Origin: Acidobacteriota bacterium
Lineage (GTDB): Bacteria > Acidobacteriota > G020349885
DNA: 49,762 nt
Direction of reading: 5' to 3'
NCBI GenBank assembly: GCA_020349885.1
Contig: CP070701.1
Coordinates: 2,181,177-2,230,938, forward strand
The position numbers and the translations under genes were made by a program. The stretch's first letter is position 1. Each line of letters starts with the position of its first letter. Shown piece by piece: positions 1-49,762 of this stretch. The notes under the pieces were generated by a model, which saw only the letters and a list, made by a program, of their open reading frames with translations, ran no database searches and was not told the origin of the DNA.

Positions 1-12
1 GATAGATAGCAC

Positions 13-84
13 GCTGGCGTAGCTCAACGGTAGAGCAGCTGATTTGTAATCAGCAGGTTGGGGGTTCAAGTCCCTCCGCCAGCT
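13..84 (+). tRNA. tRNA-Thr (anticodon TGT)
   Basis: A complete cloverleaf can be folded. The 7-bp acceptor GCTGGCG pairs with CGCCAGC and the discriminator base is T. The D arm is GCTC/GAGC. The anticodon stem GCTGA/TCAGC encloses the loop TTTGTAA, giving anticodon TGT (threonine). The T arm is GGGGG-TTCAAGT-CCCTC. The 3' CCA is not encoded. The last 20 bases plus one flanking base recur exactly 100 bp downstream. Confidence 0.97.
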
Positions 85-164
85 CTCTTTTCATGGAAGG
101 GGCCCGGCCCAAAGGGCGGGGTAAAGCAAGCCTGGGGGCTTGTCCCGACGTCTGCGCGTCGGGA

Positions 165-185
165 TTCAAGTCCCTCCGCCAGCTC
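165..185 (+). repeat. Second copy of the tRNA-Thr 3' end
   Basis: Positions 165-185 repeat positions 65-85 exactly (21 of 21 bases: T loop, 3' T stem, 3' acceptor strand and one flanking base). Here the 5' half of the T stem does not pair and no 5' acceptor strand is present, so this is not a functional tRNA. Two adjacent hairpins, 126-143 (GCAAGCC/GGCTTGT) and 144-163 (CCCGACG/CGTCGGG), lie immediately upstream. It could be a tRNA remnant or a short attachment-site-like duplication. Confidence 0.8.
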
Positions 186-273
186 CAGATTTTTGGTTTG
201 GTTGAAGATGCGTTCCAACTTCCCGCGCGGGCGCGGGGCGAAAACCCCACATGGCCTGCGGATGGTCATATAA
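186..273. other. Intergenic stretch without recognised feature
   Basis: Between the tRNA-Thr 3'-end copy and the candidate symporter promoter I see no coding potential or strong secondary structure. The overlapping reading frames here are tRNA shadows. Confidence 0.5.
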
Positions 274-303
274 TTGGATTTTCTCTCGTATCCCTGCGAT
301 AGT
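274..303 (+). promoter_or_regulatory. Candidate promoter of the symporter gene
   Basis: TTGGAT (274-279) and GATAGT (298-303) are 18 bp apart and match the sigma-70 consensus at 4 of 6 positions each. This would give a leader of about 75 nt that contains the hairpin at 331-359. Confidence 0.35.
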
Positions 304-330
304 GTATTTTTCAAGGATAAGATTCACGGC

Positions 331-359
331 AGCAAACGGAACACGATGTTCCGTTAGCT
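331..359 (+). promoter_or_regulatory. Strong hairpin in the symporter leader
   Basis: AACGGAACA (335-343), loop CGA, TGTTCCGTT (347-355) form a perfect 9-bp stem. It is extended by AGC/GCT outside one mismatch. It ends 14 bases before the AGGAG ribosome-binding site at 374-378. No run of T follows, so it is not an intrinsic terminator. It could be an mRNA-stability element or a protein-binding site. I do not recognise a known riboswitch. Confidence 0.5.
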
Positions 360-385
360 GAGGCGCGGAGCAAAGGAGAAGCCCG

Positions 386-2032
386 GTGGACGCCATGGCC
401 CTGGAACTGTTGAACACCATCAACGGAAACGTCATTTGGGGACCGTATTTCATGATCCCCATCCTGATCCTTACCGGGATCTTTCTGACTTTCCGTCTCG
501 GTTTCGTGCAGGTGCGCCACTTGCGCCATGCCTTCGCCCTCATCTCCGGCCGCTACGACAACCCTCATGATGAAGGAGATATTACTCATTTCCAGGCGCT
601 CAGCGCGGCGCTGGCCGCCACGATCGGCATCGGGAACATCGCCGGCGTCGCGACCGCCATCCACATGGGAGGCCCCGGCGCGGTCTTCTGGATGTGGGTG
701 ACGGCGTTTTTCGGCATGGCCATCAAGTACAGCTCCTGCATGCTGGCGGTGCGACACCGCAAGCTCCACGAGGGCGGCTCCGTGAGCGGAGGCCCGATGT
801 ACTTCATCGAGCTCGGCTTGGGTAAAAGTTTTCGATGGCTCGCCGTTTTGTTCGCCACGTGCGCGGCCGTCTCCTCGTTCGGCACCGGAAACATGGTGCA
901 GTCGAACACGGTGGCGCAGGGCATGAGGGCGCACTTTGGAATCCCTCCGTACGTGACGGGCTTCGTGCTCGCGGTTTTCTTATGTCTCGTCATAGTCGGC
1001 GGCATCCGGCGCATCGGCCAGGTGGCAAGCCGCCTCGTGCCGGCCATGTGCACGCTCTACATTGCGGGCGCCGTCGTCATCCTGGTCCACTACGTGCGGG
1101 ACATCCCGGAAGCGTTCGCCTCGATACTTCAAAGCGCCCTCGCCCCCACGGCGGCCACGGGGGGATTCCTCGGGTGCGCCGTGATGATGACCCTGCGCTG
1201 GGGGGTGGCGCGGGGACTTTTCTCGAACGAATCGGGGCTGGGGACGGCCCCCATCGCCCACGCCGCGGCGAAAACCAAGGAGCCCGTGCGCGAGGGCCTG
1301 GTGGCCATGGTCGGGCCCTTCATCGACACGATCATCATCTGCACCATGACCGCGCTCGTCATCATCACGACGGGCGTGTGGAGCGACAGCTTCGAAAAAC
1401 ACCTTCCTTCCGAGGCAGTGGAGATCCGGAGCGGGGCGCCCGAGGCCGCGGACCATGCGTCGGTTTCTGAATTGCCTCCGTTCACGGGAACCCTTCACGC
1501 GGAGCAGGGGCACGTCCTCTCTCCGGATGAGCTCTCCTTCCTTGCCCGCGACGGGTTGGCGAAGGACCCCCTCCTTATCGGGCGGGACGGGAATCCGTTT
1601 ACGGGCGCAATCCAGGTGGAGGAGGGAAGCATCGTGTCCCCGGAGGTCGGCGTGCGCGCCGGGGTGCTCCTCACGGGAGCGGAACTCACGGCGGAAGGCT
1701 TCAAGCGCGGGCTTCCCGGAACGTGGGGCAATATCATCGTGACGATCGGGATTTTGTTGTTCGCCTACTCGACGGCCATCAGCTGGTCCTATTACGGCGA
1801 CCGCTGCGTGGAATATCTCCTCGGCGCGGGCGCGGTGGTTCCCTACCGGTGGGTTTACGTTCTCATGAATTTTCTAGGAGCCATTTGGAAGCTGGACTCG
1901 GTCTGGGCCTTCGCGGACCTGGCGAACGGATTGATGGCTGTGCCGAACCTGATTGCCCTCGTCGCGCTGAGCACGTCCGTGGCGGTCATGACGAAGGAGT
2001 ATTTCTCGCGCGAGCACGTGCCCTACCGGTAG
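386..2032 (+). CDS. AGCS-family sodium:alanine/glycine symporter with a central insertion
   Basis: This is an inner-membrane symporter of the amino acid:cation (AGCS, AlsT/DagA) family, which imports alanine or glycine with Na+. Family hallmarks are ALAATIGIGNIAGVATAI near residue 75, the SNESGLGTAPIAHAAA stretch near 300 and a late YYGDRCVEYLLG segment. GTG at 386 is chosen because AGGAG at 374-378 sits 7 bases upstream; ATG at 395 is the alternative. At 548 aa it is longer than most family members. The excess is about 95 residues (about 335-432) between two late membrane helices, with two related units (PFTG..E.G..SP at about 365 and 404). The stop codon lies in a perfect 14-bp palindrome (2021-2034). 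Substrate choice between alanine and glycine cannot be decided from sequence. Confidence 0.93.
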   Translation: MDAMALELLNTINGNVIWGPYFMIPILILTGIFLTFRLGFVQVRHLRHAFALISGRYDNPHDEGDITHFQALSAALAATIGIGNIAGVATAIHMGGPGAVFWMWVTAFFGMAIKYSSCMLAVRHRKLHEGGSVSGGPMYFIELGLGKSFRWLAVLFATCAAVSSFGTGNMVQSNTVAQGMRAHFGIPPYVTGFVLAVFLCLVIVGGIRRIGQVASRLVPAMCTLYIAGAVVILVHYVRDIPEAFASILQSALAPTAATGGFLGCAVMMTLRWGVARGLFSNESGLGTAPIAHAAAKTKEPVREGLVAMVGPFIDTIIICTMTALVIITTGVWSDSFEKHLPSEAVEIRSGAPEAADHASVSELPPFTGTLHAEQGHVLSPDELSFLARDGLAKDPLLIGRDGNPFTGAIQVEEGSIVSPEVGVRAGVLLTGAELTAEGFKRGLPGTWGNIIVTIGILLFAYSTAISWSYYGDRCVEYLLGAGAVVPYRWVYVLMNFLGAIWKLDSVWAFADLANGLMAVPNLIALVALSTSVAVMTKEYFSREHVPYR

Positions 2033-2142
2033 GGCCCTACGGAACAATCCGCGCGCCCCGGAACAAGCTGCACTTAAGCAAAACCCGGCTGAACGCCTTG
2101 ATGTGGGGCAAGCGGGAAGTTAATTTAAACTCGTCAGACGCG

Positions 2143-2148
2143 TATAAT
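2143..2148 (+). promoter_or_regulatory. Perfect -10 box abutting the recN start (leaderless promoter candidate)
   Basis: TATAAT lies 7 bases before ATG 2156, so transcription should begin at or next to the start codon. The -35 is weak (TTAATT at 2120-2125, 17-bp spacer). No Shine-Dalgarno sequence precedes ATG 2156. The same arrangement recurs before several other genes in the window. Confidence 0.6.
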
Positions 2149-2155
2149 GGACGGA

Positions 2156-3862
2156 ATGCTTCGCTATCTTCGCGTGCGGGACGTTGCGCTGTTCGACGAC
2201 CTCTCGGTCGAGTTCTCTCCGGGCCTCACGCTGTTCACTGGAGAAACGGGCGCGGGGAAATCGCTCCTCGTCGGGAGCCTCGTTCTTCTTGCGGGAGGAC
2301 GTGCGCAGGAAGCGCTGATTCGCACCGGCGCGGACGAGGCGCTGGTTGAAGCCGCGTTTGACGTCGCCCGGAACGCGCCGCTTCAAAAACATCTCGATGC
2401 GGGAGGGTTCGAGGCGGGCGAAGAAGCGCTCCTCGCGCGCCGCATCGTGCGCGGCGGCGCGAACCGGGCGTTCGTGAACCATTCGCCGGCGCGCGCCCAG
2501 GACCTGGCCGCCGTGGCCGGGTTTCTTCTGGACCTGCACGGCCAGAGCGAGCAGGTCTTCCTTCGGGAAATCTCCTTTCACCGCGAGAGCCTGGACGCGT
2601 TCGCCGAGAACGACTCGCTTCTCGAGGAGGGCGCGGCGCTGTGCGCGGAAATGAAGACGCTCGAGGAGCGCCTCGAGGCGCTTCGCTCGGACGAAAAGGT
2701 GCGTGCGCAGCGCGTGGACATGCTGCGCTATCAGGTCGAGGAGATTGAACGGGCGGGCTTCTCGCGCGGCGACGAGGAGCGCCTGCTCGCCGAGGAGCGG
2801 GTTCTCAAGAACGCCCAGCGCTTCCTCGAAGCGGCGGGCGAGTCGCTTCGGCTGTTGGAGGGCGACGAGGACTCCGCCCTGGCCCGCATCGCGTCGGCGG
2901 AGAAACAGACGGAGCGCCTGGCCGCGCTGGACGGGGCGTTCGAGGAGACCCAGAAAGGCCTTGCCGAGGCCGCGGCCCGCATCGAGGACGCCGCCCGGAC
3001 GCTGCGCGACAAGGCCGAGGGCGTGGACCTGAGCGCGCAGCGCCTCGAAGAAATCCAGAGCCGGCTCTACGCGCTCGACCGCCTGAAGCGCAAGTACGGC
3101 GACTCGCTCGACTCGGTGCTCGACCACTTGGACCGCGCCAGGGCGGAGCTCGCGGAGCTGACAGGCGAAGGCGGATCGCCCGAGAAGCTCGAAGCGGACT
3201 TGACGGCGCTCTATCGCCGCTACGAGACCTGGGCCGAGACTCTTTCCAAGCGCCGCCGCAAGGCGGCCCGTGCGCTTGAGGCGCTGATGAAAAAGGAGAT
3301 GCCGCGCCTGGCGCTGGAGCGCGCCAAGTTCGAGATATCCATCCGGCCGCTCGAAGGGGAGGGAAGTCCCGTGCGCCTGGGCGGCGTGCCCGTGCGCTAC
3401 GGGCCACAGGGCTCGGAAAATATCGAGTTCTTGTTTTCCCCGAACGTCGGAGAGCCTCCCAAGCCCCTTGCGAAGATCGCCTCCGGAGGGGAGCTCTCGC
3501 GCGTTATGCTCGCGCTGAAGACGGCGCTTTTGGCCTCGGATTCTTCGCGCGTACTCATCTTCGACGAGGTGGACCAGGGCATCGGCGGGCGCGCGGCCGA
3601 GGCCGTGGGCGAAAGGCTGAAGGCCCTCGCGCGCAAGCATCAGGTGCTCTGCGTCACACACCTTCCGCAGATTGCCGCGCTCGCCGACCACCATGTCCGA
3701 ATCGAAAAAACCGTCGAAGACCGCCGCACCACGGTGCGCGCAAAGGAGCTCTCGACAAAAGAACGCGTCGAAGAGCTGGCGCGCATGCTCGCCGGCAAGG
3801 ATATTACCGATTCCGCCCGCCGCCACGCCCGCCAGCTGCTTGCCCCGACCTGCCCGCCATAG
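2156..3862 (+). CDS. recN: DNA repair protein RecN
   Basis: An SMC-like ATPase that works with RecA in double-strand-break repair in the cytoplasm. Walker A GETGAGKS is at residues 29-36, followed by a long Glu/Arg-rich coiled-coil region (about 150-350). The ABC signature ASGGELSRVML is near 442 and Walker B VLIFDEVDQGIGG near 466. Length (568 aa) is normal. I chose ATG 2156 over the in-frame ATG 2147: the resulting N-terminus MLRYLRVRDVALFDDL fits RecN, and 2147 lies inside the TATAAT box. The next gene, lpxC, lies 185 bp downstream with its own candidate promoter, so recN is probably monocistronic. Confidence 0.96.
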   Translation: MLRYLRVRDVALFDDLSVEFSPGLTLFTGETGAGKSLLVGSLVLLAGGRAQEALIRTGADEALVEAAFDVARNAPLQKHLDAGGFEAGEEALLARRIVRGGANRAFVNHSPARAQDLAAVAGFLLDLHGQSEQVFLREISFHRESLDAFAENDSLLEEGAALCAEMKTLEERLEALRSDEKVRAQRVDMLRYQVEEIERAGFSRGDEERLLAEERVLKNAQRFLEAAGESLRLLEGDEDSALARIASAEKQTERLAALDGAFEETQKGLAEAAARIEDAARTLRDKAEGVDLSAQRLEEIQSRLYALDRLKRKYGDSLDSVLDHLDRARAELAELTGEGGSPEKLEADLTALYRRYETWAETLSKRRRKAARALEALMKKEMPRLALERAKFEISIRPLEGEGSPVRLGGVPVRYGPQGSENIEFLFSPNVGEPPKPLAKIASGGELSRVMLALKTALLASDSSRVLIFDEVDQGIGGRAAEAVGERLKALARKHQVLCVTHLPQIAALADHHVRIEKTVEDRRTTVRAKELSTKERVEELARMLAGKDITDSARRHARQLLAPTCPP

Positions 3863-3920
3863 GCGCGGGGGCATGCCGGGACTCGCCCGCGCGTCCCTTA
3901 CCATATCGGAGGCTCAGCAT

Positions 3921-3936
3921 GTTGCATAAATGCAAC
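3921..3936. promoter_or_regulatory. Operator-like palindrome upstream of lpxC
   Basis: GTTGCAT-AA-ATGCAAC is a 7-bp inverted repeat with a 2-base centre, 37 bases upstream of the lpxC candidate -35 box. Its size fits a dimeric helix-turn-helix regulator. No T run follows it. The regulator is unknown. Confidence 0.4.
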
Positions 3937-3972
3937 AGGTGTGTGGTAAAAGAGCATTTTCTATGAGTTTTT

Positions 3973-4000
3973 TTGAGTGATTCCAGCTTGGAGATACTAT
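3973..4000 (+). promoter_or_regulatory. Candidate lpxC promoter
   Basis: TTGAGT (3973-3978), a 16-bp spacer and TACTAT (3995-4000), in an AT-rich stretch unusual for this genome. The leader would be about 40 nt. Confidence 0.4.
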
Positions 4001-4047
4001 ATGTAGTGTTTTTCTTCTGGCATGGTTTTTGCTTTATTTATTGACCT

Positions 4048-4956
4048 ATGGCTTCCTTTCTCTATGAGCGCACCCTGCGGCGGCCTGTTGAAGGGCAGGG
4101 CGTGGGCCTTCATTCAGGGGCCGAAGTGGCGTTTCGCCTCCTTCCGGCGGCGCCAGGCACGGGCATTGTTTTCGTTCGCCGCGACCCGTCCGCCCGAGGG
4201 GGCCGGGACGGCGTCGAGATACCGGCGGGCTTGGAATATGTCCAGCCGGCGCAGTACGCCACGGTGCTCGCGGCAAACGGGGCGTCCGTCGGGACGGTCG
4301 AGCACCTCCTTTCCACGGCGGCGGGCCTCGGCATCGACAACCTTCGGGTGGAGCTCTGGGGGCCCGAGGTGCCCATCTTTGACGGAAGCGCCAAGCCTTA
4401 CGTAGCGTTCTTCCGGGAAGGCGGCGTCGAGACCCACGGTGTACCGCGGCGCGTTCTCGTTCCCCAGAAGCCCCTCAGCTTCCGCCTAAACGGAAGCCGT
4501 CTCGCGCTCCACGCCTCGAGCAAGATGCGCATTTCGTACACCATCGACTTCCCCGGCACGATGGTCAGCCATCAGGAGCTTTCGCTCGTTCTCACGCCGG
4601 AGACCTACGAGAAGGAAATAGCGCCGGCGCGCACCTTCGGCTTCGCGCGCGACGTGGAAGCCATGCGCCGCAGCGGTCACATCCGCGGTGCGACGCTCGA
4701 AAGCGCCATCCTCGTAGGCGAGGAGGGTATCGTCAACGGCACGCTCCGCTTCCCCGATGAGTTCGTGCGGCACAAGATCCTCGATGCCATCGGCGACTTT
4801 GCCCTAATCGGCAAGCCCTGGCGGGGCCACTTCACGGCCTCGAAGGCCGGCCATCAGGCGCACACTCTTGCGCTGAAGGAGTGGCTCGCCGATCCCGAGG
4901 CCTTCGCGATCGAAGAGACCACCGAGGAAGACGCCGCGCTTTCCCAGCTTGCCTGA
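4048..4956 (+). CDS. lpxC: UDP-3-O-acyl-N-acetylglucosamine deacetylase
   Basis: Zinc-dependent deacetylase for the committed step of lipid A synthesis, acting in the cytoplasm. The zinc ligand motif VEHLLS contains His86. The second ligand pair is in RHKILDAIGD near residue 240, and a late GH pair precedes the C-terminus. The N-terminal GxGLHSG motif (residues 18-24) and IFDGSAKPY near 110 are typical. Length (302 aa) is normal. There is no clear Shine-Dalgarno sequence before ATG 4048; the upstream TTGACC could only pair weakly. It implies an LPS-containing outer membrane, in agreement with lolA and lptFG in the same window. Confidence 0.97.
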   Translation: MASFLYERTLRRPVEGQGVGLHSGAEVAFRLLPAAPGTGIVFVRRDPSARGGRDGVEIPAGLEYVQPAQYATVLAANGASVGTVEHLLSTAAGLGIDNLRVELWGPEVPIFDGSAKPYVAFFREGGVETHGVPRRVLVPQKPLSFRLNGSRLALHASSKMRISYTIDFPGTMVSHQELSLVLTPETYEKEIAPARTFGFARDVEAMRRSGHIRGATLESAILVGEEGIVNGTLRFPDEFVRHKILDAIGDFALIGKPWRGHFTASKAGHQAHTLALKEWLADPEAFAIEETTEEDAALSQLA

Positions 4957-5031
4957 GCAGGCAGGCCGGGCTATCCCTGTAGCATACTTTTTCGCTTGAA
5001 AGCTTGAGGAGTCTTTTCGGCCTCCTGAAAG

Positions 5032-5108
5032 TGGTCGGGACGACTGGATTCGAACCAGCGACCCCCTGAACCCCATTCAGGTGCGCTACCAGACTGCGCC
5101 ACGTCCCG
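5032..5108 (-). tRNA. tRNA-Pro (anticodon GGG), CCA encoded
   Basis: On the minus strand the acceptor CGGGACG pairs with CGTCCCG, the discriminator is A and CCA is encoded. The anticodon stem CCTGA/TCAGG encloses ATGGGGT, giving anticodon GGG. The T arm carries GGTTCGAATCC. The tRNA-Thr at the start of the window lacks an encoded CCA. Confidence 0.97.
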
Positions 5109-5117
5109 AAGGTTTTT

Positions 5118-5123
5118 ATTATA
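5118..5123 (-). promoter_or_regulatory. -10 box of tRNA-Pro
   Basis: A perfect TATAAT on the minus strand, 9 bases before the mature tRNA 5' end. The matching -35 region is weak and falls inside the groESL terminator. Confidence 0.6.
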
Positions 5124-5136
5124 CCCAAAGTGTTTC

Positions 5137-5171
5137 TGGAAAAACAAAGCCCCGGCCGGGGGGCCGGGGCT
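5137..5171 (-). terminator. Intrinsic terminator of groESL
   Basis: On the minus strand GCCCCGG, a 8-base loop and CCGGGGC form a GC-only 7-bp stem followed by TTTGTTTTTCC. It starts about 30 bases after the groEL stop codon. Confidence 0.88.
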
Positions 5172-5199
5172 TCGAAGAAGTTTTTCGGCCGGGTTTTTC

Positions 5200-6849
<1,650 letters not shown>

Positions 6850-6876
6850 TTATCTCCTTTCTCTAATGCGAGGTAA

Positions 6877-7170
6877 TTACTTTTCTATGATCCCCAGAAT
6901 ATCCTCTTCGCGGATGACGCGGTGCTCGACGCCGTCGAGCCTGAATTCGCTTCCGGCGTACTTGGCGAGAAGGACTTTGTCGTTTTTTTTCACCGCAAGC
7001 TTGATGCGCTTGCCGTCGTCCGTGAGGCGGCCTTCGCCCGTAGCCAGAACCACCCCTTCGAGGATGGAACTGTCGCGGGCGCTCTCGGGAATGTATAGAC
7101 CGCTTTTGGTGGTTTCTTCAGGGTCCTGGACTTTGACCAGGATCCGGTCGTGAATTGGCTTTACTTTCAT
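6877..7170 (-). CDS. groES: Co-chaperonin GroES (10 kDa)
   Basis: Heptameric lid of the GroEL chamber. The N-terminus MKVKPIHDRILVKVQDPEE and the motif KVLLAKYAGSEFRLDG are diagnostic. The mobile loop (TKSGLYIPESARDSS) is shorter and less Gly-rich than in E. coli. Length is normal at 97 aa. GGAGG lies 7 bases before ATG. First gene of the groES-groEL operon, behind two promoter-like elements and two CIRCE operators. Confidence 0.98.
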   Translation of the reverse strand: MKVKPIHDRILVKVQDPEETTKSGLYIPESARDSSILEGVVLATGEGRLTDDGKRIKLAVKKNDKVLLAKYAGSEFRLDGVEHRVIREEDILGIIEK

Positions 7171-7271
7171 ACGTGGGCCTCCGTAATTTGTTTTGTTTTC
7201 AAGGTTAATTTAGTATTGTGCGCTATATATACTCATTTATTATGCGTCATATACACTCAGGTCTAAGCTAT

Positions 7272-7299
7272 ATAATACACACCCTTTTTGGTTTGTCAA
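7272..7299 (-). promoter_or_regulatory. groES proximal promoter (P2)
   Basis: On the minus strand TTGACA (7299-7294), a 16-bp spacer and TATTAT (7277-7272). CIRCE box 1 lies just upstream of its -35 hexamer. The leader would be about 95 nt. Confidence 0.65.
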
Positions 7300-7317
7300 G
7301 AGAATTTATAAGAATTT

Positions 7318-7344
7318 TTAGCACTCACCACGCTAGAGGGCTAA
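7318..7344. promoter_or_regulatory. CIRCE operator 1 (HrcA site)
   Basis: TTAGCACTC-N9-GAGGGCTAA differs at one base from the consensus TTAGCACTC-N9-GAGTGCTAA. It overlaps the -10 box and predicted start of the distal groES promoter, so HrcA binding should block initiation there. Confidence 0.9.
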
Positions 7345-7371
7345 TATAGAATTTTTGAGCCCTTTTGTCAA
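7343..7371 (-). promoter_or_regulatory. groES distal promoter (P1)
   Basis: On the minus strand TTGACA (7371-7366), a 17-bp spacer and TATATT (7348-7343). CIRCE 1 covers the predicted start site and CIRCE 2 begins 9 bases upstream of the -35 hexamer. Confidence 0.65.
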
Positions 7372-7379
7372 GAGAATTT

Positions 7380-7406
7380 TTAGCACTCCTTTCAATAGAG
7401 GGCCAA
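7380..7406. promoter_or_regulatory. CIRCE operator 2, degenerate
   Basis: TTAGCACTC-N9-GAGGGCCAA keeps the N9 spacing, with one perfect half and two changes in the other half. The flank tttgtcaagagaattt is also shared with box 1, so operator and -35 region seem to have been duplicated together. Confidence 0.75.
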
Positions 7407-7462
7407 CACCGCTGAGCCACCCATGCTCTGCTCCCTATCGGCTGCCGCAGAGCCGAACGCGC

Positions 7463-7468
7463 TATAAT
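7463..7468 (+). promoter_or_regulatory. Perfect -10 box abutting the ruvX start (leaderless promoter candidate)
   Basis: TATAAT lies 7 bases before ATG 7476. No ribosome-binding site fits between them, and the -35 region is poor. Confidence 0.6.
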
Positions 7469-7475
7469 AATGAAT

Positions 7476-7901
7476 ATGCGCATTATGGGGCTTGACGTCG
7501 GTACGAAATCCCTCGGGGTGGCGGTGAGCGACAGCGAAGAAAAGCTGGCGCTCGGCGTGGCCACGCTCGATCGCAAGAGTCTTTCAAGCGACTGCGCCGC
7601 CGTTCGAGAGCTCGCCGAGAAACGCCGCGTGGGGAGCATCGTCGTCGGCTGGCCCCTCACGGCGGGGGGCCGGGAAGGCCGCGCCGTCGAGCGAACGCGC
7701 GTTTTCGTGGAAGCGCTTCGCCGGACGCTCGATCTTCCGGTCGAAACATGGGACGAGCGCTTCACGACAGCTGAGGCGGAAGAAATTTTGCGCGGGGACG
7801 GCGCGACCTCCACGAAGCACCGCGCGGCCGTGGACTCGGTGGCGGCCGTGCTCATCCTGCAGGCGTATCTGGACGCGCGCGGCGAAGGGCGGGGAAAATG
7901 A
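7476..7901 (+). CDS. ruvX: Pre-16S rRNA processing nuclease, YqgF/RuvX family
   Basis: RNase H-fold nuclease implicated in maturing the 5' end of 16S rRNA. The acidic motif MRIMGLDVGTKSLGVAVSD opens the protein. VVGWPLTAGG follows near residue 58 and WDERFTTAEAEE near 90, with a conserved late acidic DSVAAVLILQAYL. With ATG 7476 it is 141 aa, normal for the family; an in-frame ATG at 7470 would add only MN and leaves one base to the -10 box. Its stop overlaps the mltG start by 4 bases (ATGA), so it heads a translationally coupled run. Confidence 0.94.
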   Translation: MRIMGLDVGTKSLGVAVSDSEEKLALGVATLDRKSLSSDCAAVRELAEKRRVGSIVVGWPLTAGGREGRAVERTRVFVEALRRTLDLPVETWDERFTTAEAEEILRGDGATSTKHRAAVDSVAAVLILQAYLDARGEGRGK

Positions 7902-8989
7902 CAAAGGTGAAAGTCTCTTTCGGCCCGCCTCCCCCCGCGGCGATGACGCGCGGCCGCCTCGCCGCGTTCGCCGCGGCGCTTGCGGTGCTCGCCCTGGGCG
8001 CGGGCGCGCTCGCCGCAGTGCGGATGTTCGGGTTCGTGGCGGCGGAAAACTTCGAGCGGCCGTGCGAGGTGTGCATAGAGCCCGGGATGACGAGCCGCCG
8101 GATCGCGCGCCACCTGGAGGAAGCGGGCGTCGTGCAGAGCGCCTGGGCGCTCCACTGGCTCGCCCAGTGGACGGAAAATGCATCGAACCTACAGGCTGGC
8201 GTCTACCGTTTCGAACGCCCCCTTTCGACCACGGAGGCCCTTGCTCGCCTTCGCAAGGGCAGTCCGGAATTGATCGAAGTGACGATTCCCGAGGGCTTGA
8301 CGCTCGAGGAAGCGGCCGCGCTCCTTGCCCGGGAAGGATTCTTTTCCGAAGAAGGATTTTTGAAAATATTCGGCGAGCCCTCGCTCGTTCGGGATATTTC
8401 TTTGGAAGCCGAGACGCTCGAAGGCTACCTGTTTCCCGACACGTACAAATTCTCTGCGGACGAATCGCCCGCGCGCATCACCGAAGCGATGATTTTTCAG
8501 TTCAGAAAAACCTTTCTCCCCGCCTGGAGCGCACGCGGCGACGCGCATCCTCTTAGCCTTCACGAGACGGTGACGCTCGCTTCGCTCATCGAGACGGAGA
8601 CGCGCGTCGACGACGAGCGCGGCCTCATCTCGGCCGTTTACCGAAACCGCCTCGCGCGCGGCATGCTCCTTCAATGCGACCCGACGGTCATCTACGCCAT
8701 GAAGCGCGCCGGCGTGTACCGCGGCGTTCTGACCCGCCGGCATCTTCAAGACGTCGATTCCCCCTACAATACCTACGTTCACGCGGGGCTTCCGCCCGGG
8801 CCCATCGCAAGTCCCGGCGCCGCCTCGCTCCGGGCGGCGCTCGCCCCCAACGACGCCCGTTACCTGTACTTCGTCGCGCGCCCCGACGGGCGGCACCATT
8901 TCTCGAAAACGCTCGCCGAGCATAACCGCGCCGTCTACCGCTACCGGGTCCTCAAGGTCTTTCCGCAAGAGACGGAGCGCATCCGGTGA
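7898..8989 (+). CDS. mltG: Endolytic murein transglycosylase MltG
   Basis: Inner-membrane lytic transglycosylase that cuts nascent glycan strands and sets their length. A short cytoplasmic N-terminus and one membrane helix (about 17-43) are followed by a LysM-like region (about 60-120) and the YceG catalytic domain. The catalytic glutamate is Glu232 in ASLIETET; QCDPTVIYAM and SPYNTYVHAGLPPGPI are family motifs. Length 363 aa is normal. The start overlaps the ruvX stop, and its own stop overlaps the lolA GTG start by 4 bases, so expression is coupled to both neighbours. The yqgF-mltG pairing is common. Confidence 0.96.
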   Translation: MTKVKVSFGPPPPAAMTRGRLAAFAAALAVLALGAGALAAVRMFGFVAAENFERPCEVCIEPGMTSRRIARHLEEAGVVQSAWALHWLAQWTENASNLQAGVYRFERPLSTTEALARLRKGSPELIEVTIPEGLTLEEAAALLAREGFFSEEGFLKIFGEPSLVRDISLEAETLEGYLFPDTYKFSADESPARITEAMIFQFRKTFLPAWSARGDAHPLSLHETVTLASLIETETRVDDERGLISAVYRNRLARGMLLQCDPTVIYAMKRAGVYRGVLTRRHLQDVDSPYNTYVHAGLPPGPIASPGAASLRAALAPNDARYLYFVARPDGRHHFSKTLAEHNRAVYRYRVLKVFPQETERIR

Positions 8990-9687
8990 AGCGCGCCTGC
9001 CTTTTCCTTGCCGCGCTTTGGTTTTCGGTTCTCACGGCCGTGACGGGCGCTCAAAACGCAAAACCAGAGCCGCAGAATTTGGAGGCCGCCGAAGACGGCA
9101 ACGCCCTGGCGCGGCGCGCCGAAGAAAAGATCCGCGCCGCGAAGACCATCGCCTTTCGCGCCAGGCAGAGTTACTCCCTGGAAGGACTTTCCGTGCGCGC
9201 CGAGGAGGGCGACGTGGCCTTCCGGCGTCCGAATCGGATCCGGTGGGCGTACCGCGGCCCGGAAAAAAAGCTCTTCGTCTCGAACGGAAAGCGGACGTTT
9301 TTCCACCTTCCCTCGGAGCGCGTCGTCTACACCGCGCCCCTCAAGGAGGCGCTTCGCGCGAGCCCGCTTCTTTCGTTTCTGGTGCGCGACCGCTCCTTGG
9401 TCTCGGCGTACGATTTCGAAACGCTGGAGCGCAGCGAGGACGACGGCTGGCAGCTTCGCGCCCGCCCACGCAAACGCGAAGAGGCGCTGATTCCGTTCCT
9501 CGTGAGCCTTTCGCCGAGCCACGACCTTCTCAAGATCGCCTATCTCGACGGCGCCGACGGGCTTATGGAAATTTTCCTCTCGGATATGCGGTACGACGTG
9601 CCGCTCGATGAGGCGCTCTTCGGGTTCGAGGTGCCGCCGGACGCCGAGGTCATGGAGGGCATGCGCTTTGGAATCGAGGAGCCGTAG
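8986..9687 (+). CDS. lolA: LolA-like outer-membrane lipoprotein carrier
   Basis: Predicted periplasmic carrier moving lipoproteins from the LolCDE transporter to the outer membrane. An N-terminal signal peptide (about 1-22, ending TGAQ) precedes the LolA half-barrel pattern: EEKIRAAKTIAFRARQSY, RRPNRIRWAY, YTAPLKEALRASPLLSFL. The start is GTG, overlapping the mltG stop (GTGA), and the length of 233 aa is normal. LolA sequences are weakly conserved, so the call rests on fold pattern, signal peptide and envelope gene context; a related DUF of the same fold is the alternative. Confidence 0.82.
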   Translation: MKRACLFLAALWFSVLTAVTGAQNAKPEPQNLEAAEDGNALARRAEEKIRAAKTIAFRARQSYSLEGLSVRAEEGDVAFRRPNRIRWAYRGPEKKLFVSNGKRTFFHLPSERVVYTAPLKEALRASPLLSFLVRDRSLVSAYDFETLERSEDDGWQLRARPRKREEALIPFLVSLSPSHDLLKIAYLDGADGLMEIFLSDMRYDVPLDEALFGFEVPPDAEVMEGMRFGIEEP

Positions 9688-9690
9688 ACG

Positions 9691-10668
9691 GTGACCAAGA
9701 CGAGCGTGCGCGCCTGCGCGGAGCGGTTCCTGCGCCACCAGGAAGCGGTGCGGAACGTGTCCAAGCACACGCTCTCCGCTTACCGGAGCGACCTGGAGCA
9801 GTTCGCCGCCTTTCTGCAGCTCGCGGGCTTTCCCGATGACGTGAAAAAAATGGACCATCTCACGATCCGCGCCTTCCTCGCCACGCTCTACGAAGCAGCG
9901 CCCCGGACGGCCCCGAGTCGCCGCGGCAGGAGAGGCGGGCTTTCCAAAACGAGCGTCGCGAGAAAAGTGTCGGCGCTCCGGTCGTTTTTCAACTACCTCA
10001 TGCGCGAGCGCCTGGTCTCGAAGAATCCCGCCGCACTGGTTTCCCTTCCGCGCCCGTCCCAAAGGTTGCCTGCAAGCCCCGCCGAGGACGCGGTGGCGCA
10101 CCTTCTCGACGAGCCCTTTCCCGAGACGCCGCTCGGGTGGCGCGACGCCGCCCTCTGGGAGATGCTCTACGCGACGGGGATGCGAGCGAGCGAGCTCGTG
10201 GGCCTCAACCTCGACGACATGAGGGTTGGCGAGGCCCTCGTCTGCATACGCGGCAAGGGGGGAAAAGAACGCATCGTGCCCTTCGGCTCGAAGGCGAAAG
10301 CGGCGCTCGTGCGGTATCTCGACGGCGGGCGCGGTGCTCTTCTTGCCCGCGCTGGAGCACGCGGCAACGTGCGTGCGGTGTTTCTAAACCACCGCGGGTC
10401 GCGCCTGACAAGGCGCGGCCTTGCGCTTGTAATCGGGCGGCGCATCCGCCTTGCGGCCGCGTCGGCGGGGCAGGGCGGGGCGGCCGCCGCGTTCTCGCCG
10501 CACGCGCTCCGGCACGCCTTCGCCACGCATCTTCTGAACCGCGGCGCCGACTTGAGAAGCATTCAGGAACTGCTGGGCCACGCGAGCCTTGCAACCACCC
10601 AGCTTTACACGCGTCTTTCGGTCGAGGACCTCAAGCGCGCCCACAAGAAGGCGCACCCGCGCGCGTAG
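9691..10668 (+). CDS. xerC: Tyrosine recombinase XerC/XerD
   Basis: Site-specific recombinase expected to resolve chromosome dimers at dif. An N-terminal SAM-like core-binding domain (about 5-115) is followed by the catalytic domain with all active-site residues: Arg165 (MRASELVGL), Lys in GKGGKERIVP near 190, His271 and Arg274 (HALRH), His297 (GHASL) and nucleophile Tyr306. It starts with GTG 3 bases after the lolA stop. A Gly/Arg-rich insert (RRGRRGG, near 80) is unusual. Housekeeping context, with no adjacent attachment site or phage gene, argues for Xer rather than an element integrase. XerC versus XerD cannot be separated here. Confidence 0.93.
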   Translation: MTKTSVRACAERFLRHQEAVRNVSKHTLSAYRSDLEQFAAFLQLAGFPDDVKKMDHLTIRAFLATLYEAAPRTAPSRRGRRGGLSKTSVARKVSALRSFFNYLMRERLVSKNPAALVSLPRPSQRLPASPAEDAVAHLLDEPFPETPLGWRDAALWEMLYATGMRASELVGLNLDDMRVGEALVCIRGKGGKERIVPFGSKAKAALVRYLDGGRGALLARAGARGNVRAVFLNHRGSRLTRRGLALVIGRRIRLAAASAGQGGAAAAFSPHALRHAFATHLLNRGADLRSIQELLGHASLATTQLYTRLSVEDLKRAHKKAHPRA

Positions 10669-10683
10669 GCCGCCGTTTTAATC

Positions 10684-11451
10684 ATGCCCCTCGACGTCTC
10701 CACGCTCGTCCTCATCAGCACCTGCTTCTTTCTCGTGGCCGTCCTGTATTCCTCCGTAGGGCTCGGCGGCGCCTCGGCGTATCTCGCGGTCATGGCGCTT
10801 TTTGGATTTTTTTCGCACGAGCAGATGGCCTCGACGGCGCTCGTATTGAATCTGCTGGTCGCGGGCGCGGCGTGGCGGGCGTTCTGGCGCGCGGGGCATT
10901 TTTCGCGGCAGCTGCTTTGGCCTTTCCTTGTCGCGTCGCTTCCCGCAGCTTTCATCGGCGGTTGGATGCGCGTGCCGCCTCGCGCCTACTCGCTCCTGCT
11001 CGCGGTCGTTTTGTTGTTTGCGGCATGGCGCCTCATATTTTCTTCCAGCAGAAGGGCAGGGGAGGAATTTGAAAAAACTCCTAGACTTGCCGCCGCGCTT
11101 CCCGCGGGCGCCGGCATCGGCCTGCTCTCGGGCATGGTGGGGATCGGAGGCGGCATATTTTTGAGTCCGCTTCTGCTGCTTCTTCGCTGGGCGGGGCCGA
11201 AACGCACGGCGGCGGTCTCGGCGGCGTTCATCTGGATAAATTCGCTTGCGGGAATCACCGGCCGCCTCGCGGGCGGCCACTTCGCATGGGCGGGGCTCGA
11301 GCTGCTCATCGCGTCCACGTTCGCGGGCGGACTCCTCGGGTCGTATCTGGGCGCACGGCGGCTCTCGGGAATCTTCCTGCGACGGCTCCTCGGGGTGGTG
11401 CTTTTCGTCGCCGCAGTGAGGCTCGCTCAGACAATATTTTTTCCATCTTGA
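10684..11451 (+). CDS. TauE/SafE (TSUP) family membrane transporter
   Basis: Inner-membrane protein of the 4-toluene sulfonate uptake permease family, which exports sulfite, sulfoacetate or related anions. About eight hydrophobic helices form two homologous halves, each with a Gly-rich signature: YSSVGLGGASAYLAVMAL near 21 and LLSGMVGIGGGIFLSPLLLL near 145. Length 255 aa is normal. It begins 15 bases after xerC and may ride on the same transcript. The last bases contain the -35 of the next promoter. No sulfur-metabolism neighbour helps to define the substrate. Confidence 0.9.
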   Translation: MPLDVSTLVLISTCFFLVAVLYSSVGLGGASAYLAVMALFGFFSHEQMASTALVLNLLVAGAAWRAFWRAGHFSRQLLWPFLVASLPAAFIGGWMRVPPRAYSLLLAVVLLFAAWRLIFSSSRRAGEEFEKTPRLAAALPAGAGIGLLSGMVGIGGGIFLSPLLLLLRWAGPKRTAAVSAAFIWINSLAGITGRLAGGHFAWAGLELLIASTFAGGLLGSYLGARRLSGIFLRRLLGVVLFVAAVRLAQTIFFPS

Positions 11452-11477
11452 GGTGCTCCTCCATTCAACGCTATAAT
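11448..11477 (+). promoter_or_regulatory. Promoter of the pcm unit, leaderless arrangement
   Basis: TTGAGG (11448-11453, overlapping the tauE stop), an 18-bp spacer and a perfect TATAAT (11472-11477), only 5 bases before ATG 11483. There is no room for a ribosome-binding site. Confidence 0.7.
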
Positions 11478-11482
11478 GCCTC

Positions 11483-12307
11483 ATGGAAACGGTGAAAAGA
11501 ACGTTGTCGATTCTGAGTGTGCTTGCTGCTTTTCTGGGATGCGGTGCGCACGAGGGCGCGTCCGCCCCGAAGGCGTCGGTGCAGGCTGAGGACGGGGCAG
11601 CGCAGGAAGCGGAGGCGCAAAGACCTGTCCCGAGCCCCCCTCCGAGCGGAACTAGGAGAGAGGAGAAGCGCTTCGCCGCACTTCGGGAACAGATGGTGCG
11701 CGAACAACTCGAAGCGCGCGATATTACCGATAAGCGCGTCCTCGAAGCGATGCGAACGGTTCCGCGCCATCGCTTCGTTCCCGTGGATGAGCTCCGCCAC
11801 GCTTACGCCGACAATCCCCTCCCCATCGGTCTCGGGCAGACCATATCGCAGCCCTACATCGTTGCCGTTATGACCGAGACGCTCGAACTTAAGAAGAGCG
11901 ACGTCGTTTTGGAGATCGGCACGGGGAGCGGCTATCAGGCGGCCGTGCTCGCGGGGCTCGTCAAACACGTCTATACGATTGAAATCCTGTGCGAGCTTGC
12001 GGAGCGCGCGCGGAAGACGCTACGGGTGCTGAACTACGAAAACGTCACCGTGCGCTGCGGCGACGGCTACGGGGGCTGGCCCGGCCGTGCCCCCTTCGAC
12101 GCCGTCATCGTGACGGCCGCGCCGCCTGAAATTCCCCAAAAGCTAGTCGAGCAACTCAAACCCGGCGGACGCATGGTGGTGCCCGTCGGGCGCTACTTCC
12201 AGTCCCTTCAGCTCATCGTGAAGCGCGAGGACGGCAGCGTCTCGACACGCGACATCCTGCCCGTGCGCTTCGTCCCGATGGTGCACGGCAAGGAAGAGAA
12301 GAAGTGA
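11483..12307 (+). CDS. pcm: Protein-L-isoaspartate O-methyltransferase with lipoprotein-like leader
   Basis: SAM-dependent methyltransferase that repairs isoaspartyl residues. The catalytic part (from about residue 65) is canonical: REQMVREQLEARDITDKRVL, IGLGQTISQPYIVAVM, SAM motif VLEIGTGSGYQAAVLAGL, and PGGRMVVPVG. It is preceded by a hydrophobic segment ending LAAFLGC at residue 20 and a 40-residue Ala/Glu/Pro-rich linker, which reads as a lipoprotein signal peptide with attachment Cys20. The length (274 aa) exceeds the usual 200-215 by this leader. The stop overlaps the next gene (GTGA). Cytosolic action from a later start is possible but no good internal start is seen before the domain. 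Confidence 0.92.
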   Translation: METVKRTLSILSVLAAFLGCGAHEGASAPKASVQAEDGAAQEAEAQRPVPSPPPSGTRREEKRFAALREQMVREQLEARDITDKRVLEAMRTVPRHRFVPVDELRHAYADNPLPIGLGQTISQPYIVAVMTETLELKKSDVVLEIGTGSGYQAAVLAGLVKHVYTIEILCELAERARKTLRVLNYENVTVRCGDGYGGWPGRAPFDAVIVTAAPPEIPQKLVEQLKPGGRMVVPVGRYFQSLQLIVKREDGSVSTRDILPVRFVPMVHGKEEKK

Positions 12308-13038
12308 GATTTCTTCTCCGGTTTTTTCTTATCGGGTGCTTGCTTTCTCCTGCCTTCGGTCAGCAGTTTCGGATTGTCGAGGAAAAGGTGGAGCGCTTCG
12401 AGCCGCCGTATGATTTAAGCGGTGCGGGCCCCCCTTATCTGATTCGAGTTCTTTCGAGCAGCCCGATTTCAGCCGAGCGGTTGAGCGCCGCTTACTACCT
12501 GGGGCGTCTTTCCGAGCCGCACGAGCGCGAGGAGGCGCTGCTTCCGCTTTTCGAGGCGTTCTTTCACGACGAGAACAGCATGGTGCAGCGCTTCGCGGGC
12601 GCGTCGCTCGAGCGCTACGCCAATGCCGACCCCGTGCCCAATCCGCACCCGGCGCGGCTGCAGTACCTTGACGCGCTTCTGGAGCGGCTGAAGCCGCCCG
12701 GGGACGCGACGCTCCGCTCCCAGGCGGCCGTGCTTCTTGGGTACTTGAACGACGCCCGGTCGACGCCGACGCTCGTCGAGGCACTCGACGACGAGTCCAT
12801 GCACGTGCGGACTCAAGCCGCGAGGGCGCTCGGACGCCTCGGTGACATGCGGGCGCTCGCTCCCCTGCGCAAGAAAAGGGACGCCACGCCCGCCGACTCG
12901 CTCGAGCGCCCCATCTACGAAGACGCCTACAAGGAGCTTGTGCTGCGCGTCGAGAAAATTCTCCGGTTTCGGAAGGGAGAGACCAAGAAGGAATACAAAG
13001 AGGCGGAAAAGGAGCTCAAGAAAAGAACGGCAAATTAA
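12304..13038 (+). CDS. Secreted HEAT-repeat protein
   Basis: An N-terminal signal peptide (about 1-19, ending AFGQ) is followed by helical repeats resembling HEAT/PBS-lyase units: RLSAAYYLGRLSEP, SMVQRFAGASLERYA, LRSQAAVLLGYLNDARSTPTL and VRTQAARALGRLGDMRALAPL (about 55-180). The C-terminus is Lys/Glu-rich. Such repeats usually mediate protein contacts; no catalytic residues are visible. GTG start overlaps the pcm stop by 4 bases, so the two are coupled, and the thioredoxin-like gene follows after 19 bases. All three products appear to be exported, suggesting an envelope protein-quality role, which is inference. Confidence 0.82.
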   Translation: MRFLLRFFLIGCLLSPAFGQQFRIVEEKVERFEPPYDLSGAGPPYLIRVLSSSPISAERLSAAYYLGRLSEPHEREEALLPLFEAFFHDENSMVQRFAGASLERYANADPVPNPHPARLQYLDALLERLKPPGDATLRSQAAVLLGYLNDARSTPTLVEALDDESMHVRTQAARALGRLGDMRALAPLRKKRDATPADSLERPIYEDAYKELVLRVEKILRFRKGETKKEYKEAEKELKKRTAN

Positions 13039-13057
13039 TTTTGCCGTATGGAAATTG

Positions 13058-13747
13058 ATGGCGGCACTCCGAATTTTTCCATCGATTCTTGTTGCATTGT
13101 CCTTTTCTCTGGCCGTCTCGGCGGGTGACAAACAGACCGCCGCCGAATGGGTGCCCCGCGAGGGCCTCGAACTCATCGGCACGCCCGCGCCGGCGTGGAA
13201 TCCGGAAAAAATATGGCTCAACTCGGAGCCGCTGAGCCTGGAGGACTTGCGAGGCAAAGTAGTGCTCGTCCGCTTCTGGCTCATCGAGTGCCCCCTCTGC
13301 GAGAACACCGCGCCAGCACTCAACGCCCTCTATAGGAAATACCGTGAAAGCGGCCTTGAGATCATCGGCTTCCATCACCCGAAGTCGAAGCACTCGCGCA
13401 GTCCGCGCGTCGTCAAACGGTACGTCAAAGCCTACGGGTTCCGATTCCCCGTGGCGCTCGACGACGACTGGGAGACTTTGAGAAAATTCTGGCTTTCCCG
13501 GGGAAAAGACCGCACTTTCACGTCCGCTTCGTTCCTCATTGACCGCAAGGGAATCATCCGATGGCTCCACGACGGCGGCGAATATCACAGAGAGGGCGGG
13601 GAAGGGCACGAGCGGTGCGCGGCGGCCTATCAAAGCCTCGATGCGGCGATTGATAAGCTGCTTTCCGAAGGAGGGTATCTCAGGGCGGCTCTGGAGCCGC
13701 CTTCTGCCCGCTCGCTTTATAGCGGCGGAGAAGGAAAATTCCACTAA
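13058..13747 (+). CDS. Exported thioredoxin-like protein (TlpA/ResA type)
   Basis: A signal peptide (about 1-22, ending AVSAG) precedes a redoxin domain. The segment VVLVRFWLIECPLCENTAPAL carries a Cys78-Pro-Leu-Cys81 active site at the expected place, followed by LEIIGFHHPK and a cis-Pro-region-like SASFLIDRKGIIRWLHDGGE. It likely reduces or exchanges disulfides in the periplasm. CPLC is an uncommon dipeptide pair for the family. ATG 13058 is chosen because it opens the signal peptide; an upstream extension of this frame overlaps the HEAT gene and is not credible. Length is 229 aa. The long loop around HPKSKHSRSPRVVKRYVKAYG is typical of TlpA-like proteins that face peroxide or metal chemistry, but the substrate is unknown. 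Confidence 0.85.
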   Translation: MAALRIFPSILVALSFSLAVSAGDKQTAAEWVPREGLELIGTPAPAWNPEKIWLNSEPLSLEDLRGKVVLVRFWLIECPLCENTAPALNALYRKYRESGLEIIGFHHPKSKHSRSPRVVKRYVKAYGFRFPVALDDDWETLRKFWLSRGKDRTFTSASFLIDRKGIIRWLHDGGEYHREGGEGHERCAAAYQSLDAAIDKLLSEGGYLRAALEPPSARSLYSGGEGKFH

Positions 13748-13784
13748 CTGATCTCTGAAAACTGACCCCTGCGGACTGATTGCC
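13744..13784. repeat. Degenerate ctgatccctga-type intergenic repeat, copy 1
   Basis: Loose direct units aactgatctctga, aactgacccctg and gactgattg follow the thioredoxin gene. Similar text occurs at 14371-14390, 15003-15050, 20923-21012, 29093-29110 and 37385-37415. Confidence 0.5.
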
Positions 13785-13799
13785 GGCCCTAATCGTTCC

Positions 13800-13829
13800 T
13801 TGACATCCATGCGGCATTCGTGCTAAAAA
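13800..13829 (+). promoter_or_regulatory. Promoter of the tandem cNMP-domain genes
   Basis: TTGACA (13800-13805), an 18-bp spacer ending in the extended -10 TG, and TAAAAA (13824-13829). The leader of about 48 nt carries GAGAGG before ATG 13884. Confidence 0.55.
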
Positions 13830-13883
13830 CAGTGTGGTGCGCTATCCAAAAATAATTTCACTCCGATAGAGAGGTAAGACATT

Positions 13884-14360
13884 ATGCCGAAAACCGAGTC
13901 ACGCATCCTGCGCGAAATCCCTTTTTTTGATGACTTCACGGACGAGGAGCTCGCCGAGCTCGAACCGCACATCTCCATCAAATTCTTCAAGGCCGATACC
14001 CACCTGCGCGAGGAGGCCGGCCAGGATTTGCAGTTTTACGTCATCCGCTCGGGCGAGGTGGCCGTTGTCAAGGGCCACGGCACGCCCGGCGAGGTGCGCC
14101 TTGCGACACTAGGGGAAAACGATCTCTTCGGCGAGATGGCCTTTATCTCCGACGCGAAGCGCGGCGCCACCGTGCTCGCCACAAAGGACACCTCCACGGC
14201 GTCGCTGCCCCTTGGCCTTCTATTAGAATACGAGAAGCGCCAGCCCGCGATTGCGGCGAAGTTCTACCGTCAATTCCTCCTCAAGGTGATCGAGCGGGTT
14301 CGCACGATGAACGAGCGGGTTCGCACGATGAGCGAGCGGCTGGAGGCGAAGGCAAAATAA
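13884..14360 (+). CDS. Stand-alone cyclic-nucleotide-binding-domain protein, copy 1
   Basis: A single CNB domain (about 10-130) opening with LREIPFFDDFTDEELAELE. The phosphate-binding cassette FGEMAFISDAKRGATV keeps the Glu and Arg that contact the cyclic phosphate, although the usual Pro before Arg is Lys. No DNA-binding helix-turn-helix follows, as the protein ends at 158 aa with a helical tail. The tail contains a 21-bp in-frame duplication (14297-14338 region) giving ERVRTMN-ERVRTMS. No enzyme, channel or kinase domain is attached, so it may act as a ligand-sensing partner of another protein. A paralogue follows 60 bp downstream. Confidence 0.88.
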   Translation: MPKTESRILREIPFFDDFTDEELAELEPHISIKFFKADTHLREEAGQDLQFYVIRSGEVAVVKGHGTPGEVRLATLGENDLFGEMAFISDAKRGATVLATKDTSTASLPLGLLLEYEKRQPAIAAKFYRQFLLKVIERVRTMNERVRTMSERLEAKAK

Positions 14361-14370
14361 GCGTTCGAAA

Positions 14371-14390
14371 AAGGGGCCAGGAGCCAGCTC
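14371..14390. repeat. Degenerate intergenic repeat, copy 2
   Basis: The text aaggggccaggagccagctc between the two cNMP-domain genes resembles the left arm of the long imperfect hairpin at 20923-21012 (gcaggggccagccgtcag). Confidence 0.4.
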
Positions 14391-14420
14391 TATAAACTCC
14401 ATACAGAGGTTGCACAACAT

Positions 14421-14978
14421 ATGCCAAAAGCCAAGGTCAGTATTCTGCGCGGGATTCCCTTTTTCAAGGATTTTACGGACGAGGAGCTCGAAGAACTCGA
14501 ACCGCACATCACAATAAAATATTTCAAGGCCAAGCGCCTTGTGCGAAAGTATGCCGGACTGGATTTGCACCTCCACATCATCCGCTCGGGCGAGGTGGAG
14601 GTCATCAAGAGCTACGGCACGCGCTACGAGATGCGCCTTGCTACGCTCAAGAAAAACGATTTCTTCGGCGACATGGCGTTCCTCTCCGACTCGAAGCACG
14701 GCGCCACGGTCGTCGCCACAAAGGACACATCCACGATGTCGATTTCCCTGGGGCTTCTCGTCGGGTATGAGAGGCACTGGCCCGAGATCGTGATGAAGTT
14801 CTACCATCAATTCCTCCTCAAGATGATCACGCGGGTCCGCACTATGAACGAGCGGCTGGAGATGCTGGAGAGGCGAAAGGAAAGCAGGCGCCCGAAAAAA
14901 GCGGGCGTTCAAAAAAAGAGTGCGGGCCCGGCAGCCGGCAAAAAGAAAAAAAAGAAATTTAAAATAAGAAAGCGCTGA
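14421..14978 (+). CDS. Stand-alone cyclic-nucleotide-binding-domain protein, copy 2, Lys-rich tail
   Basis: Paralogue of the preceding gene, clearly alignable through the CNB domain (ILRGIPFFKDFTDEELEELE; LLKMITRVRTMNERLE). The phosphate cassette has changed to FGDMAFLSDSKHGATV: the key Glu is Asp and the key Arg is His, so cyclic-nucleotide binding is doubtful. A tail of about 35 residues rich in Lys and Arg (residues about 150-185, including poly-Lys) is added after the shared part and could bind nucleic acid or acidic partners. There is a poor ribosome-binding site (AGAGG, 11 bases upstream). No helix-turn-helix is present. Probably cotranscribed with copy 1. Confidence 0.86.
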   Translation: MPKAKVSILRGIPFFKDFTDEELEELEPHITIKYFKAKRLVRKYAGLDLHLHIIRSGEVEVIKSYGTRYEMRLATLKKNDFFGDMAFLSDSKHGATVVATKDTSTMSISLGLLVGYERHWPEIVMKFYHQFLLKMITRVRTMNERLEMLERRKESRRPKKAGVQKKSAGPAAGKKKKKKFKIRKR

Positions 14979-15001
14979 AAAAGCCCCTCACGCTTTTTCA
15001 G
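14975..15001. terminator. Perfect inverted repeat between convergent genes, likely bidirectional terminator
   Basis: CTGAAAAAGC (14975-14984), a 7-base loop, then GCTTTTTCAG (14992-15001) is a perfect 10-bp stem placed between the convergent CNB gene and carB. The T-rich descending arm works in either direction, but no separate T tract follows, so efficiency is uncertain. Confidence 0.55.
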
Positions 15002-15009
15002 AGATTCCA

Positions 15010-18000
15010 TTAACTGATTCCTGGCGGCTGACTCTTTATCCCCGGCGGCTGCTTCCGGACCATCGGCGGCTTCTTAAACCACGCCTGCAGCGGCAGGACG
15101 GAGAGCTTGGCGTCGCGTAGCGCGCAGACGCCCTCGAGCGCGGCGGCCGCGCCCGACAGCGTCGTTATGAGGGGCACGTTGTGGCGAATGGCGTTTCGGC
15201 GGATGGCCGCTTCGTCGTAGAACGATTCTTTCCCGATGGGCGTCTGGACGATCAGCTGAATCTGCCCGTTCTTGATGAAATCCACGGCGTTCGGGCGCCC
15301 CTCGTTGACTTTGTTCAGGGCTTCGCACGGAACGCCCGCCGCGCGAACGGCCGCCGCCGTTCCCCGCGTGGCGACTACGCGGAACCCGAGGTCGTGAAAG
15401 CCGCGGGCTAGCGGCACTGCTTCCGGCTTGTCCTCGTCGTGCACGGTGACGAAGACCGTGCCTTCGAGGGGGAGGGTGACGCCGGCGGCGAGCTGGGACT
15501 TCGCGAAGGCCTCGCCGAACGTTTCCGCAATGCCCATCACCTCGCCCGTCGAGCGCATCTCGGGCCCCAGGGTGGAGTCGGCTCCCGGGAAGCGGGAGAA
15601 GGGAAGCACGACCTCTTTCACGCAGAAGCCGCGCGGCTCGGGCGCTCGTGCGAAGCCGAGCTCCTTGAGTGTTTTCCCGAGCATCACCTTGGCGCCCAGT
15701 TTCGCAATGGGCACGCCGATGGATTTGCTCACGAACGGCACGGTGCGCGAGGCGCGCGGGTTGACCTCGAGCACGTAGATGCGGCCGTCGAGGATGGCGA
15801 ACTGGACGTTCAGGAGACCAACGACGCGGAGCGCTTCGGCGAGGCGCACCGTTAGCGCCCGCAGCTCTTCCTGGTGCTCGCGCGAGACCTTGAAGGGCGG
15901 AAGGACGCAGGCGCTGTCGCCCGAGTGGATGCCTGCCTCCTCGATGTGCTGCATGATGCCCGCCACCACGACGTCGCGACCGTCGGAGATGGCGTCCACG
16001 TCGAGCTCGAACGCGTCCTCGAGAAACTCGTCCAGAAGGACGGGCCGCCCCGGCGAGATTTCAACCGCCTCTTTGAGATAGGAAAGGAGGACCTCCTCGT
16101 CGTAGACGATGGCCATGGCGCGCCCTCCGAGGACGTACGAGGGGCGCACGAGGAGCGGATAGCCCACCTTCTGCGCCACCTGCAGCGCTTCCTCGGGCGA
16201 AGCGGCCATGCCGTGCCGCGGGATGCCGACCCCGAGGCGCGTCATCAGTTCGTTGAATTTCTGGCGATCCTCGGCGAGGTCGATGCTTTCGGGTGACGTG
16301 CCCAAAATCGGGACGCCGTGGTCGGCGAGCCCCTGCGTGAGGTTGATGGGCGTCTGCCCCCCGTACTGGACGATGACGCCCATGGGTTTTTCCTTCTCGA
16401 CGATGTTCAGCACGTCCTCCAGGGTGAGCGGCTCGAAGTAGAGCCGGTCGGAGGTGTCGTAGTCGGTGCTCACGGTCTCGGGGTTGCAGTTGACCATGAT
16501 GCTCTCGCAGCTCTCCTCGCGCAGGGCGAACGAGGCGTGCGAGCAGCAGTAATCGAACTCGATGCCCTGGCCGATCCGGTTCGGGCCGCCCCCCAGGATG
16601 AGCACCTTCTTGCGCGAGGTCGGGTGCGCCTCGCACTCGCTCTCGTAGCTCGAATAGAGATAGGGCGTGTACGCCTCGAACTCGGCGGCGCAGGTATCCA
16701 CGCGCTTGTAGACGGGGCGCATGCCGAGGGCCTCGCGGCGGGTGCGGACAGCCTCGGCGGAGACTTTCCAGAGCGCGGCAAGCTCCTCGTCCGAGAAGCC
16801 GTACTCCTTGGCGCGGCGCAGCAGCGCGGAGGAGACGTCGGGCAGGGATGTTTCGCGCAACGTTTCCTCCAGGGAAACCACTTCCTTCATTTGGCGCAGA
16901 AACCATGGGTCCAGCATGGAAAGGGATGCGATTTCCTCGATGCTCGTTCCGTCCCGCAGCGCCGCGTAGACGTAAAACAGCCGCTCGTGGGTCGGCGTGA
17001 TGAGTTTTTCCTTCATCCGGGACGGATGCACTTTTCGATAGGCCGAAAGCCCGGCCGCCCTGATCTCGAGCGAGCGCACCGCCTTGCCGAGCGCTTCCTT
17101 GAAGGTTCTTCCGATGGCCATGGTCTCGCCGACGCTCTGCATCTGGACCCCGAGGATGCCGCTGGTGCCGGGGAACTTCTCGAACGTGAAGCGAGGGAGC
17201 TTCACGACGGTGTAATCGATCGTCGGCTCGAAGGACGCGGGCGTCTCGCGCGTGATGTCGTTCTGGATCTCGTCGAGCGTGTAGCCGGCGGCGAGCTTCG
17301 CCGCGAACTTCGCAATGGGGAACCCCGTCGCCTTGGAGGCTAGGGCGGAGCTCCGCGAGACGCGCGGGTTCATCTCTATGACGACCATCTCGCCCGTCTC
17401 GGGGTGGACGGCGAACTGGATGTTCGAGCCGCCGGTCTCGACACCCACCCTCCGGATGACGCGCATGGCCCAGTCGCGCATCTTCTGGTACTCGCGGTCC
17501 GTAAGCGTCTGCGCGGGGGCCACGGTGATGCTGTCGCCCGTGTGGACGCCCATGGCGTCGAAGTTCTCGATGGAGCAGATGATGACGGCGTTGTCAGCCA
17601 GGTCGCGCATCACCTCGAGCTCGAATTCTTTCCATCCCACGACGGCCTTCTCGACGAGCACCTCGTGGATGGGGCTCGCGTTGAGGCCGGCGGCGGCCAG
17701 ATTTTCGAACTCCTCGATGTTGTAGGCGATACCTCCCCCATGGCCGCCCAGCGTGAACGAGGGGCGGATGACTACGGGGAACGATAGCTCGCGTCCGAGC
17801 CGCATGGCCTGCTCCAGGGTGGTCGCCGTGCCGCTCGGGGGCGTCGCAAGGCCGACCTCCTCCATGGCCTGCTTGAATAATTTCCGATTCTCGGCCACCT
17901 CGAGGGCGTGCAATTTCGCGCCGATGAGCTCGACACCCAAGCGCTCGAGCGCACCCGACTTCGCAAGCGCCACCGCGACGTTGATGGCCGTCTGCCCCCC

Positions 18001-18270
18001 CATCGTCGGAAGGAGCGCGTCGGGGTGCTCAACTTCGAGGATTTTTTCGACCACCTCGGGGACGATGGGCTCGATGTAGGTCACGTCGGCGAACTCTGGA
18101 TCCGTCATGATGGTCGCCGGATTCGAGTTCACCAGGACGACCTCGTAGCCTTCCTCCTTGAGCGCCTTCAGGGCCTGCGTGCCCGAGTAGTCGAACTCGC
18201 ACGCCTGCCCGATGATGATGGGCCCGGAGCCTAGGACGAGGATTTTCTGTATGTCGGTGCGGCGGGGCAT
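15010..18270 (-). CDS. carB: Carbamoyl-phosphate synthase large subunit
   Basis: Makes carbamoyl phosphate from bicarbonate, ATP and ammonia supplied by CarA, feeding pyrimidine and arginine synthesis. Two homologous ATP-grasp halves are visible: [21 protein letters not shown] at the start and [20 protein letters not shown] near 560. An oligomerisation segment lies between them and an MGS-like allosteric domain at the end (from about 930). Length 1086 aa is typical. carA is not in the window, so the operon is split. The last about 15 residues ([15 protein letters not shown]) form a repetitive tail encoded by sequence resembling the intergenic repeat family, suggesting stop-codon displacement by a repeat. 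Confidence 0.98.
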
Positions 18271-18452
18271 TTCTTATCTACTTTTCTTAATGAGATGCCA
18301 TTCGTCTCGATGAAGACGAAATGAAAGCGGAGTGCTTTGCACGATGCTATCTTGCGCTTGAATCGACCGATACGGGTGTGCCGGCGGAGGGAAAGCGGCG
18401 TTAAATCGACGGGAGTGGAGAAAGGGCGTCCTTGGTCTTCCGCCGGAAGCGC

Positions 18453-18602
18453 TCACGCCCCCCACCGCTTCTTGTCGAACCCGAAATAGACGCGCGCCCC
18501 TTCGACAATGATCGGGCACTTGATGAGGTTGGGCGAGAGCGGCATTTCCGCGATGGCCGATTTCTTCGCGGGCCGCTCGTAAAAGACTAGCTTCTTCGCC
18601 AT
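18453..18602 (-). CDS. 49-residue protein resembling the two ends of ArsC/Spx-like proteins
   Basis: Short ORF reading MAKKLVFYERPAKKSAIAEM then PLSPNLIKCPIIVEGARVYF. The start (KLVFYERP) resembles the first strand of ArsC-family proteins and the middle (PNLIKCPIIVEGARVYFGFD) resembles their late SLIKRPLLV..GFD motif. The roughly 60 residues normally between are absent, as is the N-terminal Cys. TATGTT (18614-18609) 6 bases before ATG, with TTGCAA 18 bp further up, supports expression. The frame extends upstream to 18698, but that would overlap the divergent bL31 gene. It may be a real mini-protein or the residue of an internal deletion. Confidence 0.5.
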   Translation of the reverse strand: MAKKLVFYERPAKKSAIAEMPLSPNLIKCPIIVEGARVYFGFDKKRWGA

Positions 18603-18608
18603 GAACAC

Positions 18609-18638
18609 AACATAGCACCAAGAGGGCGAAATTTGCAA
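18609..18638 (-). promoter_or_regulatory. Candidate leaderless promoter of the 49-aa gene
   Basis: On the minus strand TTGCAA (18638-18633), an 18-bp spacer and TATGTT (18614-18609), 6 bases before ATG 18602. Each hexamer matches consensus at 4 of 6 positions. Confidence 0.4.
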
Positions 18639-18684
18639 CCCAGGCGGGATTGTGCTACTCTGAGCGCGAATAACGAGGTTTTCC

Positions 18685-19644
18685 ATGCGCGAAGGCATTC
18701 ATCCCGAATACCAGGAAGTGAAGGTGCACTGCTCGTGCGGGAACGAGTGGGTCACCCGCTCGACGAAGAAGAACCTGCGCGTCGAGCTTTGCTCCGCGTG
18801 CCACCCGTTCTTCACGGGCAAGCAGAGGTTCGTGGACACGATGGGGCGCATCGAGCGCTTCCAGAAAAAATTCAAGCTTTCCGACTACTTCGAGCCCAAG
18901 AAGCCCAAGGAAGAGGAGCCCGCCGAGGAAGCCGCTCCCAAAGTCGGGGCGCTGGAATACAAGGAGGAGGCCGAGGTGCAGGCCGTGGAGGCAGCGCCGG
19001 CGGCCGAGCCCGCCGCAGTCACAGAGGAGCAGGCCGCGCAAGCCGCAGCACCTCCTCCCCCGCCCGCGGCGCCTGCGCCCGAGCCTGCGACGCCGCAGGA
19101 GAAGTTCGATGCTATGTTTCCGTCGCCGCCGCGCGAGCTGCCGACTGAGGAGGAATTTGCAGAAATTGAACGGGAGCGTAAGCGCAAAGCGGAAGCCGCC
19201 GCTGCGGCCTCTGCGGCGCAAGCCGTCGAGCCGGCGGCAAAGCGAAAAGCTAGACCGCCCAAAAAGAAGGCGGCCCCTACTGCGCGAGTCGCTAAGCCGA
19301 AGGTAAAACCAAAAGCAAAACCGGCAAAAAAGAAGGCGGCCCCTGCGGCGCGAGCCGTTGGGCCGAAGGTGAAACCAAAAGCGAAGCCGGCCAAAAAGAA
19401 GACGGCCGCCCGCGCCCCGAAGGCGGCGAAAGCCGTGAAGACCAGGAAGGCCGCGGCCGCCAAACCGAAAATCTCCGCTTCCAAGAAAAAGGCGGCTCCG
19501 GCGAAAAAAGCGGCGCCGAAGAAGAAAGCCCTTTCAAAGCCCGCCGCGAAGAAAGCGGTCAAGAAAAAACCTTCGACCAAAAAGCCCGCTTCCAAGCGCA
19601 CCCCGTCCGCTTCCCGCGCCTCGTCCAAGAAAAAAGAGTCTTAG
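18685..19644 (+). CDS. rpmE: Ribosomal protein bL31 fused to a long histone-H1-like tail
   Basis: Residues 1-70 are a complete zinc-type bL31 ([38 protein letters not shown]) with the C-x-C and C-x-x-C ligands. Family members normally end near 65-85 aa. Here the frame continues to 319 aa with an acidic Ala/Glu/Pro linker (about 75-150), an [16 protein letters not shown] helix, and a basic Lys/Ala/Pro tail (about 180-319) of PAKKK and AKPK units like histone H1 or bacterial Hc1-type proteins. The tail has a 22-residue tandem repeat (19270-19401). GAGG precedes ATG by 7 bases; the stop is overlapped by a strong terminator, so the single frame is intact. prfA follows. Confidence 0.93.
19270..19401 (+). 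repeat. 66-bp tandem repeat in the bL31 tail
   Basis: Two units, 19270-19335 and 19336-19401, encode residues 196-217 and 218-239, each ending [13 protein letters not shown]. Third-position differences show the duplication is not brand new. Confidence 0.85.
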
Positions 19645-19666
19645 CTCGCCCCCAAGCGAGCTTTTT
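19643..19666 (+). terminator. Intrinsic terminator of rpmE
   Basis: AGCTCGC (19643-19649), loop ccccaa and GCGAGCT (19656-19662) form a 7-bp stem ending in TTTTT. The stem includes two bases of the rpmE stop codon. Confidence 0.9.
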
Positions 19667-19822
19667 CCGATTCCCTCTGAGTTGACGTGTATTAATTTCG
19701 AGGCTGAGATTGTCTTGCGATTTTCTCGACTTCCTCAACCGCCGCGGAGCCAACGCGAGTGCGCCGCAGGCGTGCGAGAATCGTAAAAATAGACCTGAAG
19801 GCTTTACAAATTAGGTTGACCC

Positions 19823-20914
19823 ATGAAAACGTTTCTGGAAAAACTGAAGAATCTTGAGGCGCGCCGCGAGGCGCTCGCGCAGCGGCTCGCCGAGCCGAAA
19901 GCGCTCGAAGACCAGCAGGAGTATCGAAAGCTTTCCAAGGAATATGCGGAGACCGAGGAGCCGGTCGAGCTCTTCCGCAGCCACCGGAAAGCGCTCGCGG
20001 ACCTGCAGGCCGCGAAGGAGCTTCTCTCCTCGAGCGACGACAAGGACATGAAGGCGCTCGCGCGCGAGGAAGTCGCGACGCTCGACTCGAAGGTCGCGTG
20101 CCTCGAGGAGGCGCTCAAAGAAGCGCTCCTGCCGCGCGATCCGAACGACGAAAAGAACGTCGTGCTCGAAATCCGCGCGGGCACCGGCGGCGAGGAGGCG
20201 GCGCTTTTCGCGCAGGAAATCTTCCGCATGTACATGCGCTACGCGGAGCGCCGGGACTGGAATTTATCCATCGTGGACGCGCACGAGACGGGGCGCGGCG
20301 GCTACAAGGAGATTGAGGCCATCGTGGAAGGGCAGGGCGCCTACAGCCGCCTCAAATTCGAATCGGGCGTTCACCGCGTTCAGCGCGTTCCGGAGACCGA
20401 GGCCTCGGGGCGCATACACACCTCGGCCGTCACGGTGGCCGTCCTGCCCGAGGCCGAGGCCGTCGAGGTGAAGATTCCCGAGAAGGAGTTGCGCATCGAC
20501 CGCTTCTGCTCCTCGGGCCACGGCGGGCAGAGCGTCAACACGACGTATTCCGCCGTGCGCATCACGCACATTCCCACGAACATCGTCGTACAGTGCCAGG
20601 ACGAGCGCTCGCAGATCAAGAACCGCGAGCGGGCGATGCGCGTTCTGCGGGCGCGCCTGAAGGCGATGAAGGAATCGGAGCAGGCCGACGCGCGCGCACG
20701 GGAGCGCCGCTCCCAGGTGGGCTCTGGAGACCGGAGCGAGAAGATTCGCACCTACAATTTTCCCCAAAACCGCGTGACCGACCACCGCATCGGCCTCACG
20801 GCGCACGAGCTGGAAAGAATCCTCGACGGCGAGCTCGATGCGTTCATTGACGCGCTCGCGGCGCACGCGCGCGCCGGGGCGATGCAGGAAGGAGAGGAAA
20901 TTGGCGGGGCGTGA
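19823..20914 (+). CDS. prfA: Peptide chain release factor 1
   Basis: Recognises UAA and UAG and triggers peptide release on the ribosome. It has an N-terminal coiled region (1-100), the class-defining tripeptide Pro190-Glu-Thr192 in [14 protein letters not shown] (RF1 type, not the SPF of RF2), and the catalytic GGQ at 234-236 ([12 protein letters not shown]). Length 363 aa is normal. AGG lies 7 bases before ATG 19823. A possible TTGACG -35-like element at about 19682 has no convincing -10. The bL31-RF1 order recalls the common rpmE-prfA-prmC arrangement, although prmC is not next. A convergent gene follows beyond an imperfect hairpin. Confidence 0.98.
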
Positions 20915-20922
20915 AGCTTAAG

Positions 20923-21012
20923 CAGGGGCCAGCCGTCAGGGATCAGTCGCCAGTTAAAGAATTTTTTCTTTTTGCTGATCCTTGATTCCTGGTCCCCGGT
21001 TACCGATCCCTG
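20923..21012. repeat. Long imperfect hairpin of the ctgatccctga repeat family, copy 4
   Basis: Left arm segments ggggccag and CAGGGATCAG face right arm segments CTGATCCTTG and ctggtcccc around an AT-rich loop. A further cagggatc/gatccctg pair can also form. It lies between the convergent genes prfA and the binding-protein gene, where it may help to stop transcription from both sides. Confidence 0.6.
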
Positions 21013-21786
21013 TTAATACGCCACGCCCCAGCGGGCGCCCGGCGAGAAAAGCGAATAGAGCAGTTTCAGCCCGGCGGGCGTCCGCGCGCCGTGCCAGCAC
21101 AGGTCCTCGCCCGGGACCAGGTGGACGCGGCCATGCTCCACGGCGGGGCAGGGCAGGGCGCTGGCGAGCTCCTTCGCATGCTTTCCATTAAAAGGAGCAG
21201 GTCCGCCCCGAAGAAGGAGAATCTCCGGCGCCAGCTCCTCGAGCTCCTGCACCATCGCCTCGGGATGTTGCGCTGAGGGTTGCACATGTGTGCCGCCCGC
21301 GGCCTCGATGAGGTGGTGGACGTAGGTCTCACGGCCCGGCGTCCTGTAGGGCTCTCGCTCCGTGAGGCACGCGACGCGCGGCCTCGGCTCGGGAGGATGG
21401 TTCTGGCAATACTCGTAGTGCGCCTTGATCTGCGCGAGGAGCAGGTTGGTTGTTCTGCGCGCGACGCCCGTGCGCTTGGGAAGCTCGCTCAGCGTATCGA
21501 GCACGTCCGCGATGGTCACGGGCCCAGTCAGCCAGACGTTCAGGCCCGCGGCGCGCAGTTGCTCCACGTGCTCCTCGGCGGTTTCCCCGCGGCCCGCCAG
21601 GACCAAATCGGGCCGGAGCGGGAGGACGCGGTCGACGCGGAGCGTTCTCGCGCCGCCCACTTTTTCCTTGCCCGCGACGCCTTCGGCGGGATGAATGCAG
21701 CCGTCCGTGACGCCCACGATCGAATCGCCCGCGCCGAGGGCGAACAGGGTTTCCGTCATGCTTGGAACCAGTGAGACGATGCGCAT
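21013..21786 (-). CDS. BtuF/FecB-like helical-backbone metal or cobalamin receptor, no signal peptide
   Basis: The protein begins directly at the binding fold (MRIVSLVPSMTETLFALGAG; SIVGVTDGCIHPAEG; PDLVLAGRG), like substrate-binding proteins for cobalamin, haem or ferric chelates. A second lobe follows the long linking helix (ETYVHHLIEAAGGTHVQ; LLLRGGPAPF). No signal peptide or lipobox is present, so it should stay in the cytoplasm, as seen in a subgroup of cobalamin-binding-like proteins of unsettled role. It starts 6 bases after the murA stop with GAGGAG overlapping that stop, so it is the second gene of a murA operon. No ABC permease or ATPase is nearby. Confidence 0.78.
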   Translation of the reverse strand: MRIVSLVPSMTETLFALGAGDSIVGVTDGCIHPAEGVAGKEKVGGARTLRVDRVLPLRPDLVLAGRGETAEEHVEQLRAAGLNVWLTGPVTIADVLDTLSELPKRTGVARRTTNLLLAQIKAHYEYCQNHPPEPRPRVACLTEREPYRTPGRETYVHHLIEAAGGTHVQPSAQHPEAMVQELEELAPEILLLRGGPAPFNGKHAKELASALPCPAVEHGRVHLVPGEDLCWHGARTPAGLKLLYSLFSPGARWGVAY

Positions 21787-21792
21787 CTCGCC

Positions 21793-23055
21793 TTACTCCT
21801 CGCGGCGCTCCACGTCGGCGCCGAGGGCGCGCAGTTTCTCCTCGATGCGCTCGTAGCCGCGGTCGAGGTGGTAGACGCGGTGGACGACGGTCTCGTCATC
21901 GGCCGCGAGGCCCGCAAGGACGAGCGAGGCGCTCGCCCGCAGGTCGGTCGCCATCACGTGCGCGCCCGTAAGCGGGGTGGGGCCGCGCACCACCGCCGTG
22001 CTCCCGTCCAGGCGGATGTCCGCGCCCATGCGCAAGAGCTCGCTCACATGCATGAAGCGATTCTCGAAAATGGTCTCCTCGATGACGGCCGTGCCATGTG
22101 CCTGCGTCATGAGAGCCATGTACTGCGCCTGCAGGTCGGTTGCAATACCCGGATAGGGCTGCGTGACCATGTCCCGCGCTCTGAGAGTATCGTCGGAAGG
22201 GCGCACGGCGACGGCGTCGTCGGCCTCTTCGAGACGGACGCCCGCATCGTGCAATTTATCCAAAAAGGCGCGCAGGTGCGCCGGGCGGACGCCGGCCGTG
22301 CGCACCGCGCCCCGCGTCAGGGCCGCTGCGGCGAGGAACGTGCCGGCCACGATGCGGTCCCCGACGACTCTGTGCTCGACGCCCCGGAGCGGGGTGCCGC
22401 CGTGGATGGTGAGGACGTCGGTTCCCGCGCCCTCGATGTGCGCGCCCATGGCGCCGAGCATCTCGGCCAAGTCCGAAACCTCCGGCTCGCACGCCGCGTT
22501 TTGAAGCACCGTCGTCCCTTCCGCCAGCGAGGCGGCCATCATCAGGTTCTCCGTGCCCGTGACCGTTTTCGTGTCGAAGAAAATCTCGGCGCCGCGCAGC
22601 CGTTTCGCCGTGGCGTGGACGTAGCCGTGCTCGACCGCGACCGAGGCGCCCAATTTCTTGAGCCCCTCGAGGTGCAGGTTGATGGGGCGCGTGCCGATGG
22701 CGCAACCGCCCGGAAGGGAAACTTCCGCCCGGCCCTCGCGCGCAAGCAGGGCGCCGAGCGTCAGGATCGAGGCGCGCATCGTGCGAACCAGGTTGTAGGA
22801 GGCGCGCCGCGTGTGAAGGTCCTCGGCGCGCAGCGAAAGGCGGCGCCCCTCCGCGTCGTGCTCGACGCGGACGCCGAAGCTGCGCAGAAGGGCCGCCATA
22901 GTCGAGATGTCGCGCACGTTGGGAACGTTTTCCAAAGTAACCGGCTCGGTCGTGAGAAGGGCGGCGACCATCTCGGGAAGGGCCGCGTTTTTGGCGCCCT
23001 CGACGAGGACTTCGCCCCGGAGGGATTTTCCGCCGCGAATCGTTAATATATCCAT
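21793..23055 (-). CDS. murA: UDP-N-acetylglucosamine 1-carboxyvinyltransferase
   Basis: First committed step of peptidoglycan synthesis: adds enolpyruvate from PEP to UDP-GlcNAc in the cytoplasm. Active-site features are Lys22-Asn23 ([11 protein letters not shown]), Arg94 ([11 protein letters not shown]) and Cys118 in LPGGCAIG. Cys118 is the residue attacked by fosfomycin in sensitive enzymes; Asp would be expected in naturally resistant forms. The length (420 aa) and the two-domain EPT repeat are normal. AGG lies 5 bases before ATG. The gene is divergent from rnhB, and the binding-protein gene follows in the same operon. Confidence 0.98.
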
Positions 23056-23154
23056 GGCAGCCTATTTCACGATTTCTTCATGGGATAGTTGTGGAAGACG
23101 GAGGAAATTGAGGAAACCGTGGAGAGTGTTGCGGCTTTTCCATGCGTTTTATTA

Positions 23155-23160
23155 TATCAT
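23155..23160 (+). promoter_or_regulatory. -10-like box close to the rnhB start (leaderless candidate)
   Basis: TATCAT (5 of 6 matches) lies 8 bases before ATG 23169, overlapped upstream by TATTAT (23150-23155). No ribosome-binding site precedes this ATG at normal spacing. Confidence 0.45.
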
Positions 23161-23168
23161 TAGCGGTC

Positions 23169-23927
23169 ATGGCAGCGAGGCGCACGGGCGGCCGCCCGCA
23201 TCGGAAAAACCCCGGCGGGGCAGGGCGGGGAAAATTTTTGACGACCCTCTACGGACCGCTTCATCCGGGGCCGCTTACGCGGCGCGACCCGTTGTGGAAG
23301 TCGCTATCGCCGAAGGAGCGCGAGCAGGAGCGCCTTCGCCGGCTGTTTTTTCACGAGGAGCCCCTGTGGGCCGAAGGCTTCGAGCGCATCGCGGGCGTGG
23401 ACGAGGCGGGCGTGGGGGCGCTCGCGGGCCCGGTCGTCGCCGCAGCCGTCATCCTGCCGAGAGGCGCTTCCATCCCGGGGCTCAACGACTCGAAGCGCCT
23501 GACGCCGGCGCGCCGCGCCGCGCTTTTTCCGAAAATCAGGAAAGCGGCACTTGCCGTGGCCACGGGACGAACGAGCCCGCCCGAGGTGGACAAGCTGAAT
23601 GTCTACCGCGCGGCTCTTCTGGCCATGCGGCGCGCCGTGGAAAGGCTGCCTCTCAGGCCGCAGTTCGTTCTCGTGGACGCCCGCCGCATCCCCGATATAA
23701 ACGTGCCGCAGCGGCCCGTCGTCAAGGGCGACGCCTTGAGCCACACGATCGCCGCCGCCTCCATCGTGGCAAAAGTCACCCGCGACCGCCTCATGGCACG
23801 ATACGTCAAAAAATATCCATCCTACGGCTTTTCCGCCCACAAAGGCTATGGCACAGCTGCTCACAAAGCAGCCATCCGCCGCCACGGTATACTCCGTATT
23901 CACAGAAAATCCTTCAATTTAGAGTAA
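23169..23927 (+). CDS. rnhB: Ribonuclease HII with N-terminal extension
   Basis: Removes ribonucleotides from DNA. The catalytic core starts near residue 75 with IAGVDEAGVGALAGPVVAA (the DEAG acidic pair) and continues through LNDSKRLTPARR, a further Asp in FVLVDARRI, and the late acidic AAASIVAKVTRDRLM. The first about 70 residues, rich in Gly, Arg and Pro then Lys/Glu, have no counterpart in typical 200-aa enzymes. The DEAG motif continues VGAL where most have RGPL. ATG 23169 is preferred over 23142 because of the -10-like box 8 bases upstream and because 23142 lies upstream of that box. Divergent from murA. Confidence 0.93.
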   Translation: MAARRTGGRPHRKNPGGAGRGKFLTTLYGPLHPGPLTRRDPLWKSLSPKEREQERLRRLFFHEEPLWAEGFERIAGVDEAGVGALAGPVVAAAVILPRGASIPGLNDSKRLTPARRAALFPKIRKAALAVATGRTSPPEVDKLNVYRAALLAMRRAVERLPLRPQFVLVDARRIPDINVPQRPVVKGDALSHTIAAASIVAKVTRDRLMARYVKKYPSYGFSAHKGYGTAAHKAAIRRHGILRIHRKSFNLE

Positions 23928-23996
23928 TTGGGACAAAAGAGGGGAGATAATCCTTTAGGAGTTGGATATCTGAGGCTTTTGCCACCATTAACTTCC

Positions 23997-24002
23997 CATA
24001 AT
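23997..24002 (+). promoter_or_regulatory. -10-like box before a possible 55-aa ORF
   Basis: CATAAT (5 of 6) lies 7 bases before ATG 24010 in a very AT-rich tract (cataatatatattatg). Same geometry as the recN and ruvX boxes. No convincing -35. Confidence 0.4.
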
Positions 24003-24009
24003 ATATATT

Positions 24010-24177
24010 ATGTTAAATAACCGAGGTCGTCAGGCGGCGTGGCTTGTGAAAAAGTTCCTGGCGAGCAGGCTCATTCCTGCTTTTTTGGCGCCTGCGGCTT
24101 TTCTCTTTGGTCTTCACACGGCTTTCTTCCCCCTTCAGGCAGTAGCTATGGCTTTCATGGTGGTTTTTGTTTCATAA
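24010..24177 (+). CDS. Possible 55-residue membrane protein upstream of lptFG
   Basis: An open frame too short for usual gene finders: a basic start (MLNNRGRQAAWLVKKFLASR) followed by about 35 mostly hydrophobic residues (LIPAFLAPAAFLFGLHTAFF and on to MAFMVVFVS), enough for one or two membrane helices or an uncleaved signal anchor. Its stop codon falls in the CATAAT box of lptFG and ends 9 bases before that gene. Against it, a terminator-shaped hairpin with six T residues (24064-24086) lies inside the frame. I do not recognise a family. It could be a leader whose translation affects that hairpin, or a chance frame. Confidence 0.4.
   Translation: MLNNRGRQAAWLVKKFLASRLIPAFLAPAAFLFGLHTAFFPLQAVAMAFMVVFVS
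24064..24086 (+). terminator. Terminator-like hairpin upstream of lptFG
   Basis: AGCAGG, loop ctcatt, CCTGCT and TTTTTT. It could end rnhB transcription 137 bp after its stop, or attenuate transcription of the 55-aa frame that contains it. Confidence 0.6.
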
Positions 24178-24178
24178 T
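24173..24178 (+). promoter_or_regulatory. -10-like box close to the lptFG start (leaderless candidate)
   Basis: CATAAT (5 of 6) lies 8 bases before ATG 24187. No Shine-Dalgarno sequence is present and the -35 region is weak. Confidence 0.5.
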
Positions 24179-24186
24179 ACTTAGCG

Positions 24187-26622
24187 ATGAACACCCTTGA
24201 CCGGTATCTCTTCAAGGAAATCCTGGGGCCGACCTGCCTGGGGTTCGCCATTTATACGCTGGCGATGCTTCTGAATCAGTTTCCGAGGCTCGCGGAAATC
24301 GCCGCGAAGCGCGGAGTCTCGCTTTGGGTCATCGCAAAGATGCTTTTGTCGAGCCTTCCGAGCATCGCTGTGCTCACGGTGCCGATGGCGTTTCTGGTCG
24401 GCCTCCTCATTGCCTTCAGTCGGATGTCGGCCGATTCGGAAATTACCGCGCTGCGGGCAAGCGGTGTAAGCTACGCTCGGATCTTCCGGCCGGCGTGGAA
24501 GCTCGGCGTCCTGTTTGCCCTCGTGACGCTCGTGATGACCTTGTTCGGCATGCCGTGGGGCAATTCCGCGCTCATCAACCTGCGCCTGAAGGTCTTTTCG
24601 ACCAACGTGGCCAAGGCCGTGGAGCCGCGCATCTTTTTCGAGGGCATTCCCCGTTTCCTCCTCTACTTCGACCATTCCGAGCCGCGTGATCCCTACGTAC
24701 GCCGCGTCTTCATCAGCCAGGAAACGCCCGGCCAACCCATGCAGCAGTCCGTGACGTTTGCCGAGCAGGCCCGCCTTTCGGTGGACGAAGAGAACACGCT
24801 TGTCGTTCACCTTGAAGAAAGCGAGACACATATCGTGGATCCCAGACAGCCGGACATCTATGAAAAAAGCGAGCAAGGGTCGCAGAACCTGAAGCCGCCA
24901 GAGGCGTCGTCTCGTGGTTTCATGCAGCAGCGCACGAAGGGACTGCGCGAGCAGACGCTCGGCGAGCTCTCTTCCACGCTTAAGAACTACAGGGCGACGG
25001 CGGACCCGAAGGCCCGCTTGCGGCAGGTCAATTCCGTATGGGTTGAGATCCACAAAAAATTCGCCATCCCCGTGGCATGCCTAGTGTTCGCGCTTCTCGG
25101 GATTCCCCTGGGCATCTCCAACGCGCGCGGCGGGAAAGTTTCGGGCTTCGTCATAAGCATCGGCGTGTTCATCGCGTACTGGATTTTTCTGTGGGGCGGC
25201 GAGCGCCTTTCCGACGAAGGCAGGCTTTCTCCGGTATGGGCCATGTGGTCGGCCAACCTGGTGTTTGCGGCGTGGGGCGCTCTTTTGTTTTGGAAGCGCA
25301 GCCGGAACGTGGACTGGGGAATATGGCGGCGGCTGCGCAAGCTCGCGCACGACCACATGCACGCTACGTTCGTTGTGGTCATCGCCCTGGGCATCGGCGC
25401 GTTCCTCGTGTACGGGATTCTTTCCGGAAACGGTGAAACCCCCTCGGACAAAGGCGGGCTTCCGCCGGTATGGACCATGTGGCTGGCTTTTCTCGCGCTT
25501 GCCGTGTTGGGCGTTTTTCTTCTTGGGCGGCACTACCTGAATCTTTTGGACCTCTATGCCTTGGGGCTTTTTGCCGGGTTCTTCGCGCTCGTTATGTTCT
25601 CCTTTCTTGCGTTGTTTTTGATTATCGAGGCCGTTCAGCTCGTTGATGATCTGGTCAAGCACGGCGTGTCCAGCCATGTATTCGCGAATTACCTGCTTTT
25701 TACGATCCCGCGCTTTGTCTCGTGGGCGCTGCCTCTGTCGGCCCTCGTCACGGCCATGCTCGCGGTAAGCTTCATGGTGCGAAACAACGAGGTCATCGCC
25801 GTGCACGCCGCGGGCGTGAGCGCTCTGCGCATGGCCGTTCCGCTGCTTCTGATATGCTCCGCCCTCTCGCTCGGGCTATTCACCCTGCAGGATTTCGTCC
25901 TCCCCACAACGAACCGGCGCGCCGAGCAGCTCAAGGACACCATCCGCGGCCGCTCTCCGCGCACCTACGCCAGGCCCAGCCGCCAGTGGATTTTCGGCGA
26001 GGGTTACCGCCTTTACAATTTCAGCATCCTAAATCCCGTTTCCGGCCGCATGCATGGCGTTCACGTGTTTACGCTCAACCCGATGACCTTCTCCGTGCGC
26101 GAGCGCGTGTTCGCGCGCACGGCCGTGTGGCAGGAAGAGAAGGAGTCCTGGCGCTTCGAGCGCGGCTGGGTGCGGCGCTTCCGCAACGAAGAAGAGGAGT
26201 TTGAGCCGTTCGACGTGCGCGAGTTCCCCTTCTCCGAATCCCCGGCCTATTTCGAGCCGGAGCGCTGGAAATCGCCCGACGTGATGAATTTCGTGGAGCT
26301 TCGGCGACACATCAAGGACTCCCGCCAGGCCGGCTACCAGGTGCGTTCCCTCGTCGTGAACCTGCACAAGAAATTTTCGTTTTCGCTCGTACCCTTCCTT
26401 TTGGCCATGCTGGGAATCCCCGTGGCGCTTCGTTTGGGACGGCACGGGGCGCTTTTCGGGCTCGGCCTGAGCATCGCTCTGGCCGTGCTTTACTATATCG
26501 CGTTCGTCTTCTTTAACACGATGGGTCTCCTGGGTACCCTTCCCCCCGCGCTTGCGGCATGGGCGGCCGATATCCTTTTCAGCATCGCCGGTCTCTACGC
26601 GTTCTGGCTCGCGCCGACGTAA
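24187..26622 (+). CDS. LptF-LptG fused LPS-export permease
   Basis: Inner-membrane permease that, with LptB, extracts LPS towards the Lpt bridge. Two YjgP/YjgQ units are joined in one 811-aa chain. The LptF part (about 1-375) has MNTLDRYLFKEILGP, DSEITALRASGVSY and a closing helix pair. The LptG part (from about 453) has HYLNLLDLYALGLFAGFF, NNEVIAVHAAGVSALRM and the final pair ending in LAPT. Periplasmic jellyroll segments lie in each half. Between them an extra helix pair (about 395-450) copies the LptF closing pair; LSPVWAMW and LPPVWTMW mark the duplicates, 78 residues apart. An even number of added helices keeps topology. Single-chain LptFG occurs in some phyla. Confidence 0.93.
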   Translation: MNTLDRYLFKEILGPTCLGFAIYTLAMLLNQFPRLAEIAAKRGVSLWVIAKMLLSSLPSIAVLTVPMAFLVGLLIAFSRMSADSEITALRASGVSYARIFRPAWKLGVLFALVTLVMTLFGMPWGNSALINLRLKVFSTNVAKAVEPRIFFEGIPRFLLYFDHSEPRDPYVRRVFISQETPGQPMQQSVTFAEQARLSVDEENTLVVHLEESETHIVDPRQPDIYEKSEQGSQNLKPPEASSRGFMQQRTKGLREQTLGELSSTLKNYRATADPKARLRQVNSVWVEIHKKFAIPVACLVFALLGIPLGISNARGGKVSGFVISIGVFIAYWIFLWGGERLSDEGRLSPVWAMWSANLVFAAWGALLFWKRSRNVDWGIWRRLRKLAHDHMHATFVVVIALGIGAFLVYGILSGNGETPSDKGGLPPVWTMWLAFLALAVLGVFLLGRHYLNLLDLYALGLFAGFFALVMFSFLALFLIIEAVQLVDDLVKHGVSSHVFANYLLFTIPRFVSWALPLSALVTAMLAVSFMVRNNEVIAVHAAGVSALRMAVPLLLICSALSLGLFTLQDFVLPTTNRRAEQLKDTIRGRSPRTYARPSRQWIFGEGYRLYNFSILNPVSGRMHGVHVFTLNPMTFSVRERVFARTAVWQEEKESWRFERGWVRRFRNEEEEFEPFDVREFPFSESPAYFEPERWKSPDVMNFVELRRHIKDSRQAGYQVRSLVVNLHKKFSFSLVPFLLAMLGIPVALRLGRHGALFGLGLSIALAVLYYIAFVFFNTMGLLGTLPPALAAWAADILFSIAGLYAFWLAPT

Positions 26623-26765
26623 GGACGCGGAGACCACGTCCCGACAAAAAGAAAATCCTGTCGCGAGAAATCAATTCATCATGGCGCGCGGGCGGATCGC
26701 CGAGAGTCGCGCCATGGTATTTTCAGGCTCGAACTTGCGTTTAACCGCGAACGGCGCCCGTATAA

Positions 26766-27170
26766 TCAAGCCTCCCATGAGACCGCAACGGCGTCGGGGT
26801 CCTCTTCGTGAAAAGGCTCGCTGGAATAGATGAGCAAAAGAAGCGTCTCGGCGCCGGTGTTGCGGAAACGGTGGGCAACGCCGGGAGGAATTTTTACAGC
26901 GCGAAGGGACGCCTCATCGAGCGCAAGCGTTTCCTTCAGACCGGTTTCCGGGTCGAGCAGGTCGAGCGCGCACGCCCCGCGCAGGACACAGAACCACTCG
27001 GTTTTGCGCGCGTGGTAATGACTGCCCTTCGCCTGCCCAGGAAGAGCGCAGGTCACGTAGATCTGGCCGAATGTGGCGTCCGGCGCGAGATGCTCGCGGC
27101 GGAGGATTTCCGCGAGCCAGCCGCGCTCATCCTCATGCTTACGGAGCGTCCGGATTTCCACGCCGTTCAT
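26766..27170 (-). CDS. RmlC-like cupin, sugar 3,5-epimerase/isomerase type
   Basis: A small cupin of 134 aa. EDERGWLAEILRRE and FGQIYVTCALPGQAKGSHYH give motif 1 (HYHARKTEWFCVLRG), and IPPGVAHRFRNTG gives motif 2. This pattern belongs to short dTDP-4-dehydrorhamnose 3,5-epimerase-like or FdtA/WxcM-like sugar isomerases used in polysaccharide building, acting on nucleotide sugars in the cytoplasm. No other sugar gene adjoins it; a DegT-type aminotransferase, the usual partner of FdtA-like cupins, lies 14 kb away. A 15-base palindrome (27186-27200, TGAGCGA-A-TCGCTCA) separates it from the phosphoesterase gene upstream. The exact substrate is unknown. Confidence 0.75.
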   Translation of the reverse strand: MNGVEIRTLRKHEDERGWLAEILRREHLAPDATFGQIYVTCALPGQAKGSHYHARKTEWFCVLRGACALDLLDPETGLKETLALDEASLRAVKIPPGVAHRFRNTGAETLLLLIYSSEPFHEEDPDAVAVSWEA

Positions 27171-27215
27171 GGCTCGCTGACTCTTTGAGCGAATCGCTCA
27201 GGCGGTGGTCATTCG

Positions 27216-27962
27216 TCAAAGGCCGTAACTCAGGCGTTCGGCCATCGCGGGAGGGAGGCCCGCCTCAAGGATGCGGCGCTGGGCCTCCGCGATGTCGTAG
27301 GCGATGCGAAAGAACATGATCTCCCGCTTCTCCGGGTCGTAGAGAGCGTAGGCCGCCTTGGGGTTCTGGTCGCGCGGCTGGCCCACGGAGCCGGGATTGA
27401 TAAGATAGCGGTTTTCTCGTTCGAATTGAAAGGTCGAGGAATCGCCGCGGGGCATGCGAACCTCGGCCGTACGGCCGTTGAGGCGGACGACCAGCGAAAT
27501 GTGCGTATGGCCGAAGAAGCAGATTTTCCCTCTCTGCGCGGCAAAGGCTTCGCTTATGCTTTCCTGCGTGAGAAGGTAGGCGTCCTCGTCGGCCGGCGAG
27601 CCATGGGCGAGCTCGATTTCCTCGCTCAGCATGAGCGGCCCCTTCGGCAAGGAACGCAAAAAGGCAAGATTTTTCGCGCTCAGGTGTTCGCGCGTCCAGA
27701 GCGCCGCCTCGCGGGCGTCGCCTTGAAATTCCTGGCCGTCGCCCTCGACCCCGCTCGCCACGCGGTCGTGGTTTCCGCGAATGAAGGTCGTCTCGCAGCC
27801 CAAATTGCGAAGGCGCTCAATCGTTTCGTTCGGATCCGAGGCGTAGCCTACGAGGTCCCCCAGGACGATGGCCCGGTCGTAGCCGTGCTCTCCCGCCGCG
27901 GCAAGCACTTTCTCCAACGCGGGAATGTTCGAGTGAACGTCGCTCAGAAGGAGATAGCGCAT
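27216..27962 (-). CDS. Calcineurin-like metallophosphoesterase
   Basis: A dinuclear-metal phosphoesterase of the YfcE/MJ0936 type. The metal motifs appear in order: LLLSDVHSNIPALE (D-x-H), VLGDLVGYASDPNET (GD), FIRGNHDRV (GNHD), then HGSPADEDAYLL, CFFGHTHIS (GHTH) and LINPGSVGQPRD. It probably hydrolyses cyclic or simple phosphodiesters in the cytoplasm; the natural substrate is often unknown in this family. Length 248 aa is normal. It starts within a 115-bp gap after the ispH end, with no good ribosome-binding site seen, and the cupin follows after 45 bases. Confidence 0.9.
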   Translation of the reverse strand: MRYLLLSDVHSNIPALEKVLAAAGEHGYDRAIVLGDLVGYASDPNETIERLRNLGCETTFIRGNHDRVASGVEGDGQEFQGDAREAALWTREHLSAKNLAFLRSLPKGPLMLSEEIELAHGSPADEDAYLLTQESISEAFAAQRGKICFFGHTHISLVVRLNGRTAEVRMPRGDSSTFQFERENRYLINPGSVGQPRDQNPKAAYALYDPEKREIMFFRIAYDIAEAQRRILEAGLPPAMAERLSYGL

Positions 27963-28079
27963 TTTGGCCAGGCCAGCCGATTTATCTTTGAAGCCATGAT
28001 GAAGTCGTTCTCGTAGAGGCCGTTAATTTTGTGCGTATACAGGGCGAGGCCCGCTTCAGACATCGAGCGTCCCGTTTCG

Positions 28080-28961
28080 TCAGGTGCGGGTCGCAGCTTG
28101 GAGCTTCGGCTCGCGACGCTCGGCGTAGGCCCTCAGCCAATCCACGACCTCTTGAATGGAGAAATTCGGTGTTGAAGCACCGGCCGTGATGCCCACGTGT
28201 TTGATGCCCTGAAACCATTCTTCCTTCAACTCACGAGCCTCAGTGACCAGGTGGGTGCGGGGCTGGTGCTCGGCGCAAATTTGGGCAAGACGTTTCGTGT
28301 TGCCGCTTAGTTTGCTGCCAATGACCACCATGGTTTCCACGCGTTTCGAAAGCTCATGCGCCGCTTCCTGGAGACGGGCCGTGGCGTCGCAAATCGTGTT
28401 GTGCACCTTGAGCTCGTGCGTGATCGGGATGAGCTTGTTGATGAGTTCGGCGAGCTTTTCGTAGCGTTGCGTCGTCTGCACCACGATTCCCACGCGGCTC
28501 CAGTACGGCTTGTCGGGAAGCTCGCTCGCCTGGCTTACCACGAGTGCCCTGCCGCCTGCGTGGCCCTGGATGCCGATGATTTCGGGATGCTTGGGCTCGC
28601 CGAGCAGGATCAGCTGGTAGCCGTCCTCGACCAGCTTCTTGGCGAGCTCCTGGGCGCGCGTCACGTAAGGGCAGGTCGCGTCCATTACGTTGTTGTCCTG
28701 ATCGCCGGCCTGCCTGTAGAGTTCGGGCGGGATCCCATGCGCGCGGATGACCACCGTGGCCTCGTGCACATCCTTCATGTCCTTGAGCACGTTGACGTTT
28801 TTTTCCTTTTCGAGCTTCTCGAGCACGAGCTCGTTGTGAATGATGGGCCCCAGCGTATAGACTGTCTTGCCACCCGAGTCGTCGGTCGCCTTTTCCACCA
28901 TTCGAACCGCGCGCTCAACCCCGAAACAGTAGCCGGCCGTCTCCGCGATTTCAATAATCAT
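28080..28961 (-). CDS. ispH: 4-hydroxy-3-methylbut-2-enyl diphosphate reductase
   Basis: Last enzyme of the MEP isoprenoid pathway: a [4Fe-4S] reductase that makes IPP and DMAPP. The three cluster cysteines are present: Cys12 (ETAGYCFGVERAV), one in MDATCPYVTRAQELAKK and one in NTICDATARLQEAA. Substrate motifs IRAHGIPPELY, TQTTQRYEKL-like and GSKLSGNTKRL are also seen. Length 293 aa is normal. GGGGGAA lies about 10 bases before ATG, and a strong promoter sits upstream. It is separated from korB, so it has its own transcript. Confidence 0.96.
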   Translation of the reverse strand: MIIEIAETAGYCFGVERAVRMVEKATDDSGGKTVYTLGPIIHNELVLEKLEKEKNVNVLKDMKDVHEATVVIRAHGIPPELYRQAGDQDNNVMDATCPYVTRAQELAKKLVEDGYQLILLGEPKHPEIIGIQGHAGGRALVVSQASELPDKPYWSRVGIVVQTTQRYEKLAELINKLIPITHELKVHNTICDATARLQEAAHELSKRVETMVVIGSKLSGNTKRLAQICAEHQPRTHLVTEARELKEEWFQGIKHVGITAGASTPNFSIQEVVDWLRAYAERREPKLQAATRT

Positions 28962-29008
28962 CGTGCTTCGATTCCCCCCTGTTTACGAAGTAACAGCGAA
29001 ATTATAAT

Positions 29009-29037
29009 ATTTTACAGCTTTTTTCCATGGCTGTCAA
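29009..29037 (-). promoter_or_regulatory. ispH promoter
   Basis: On the minus strand a perfect TTGACA (29037-29032), a 17-bp spacer and TAAAAT (29014-29009), followed by a second TATAAT at 29006-29001. The leader is about 40 nt and has a ribosome-binding site. Confidence 0.75.
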
Positions 29038-29092
29038 ACAGGCGATAGGGGATGAATTGGTCAAGCCTGAACGGGGAGCACTTCACGCGCAA

Positions 29093-29125
29093 TCTCCGAC
29101 CCCTGACGCCTGAAGCAGGCGAATG
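29093..29125. repeat. Degenerate intergenic repeat, copy 5
   Basis: ctccgacccctgacgcctgaagcaggcg, downstream of korB, shares the gacccctg unit and includes a small perfect hairpin CGCCTG-AAG-CAGGCG-type stem. No T tract follows it. Confidence 0.4.
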
Positions 29126-29162
29126 TGCCCCACCCTGTTCCCCTGCCCTGTCGCTTTTCCCC

Positions 29163-30200
29163 CTAGCGGAAGCCCTCCATAATCTCTTCCAGCGTTTCCT
29201 TGGGAAGGCGCAATTCCTCCTGCGAGAGCTGGGCAAGGGGTTTGTCGACGAGGGCCAGCGTTTGATCGAATCCGGTCGTGTCGGGGTTGACGTACAGAAG
29301 CCCCGTCAGGATTTGCTTCTTTGCTGCGGCCTCGCGCAAGACTCGGAGGGCGCCGATACGGTCGGTCGGGTCGTACTCCTTTTCGAGTTTTTTCAGGACG
29401 ATATAGGAGCCGTCGGGGAGCTTGACTTCGAGCGTCTCGCCCTCGGGGTGCTCCACCTCCCGCGGCTCGTAAGACGGGATGAACTCGACCGCGTCAAGCG
29501 GCCATGCATGCTCCTTCACGTATTTGTAACTCTTGGTGGAACCTTCGTGATTGTTGTATGTGACGCAGGGGCTGATGACGTCAAGCAGCGCAAATCCGCG
29601 GTGATTGATGGCGGCCTTTAGGAGCGGCACCAAATGCTTGGGGTCGCCCGAATATGAGCGAGCCACAAAGTCACAACCCAACTCAAGGGCAAGGCCACAG
29701 CAGTCAATAGGCTTTTGTTTATTAACCTCGCCCGTTCTTAATGTCACTCCCACATCGGCCGTAGCTGAGAACTGTCCCTTTGTGAGGCCGTAAACCCCGT
29801 TATTAGCGATGATGTAGACCATACGAACATTGCGGCGGACGGTATGGACGAACTGGCCGGTGCCGATGTTCACCGTGTCACCGTCGCCGCTTACACCGAT
29901 CACATAGAGCTCGCGGTTTGTGACAGCCGCCCCTGTCGCAACACTCGGCATGCGGCCATGCAGTCCATTAAACCCATGTCCGCTGTCGATAAGGTAGGTA
30001 ATCGCCTTCGACGAGCAGCCGATACCGCTCATCTTGGCTACCATGTAGGGACTGATCCCGAGCTCGTAGTAAGCCGTAATGATGTGGGCGGTGATGGAAT
30101 TGTGACCACACCCCTGGCAAAGCGTCGTGGGAAGGCCGGCATATGCATTTTTGGGAAATCCCGAGCGGTTAACCTTAACAGCGCGTGCTGGCGTCGCCAT
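29163..30200 (-). CDS. korB: 2-oxoacid:ferredoxin oxidoreductase, beta subunit
   Basis: Thiamine-diphosphate-binding subunit of a two-subunit 2-oxoglutarate (or pyruvate) ferredoxin oxidoreductase. The cluster motif LCQGCGHNS (Cys-x-x-Cys) is near residue 28. MSGIGCSSKA and the TPP motif VSGDGDTVNIG follow, then NNGVYGLTKGQFSAT. SPCVTYNNHEGS, typical of KorB-like proteins, supplies a further Cys. Length 345 aa is normal. It starts 2 bases after the korA stop in one operon. No separate ferredoxin-domain subunit exists here, as in the KorAB enzymes of Halobacteria, Actinobacteria and related groups. Confidence 0.94.
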   Translation of the reverse strand: MATPARAVKVNRSGFPKNAYAGLPTTLCQGCGHNSITAHIITAYYELGISPYMVAKMSGIGCSSKAITYLIDSGHGFNGLHGRMPSVATGAAVTNRELYVIGVSGDGDTVNIGTGQFVHTVRRNVRMVYIIANNGVYGLTKGQFSATADVGVTLRTGEVNKQKPIDCCGLALELGCDFVARSYSGDPKHLVPLLKAAINHRGFALLDVISPCVTYNNHEGSTKSYKYVKEHAWPLDAVEFIPSYEPREVEHPEGETLEVKLPDGSYIVLKKLEKEYDPTDRIGALRVLREAAAKKQILTGLLYVNPDTTGFDQTLALVDKPLAQLSQEELRLPKETLEEIMEGFR

Positions 30201-30202
30201 GG

Positions 30203-32005
30203 TTAGGCCTCCTTTTCCATCTTCAGGTAGGTTTCTGTAACGAAGGCAGCATCTATGGGAAAGCTGTTATAGTGCGGCATGGAGCGAACGCGTGGAGCGA
30301 GGTCCGGGAAGTTTATCTGCAGAATCTGCGCCATTTGGCCGTCGCGGTTCTGCTCCACCACATAGACCCGTTTGTGTTTCCCGACGAACTCCCGCACCTT
30401 TTCGTTGAGCGGAAGCGCCTTGAGCCGTAGATAGCCCGGCTCCTCTCCCCGGGCCCGCAACTGGTCGAGGCATTCCACGACGGCGCAGTGGGTGGTGCCG
30501 TAAGCTAAGAACGCCGTGCCGTTTTTCCCTTCGGCCACCGTATCTGGCTGCGGCACCCGATCGGCCGCCGTGCGATACTTCTTTTTGAGACGGTCCATCA
30601 CGCGCACAAACACCTCAGGCTTCTCCGAGTACTTGGCGTTTTCGTCGTGGCCGGTTCCTCGCAAAAAGTATGACGCAAGCGGGTGATCGGTGCCGGGAAG
30701 CGTTCGGTAGGGGACGCCGTCGCCGTCAACGTCCTTGTAGCGTGAAAATTGCTTAAGCTCGTCCAGTTTCTTCGCATCCAGCACCTTGCCACGACGGAAT
30801 GGTTCCGTCGAATATGGAAAGGAATCAGCCATCCAGTAGTTCATCCCGAGGTCGAGGTCGGTCATAACAAACACAGGTGCTTGGAACTCCTCGGCGAGAT
30901 TGAAGGCCTCCTGCGTGAACGTGAAACACTCGTTGGCGGACGAGGGGAGCAACATAATGTGCTCCGTGTCGCCATGCGATATGTAGGCCGCTAGAAGAAT
31001 ATCGCCCTGCTGGGTGCGTGTCGGGAGCCCCGTGCTGGGTCCCACCCGCTGGACGTCGATAACCACGACGGGAACTTCGGTGTAGTAGGCAAGACCCAGG
31101 AACTCGCACATGAGCGATAAGCCGGGGCCCGAGGTGGCCGTTCCGGAACGCACGCCCGCCCAGCCCCCACCGATGGCCATACCCACCGCCGCAAGCTCGT
31201 CCTCGGTTTGGGTCACGGCGAATCTGAATTTGCCGTCTTCCGTCCTGCGGTATTTCTCCGCGTAGCGGGTAAGAACTTCTCCAACTTCGGAGGCCGGCGT
31301 AATCGGATACCATGGGAAGAAGGCACATCCACCGAACAGGCATCCCAGCGCCACCGATGTGTTGCCATCGATAAGTATCTTCCCTTTCGCTTCACTCATC
31401 GGCTCGAGGCGGTACGGAAAGTCGCCTTTAAAACTCTCCCCGGCATATTCCATCCCCCTGCGGGCGGCCACCAAGTTCAAGTCGATTGCTTTGCTCTTGC
31501 CCTTGAACTGCCCGCGGATGGCAGCTTCAAGGGCGTCCCATTCCAAGCCTATCAGCTGAGCTACTACACCCACATAAATTATGTTTACGACGTACTTCCT
31601 GAGGGCAGGGGTATCGCAGACTTCCACCCCGAGTTTGTCAAAGGAACAGGGATAGTATTGCAGGTCAGGCCGTGCCTTTTCGTCCACCGCCATGGAGTCG
31701 TTGTAGATGACTATCTTACCCTTGGGGACCCTGGCAATATCTTCCGTCGCAGTCTCGGGATTCATCGCAATCAAAATGTCGGCGTCATTGCGACGGGCAA
31801 CGTAGCCGTCTTTGCTTGCGCGCACGTTGAACCAGGTAGGCAATTTCTGAATATTGGAAGGAAAAATATTCTTCCCGCTTGCGGGGATACCCATGTTGAG
31901 TATGGCCCGGTAAAGGACGTTGTTCGAGGACTGGCTGCCGGTGCCATTAACAGTTGCTATCTCAATGTTGACGTCGTTTACGAGAGGGGCGTTTTTGGAG
32001 GGCAT
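30203..32005 (-). CDS. korA: 2-oxoacid:ferredoxin oxidoreductase, fused gamma-alpha subunit
   Basis: The gamma domain (about 1-190: IEIATVNGTGSQSSNNVLYR; ADILIAMNPETATEDIARVP) is fused to the alpha domain (about 205-600: GNTSVALGCLFGGCAFFPWYPITPASE region; ATSGPGLSLMCEFLGLAYY; QRVGPSTGLPTRTQQGDIL). With KorB it makes the CoA-dependent, ferredoxin-reducing oxidoreductase that usually takes 2-oxoglutarate, linking the TCA cycle to low-potential electrons. Length 600 aa matches this architecture. A canonical promoter and a 128-nt leader with a large hairpin lie upstream. No convincing Shine-Dalgarno sequence is visible before ATG 32005. Pyruvate as substrate cannot be excluded. Confidence 0.93.
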   Translation of the reverse strand: MPSKNAPLVNDVNIEIATVNGTGSQSSNNVLYRAILNMGIPASGKNIFPSNIQKLPTWFNVRASKDGYVARRNDADILIAMNPETATEDIARVPKGKIVIYNDSMAVDEKARPDLQYYPCSFDKLGVEVCDTPALRKYVVNIIYVGVVAQLIGLEWDALEAAIRGQFKGKSKAIDLNLVAARRGMEYAGESFKGDFPYRLEPMSEAKGKILIDGNTSVALGCLFGGCAFFPWYPITPASEVGEVLTRYAEKYRRTEDGKFRFAVTQTEDELAAVGMAIGGGWAGVRSGTATSGPGLSLMCEFLGLAYYTEVPVVVIDVQRVGPSTGLPTRTQQGDILLAAYISHGDTEHIMLLPSSANECFTFTQEAFNLAEEFQAPVFVMTDLDLGMNYWMADSFPYSTEPFRRGKVLDAKKLDELKQFSRYKDVDGDGVPYRTLPGTDHPLASYFLRGTGHDENAKYSEKPEVFVRVMDRLKKKYRTAADRVPQPDTVAEGKNGTAFLAYGTTHCAVVECLDQLRARGEEPGYLRLKALPLNEKVREFVGKHKRVYVVEQNRDGQMAQILQINFPDLAPRVRSMPHYNSFPIDAAFVTETYLKMEKEA

Positions 32006-32026
32006 ACGCTACTGACCTATGGGAAG

Positions 32027-32090
32027 GAAAAAAGCGAATCGCTGGGGGCTCCGGTAGGGTCGTCGGTTGCGCCTTTTGGTTCCGATTCGC
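32027..32090 (-). promoter_or_regulatory. korA leader hairpin with T run, possible attenuator
   Basis: On the minus strand AGCGAATCG (32090-32082) and CGATTCGCT (32040-32032) form a perfect 9-bp stem around 41 bases, ending in six T residues about 20 bases before the korA start. It lies downstream of the korA promoter, so it would be transcribed. It resembles an intrinsic terminator with a structured loop. I could not match it to a known riboswitch. Confidence 0.55.
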
Positions 32091-32139
32091 TTGGCTCTAA
32101 CACTTCAGGCTTCTTCTATTTTTTCACACTATACATGGG

Positions 32140-32168
32140 ATTCTATCATTGATTCTCTGGCCTGTCAA
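32140..32168 (-). promoter_or_regulatory. korAB promoter
   Basis: On the minus strand a perfect TTGACA (32168-32163), a 17-bp spacer and TAGAAT (32145-32140). One of the best sigma-70 type promoters in the window. Confidence 0.8.
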
Positions 32169-32193
32169 ATAAGGCCTTCTTCAGGAGAAAGCC
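32168..32193 (-). terminator. Weak terminator candidate after the deaminase gene
   Basis: On the minus strand GGCTTTCT, loop cctga, AGAAGGCC (8 bp with one G-T) then TTATTTG. The T tract is interrupted and overlaps the korA -35 box. Confidence 0.35.
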
Positions 32194-32361
32194 TGCCCTT
32201 TGTTGCCTTCTATTATAGCACATCTGCCGCGAGACGCAAGGGGGAACCAAAGTGCGACTCTTGCCGCTTGCACGGACCGGGGGTCAGCTGCAGCGAGCCG
32301 CAAGCTACGGCTTCGGCGGCCTCGCGGGGTAGGAAATTTCGATTGCCACTACAACGCGCCC

Positions 32362-33600
32362 CTATGCGACACGCTCCGCCGTATGCTCGTGGCCGCGAAG
32401 CACGAGGTGCGCCTCCGCGTCCTGGACGGGCGTCCGGCAGTCTATCTTCATCACCGCCGGCCGGTTTCCCTCGGCGAAGCTGACGCGCTCTTCGGAAATA
32501 CCCAGCGCGCGGGCGCCGTTCAAGGTGGCCATTTTCAAGATTTCGCGGTGAGGAATGGAAGGAAACCGCTCGCCGAGCAGGCGCATCTCCATGAAGAGCG
32601 ACAGGTCGTCGTTCGAGGCGAGGCTGTCGGTGCCGAGCGCCATGGGGAGGCCGGCCTTCAGGAAAACCTCCACGGGTGGAAGTTTTCCGCCGACGTAGAG
32701 GTTGCTTCGAGGGCAGAGGCAGAGCGCCGCGCCGCGCTTGGCGAGAATTTCCACGTCCGCACGGCGCAAGGCGACCCCGTGCACCGCGAGCGTACGGTCG
32801 TGGACGAGGCCCCAAGCATCGAGCGTCGCCGTGGTGGTTTTCTCGGTGGGCGAGAAACCCGGCGGCCATGGCCAGACGCCCAGCCGCTCGAACCACGCGC
32901 GAAGCTCGCCAGAGCCGGATTCGTAGAGGAGATTCTCGTCCTCGCCCTCAGCGAGGTGGACGCTGAGCGGCGCGCCGCGCTCCTCCGACCAGCCCCGGAG
33001 AAGCTCGAACAGGCGCTTCGAGACCGTGTAGGGCGCATGCGGCGAAAGAACGACTCTGAGCCCATTCGGGGAGTCGAGGTTCTCTACGCGCGCCGCGGCC
33101 CCTTTAAAAACAGCCTCCGCGTCCCGCGCGTCGAGCCTTTCATGAATCTCGTAAAAAACGACGCCCTCCAACCCCGCTTCCCGGAGCGGCTCGACGGAGA
33201 GAAGCGCGTTGGAGACGTCGCCCACGAACGCGACGCCGGAGTCGCGGAGCTGCGCGAGCGCGCCGGGCAGTGCCGCCTTGGCGTCGTCCTCGGAAGACAG
33301 CACGCGCTTTTCCTGAAAGCGGCCAAGCCATGCCGCCAGCCCCCCCTGCCCTTCCCCCGCGCGGGGGGCGACGCCGAGCAGATGGGAAAACTCGAGGTGC
33401 GTGTGCGCGTTGACGAGCCCGGGGAAAAGGACGCTGCCTCCGTGCTCGACGGGAGGGAGATGGGAATATTTTCCCCGCACCTCGTCGGACGGGCCGAGCG
33501 CGGCCATGCGGCCCCCCTCGTCGAGAACGAGCGCCCCGTCACGAACGGGCGGCGAGACAATAGGAAGAATCCAGGCGGCGCGGTGGAGACGAAGCGTCAT
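32362..33600 (-). CDS. Amidohydrolase, SAH/aminodeoxyfutalosine-deaminase-like
   Basis: A metal-dependent amidohydrolase of the TrzA/AtzA/MtaD group that deaminates adenosine-type substrates. Motifs in order: VLFPGLVNAHTHLEFSHL (H-x-H), VVLSPHAPYTVS, SVHLAEGEDE, AVHGVALRRADVEILAKRG, CPRSNLYVGG and LGTDSLASNDDLSLFMEMRLL (catalytic Asp). ATG 33600 gives 412 aa, with family-typical MTLRLHRAAWILPIVSPPVR; the frame extends further upstream to 33780 but that part is Pro/Cys-rich and unlike the family. The substrate could be S-adenosylhomocysteine, methylthioadenosine or aminodeoxyfutalosine (menaquinone); neighbours do not decide. Confidence 0.86.
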   Translation of the reverse strand: MTLRLHRAAWILPIVSPPVRDGALVLDEGGRMAALGPSDEVRGKYSHLPPVEHGGSVLFPGLVNAHTHLEFSHLLGVAPRAGEGQGGLAAWLGRFQEKRVLSSEDDAKAALPGALAQLRDSGVAFVGDVSNALLSVEPLREAGLEGVVFYEIHERLDARDAEAVFKGAAARVENLDSPNGLRVVLSPHAPYTVSKRLFELLRGWSEERGAPLSVHLAEGEDENLLYESGSGELRAWFERLGVWPWPPGFSPTEKTTTATLDAWGLVHDRTLAVHGVALRRADVEILAKRGAALCLCPRSNLYVGGKLPPVEVFLKAGLPMALGTDSLASNDDLSLFMEMRLLGERFPSIPHREILKMATLNGARALGISEERVSFAEGNRPAVMKIDCRTPVQDAEAHLVLRGHEHTAERVA

Positions 33601-33817
33601 GGGAAGGCAGGGGCCATGATCTTCCGGGAGGGTACGCTTTTTTCCATCCCCCCATGGTAGGCGCGAAGGGGGAGGAAGGCAAAACGCCGATGCCTCGAGG
33701 GAGAAGCGCCTCAAGGTCCTGCATCCCCGGCAGAACCATCCCGAATCGCTCAGAATCGGCCAAAATGTGACGCTTGTCATAGCGCGATTCGCGCCTGTGG
33801 TGTATCATATTCTATAA

Positions 33818-36800
33818 ATGAAGCGAATGAGCGGAACATTGACGGTAGCGCTTTTGGCCTTCCTAGGGGTGGCGGGAGGAGGAGTTTTCACGCAGCCTCC
33901 TCGGGCTACGATGAACTCGAGGGCGGAATTCCTCCTCTTGTGCTACGAACAGGGGAGCCTCTGGGACTGCGCTCCCGAGTGGGCGCAGGAAGGAGGCCTC
34001 CGTGCCGCCGTGCGTTTCCGGGAAATTCCCTCCGAGCATGCGCTCTACATGCTCGAAGGCGAGGGGATTCGATTTTCGCTTCTTAGGCATGGCGAAAGGC
34101 GCGGCGTGGAGGCTGCCACGTCGCGCCGCAGCCTTGCCGCGCGTGTCCCGTGGGAGAAGGTGCGCACCCTGGTGAACCATCCCCTCGTGGAGCGCATCGA
34201 AGCGTACTGGCGCCCCCTCCCCACGCTTGATTTAAGCAACCCGGAGGTGGACGCCTCGGACGGCGCGTGGCTCTACGACGACGACGGCGGCCTTCCGCTT
34301 CGCGGCGCGGGCACTGTCATCGCCGCCATCGACTTTGGCATCGACGTATACCATCCGGCGCTCTTCAAGGACACCGGCCCGACCTACGACTGGCTGGACA
34401 ACGGAAACAGCATTTTCGACAGGGGCGTCGACTGCGTGGACCTTAATACCAACTTTCTCTGCGACGCCGACGAACTCCTCGATTTCGTGGACGGCGCGGG
34501 AGGGCCCTCGGGAACGATGTGCGTTTTCGAGGCAAACATCGACTGGCTCTTCAACGACGCCGATGCGGACGCCGTGCGCGACCAGGCAAACGACCTCGTG
34601 ACCACCTTCGGCGAGCAGCTATTCATCGTGAACGACGCGAATGAAAACAACGCGCTCGACGTGGGCGAGACGCTTCAGGCACTGGGCGAATCTAAGATTC
34701 TCAGGACGCGCAACGGCACCGGCATCGTGCGCGTGCGCGGCGTGGACCTCACGGACACGGACGCCGACACCTCAGGGCACGGCACGGCGGTCGCGGGAAT
34801 CGCCGTCGGCCAGGCGCCGGGGCGGCTCCTTGCGGGCATCGCGCCGGATGCGGAATATCTCCTCGGCGATGTCGACGGCGGCGTGCTCGCGGCCGCGGAA
34901 TGGGCGGAACTTGAAGGCGCCGACGTCGTCCTGCACGAGTTCGGCGAATGGCTTTATGAATTCCTGGACGGAAGCAGCATCTACGAGGAGCAAATGGACG
35001 CGCAGTCGGCAGGCGGGATTACGCAGGTCACAGGGGCGGGCAATCTCGCAAACGGCAACAAGCACTCCCAGTTTACCGTGGCGGGAGGAGGGTCGGTGAC
35101 GAACACATTCACGGTTCCGGCGGGGCAAATAGAAATCTATGCCTCGTATCTCTGGCGCACGCCGTCCAACAACCTCCGCATGCGCATCACGCCCCCCGCT
35201 ACGCCCCAGAGCGGTGATTTGCCCATGAATCCGGCGTGGACGGAAACGATCGTGGGCGTCTATAACGTATCGACGTTCAAAGAAACGTCTCCCCGGGGCA
35301 CGGTGAAGGTGGACTTCTGGATTCACGACGGGGGGAATCCCGTCACAGGCTCGTGGGCGCTGGAAATCTTCAACGACGCCGTGAGTGACGAGCTCGTGGA
35401 CGGCTACATTGACGACAACACGCGCTCGTGGAGCGGCGGAACGGTTTTCACGAACTTCGTCACGTCCGCGCGCACCGTCACTTGGCCCGCCACGGCCGAC
35501 AGCGCCGTCACGGTGGCCTCCTACAGCACGCGCGGCGCCTTGGGGGTGCTGAGCAGCTTCAGCGGACGCGGCACCCGCGTCGACGGCGTCTCCATCCTGG
35601 ACGTGGCCGCCCCGGGCGATAACGACATCTACACGGCGCGCTCAGAAGACCAAACCTCCCCTTGCTTTACCCCTTGCCTTGTTACTTGCGAGTCGCCTTG
35701 CCTGGCTATTCCTTGTCCTATATGGGGCCGCCATAAATTCTTCACCGGGACGTCGGCCTCCGCGCCGCACGCGGCCGCCGCGGCCGCCATCCTCAAGCAG
35801 TACATCCCGGCGCTTCCCCCCCCGCAGGTTCGCACCGCCATCCAGGACGGCGCCCTGGAAGACGCCAACACGGGCGCCACGCCGAACGACGACTGGGGCT
35901 ACGGAAAACTGCGCATCCTGCAGGCCCTCAAGGAGGCCGACCGAACGCCTCCTGCGTGGGACACGACCGTGGGAGCGCAGACCGTCGTCACTTCCTGCGG
36001 CAGCGCCACCGTCTCGTGGAACCCCGCGACGGACCTCTATAAAAACCCTGTGCGATACCACGTCTACCGGGACGCCGTCTCCGGCTTTACGCCCAGCCTG
36101 GCCAACCGCATCGCCACGACCACTCTCACTTCTTATACGGACAGCGTTGCAGCCGGAACCTATTACTACATCGTGCGCGCAGAGGACTCGGCCATTGAGC
36201 CGAACGAGGACACGAACACCGTCGAGGTTTCTGCCGTGGTGCCGACCACTGTAGTGGCCTACGATACGTCCTTCGACCCAGTAACTACGCTCGCCGAGGA
36301 TTGCGGTGACGGCGACGCCGTGGTGGAGCCTGGAGAGGGATGGTCGGCCACAGTACAACTCGAAAACACCTCCGTCTGCAACGCGACGAACGTCCTGGCA
36401 GACCTCACGGTTAATGCGGGATCCGCGGTGGCCGCGACGGTCTGCAACAACCCCGGTGACTACGGCAGCATCCCCGCGGGCGGGACGGCAACGTTCACGT
36501 ATTCCTTCCTCGTGGACGCGGGTGCTGTGTGCGTGAACGACCTCACCTTCGACGTAACGGGCATTGTCTCGGATGAGGGAGCGTATCCCGGCGAGATTCC
36601 CGCGTTCTCGCTCCAGGTGGGCACGATCAATCCCGGCCCTACGGAAACCAGCTTCCAGGTGGCGGACCCGTTGGGAGCTCTGGACAGCACGGAGTTCTCT
36701 GATTTCGCACCTGCATTCACGATTCCAAGCCCTGCGAAGTCCGCTACGCTTTCCTACACGCTGTCGGGGGCAACCGACTTGGTGAACTGTGTCGAGGTGG

Positions 36801-37375
36801 CACTTGTGGACCCGTCTGCGACCGCGACGGTCGTGAAGCCGCTCGGGGTGGCGGACGAGAACCCCTATGACGTGACCGGGCTCTACACGAAGGCGGGCAC
36901 GTACCAGCTTCGCCTGATGGAGGAAGGGGGGGGCTGCGGCGGCGGCGGTAAGGCGAAAGTCGCGGCAGGCACCCTGAGCGTAACGGCAGGCGTTGTGGAG
37001 TGCGACGCGAGCGCGTGCGTCTGTCCGTTTCCTCCGCCTCCGGAGCCTTCTCCCGTAGGCTCCGCCGATCCCCTGCTTGTTCCGACGACAGCGGCGGACC
37101 AGATTATTGTCGAGGACGTAGAGAACGAAACAGGCTACGTCGTCTACGAGGGCGCCATCGGCACATGGTACGGGACGCCTTCGCAGACATGCCTGGATAC
37201 ATGGAACGACGTTGGCTCGACGGTGGAGCTTGGCTATTCTATAGTAGGGGCGGGCGACCGATGGGTGGTGGTTTCGGCGGCGAACGCTTTCAGCGAATCA
37301 AGCTGCGGCACCGACAACGCGGGCGCGGAACGAAACGCCCAGCCCGGCTGGCCCGCCACGGGGCCGTGTCCGTAA
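33818..37375 (+). CDS. Secreted S8 subtilisin-like serine peptidase, multi-domain
   Basis: A 1185-aa exported protease. Signal peptide (about 1-26), a propeptide-like region (to about 140), then the subtilase domain with Asp172 (VIAAIDFGIDVYHP), His321 (SGHGTAVAGIAVG) and Ser646 (GTSASAPHAAAAA). The long His-Ser interval (325 residues) suggests an inserted beta domain (about 400-560). After the catalytic domain come a fibronectin-III-like domain (about 715-805), a CARDB-like domain starting DCGDGDAVVEPGE (about 825-940), a beta-sandwich and a Cys-rich C-terminus (CGGGGKAK; CVCPFPPPPEP). Just before Ser646 a stretch has five Cys at 4-5-residue spacing. TATCAT lies 9 bases before ATG. It is divergent from the deaminase gene. 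Confidence 0.92.
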   Translation: MKRMSGTLTVALLAFLGVAGGGVFTQPPRATMNSRAEFLLLCYEQGSLWDCAPEWAQEGGLRAAVRFREIPSEHALYMLEGEGIRFSLLRHGERRGVEAATSRRSLAARVPWEKVRTLVNHPLVERIEAYWRPLPTLDLSNPEVDASDGAWLYDDDGGLPLRGAGTVIAAIDFGIDVYHPALFKDTGPTYDWLDNGNSIFDRGVDCVDLNTNFLCDADELLDFVDGAGGPSGTMCVFEANIDWLFNDADADAVRDQANDLVTTFGEQLFIVNDANENNALDVGETLQALGESKILRTRNGTGIVRVRGVDLTDTDADTSGHGTAVAGIAVGQAPGRLLAGIAPDAEYLLGDVDGGVLAAAEWAELEGADVVLHEFGEWLYEFLDGSSIYEEQMDAQSAGGITQVTGAGNLANGNKHSQFTVAGGGSVTNTFTVPAGQIEIYASYLWRTPSNNLRMRITPPATPQSGDLPMNPAWTETIVGVYNVSTFKETSPRGTVKVDFWIHDGGNPVTGSWALEIFNDAVSDELVDGYIDDNTRSWSGGTVFTNFVTSARTVTWPATADSAVTVASYSTRGALGVLSSFSGRGTRVDGVSILDVAAPGDNDIYTARSEDQTSPCFTPCLVTCESPCLAIPCPIWGRHKFFTGTSASAPHAAAAAAILKQYIPALPPPQVRTAIQDGALEDANTGATPNDDWGYGKLRILQALKEADRTPPAWDTTVGAQTVVTSCGSATVSWNPATDLYKNPVRYHVYRDAVSGFTPSLANRIATTTLTSYTDSVAAGTYYYIVRAEDSAIEPNEDTNTVEVSAVVPTTVVAYDTSFDPVTTLAEDCGDGDAVVEPGEGWSATVQLENTSVCNATNVLADLTVNAGSAVAATVCNNPGDYGSIPAGGTATFTYSFLVDAGAVCVNDLTFDVTGIVSDEGAYPGEIPAFSLQVGTINPGPTETSFQVADPLGALDSTEFSDFAPAFTIPSPAKSATLSYTLSGATDLVNCVEVALVDPSATATVVKPLGVADENPYDVTGLYTKAGTYQLRLMEEGGGCGGGGKAKVAAGTLSVTAGVVECDASACVCPFPPPPEPSPVGSADPLLVPTTAADQIIVEDVENETGYVVYEGAIGTWYGTPSQTCLDTWNDVGSTVELGYSIVGAGDRWVVVSAANAFSESSCGTDNAGAERNAQPGWPATGPCP

Positions 37376-37384
37376 AGCCGGCCG

Positions 37385-37415
37385 TTGACAGTTAGCCCCT
37401 AATCCCGACCCCTGG
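37385..37415. repeat. Degenerate intergenic repeat, copy 6
   Basis: Between the convergent subtilase and cydB genes, acagttagcccctaatcccgacccctgg shares the cctaatccc and gacccctg units with the other copies. No clear terminator is seen here. Confidence 0.35.
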
Positions 37416-37497
37416 CGTGTCCACCAGGACAAGCCTTGGCTGCCGCCCACTCTGGATCTGCTGACAGGCAAGCCCGAGAACCGGCTGGTCGAGGAAA

Positions 37498-38535
37498 TCA
37501 ATCGTCTTTCCCGTTGCCATACGTAGCGGCCCCCGCCGCACGCTTCCACTTGAAAAGGTAGAAGAGGTACACAAGCGACGGGACCATGATGAGGGAGCCG
37601 GCTACGATGCCCCAGAGCACCGCTTCGAGCACGGCGTCGGGCCCGCGCGCCGTTTCGACGGTAATAACCGGGGGTATGAGCGCGGGATACTGGGCGGCGC
37701 TCCATCCCCATACCACGGCGGCGACGGTTGCCGCAGCGCCGAAAACCGCGGCCGTAAAACGCCGCCGCCACAACGCCCAGATGGTGAATAAGGCGACCAG
37801 GACGGATATTCCCACGAACGGCAGGGCCCGGCCCGCCAATCCCTTCCAGAGCAGGGGCGCGCTGCCCGCCGCTACGGCCAGTCCCGCCATCGCCAGGGCG
37901 CCCATCCCCCCGCCGGCGGCAAGCGCGCGACGCCGCCAGGCATTGACAAGGACGGGATCGCCCTCCATGGCAGCCTCGCGAGTCAGGTAGACGGCCGCGA
38001 GGTACGCGCAGATTCCCACCGAGAAGAAAGCGCTGAAAATCGACAGGGGAGAGAGCCATCCGCTCAAATAATCGCCCGCGTAGCCGCCGCGCGCCGTCAC
38101 GGCCAGCTCTCCGGAGGCGACGGCGCCGGCGGCGGCTCCGAGGAAAAACGGAGCCGCCGTGGAAGCGAGCGCGAACACTCTCGCCCAGACCGCCCGCTGC
38201 CGCGCCATGCCCGTCACGGAGTTGTGAAAGACGAAGCCCGCGCCCCGCAACATTATTCCAACCACCGCTAACAGCAGAGGAATCCAGAGCGCGCGGCACA
38301 ACGCTGCGAACGCGGGTGGAAACGCCGAAAACAGTCCTATCAGCACGAAAATCAACCATACGTGGTTGGCTTCCCACACGGGGCCCATCGCCTGATGCAT
38401 GAACGCCCGCTCCCTTTCGGAAGCTCGCAAGGTCGGGTTGAGCTCCCACACTCCCACGCCGAAGTCCGCCCCGCCCAGAACGGCGTACAGCGTGAGGCCC
38501 GCCACAATCGCGCAGGCAATTGCGTCAGGCAGCAT
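37498..38535 (-). CDS. cydB: Cytochrome bd-type quinol oxidase subunit II
   Basis: Membrane subunit that pairs with CydA to reduce O2 to water with quinol. The N-terminus MLPDAIACAIVAGLTLYAVLGGADFGVGVWEL, the GPVWEANHVWLIF motif and eight or nine hydrophobic helices are typical of CydB/CioB. Length 345 aa is slightly short, as in cyanide-insensitive-oxidase-like forms. Its start overlaps the cydA stop by 11 bases, so translation is coupled. The subtilase gene converges from the other side. Confidence 0.95.
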   Translation of the reverse strand: MLPDAIACAIVAGLTLYAVLGGADFGVGVWELNPTLRASERERAFMHQAMGPVWEANHVWLIFVLIGLFSAFPPAFAALCRALWIPLLLAVVGIMLRGAGFVFHNSVTGMARQRAVWARVFALASTAAPFFLGAAAGAVASGELAVTARGGYAGDYLSGWLSPLSIFSAFFSVGICAYLAAVYLTREAAMEGDPVLVNAWRRRALAAGGGMGALAMAGLAVAAGSAPLLWKGLAGRALPFVGISVLVALFTIWALWRRRFTAAVFGAAATVAAVVWGWSAAQYPALIPPVITVETARGPDAVLEAVLWGIVAGSLIMVPSLVYLFYLFKWKRAAGAATYGNGKDD

Positions 38536-39871
38536 GGTCTGCCTCCGGAAGCGGCTTCCGCGCCAGAAACCTAAGCGACGCCACGAGGCCCACGGTCAGC
38601 ACTACGTACACGACTCCCAAAGGGGCGAGAACCCATGGAATCCCGGGCGCGTCCGTGACCGCCTCCGCCGTGCGCATGACTCCCTGCACGATCCACGGTT
38701 GGCGCCCGACCTCCGTGACGACCCAGCCGCACTCCAGGGCGACGACGGCGAGGGGGCCGGACACCGCCGTCAGCCACAGAAACGTCCTGCCTCCCGGGAA
38801 GCGGCGGCGCCACAGCGCCCATCCCGCCCATCCGCCCAGCAGCGTGAGGCCCGCGCCGATGGCGACCATCACTTGGAAGGACAGGTGAACGATTGCGACG
38901 GGTGGCCTGTCCTCCGGAGGAAAATCGTCCAGCCCCCGTATGACGGCGTCGGCGTCTCCGTGGACCAGCCACGAAAGCATCTTCGGAATCTCGATCGCCC
39001 AACGCGTCTCCATCGCCTGCTCGTCGGGGAATCCGCCGATGCGCAAGGGGGCGCCGGCCTGGGTGCGGAACTGGCCCTCCATCGCGGCCAGCTTCGCGGG
39101 CTGCGTCCGGCCGACCATTCTCGAAGACGCGTCTCCGACCACGAGCTGCAAGGGAGCGCAAAGAGCTCCCAGCGCGAGCGCAAGAGACAGAGCCCGCCGA
39201 TGGTGGAGACGGTTCTTTCCCCGCAGCATTGCCACGGCATAGACGGATGCGACCAGAAACCCGGTGACAAAATAAGCGGCAAGCATCATGTGCGCGGTCT
39301 GCGTCGCGGTGGCCGGGTTCAACATGACCGCCACGGGATCGGCGTCGGTCACCACGCCGTTCGCCATCTCGAAGCCCCTCGGGGTGTTCATCCATGCGTT
39401 AGCCGTCACGACAAGCCACGCCGAGGCCAGCCCCGCCACGGCGACGGGGAACCCCGACAGCCAGTGCAAGCGAGGCGGCAAGTGGTCCCACGTGTAAAGA
39501 TAGATGCCCAGGAAGATTGCCTCCAGGAAAAACGCAAAAGCCTCCAGCGTGAAAGGCAGGCCTATGACGGCCCCGAACGTGCCCATGAACTCCGGCCAGA
39601 GCAGGCCCAGCTCGAACGACAGGATGGTTCCGGACACCGCCCCGACGGCAAAGAGGACGGTGAACGCTTTCGACCAGCGGCGGGCGAGCGTTTTCCAGCC
39701 CATATCGGCAGTGCGCAGAAAACGCCACTCGGCGAAGAGCATCATAACGGGAAGCCCGACGCCCAGACAGGCCAGGATAATGTGGTAGCCCAGCGTGAGG
39801 GCCATCAGAACCCGGGCGACCAACAGCCCGCCAGGCACGCCGCCTGCGACCGCGTGTTCTATGCCAGTCAT
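38525..39871 (-). CDS. cydA: Cytochrome bd-type quinol oxidase subunit I, short Q-loop
   Basis: Carries haems b558, b595 and d and the quinol site. ARVLMALTLGYHIILACLGVG contains the early haem-ligand His; WPEFMGTFGAVIGLPFTLEAFAFFLEAIF and ECGWVVTEVGRQPWIVQGVMRT are diagnostic. At 448 aa the periplasmic Q-loop is short compared with the 520-aa E. coli enzyme, as in CioA-type oxidases. GATAAT lies only 5 bases before ATG, which suggests a leaderless transcript. No cydX or cydDC gene is in the window. The enzyme suggests microaerobic life or oxygen scavenging protecting ferredoxin-dependent enzymes such as KorAB. Confidence 0.95.
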   Translation of the reverse strand: MTGIEHAVAGGVPGGLLVARVLMALTLGYHIILACLGVGLPVMMLFAEWRFLRTADMGWKTLARRWSKAFTVLFAVGAVSGTILSFELGLLWPEFMGTFGAVIGLPFTLEAFAFFLEAIFLGIYLYTWDHLPPRLHWLSGFPVAVAGLASAWLVVTANAWMNTPRGFEMANGVVTDADPVAVMLNPATATQTAHMMLAAYFVTGFLVASVYAVAMLRGKNRLHHRRALSLALALGALCAPLQLVVGDASSRMVGRTQPAKLAAMEGQFRTQAGAPLRIGGFPDEQAMETRWAIEIPKMLSWLVHGDADAVIRGLDDFPPEDRPPVAIVHLSFQVMVAIGAGLTLLGGWAGWALWRRRFPGGRTFLWLTAVSGPLAVVALECGWVVTEVGRQPWIVQGVMRTAEAVTDAPGIPWVLAPLGVVYVVLTVGLVASLRFLARKPLPEADHAA

Positions 39872-39876
39872 CTTAA

Positions 39877-39906
39877 ATTATCGGTTATGATGCAAGCCGG
39901 GCGCAA
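39877..39906 (-). promoter_or_regulatory. cydAB promoter, leaderless arrangement
   Basis: On the minus strand TTGCGC (39906-39901), an 18-bp spacer and GATAAT (39882-39877), 5 bases before ATG 39871. No ribosome-binding site fits. Confidence 0.55.
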
Positions 39907-39924
39907 GAACAGCAAAGAAGCCAT

Positions 39925-40848
39925 TCAGGCGCTGTTCAGGACCTGCACGGCATTGCGCCCCTGCTCCTTCGCCCGATAGAGCGCGGCGTCGGCCTGCCGG
40001 ACGACGTCGTCCGGCGATTGGAGCGAAGGATGGGGGTAGGCGACGACGCCGGCGCTGAGGGTGATCCGGGCGAAGGCGTCCCCCCATCGGAACGGGTGCT
40101 GCTCCACGAGGCCGCGGACGCGGTCGGCGAGCGAGGCCGCCCCCTGCAGGTCCGTTCCCGGGAGAAGGATAACAAACTCCTCGCCGCCGTAGCGGCCCAC
40201 GATGTCGGTGCCGCGCAGCTGCTGAGACAGGATTTGCACCAACTCGCGCAGGACGAAATCGCCCATCTGGTGTCCGAAGTTGTCGTTGACGCCCTTAAAG
40301 TGGTCCACGTCAATCAGAATCACGGCGAAGGACTCTCCGTACCGCTCCGCGCGCTGGAATTCCTTCTCGAGGGCATCCATCAGGTAGCGGCGGTTGTAGA
40401 TGGAAGTGAGGCCGTCGGTGACCGCGAGTTTTTCCAGAAGGGCGTTGGCTTGGCGCAGCTCGTCCTGGAGCGACTTGATTTGCAGATGCACCTTGACGCG
40501 CGCGGTGAGCTCGCTGTCGTCGAAGGGCTTCGTGATGTAGTCCACGGCGCCACGCTCAAGCGCCTTGACCTTGTTTTCCACGTCCCCGCTCGCCGTGAGC
40601 ATGAGGACGGGAATGGCGCTCAGCTCATGGCGGCTGGAGCGCATTTCGAGAAACTTGAAGCCGTCGAGCTGGGGCATGGTGATGTCGCAGATGACCAGGT
40701 CCGGGCGGTGGCTGACCAGCAGCTTGAAGCCCTTGAGTCCATCCGTCGCTTCGATAACCTCCTGCGCCAACTGGTCTTTGAGCAGAACATTGCGAATCTG
40801 CTCACGCACCGCCTTGGTATCTTCGACGACCAGTATTCTTGCGCTCAT
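39925..40848 (-). CDS. PleD-like response regulator with diguanylate cyclase domain
   Basis: A receiver domain (1-120; acceptor Asp55 in LVICDITMPQLDGF, with VLMLTASGD and ITKPFDD) is joined by a coiled linker to a GGDEF domain (about 140-305). DGLTSIYNRRYLMDALEKE and VGRYGGEEFVILLPG show an intact active site. RGTD, five residues before GGEEF, is a complete inhibitory I-site, so the enzyme should be product-limited. It makes c-di-GMP in the cytoplasm when phosphorylated by an unknown histidine kinase; no kinase gene adjoins. Length 307 aa. The leader carries only a weak AGCAGG-type ribosome-binding site. Confidence 0.94.
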   Translation of the reverse strand: MSARILVVEDTKAVREQIRNVLLKDQLAQEVIEATDGLKGFKLLVSHRPDLVICDITMPQLDGFKFLEMRSSRHELSAIPVLMLTASGDVENKVKALERGAVDYITKPFDDSELTARVKVHLQIKSLQDELRQANALLEKLAVTDGLTSIYNRRYLMDALEKEFQRAERYGESFAVILIDVDHFKGVNDNFGHQMGDFVLRELVQILSQQLRGTDIVGRYGGEEFVILLPGTDLQGAASLADRVRGLVEQHPFRWGDAFARITLSAGVVAYPHPSLQSPDDVVRQADAALYRAKEQGRNAVQVLNSA

Positions 40849-40903
40849 GGTAACCTGCTTCCCCCCGCTCGGGCCCCCTCCCCTTCTCGCCCCTTTCTAT
40901 TAC

Positions 40904-40932
40904 AGTGTATGACGCGAGGGTGCGCCTGGCAA
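40904..40932 (-). promoter_or_regulatory. Promoter of the diguanylate cyclase gene
   Basis: On the minus strand TTGCCA (40932-40927), a 17-bp spacer and TACACT (40909-40904). The leader is about 50 nt. Confidence 0.45.
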
Positions 40933-41019
40933 GCAGTTTCACAATATTTTATCCGAAATATCGGACGAAAGTCACGTCCCGTTTCTCCTCCGGCGAAGGA
41001 AAAGAAGCAAAAAAGCATC

Positions 41020-42150
41020 TCACTTCCTCCCATAGAACGTCCGCAGGCAGCGAATCACGTAGTCCTGCTTGCGGCGTGAAAGCCCGGGATAGACGGGAAG
41101 CGCAAGCACCTCGCGCGAGGCCCGCTCGCTTTCGGGAAATTTTTCCCGCCCGCGCCCGGCCTCTTGGTAGCAGGGCTGGTGGGGAAGCGGCACGGGATAG
41201 TAGACCTGGGTATCGACGCCCTTTCGGGCGAGGTGCTCGCGCAGCGCGTTGCGGCGCTTGGCGCGGACGGTGTACTGGTGGTAGGTATGGGTGTTGGACT
41301 GCGCGCACACGGGCGTTTCGATCTCGGAAACATCCGCGAGACGGGCGTCGTATCGGCGGGCGAGCGCCCGGCGGGCGCGGTTCCATTTCTCAAGATGACG
41401 CGCCTTGACCAAAAGCACCGCCGCCTGCAAGGCGTCGAGGCGGCTGTTCAGGCCGACGAAGCGGTGGCGGTAGAGCGCGACCTGGCCGTGGTCCCGCATC
41501 TCGCGCAGGTGTTTCGCCAGGCGCGCACTGTCGGTCGTCACGGCGCCTCCGTCGCCCGCGCCGCCCAGGTTTTTCGTGGGATAGAACGAAAAGCAGCCCG
41601 CATCGCCCAAGGAGCCCGCCGGGCGTCCCCGATGGCGAGCGCCGACGGCCTGCGCCGCGTCTTCGACGACCGCCCAGCGGAAGCGTTGCGCCACCTCGAG
41701 GACGGGGCGCATATCCGCGCACTGGCCGAAGAGGTGCACCGGAATGACAGCCTTCACGCGCACCAGCTCTTCCGGCGCCATCGAGGCGACCGCTCTCAAG
41801 AGCTGGACACCGTCGAGATTAAAGGTGCGCGGGCCTATGTCCACGAACACGGGCTCGGCACCGAGGCGGGACACCGCTCCCGCGGTGGCGAAAAAGCTGA
41901 ACGCGGGCACGAGGACGCGGTCGCCCGCTCCGACACCCGCCGAAGCGAGCGCCATATATAGCGCGTCGCTTCCGGACGCCACCCCCACGGCGTGGCGCGT
42001 TCCCGCAAGGCGCGCCATCCGGCGCTCGAAGGTCTCGACGGTTTTCCCCAGGACAAAGCGCTGCGACTCGAAAACGCGGCGGACGGCGCGCTCCACGTCG
42101 GGGCGAATTTGGCGGTACTGGGCCTTGAGGTCAAGAAATGGAACGTGCAT
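41020..42150 (-). CDS. DegT/DnrJ/EryC1 family PLP-dependent sugar aminotransferase
   Basis: Transfers an amino group from glutamate to a nucleotide-linked keto sugar in the cytoplasm. MHVPFLDLKAQYRQIRPDVE opens the protein. GSDALYMALASAGVGAGDRVLVP, VEDAAQAVGARHRG and FSFYPTKNLGGAGDGGAV (the PLP lysine) follow, with the late YHQYTVRAKRRNALREHL region. ATG 42150 is preferred; the upstream alternative is a TTG at 42156. Length 376 aa. Only 18 bases separate it from the mobA stop. No nucleotidyltransferase or glycosyltransferase is adjacent, so the sugar cannot be named. Homology is closest in pattern to dTDP-3-amino or UDP-4-amino sugar enzymes. Confidence 0.92.
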   Translation of the reverse strand: MHVPFLDLKAQYRQIRPDVERAVRRVFESQRFVLGKTVETFERRMARLAGTRHAVGVASGSDALYMALASAGVGAGDRVLVPAFSFFATAGAVSRLGAEPVFVDIGPRTFNLDGVQLLRAVASMAPEELVRVKAVIPVHLFGQCADMRPVLEVAQRFRWAVVEDAAQAVGARHRGRPAGSLGDAGCFSFYPTKNLGGAGDGGAVTTDSARLAKHLREMRDHGQVALYRHRFVGLNSRLDALQAAVLLVKARHLEKWNRARRALARRYDARLADVSEIETPVCAQSNTHTYHQYTVRAKRRNALREHLARKGVDTQVYYPVPLPHQPCYQEAGRGREKFPESERASREVLALPVYPGLSRRKQDYVIRCLRTFYGRK

Positions 42151-42168
42151 CGGCAATGTCCAAGTAGC

Positions 42169-42777
42169 TCATTTGCGCCCTGCCCTCGCCTCCGCTTCGC
42201 GGAGCGCTTGCGGCGTATTCACGTTCAGAAAGGAGTCCGCAAAGCGCGAAAAATCCGCCGCGTCGTCGTGCAGGTAGCGCGTTGAAATTTTTTCCAGGAA
42301 CTTGCACACCCCGCCATGCCGCCCCACTTGCGCGAACGCCTCCATCCGGGGGGCGGCGCACTTCGCGTAGATGCCGTGGAGGGGCTGCACCCTGCCCTGG
42401 ACGACGGGAACAAGCGCCTCCTCGCCGCGGTATTCGCCCCGCATGAAGCGAAGGAATTCCTCCTGGAGAAACGGCGTGTCGCATCCGGAGGCGAAGGCGC
42501 ACGGCGCGTCCAGATGAAGGAGGCCGGCGTGAAGGCCCGCGATAGGGCCGGCGTTCGCGAGCCGGTCCGGCACGACGGGAACGCCGAGAAAAGAAAAATG
42601 CTCTTTCCGGCTCGCGGCGATAATCACCGTGTCGAACACCTTCTTTAACGCGTCAAACACCCATTGGACGAGCGGCTTCCCTCCGAGAGGGATGAGCGCC
42701 TTGTCGTCTCCCAGGCGCTCGCTTCGCCCGCCCGCCACCAAAATGGCTGCAGCCCGTTCATCACTCCGAATGGCCAT
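42169..42777 (-). CDS. mobA: Molybdenum cofactor guanylyltransferase
   Basis: Attaches GMP to molybdopterin to make the guanine dinucleotide cofactor. The nucleotide motif AAILVAGGRSERLGDDKALIPLGGKPL is at residues 9-36. PVVPDRLANAGPIAGLHAGL and the metal-binding ASGCDTPFL follow, then VPVVQGRVQPLHGIYAK. Length 202 aa is normal. It implies at least one Mo-bis-MGD enzyme elsewhere in the genome. TAACAT lies 9 bases before ATG, a weak match to the leaderless pattern. MobA-related nucleotidyltransferases are the alternative. Confidence 0.9.
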   Translation of the reverse strand: MAIRSDERAAAILVAGGRSERLGDDKALIPLGGKPLVQWVFDALKKVFDTVIIAASRKEHFSFLGVPVVPDRLANAGPIAGLHAGLLHLDAPCAFASGCDTPFLQEEFLRFMRGEYRGEEALVPVVQGRVQPLHGIYAKCAAPRMEAFAQVGRHGGVCKFLEKISTRYLHDDAADFSRFADSFLNVNTPQALREAEARAGRK

Positions 42778-43019
42778 AGCTAAGGAATGTTACCCCAAGG
42801 GCGCCGGCCAAAGCAAAAGAATTCCAATCACAGCACACAGCCTGTGACATCCGATGGGGATTGGGCTTTCCGGCTTTGCCGATCCTGAAACAAAAAATAT
42901 CCTTATTTTAAAACAAGTTATGTGTAGTCGCCTCATCTTGTTTCTCCCGTACGTTCCGGCACTGGCCTCTGCCTCATGCCCACACCCGACTCCAACCGGA
43001 TTTTCAGATAGTTTGCGTA
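42778..43019. other. Gene-free stretch upstream of the giant secreted protein gene
   Basis: It contains an inverted repeat TCACAG-N8-CTGTGA (42828-42847) near the mobA start, and an AT-rich patch (42880-42925). TCACA...TGTGA is in the opposite order to a CRP site. I see no credible coding frame. Confidence 0.5.
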
Positions 43020-43048
43020 TTGATTTTTGAAAAAATTTCGCTTATACT
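43020..43048 (+). promoter_or_regulatory. Promoter of the giant secreted protein gene
   Basis: TTGATT (43020-43025), a 17-bp AT-rich spacer with a run of A, and TATACT (43043-43048). It predicts a leader of about 78 nt with a small GC hairpin (ggggaatcccc, about 43067-43077) and GAGGAG at 43121-43126. Confidence 0.7.
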
Positions 43049-43132
43049 GACTTGTCTTTTCTGACAGGGGAATCCCCCGCTCGGGGAAGAACGCAAACAA
43101 CGGTAACACATTCTTTGAGAGAGGAGAATCGT

Positions 43133-46100
43133 ATGCGTTTTGCAAAACGTTTGATGGTAGGCGTTTGTTTACTCACTGTTGCAACAGGGGCTGCGCTCGC
43201 CGTTCCAACGATATCCGTCAATCCCACGTCCATAGCCCGCGACTATACGGGCACGGTGCAGGTGGACATCGGGGCGCTTCAGGGCGGATCTCCAGAGGCC
43301 GTGCTGCGCCTATACGTCGACATCGACGCCGACGGCGTGATCGACGTCGAGGATTACGTGATCTGGACGGATAGCATCGACGACAATTTTTCTGAATGGA
43401 GTCCGAACATGTTCTCGGATGTCGACCCCGTGGCGGGACAGATTACGGTGAACGTGCGGCGATTCACTTCCTATGATAACTACACGTATACCGTGGGGAG
43501 CTATATCTGGGAGGCTGAAGACGTGTTCGACAACTCGACCGCGATTGAAACCTTCGCGGTGACGCAGGCCGTGGACGCGCAGAGCGTGAGCGGCACGATC
43601 ATCGACTCCGTAAGCAAGTCCCCCATCGGCGGCGCCTGCGTCTACCTCCTCCCGGTGGACATGGCGTGCCAGGGAGTGAGAGGTTCCGTGCTGACGGACG
43701 TGGCCGGCAATTTCACGATCTACGTCCCGGCCGCGATGACGTGCAGCCACCATATCCTGCTCGGAGCAAGGCCCGGGTACATGGGCAGCTTCATAAACCA
43801 GCCCTATTTCGTCTTTACGGGAGCGGACAACTTCGCCGGACAGGGCTTCGAGATGATGCCGGGCGTTTATTCCATCACGGGCCAGCTCGTCTACGAAACC
43901 GGCCCGGACGTCGGGGCAGGCATTCCAGGCGTTGCGATGTGGGCCGATGCAGACACCGCCGCAGGACCCGTGTTCGCGATGGCCTTCACGGACGAGAACG
44001 GCGACTATGCGTTCATGGCGGCTGACGGCGACTGGTCCATCGGCGAGGACGGGGACGACGGCCTCGCCATCCAGGGCGCCGTCTCCCGCGAGGACAACTG
44101 GGTTAACGTCACGGTGAGCGGCGGGCCGGCCGTGGCGCCGCTCAGCCAATCCCCGGCCGCGAACGCATTCATCAACGGCACAGTTTACGACGAGACGCTC
44201 ACCCCTGTGCCGGGGCAGTTCGGACTGTCGGCGTACCGTTTCTGGCCCTGCGATCCGGACTGCTACCAGACCTCCATTCACTCACGCCCGGACGGCACCT
44301 TCACGCTCGGCGTGGTAGGTCCGACCTCTCCGGCGACGTACGATTACTCAACGAGCATCGAGGTAGTCCATCTGCCAGGGCTGGTCACAAAGAGTCCCGA
44401 CCAAGTTACGCTGAGCGACGGAGACGTGAAAGCGGGACAGGACATTTTCTACTTGACACCGACTTCCTTTATCAAGGGGCAGGTCACGGACATGTCGGGA
44501 GCCGGCATCGAGGATATCTGCGTAAGAGGGAGTTATTGGGATGTAACCAGCCGTTATGAGTCCCAGGCCACCACGGACTGCAACGGCGATTACTCGCTCC
44601 CGGTCATTGACGGCACCTGGGACGTTCGTTTCGGAGGGGATGACGAGGGAACGCTCGGTTATTACCGAAACCTGGACGAGACGCGCGCCCAGCGCAACGT
44701 GACGGTTTCCGGTGCGGACGTGGGCGGCGTGAATTTCATCATCGGCCGCTGGCTTGAGAGCCCGACGCTCACGTTCATCGAGCAGCCGAGCGGCCCGGCG
44801 GGCGCGCACGTGAAGCTCGACGGCTTCGGCTTTTCCTTCGGCAGCATGCCGACCGTATACTTCGACGCCACCCCGGCGACCGTCCTCGCCTACCGCCCCG
44901 ACCTCGGTGGCATCATCGTCGAGGTGCCGGCCCTCGCGGACGGGGTATATGACGTCACGGTCTACAACCCCGACCTCGACAAAACGAGCAACGCGCTCTG
45001 CTACACTGTCGCGGGAACGTTCACGCCCGCATGCACCCTGAGCGGGACGGCTTCCGACCCGTCTCTCAGCCCGCTGCAGGACGCGCTGGTCATCATCTTT
45101 GAAGACTTTGACGACATTTTCCTCCGCGCCGCCGTTACGGCTGCGAACGGCACGTGGTCCGCGGACCTCGAAGCACCCGGCAACTACGACGTGGTTTACA
45201 TCCCGCCCGAGGGCCAGCCGTGGCTGTGGATGCTTTATGACTCCGTCGCCTGCACAGGTGTCCAAAACCACACCTTCGCCACGGGCTGGCAGGTCACGGG
45301 GCAGGTGGTCTCGGACAATTTCGACGACATCTCGAACGTCGAAGTGGATGCTTACGACGACGGGACCGGCTATTTCACCGCCACCGTGACCGACGACGAC
45401 GGCTATTTCTCGCTTTACGTGCCGACGGGAACATTCGATTTCGAATTTTTCGCTCCGACCGGCAGCCGATTCGTCAACAACTCCGACCAACTCGGCGTGC
45501 CCATTTCTTCCGATACGGACCTGGGGCAGATTACCATGGACAGCGGCTTTTACTTCAGCGGCCGCGCCCGGGACAAGAGCGGCGCGGGCCTGTACGCCTC
45601 CGTGGACGCGTTCCAGAACACCAACCCCTGGTGCACCGACGGGACTGACAACGATTTCGACAGCCTCATTGACGAAGCCGACGAGTGCAGCTTCAGTATG
45701 TTCTCCGGCACGACGGACACCGACCCGTGCACGGGGCGGTTCGACATCGCGCTTCCCTCGGGGGCGCACCGGCTCGACATCTACCCCGACTTCCTCGCTG
45801 TCACCGGCCCGACGCAGGTCAGGCACGTTAACCTCGCAGGCGACACGCTCTCGGAGTTCGATTTCACGGTATTCGACGAAAACGCCCTTCAGTACACGGG
45901 CCCTGAGCCGCGCATCCTGGAGATGGGAGACGAAGGCCCCTATGCCCAGGAAGGGCAGCCCGTTTCCATCTTCGCCGAAAACATTAACGGTGCTGTGGTC
46001 GACGCGCTGTTTACGAAAAGCGGCGGCGGCACCGTGGCGGGCGTTGACACCCGGTTCGATCCCGCACGTGGGTTCGTGGCGACCAGGGTTCCTCCCGGGG

Positions 46101-49100
46101 TCGCGGCGGGCACAAACGACATGGTTGTCCAGGTGGACGGCGTGGACAGCGAGCCTTTCCCTTTCACGCTCCTGCCGGGCTTATTCAACCAGGGAACGCT
46201 AACCGTGAGCGGCACGGTGGACGACGGAACGAATCCCGTCGCGAACGTTGTAGTGCTCCTCTTTTGGATAGATCCGGCGGACCCCGACTGCGAAGATGAA
46301 GGAATTCTTCAAGACTACGCAGTCACCGACGGCTCCGGCAACTACTCCGTGACCCACCCCGGAGGAGACCTTCATCTCGTGTTCTGGGCGCCTACGGCAA
46401 CCACCCTTGCATCGAGCGCCGACGAACTCTTGGGCGTCGGTACTAACACGACGCTCAATAAAACGCTGAACACCGGCTTCACCGTCCACATCCGGGCCGT
46501 GGACGATGACGTGCCGCCCAACCCAGTGCCCAATGCCGCATTCGACGCCGAAAACGACGTTTTCGACCAACGCCTCACGGACGCGAACGGTGACGCCACG
46601 CTCTATCTCGAAGCGGGTGATTATGACTTCGAATTAATGGGACCATGCGGCAGCCGCCTGGTGACCGTTATGGGCGACGAAACCTACCAGACCATCTCCG
46701 GCCCCTTCGACTTCGGCGACACGCAGATGCAGCGCGGCGCTTTCCTTGGCGGGCGTGCCGCGGAGCAGGACGGCACGGCCGTGCCGGGGGCGTGGGTGGA
46801 TTCCTGGGCAGGGACGGCTCCCTATGAAAACTATTTCGACACCATGTCCCGCCAGAACGGCCTCTACCACGGCCCCGTTCCGTTCAGCTCCCCGTATCAA
46901 CTGTGGATTGAAGGCCCCACCGACAATTTGGCGAACTTTCAAGGCCGGGATATCACCATTGGCGGGAACGACCTCATTCGCTATCCGTCGGACGTTCTCT
47001 TGCCGGCGGGATTCGTCGAGGGCTTCGTGCGGGATGCCGTGACGACGAATCCCATTGCGGACATCGGCATTCACAATCACGAGAACGTCGGCGGTACACC
47101 GGGCTCCGGCAGCGGCTGGACACAAAGCTGTCCGGACGGTTTCTATAGCATCAAACTGCCCGTAGGAGACCACTTCATCCACGCAAACGCCGGAATGCCC
47201 AACAATCCATCCTACCTTGAGGAATGGTACCAGGACACATTCTGCGGCGATAGCGCCACGTCCATCACGGTGAACGAGGGGGCAACCACGACGGCGGACA
47301 TCGATCTCGACCCCTCGGGCAGCATCTCCGGCAACGTCGTCGGAGACGGCCTGCCGCTCCCGGGCGTCCAGGTTTGCGCCTCCGGCAGCGCCCTCGGCAC
47401 CTGCGACGTCTGCACCTGGACGGACGCATTCGGCGATTACACGCTCGCGCTCCCCACGGCGGCGGACTACCGCGTCGAGGCGAACTCGTTCTACGGAAAC
47501 CAGTGCTACGACGGCAACGACGGCTGCGGAACGTTCGACCCCGTATCCGTGACGGTGGGATTTGATACGCCGAACATCGACTTCGTCTTCGGCTGCATCT
47601 CGCCCACCGAGCAAGCCTTCGACGACATGGAAACGGGCGCCCCCGGCTGGACGGCGGACGGCCTATGGCACCTCGTTTCCGAGCCTACGTGCACGCCTTC
47701 GGCCAAATCAGGCTCGTGGAGCTGGTATTACGGCCAGGATTTCTCCTGCGACTACGACACGGGAATAACGAACACGGGATTCCTTACGATGCCGATGTTG
47801 ACGAGCGTTCCCGACGGGGCGACGCTCACGTTCTGGCAGCGGCGCAATACGGACGGAGGCTGCAGCACTACGGACATTACCACGGTCGAAATCTCCGTAA
47901 ACGGCGCCCCCTTCGTGCAGGTCTGGGAACCGTGCTTCCAGACGAACGACCAGTGGTGGTTCGTAAGCCTTGACCTCACGCCCAACTATACGCCCGGCGA
48001 CGATATCCAAATCGGCTTTCGCTTCGATACCGTGGATCCCGTCAACAATAACTCTCTCGGCTGGCTCATTGACGACGTGCGCATTTTCACGTGCCCGCCG
48101 CCCTGCACGCCGCTTTCGGACCCCCTCCAGGTGGACGTCGAGGGGCAGGCCTGCGGCGGACCCATAACCGTTACCACTAACACCCCCACGCTCGCGTGGA
48201 GCAACGTAGCGGACGAAAACGGCTACGAGTGGGAGGTCTACGATGCGCCTGGCTGCACGGGCTCGCTGGTGGCGAGCGGTTCGACTCTGGCGGATACGAC
48301 CACCGCCATTACGACCCCGCTCGCAGGCGGCGCCTATTCCTGGCGCGTGCGGGCTACGGGAGACGGCGCCACCTTCTGCAACAGCAACTGGGTCTGCGGC
48401 TGCGAGTTCACGGTCTGCCCTGTGCTTTCGGACCCCGTCCAGGTGGACGTCGAGGGGCAGCCCTGCGGCGGGCCCATAACCGCCGCCACTAACACCCCCA
48501 CGCTCGCGTGGAGCAACGTAGCAAATGAAAACGGTTACGAGTGGGAGGTCTACGATGCACCGGGCTGCGCTGGAGGTCTCGTGGCAAGCGGCGCTGAGCT
48601 CGCGGACACCACGACGGCTGTGACGTCGCCTCTTGCCAGCGGCACCTATTCGTGGCGCGTGCGGGCCACGGGGGACGGCGTCGCCTTTTGCGACAGCAAC
48701 TGGGTCTGCGGCTGCGAGTTCACGGTCTGCCCGGCTCTTCCGGACCCCCTCCAGGTGGACGTCGAGGGTCAGGCCTGCGGCGGGCCCATAACCGTCGCCA
48801 CGGACATCCCCACGCTCGCGTGGAGCGACGTAACGAACGAAAACGGCTACGAGTGGGAGGTCTACGATGCGGCAGCCTGCACGGGCTCGCTTGTGGCGAA
48901 CGGCTCAACCCTGGCGGACACGACCACCGCCATTACGACCCCGCTCGCCAACGGCTTCTATTCCTGGCGCGTGCGGGCCACGGGAGACGGCTTCACCTTC
49001 TGCGACAGCAACTGGGTCTGCGGCTGCTATTTTACGGTGGACGTTCCCTGCCCCGTGACGGTTTCGCCCGAGGCCTCGCCCAATCCCGCCTGCCTGGGCA

Positions 49101-49762
49101 ACATTCAGACGTTCACGTCGAATGCCGGTGGCGGCACACCGCCCTACCAGGTTGAATGGGACTTCGACGGCGACGGCTTCACGGATAAGTTCGGCGATCC
49201 GGTCGACTATCTCTACCAGTATCCCGGCTTTTACGACGCCGCCGTTCGCGTGACGGACCAGAACGGCTCGGGCTGCACGACGGACTGGGTCGCCCTGAGC
49301 CCCAACGTGAATGTGGGCCACAACTCCTCGCCAGACGTGACGCCCAACCCGGCGGACTGCGGTCAGGTGCAGACGTTCTCCGTGGTCGTCTCGGCCGGTG
49401 TTCCTCCCTACCAGGTGGAGTGGGATTTCAACAACGACGGCTTCGCCGAGATGGTAGGCAACCCCGTGATGTACACCTATCCCACGGACGGAGTCCACTA
49501 CCTGCAATTCCGCGTGACCGACAGCAACACCCCTAGCTGCACTGCCTATGGCTGGGAGACGTTCGGCCCCGTCTACGTGGGACCGATGCCATCGCCCACG
49601 GTCACGCCCAACCCGGCGGACTGCGGCGAGCAACAGACCTTCACGTCGAACGCCACGGGCGGCGTCCTGCCCTACTTCGTCCAGTGGGACTTCGACGGTG
49701 ACGGCACAGCGGATACCAACGGCGATCCCGTCATGTACACCTATCCTGCGCCCGGGATTTAC
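43133..49762 (+). CDS. Giant secreted modular protein, 3' end beyond the window
   Basis: Open from ATG 43133 (GAGGAG 6 bases upstream) to the last base: exactly 2210 codons without a stop, so the protein is incomplete. Signal peptide about 1-24. Residues about 150-1490 hold a chain of roughly eleven carboxypeptidase-regulatory-like beta-sandwiches recognised by SGTV.D..G.P..G..V starts (for example near 151, 246, 445, 718, 1020, 1201, 1397), plus an IPT/TIG-like domain (about 543-630) and an acidic TDGTDNDFDSLIDEADEC loop (about 832). A MAM/galactose-binding-like domain follows (about 1490-1655), then three near-identical 104-residue repeats (1661-1972), then at least three PKD domains (EWDFDGDGFTD). 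It is Cys-rich late and acidic. Likely a cell-surface or extracellular adhesin-type protein; the anchor is not visible. Confidence 0.92.
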   Translation, partial: MRFAKRLMVGVCLLTVATGAALAVPTISVNPTSIARDYTGTVQVDIGALQGGSPEAVLRLYVDIDADGVIDVEDYVIWTDSIDDNFSEWSPNMFSDVDPVAGQITVNVRRFTSYDNYTYTVGSYIWEAEDVFDNSTAIETFAVTQAVDAQSVSGTIIDSVSKSPIGGACVYLLPVDMACQGVRGSVLTDVAGNFTIYVPAAMTCSHHILLGARPGYMGSFINQPYFVFTGADNFAGQGFEMMPGVYSITGQLVYETGPDVGAGIPGVAMWADADTAAGPVFAMAFTDENGDYAFMAADGDWSIGEDGDDGLAIQGAVSREDNWVNVTVSGGPAVAPLSQSPAANAFINGTVYDETLTPVPGQFGLSAYRFWPCDPDCYQTSIHSRPDGTFTLGVVGPTSPATYDYSTSIEVVHLPGLVTKSPDQVTLSDGDVKAGQDIFYLTPTSFIKGQVTDMSGAGIEDICVRGSYWDVTSRYESQATTDCNGDYSLPVIDGTWDVRFGGDDEGTLGYYRNLDETRAQRNVTVSGADVGGVNFIIGRWLESPTLTFIEQPSGPAGAHVKLDGFGFSFGSMPTVYFDATPATVLAYRPDLGGIIVEVPALADGVYDVTVYNPDLDKTSNALCYTVAGTFTPACTLSGTASDPSLSPLQDALVIIFEDFDDIFLRAAVTAANGTWSADLEAPGNYDVVYIPPEGQPWLWMLYDSVACTGVQNHTFATGWQVTGQVVSDNFDDISNVEVDAYDDGTGYFTATVTDDDGYFSLYVPTGTFDFEFFAPTGSRFVNNSDQLGVPISSDTDLGQITMDSGFYFSGRARDKSGAGLYASVDAFQNTNPWCTDGTDNDFDSLIDEADECSFSMFSGTTDTDPCTGRFDIALPSGAHRLDIYPDFLAVTGPTQVRHVNLAGDTLSEFDFTVFDENALQYTGPEPRILEMGDEGPYAQEGQPVSIFAENINGAVVDALFTKSGGGTVAGVDTRFDPARGFVATRVPPGVAAGTNDMVVQVDGVDSEPFPFTLLPGLFNQGTLTVSGTVDDGTNPVANVVVLLFWIDPADPDCEDEGILQDYAVTDGSGNYSVTHPGGDLHLVFWAPTATTLASSADELLGVGTNTTLNKTLNTGFTVHIRAVDDDVPPNPVPNAAFDAENDVFDQRLTDANGDATLYLEAGDYDFELMGPCGSRLVTVMGDETYQTISGPFDFGDTQMQRGAFLGGRAAEQDGTAVPGAWVDSWAGTAPYENYFDTMSRQNGLYHGPVPFSSPYQLWIEGPTDNLANFQGRDITIGGNDLIRYPSDVLLPAGFVEGFVRDAVTTNPIADIGIHNHENVGGTPGSGSGWTQSCPDGFYSIKLPVGDHFIHANAGMPNNPSYLEEWYQDTFCGDSATSITVNEGATTTADIDLDPSGSISGNVVGDGLPLPGVQVCASGSALGTCDVCTWTDAFGDYTLALPTAADYRVEANSFYGNQCYDGNDGCGTFDPVSVTVGFDTPNIDFVFGCISPTEQAFDDMETGAPGWTADGLWHLVSEPTCTPSAKSGSWSWYYGQDFSCDYDTGITNTGFLTMPMLTSVPDGATLTFWQRRNTDGGCSTTDITTVEISVNGAPFVQVWEPCFQTNDQWWFVSLDLTPNYTPGDDIQIGFRFDTVDPVNNNSLGWLIDDVRIFTCPPPCTPLSDPLQVDVEGQACGGPITVTTNTPTLAWSNVADENGYEWEVYDAPGCTGSLVASGSTLADTTTAITTPLAGGAYSWRVRATGDGATFCNSNWVCGCEFTVCPVLSDPVQVDVEGQPCGGPITAATNTPTLAWSNVANENGYEWEVYDAPGCAGGLVASGAELADTTTAVTSPLASGTYSWRVRATGDGVAFCDSNWVCGCEFTVCPALPDPLQVDVEGQACGGPITVATDIPTLAWSDVTNENGYEWEVYDAAACTGSLVANGSTLADTTTAITTPLANGFYSWRVRATGDGFTFCDSNWVCGCYFTVDVPCPVTVSPEASPNPACLGNIQTFTSNAGGGTPPYQVEWDFDGDGFTDKFGDPVDYLYQYPGFYDAAVRVTDQNGSGCTTDWVALSPNVNVGHNSSPDVTPNPADCGQVQTFSVVVSAGVPPYQVEWDFNNDGFAEMVGNPVMYTYPTDGVHYLQFRVTDSNTPSCTAYGWETFGPVYVGPMPSPTVTPNPADCGEQQTFTSNATGGVLPYFVQWDFDGDGTADTNGDPVMYTYPAPGIY
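48113..49048 (+). repeat. Three 312-bp in-frame tandem repeats
   Basis: Units begin at 48113, 48425 and 48737. Each encodes 104 residues that open with DPLQVDVEGQACGGPIT, pass through ENGYEWEVYDA and end with SNWVCGCEFTVC. DNA identity is high across all positions, including silent ones, suggesting recent amplification or gene conversion. The fold is probably fibronectin-III-like with conserved cysteines. Confidence 0.92.

Follow-up and report, generated by a model that had tools for sequence, protein, structure and literature searches.

The closest described systems are the LptB2FG(C) lipopolysaccharide (LPS) exporters of known structure (PDB 6mit, 6mjp, 5l75, and 6mhu), in which LptF and LptG are two chains. 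Passages of two published accounts (PMC6744409 and PMC10094684) describe the cleft of LptG TM1 and LptF TM5, the site of the LptC helix, as the presumed entry point of LPS. A published gene count, in the passage on these genes, gives lptF and lptG as apparently lacking in Acidobacteria (PMC8871954). The gene analyzed here, lptFG, lies on the forward strand at 24187–26622 of a 49,762-nucleotide stretch of an Acidobacteriota genome (the window). This genome is assembled as one 2.4-Mb contig and is 95% complete. The gene was defined by reading the ORF and by profile matches. It is a single frame of 811 amino acids that starts with ATG and is uninterrupted by stop codons. In contrast to the solved exporters, one chain carries both permease halves, and an extra transmembrane hairpin lies between them.

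The two halves were assigned using family profiles and structure comparison. The LptF half (residues 1–372; 24187–25302) matches NCBIfam TIGR04407 at residues 4–370, which covers profile positions 2–347 of 347, and the whole protein scores 325.6 bits against a cut-off of 230. The LptG half (residues 453–811; 25543–26619) matches TIGR04408 at residues 454–806, covering profile positions 2–348 of 351, and the whole protein scores 323.9 bits against a cut-off of 240. Full-length matches exceed the curated cut-offs for both LptF (TIGR04407/PF03739) and LptG (TIGR04408/PF03739), and Pfam LptF_LptG matches three stretches of the 811-residue protein. Both halves match solved LptF and LptG chains in sequence and fold, with Foldseek TMt values of 0.63–0.82 for the best ten comparisons. 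The AlphaFold helices and strands together with Foldseek show that six TM helices surround a periplasmic jellyroll-type domain in either half, and each half shares with the solved exporters the strand-rich region between TM3 and TM4. A protein search of the 95%-complete genome found no second LptF/LptG match. The profiles on both halves bear out the preliminary description of one frame encoding an LptF-LptG fusion, and the gene product is most likely the fused inner-membrane permease of an Lpt lipopolysaccharide exporter of the LptB2FGC type.

The occurrence of the fusion was surveyed across the phylum. The phylum was identified as Acidobacteriota from titled Acidobacteriota loci whose LptFG is identical to that of surveyed loci (L031 and L017; L043 and L092). 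LptFG matches were present in 389 of 396 genomes. A single frame of 700 or more amino acids held both halves at 94 of 97 phylum loci and in 62 of 63 GTDB families, the remaining three loci being partial frames. Because most loci were picked from the higher-scoring of the listed matches, these counts under-represent families that match weakly. A further 42 titled loci comprised 15 fusions of at least 700 amino acids and 27 that were not. Two of the 27 are partial frames (L041 and L044), and the rest are titled as other phyla and have no frame with both halves. One of the 15 fusions, L033, is placed among Aminicenantes in the tree; its record is titled Clostridiales and is probably a mislabeled metagenome bin. 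These data show that LptF-LptG fusion is usual in Acidobacteriota. Contrary to the gene count in PMC8871954, as given in the passage cited above, lptF and lptG are present in the phylum, as a fusion, and orthology searches may have missed them for that reason. We found no LptF-LptG fusion in print in titles, abstract openings, or passages of PMC10094684, PMC3688454, PMC8871954, and PMC8787282.

The linkers were compared in 115 rows, among which L051, L054, and L063 are not fusions and L041, L044, and L139 are partial frames. The other Acidobacteriota proteins have the same LptF-linker-LptG order in one frame, but their linkers are polar and have no hairpin, family f17 excepted. Leaving aside the window gene and f17, fusions in which both domain ends were found have linkers of 31–89 residues. 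L109 and L006 were flagged as hydrophobic since their LptF match stopped short, and no hairpin was seen when their linkers were read by eye. Kyte-Doolittle values of 1.6–1.8 occur in seven f8 rows, but in one stretch and not in two. A linker hairpin related to LptF TM5-6 was absent from the surveyed relatives. Beyond the window gene, a linker hairpin of any kind was found only in f17, at eight of eight loci (seven full ORFs and the partial L094).

The extra pair in the window gene is a repeat of the end of LptF. The preliminary description had noted that LSPVWAMW recurs as LPPVWTMW 78 residues away, with matching DNA at 25210 and 25444 (offset 234 bp). LSPVWAMW lies at residue 347 (nucleotide 25225) and LPPVWTMW at residue 425 (nucleotide 25459). 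Positions 25210 and 25444 fall within matching DNA and the 234-bp offset is present, but the true extent is longer and takes in the whole TM5-loop-TM6. Repeat alignment defines copy 1 as the native LptF TM5-loop-TM6 (residues 320–374; 25144–25308). A polar, basic linker start resembling the polar linker of relatives follows (residues 375–397; 25309–25377), and copy 2, the duplicated hairpin, occupies residues 398–452 (25378–25542), 234 bp downstream of copy 1; all these features are on the forward strand. An ordinary polar linker start (SRNVDWGIWRR; 25300–25332) is kept after TM6, ahead of copy 2. It is closely like SREVDFGIWRR of f2 (L026, L029, and L117), though f2 is distant in the tree.

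The match between the copies was compared with chance expectations. Aligned without gaps from 25143 at an offset of 234, the copies are identical at 111 of 165 nucleotides; in frame from 25144 they share 110 of 165 nucleotides, 22 of 55 residues, and 14 of 55 codons. The next-best 165-nucleotide pair in the gene at any other offset of at least 60 has 85 identities and pairs LptF TM4-5 with LptG, a true homology. Class-preserving codon shuffles (n = 20,000) gave a maximum of 75 identical nucleotides of 165. A blastn search of the whole window with copy 2 returned copy 1 with E = 3e-13 and a next match at 0.27. The protein score between the copies is 105, whereas 5,000 class-preserving shuffles scored no higher than 62. 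The best 120-nucleotide match of TM5-6 to the linker has a value of 84 in the window gene; across 104 other ORFs this value averages 47.5 and peaks at 60. An LptF profile that included the window row itself recognizes copy 2 at TM5-6 positions 313–359 with 19.6 bits. Copy 2 scores 112 against TM5-6 of one f46 relative and 105 against its own TM5-6, so it is the DNA match and the offset that single out its own gene as the source, which the protein score alone does not. Judged from these sequence comparisons, copy 2 is beyond doubt LptF TM5-6, and the earlier view that the linker pair copies the LptF closing pair is upheld by the DNA and protein repeat and its controls. A general repeat finder run on the window did not pick up the 234-bp repeat, presumably owing to divergence. 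With only about two thirds of the DNA identical between the copies, an assembly artifact is unlikely.

Two hydrophobic segments lie at residues 389–416 and 423–454, and the first is preceded by a basic stretch (7 K+R). The hairpin ends about five residues ahead of LptG TM1. The AlphaFold model (21 sequences) has a mostly confident core, including the core of the LptF half, and a mean pLDDT of 80. It draws helices at residues 378–412 and 428–450 with pLDDT of about 40–56, which gives them no reliable position. Copy 2 is predicted to insert into the membrane, which would raise the number of transmembrane helices from 12 to 14. The reading we favor, and regard as probable, is that the fusion is older than the duplication and that the extra LptF hairpin is a membrane-embedded tether in a 14-helix LptFG. 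Long after the halves were joined, LptF TM5-loop-TM6 would have been copied into the cytoplasmic linker of the window's lineage, either by template switching or by a tandem duplication whose second linker was then lost. Linker loss or copying of the hairpin only is invoked because a plain 234-bp tandem duplication would leave another polar linker between copy 2 and LptG TM1, which instead lie almost side by side. The tether would hold the LptF C terminus near the LptG N terminus and would contribute little sequence-specific function. The preliminary description held that the extra pair keeps both halves in their native orientation, and an even number of added helices does so. The native topology did not need the extra pair: each half has six TM helices, so a cytoplasmic linker is enough, and the relatives make do with one.

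The divergence between the copies was used to judge the timing of the duplication and the constraint on the hairpin. The NG86 method gave dN 0.43 and dS 0.46, values that are imprecise at 55 codons; the dN and dS values were 0.46 and 0.67 by LWL85 and 0.47 and 0.46 by YN00. Identical sites number 41, 32, and 37 of 55 at codon positions one, two, and three, so that the third position is no less alike than the first and second. The proteins differ at 60% of positions and the silent sites are unsaturated. Therefore, the duplication looks like a late, lineage-specific insertion under weak amino acid constraint. In the aligned LptF rows, S324, Y331, G338, E339, W354, and N357 of copy 1 are invariant and P349 and M353 are near-invariant. 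Copy 2 keeps six of these eight positions (Y, G, E, P, M, and W) and has G in place of S and F in place of N, and the six kept positions could reflect some constraint. The hairpin duplication is known from one genome, the only member of its class among those surveyed.

The extra hairpin should lie near the LptG TM1/LptF TM5 gate, because it ends just before LptG TM1. An alternative to a passive tether is that the hairpin is active at this LPS entry gate by the LptC helix, for example, by limiting its opening or guiding LptC. The short distance to LptG TM1 favors this idea, as does the LptC helix located at the TM1G/TM5F gate in the published structure, according to a passage of PMC6744409. Family f17, which appears to have gained an unrelated hairpin independently at the same place, also speaks for it. 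The linkers at the f17 loci (L003, L094–L097, and L100–L102) are 136–161 residues long and end in a conserved hydrophobic hairpin directly before LptG TM1. This likeness to the window gene is set against a long polar part of the linker and a hairpin that is unrelated to LptF TM5-6. Against a gate role, the amino acid change between the two copies in the window gene is near neutral and AlphaFold does not place the hairpin with confidence. We consider an active role at the gate possible but unlikely, and a tether is the best-supported role.

A second alternative is that the hairpin is ancestral and common to f17, and that its resemblance to LptF TM5-6 arose secondarily. Both proteins place the hairpin immediately before LptG TM1, and f17 is near in LptG identity (about 40%). 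However, the hairpins of five f17 loci score 23–31 against their own TM5-6 compared to 105 for the window pair, and the tree places f17 as the sister of f47, a family without a hairpin. A clade of f17 with f1, the window's family, was rejected with p-AU 0.008 in a test run after a first tree was seen. A tree of 100 rows had long branches and was replaced by a 68-row tree without the linker columns; nine rows were left out of it as long or divergent, and 23 because their groups were densely sampled. An ancestral hairpin is very unlikely on these data, and two independent additions, one in the window lineage and one in f17, are the simplest reading.

The preliminary description proposed that partial duplication of LptF created the fusion linker, which would make the copied hairpin the original joint of two once-separate proteins. 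The position of the hairpin in the joint and its origin from the LptF closing pair fit this proposal, but the phylum survey contradicts it. Fusions without the hairpin occur in 60 other families, and fusions lacking the pair were found for nearly all relatives, the window's own class being represented by this genome alone. The ordinary linker start retained before copy 2 and the low dS between the copies also argue against it. To rescue the proposal, the gene would have to be split and then fused again in the window's lineage. On the survey we reject duplication as the origin of the fusion, and we regard the proposal as highly improbable.

The partner genes were located in the same genome. LptB is at G000:C1:120120-120830 and scores 345 bits, over the cut-off. 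LptC has an N-terminal hydrophobic helix, and it shares one 657-residue frame with LptA/LptD_N-type domains (L142, 157–2130, reverse strand); f17 likewise combines LptC and LptA/LptD_N-type domains in one frame (L148, 605 amino acids). No PF04453 or PF19838 match for LptD was detected at E 0.001 in this 95%-complete genome, despite the presence of LptB, LptC, and LptFG; it is possible that LptD is divergent or lies in the missing 5%. The idea that the hairpin replaces the LptC transmembrane helix, raised by Pfam LptC matches that begin at profile position 40–46 in the hairpin-bearing genomes, has a negligible probability and was refuted on reading the LptC frames of this genome and of f17, which start with a hydrophobic helix that the profile failed to align.

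The exporter itself is a known system, and the duplicated hairpin is a modest, lineage-specific structural variation on it. The fused LPS exporter tolerates extra membrane helices beside the substrate gate, on this evidence twice gained, a finding relevant to the freedom with which the LptF/LptG interface can be remodeled. More speculatively, and with the odds against it, the F-G junction would be a site of at least two independent hairpin additions, each right before LptG TM1, that could tune the TM1G/TM5F gate. If this is true, the junction hairpins are a natural experiment on exporter gating at the LPS entry point, which is also the site of the LptC helix.
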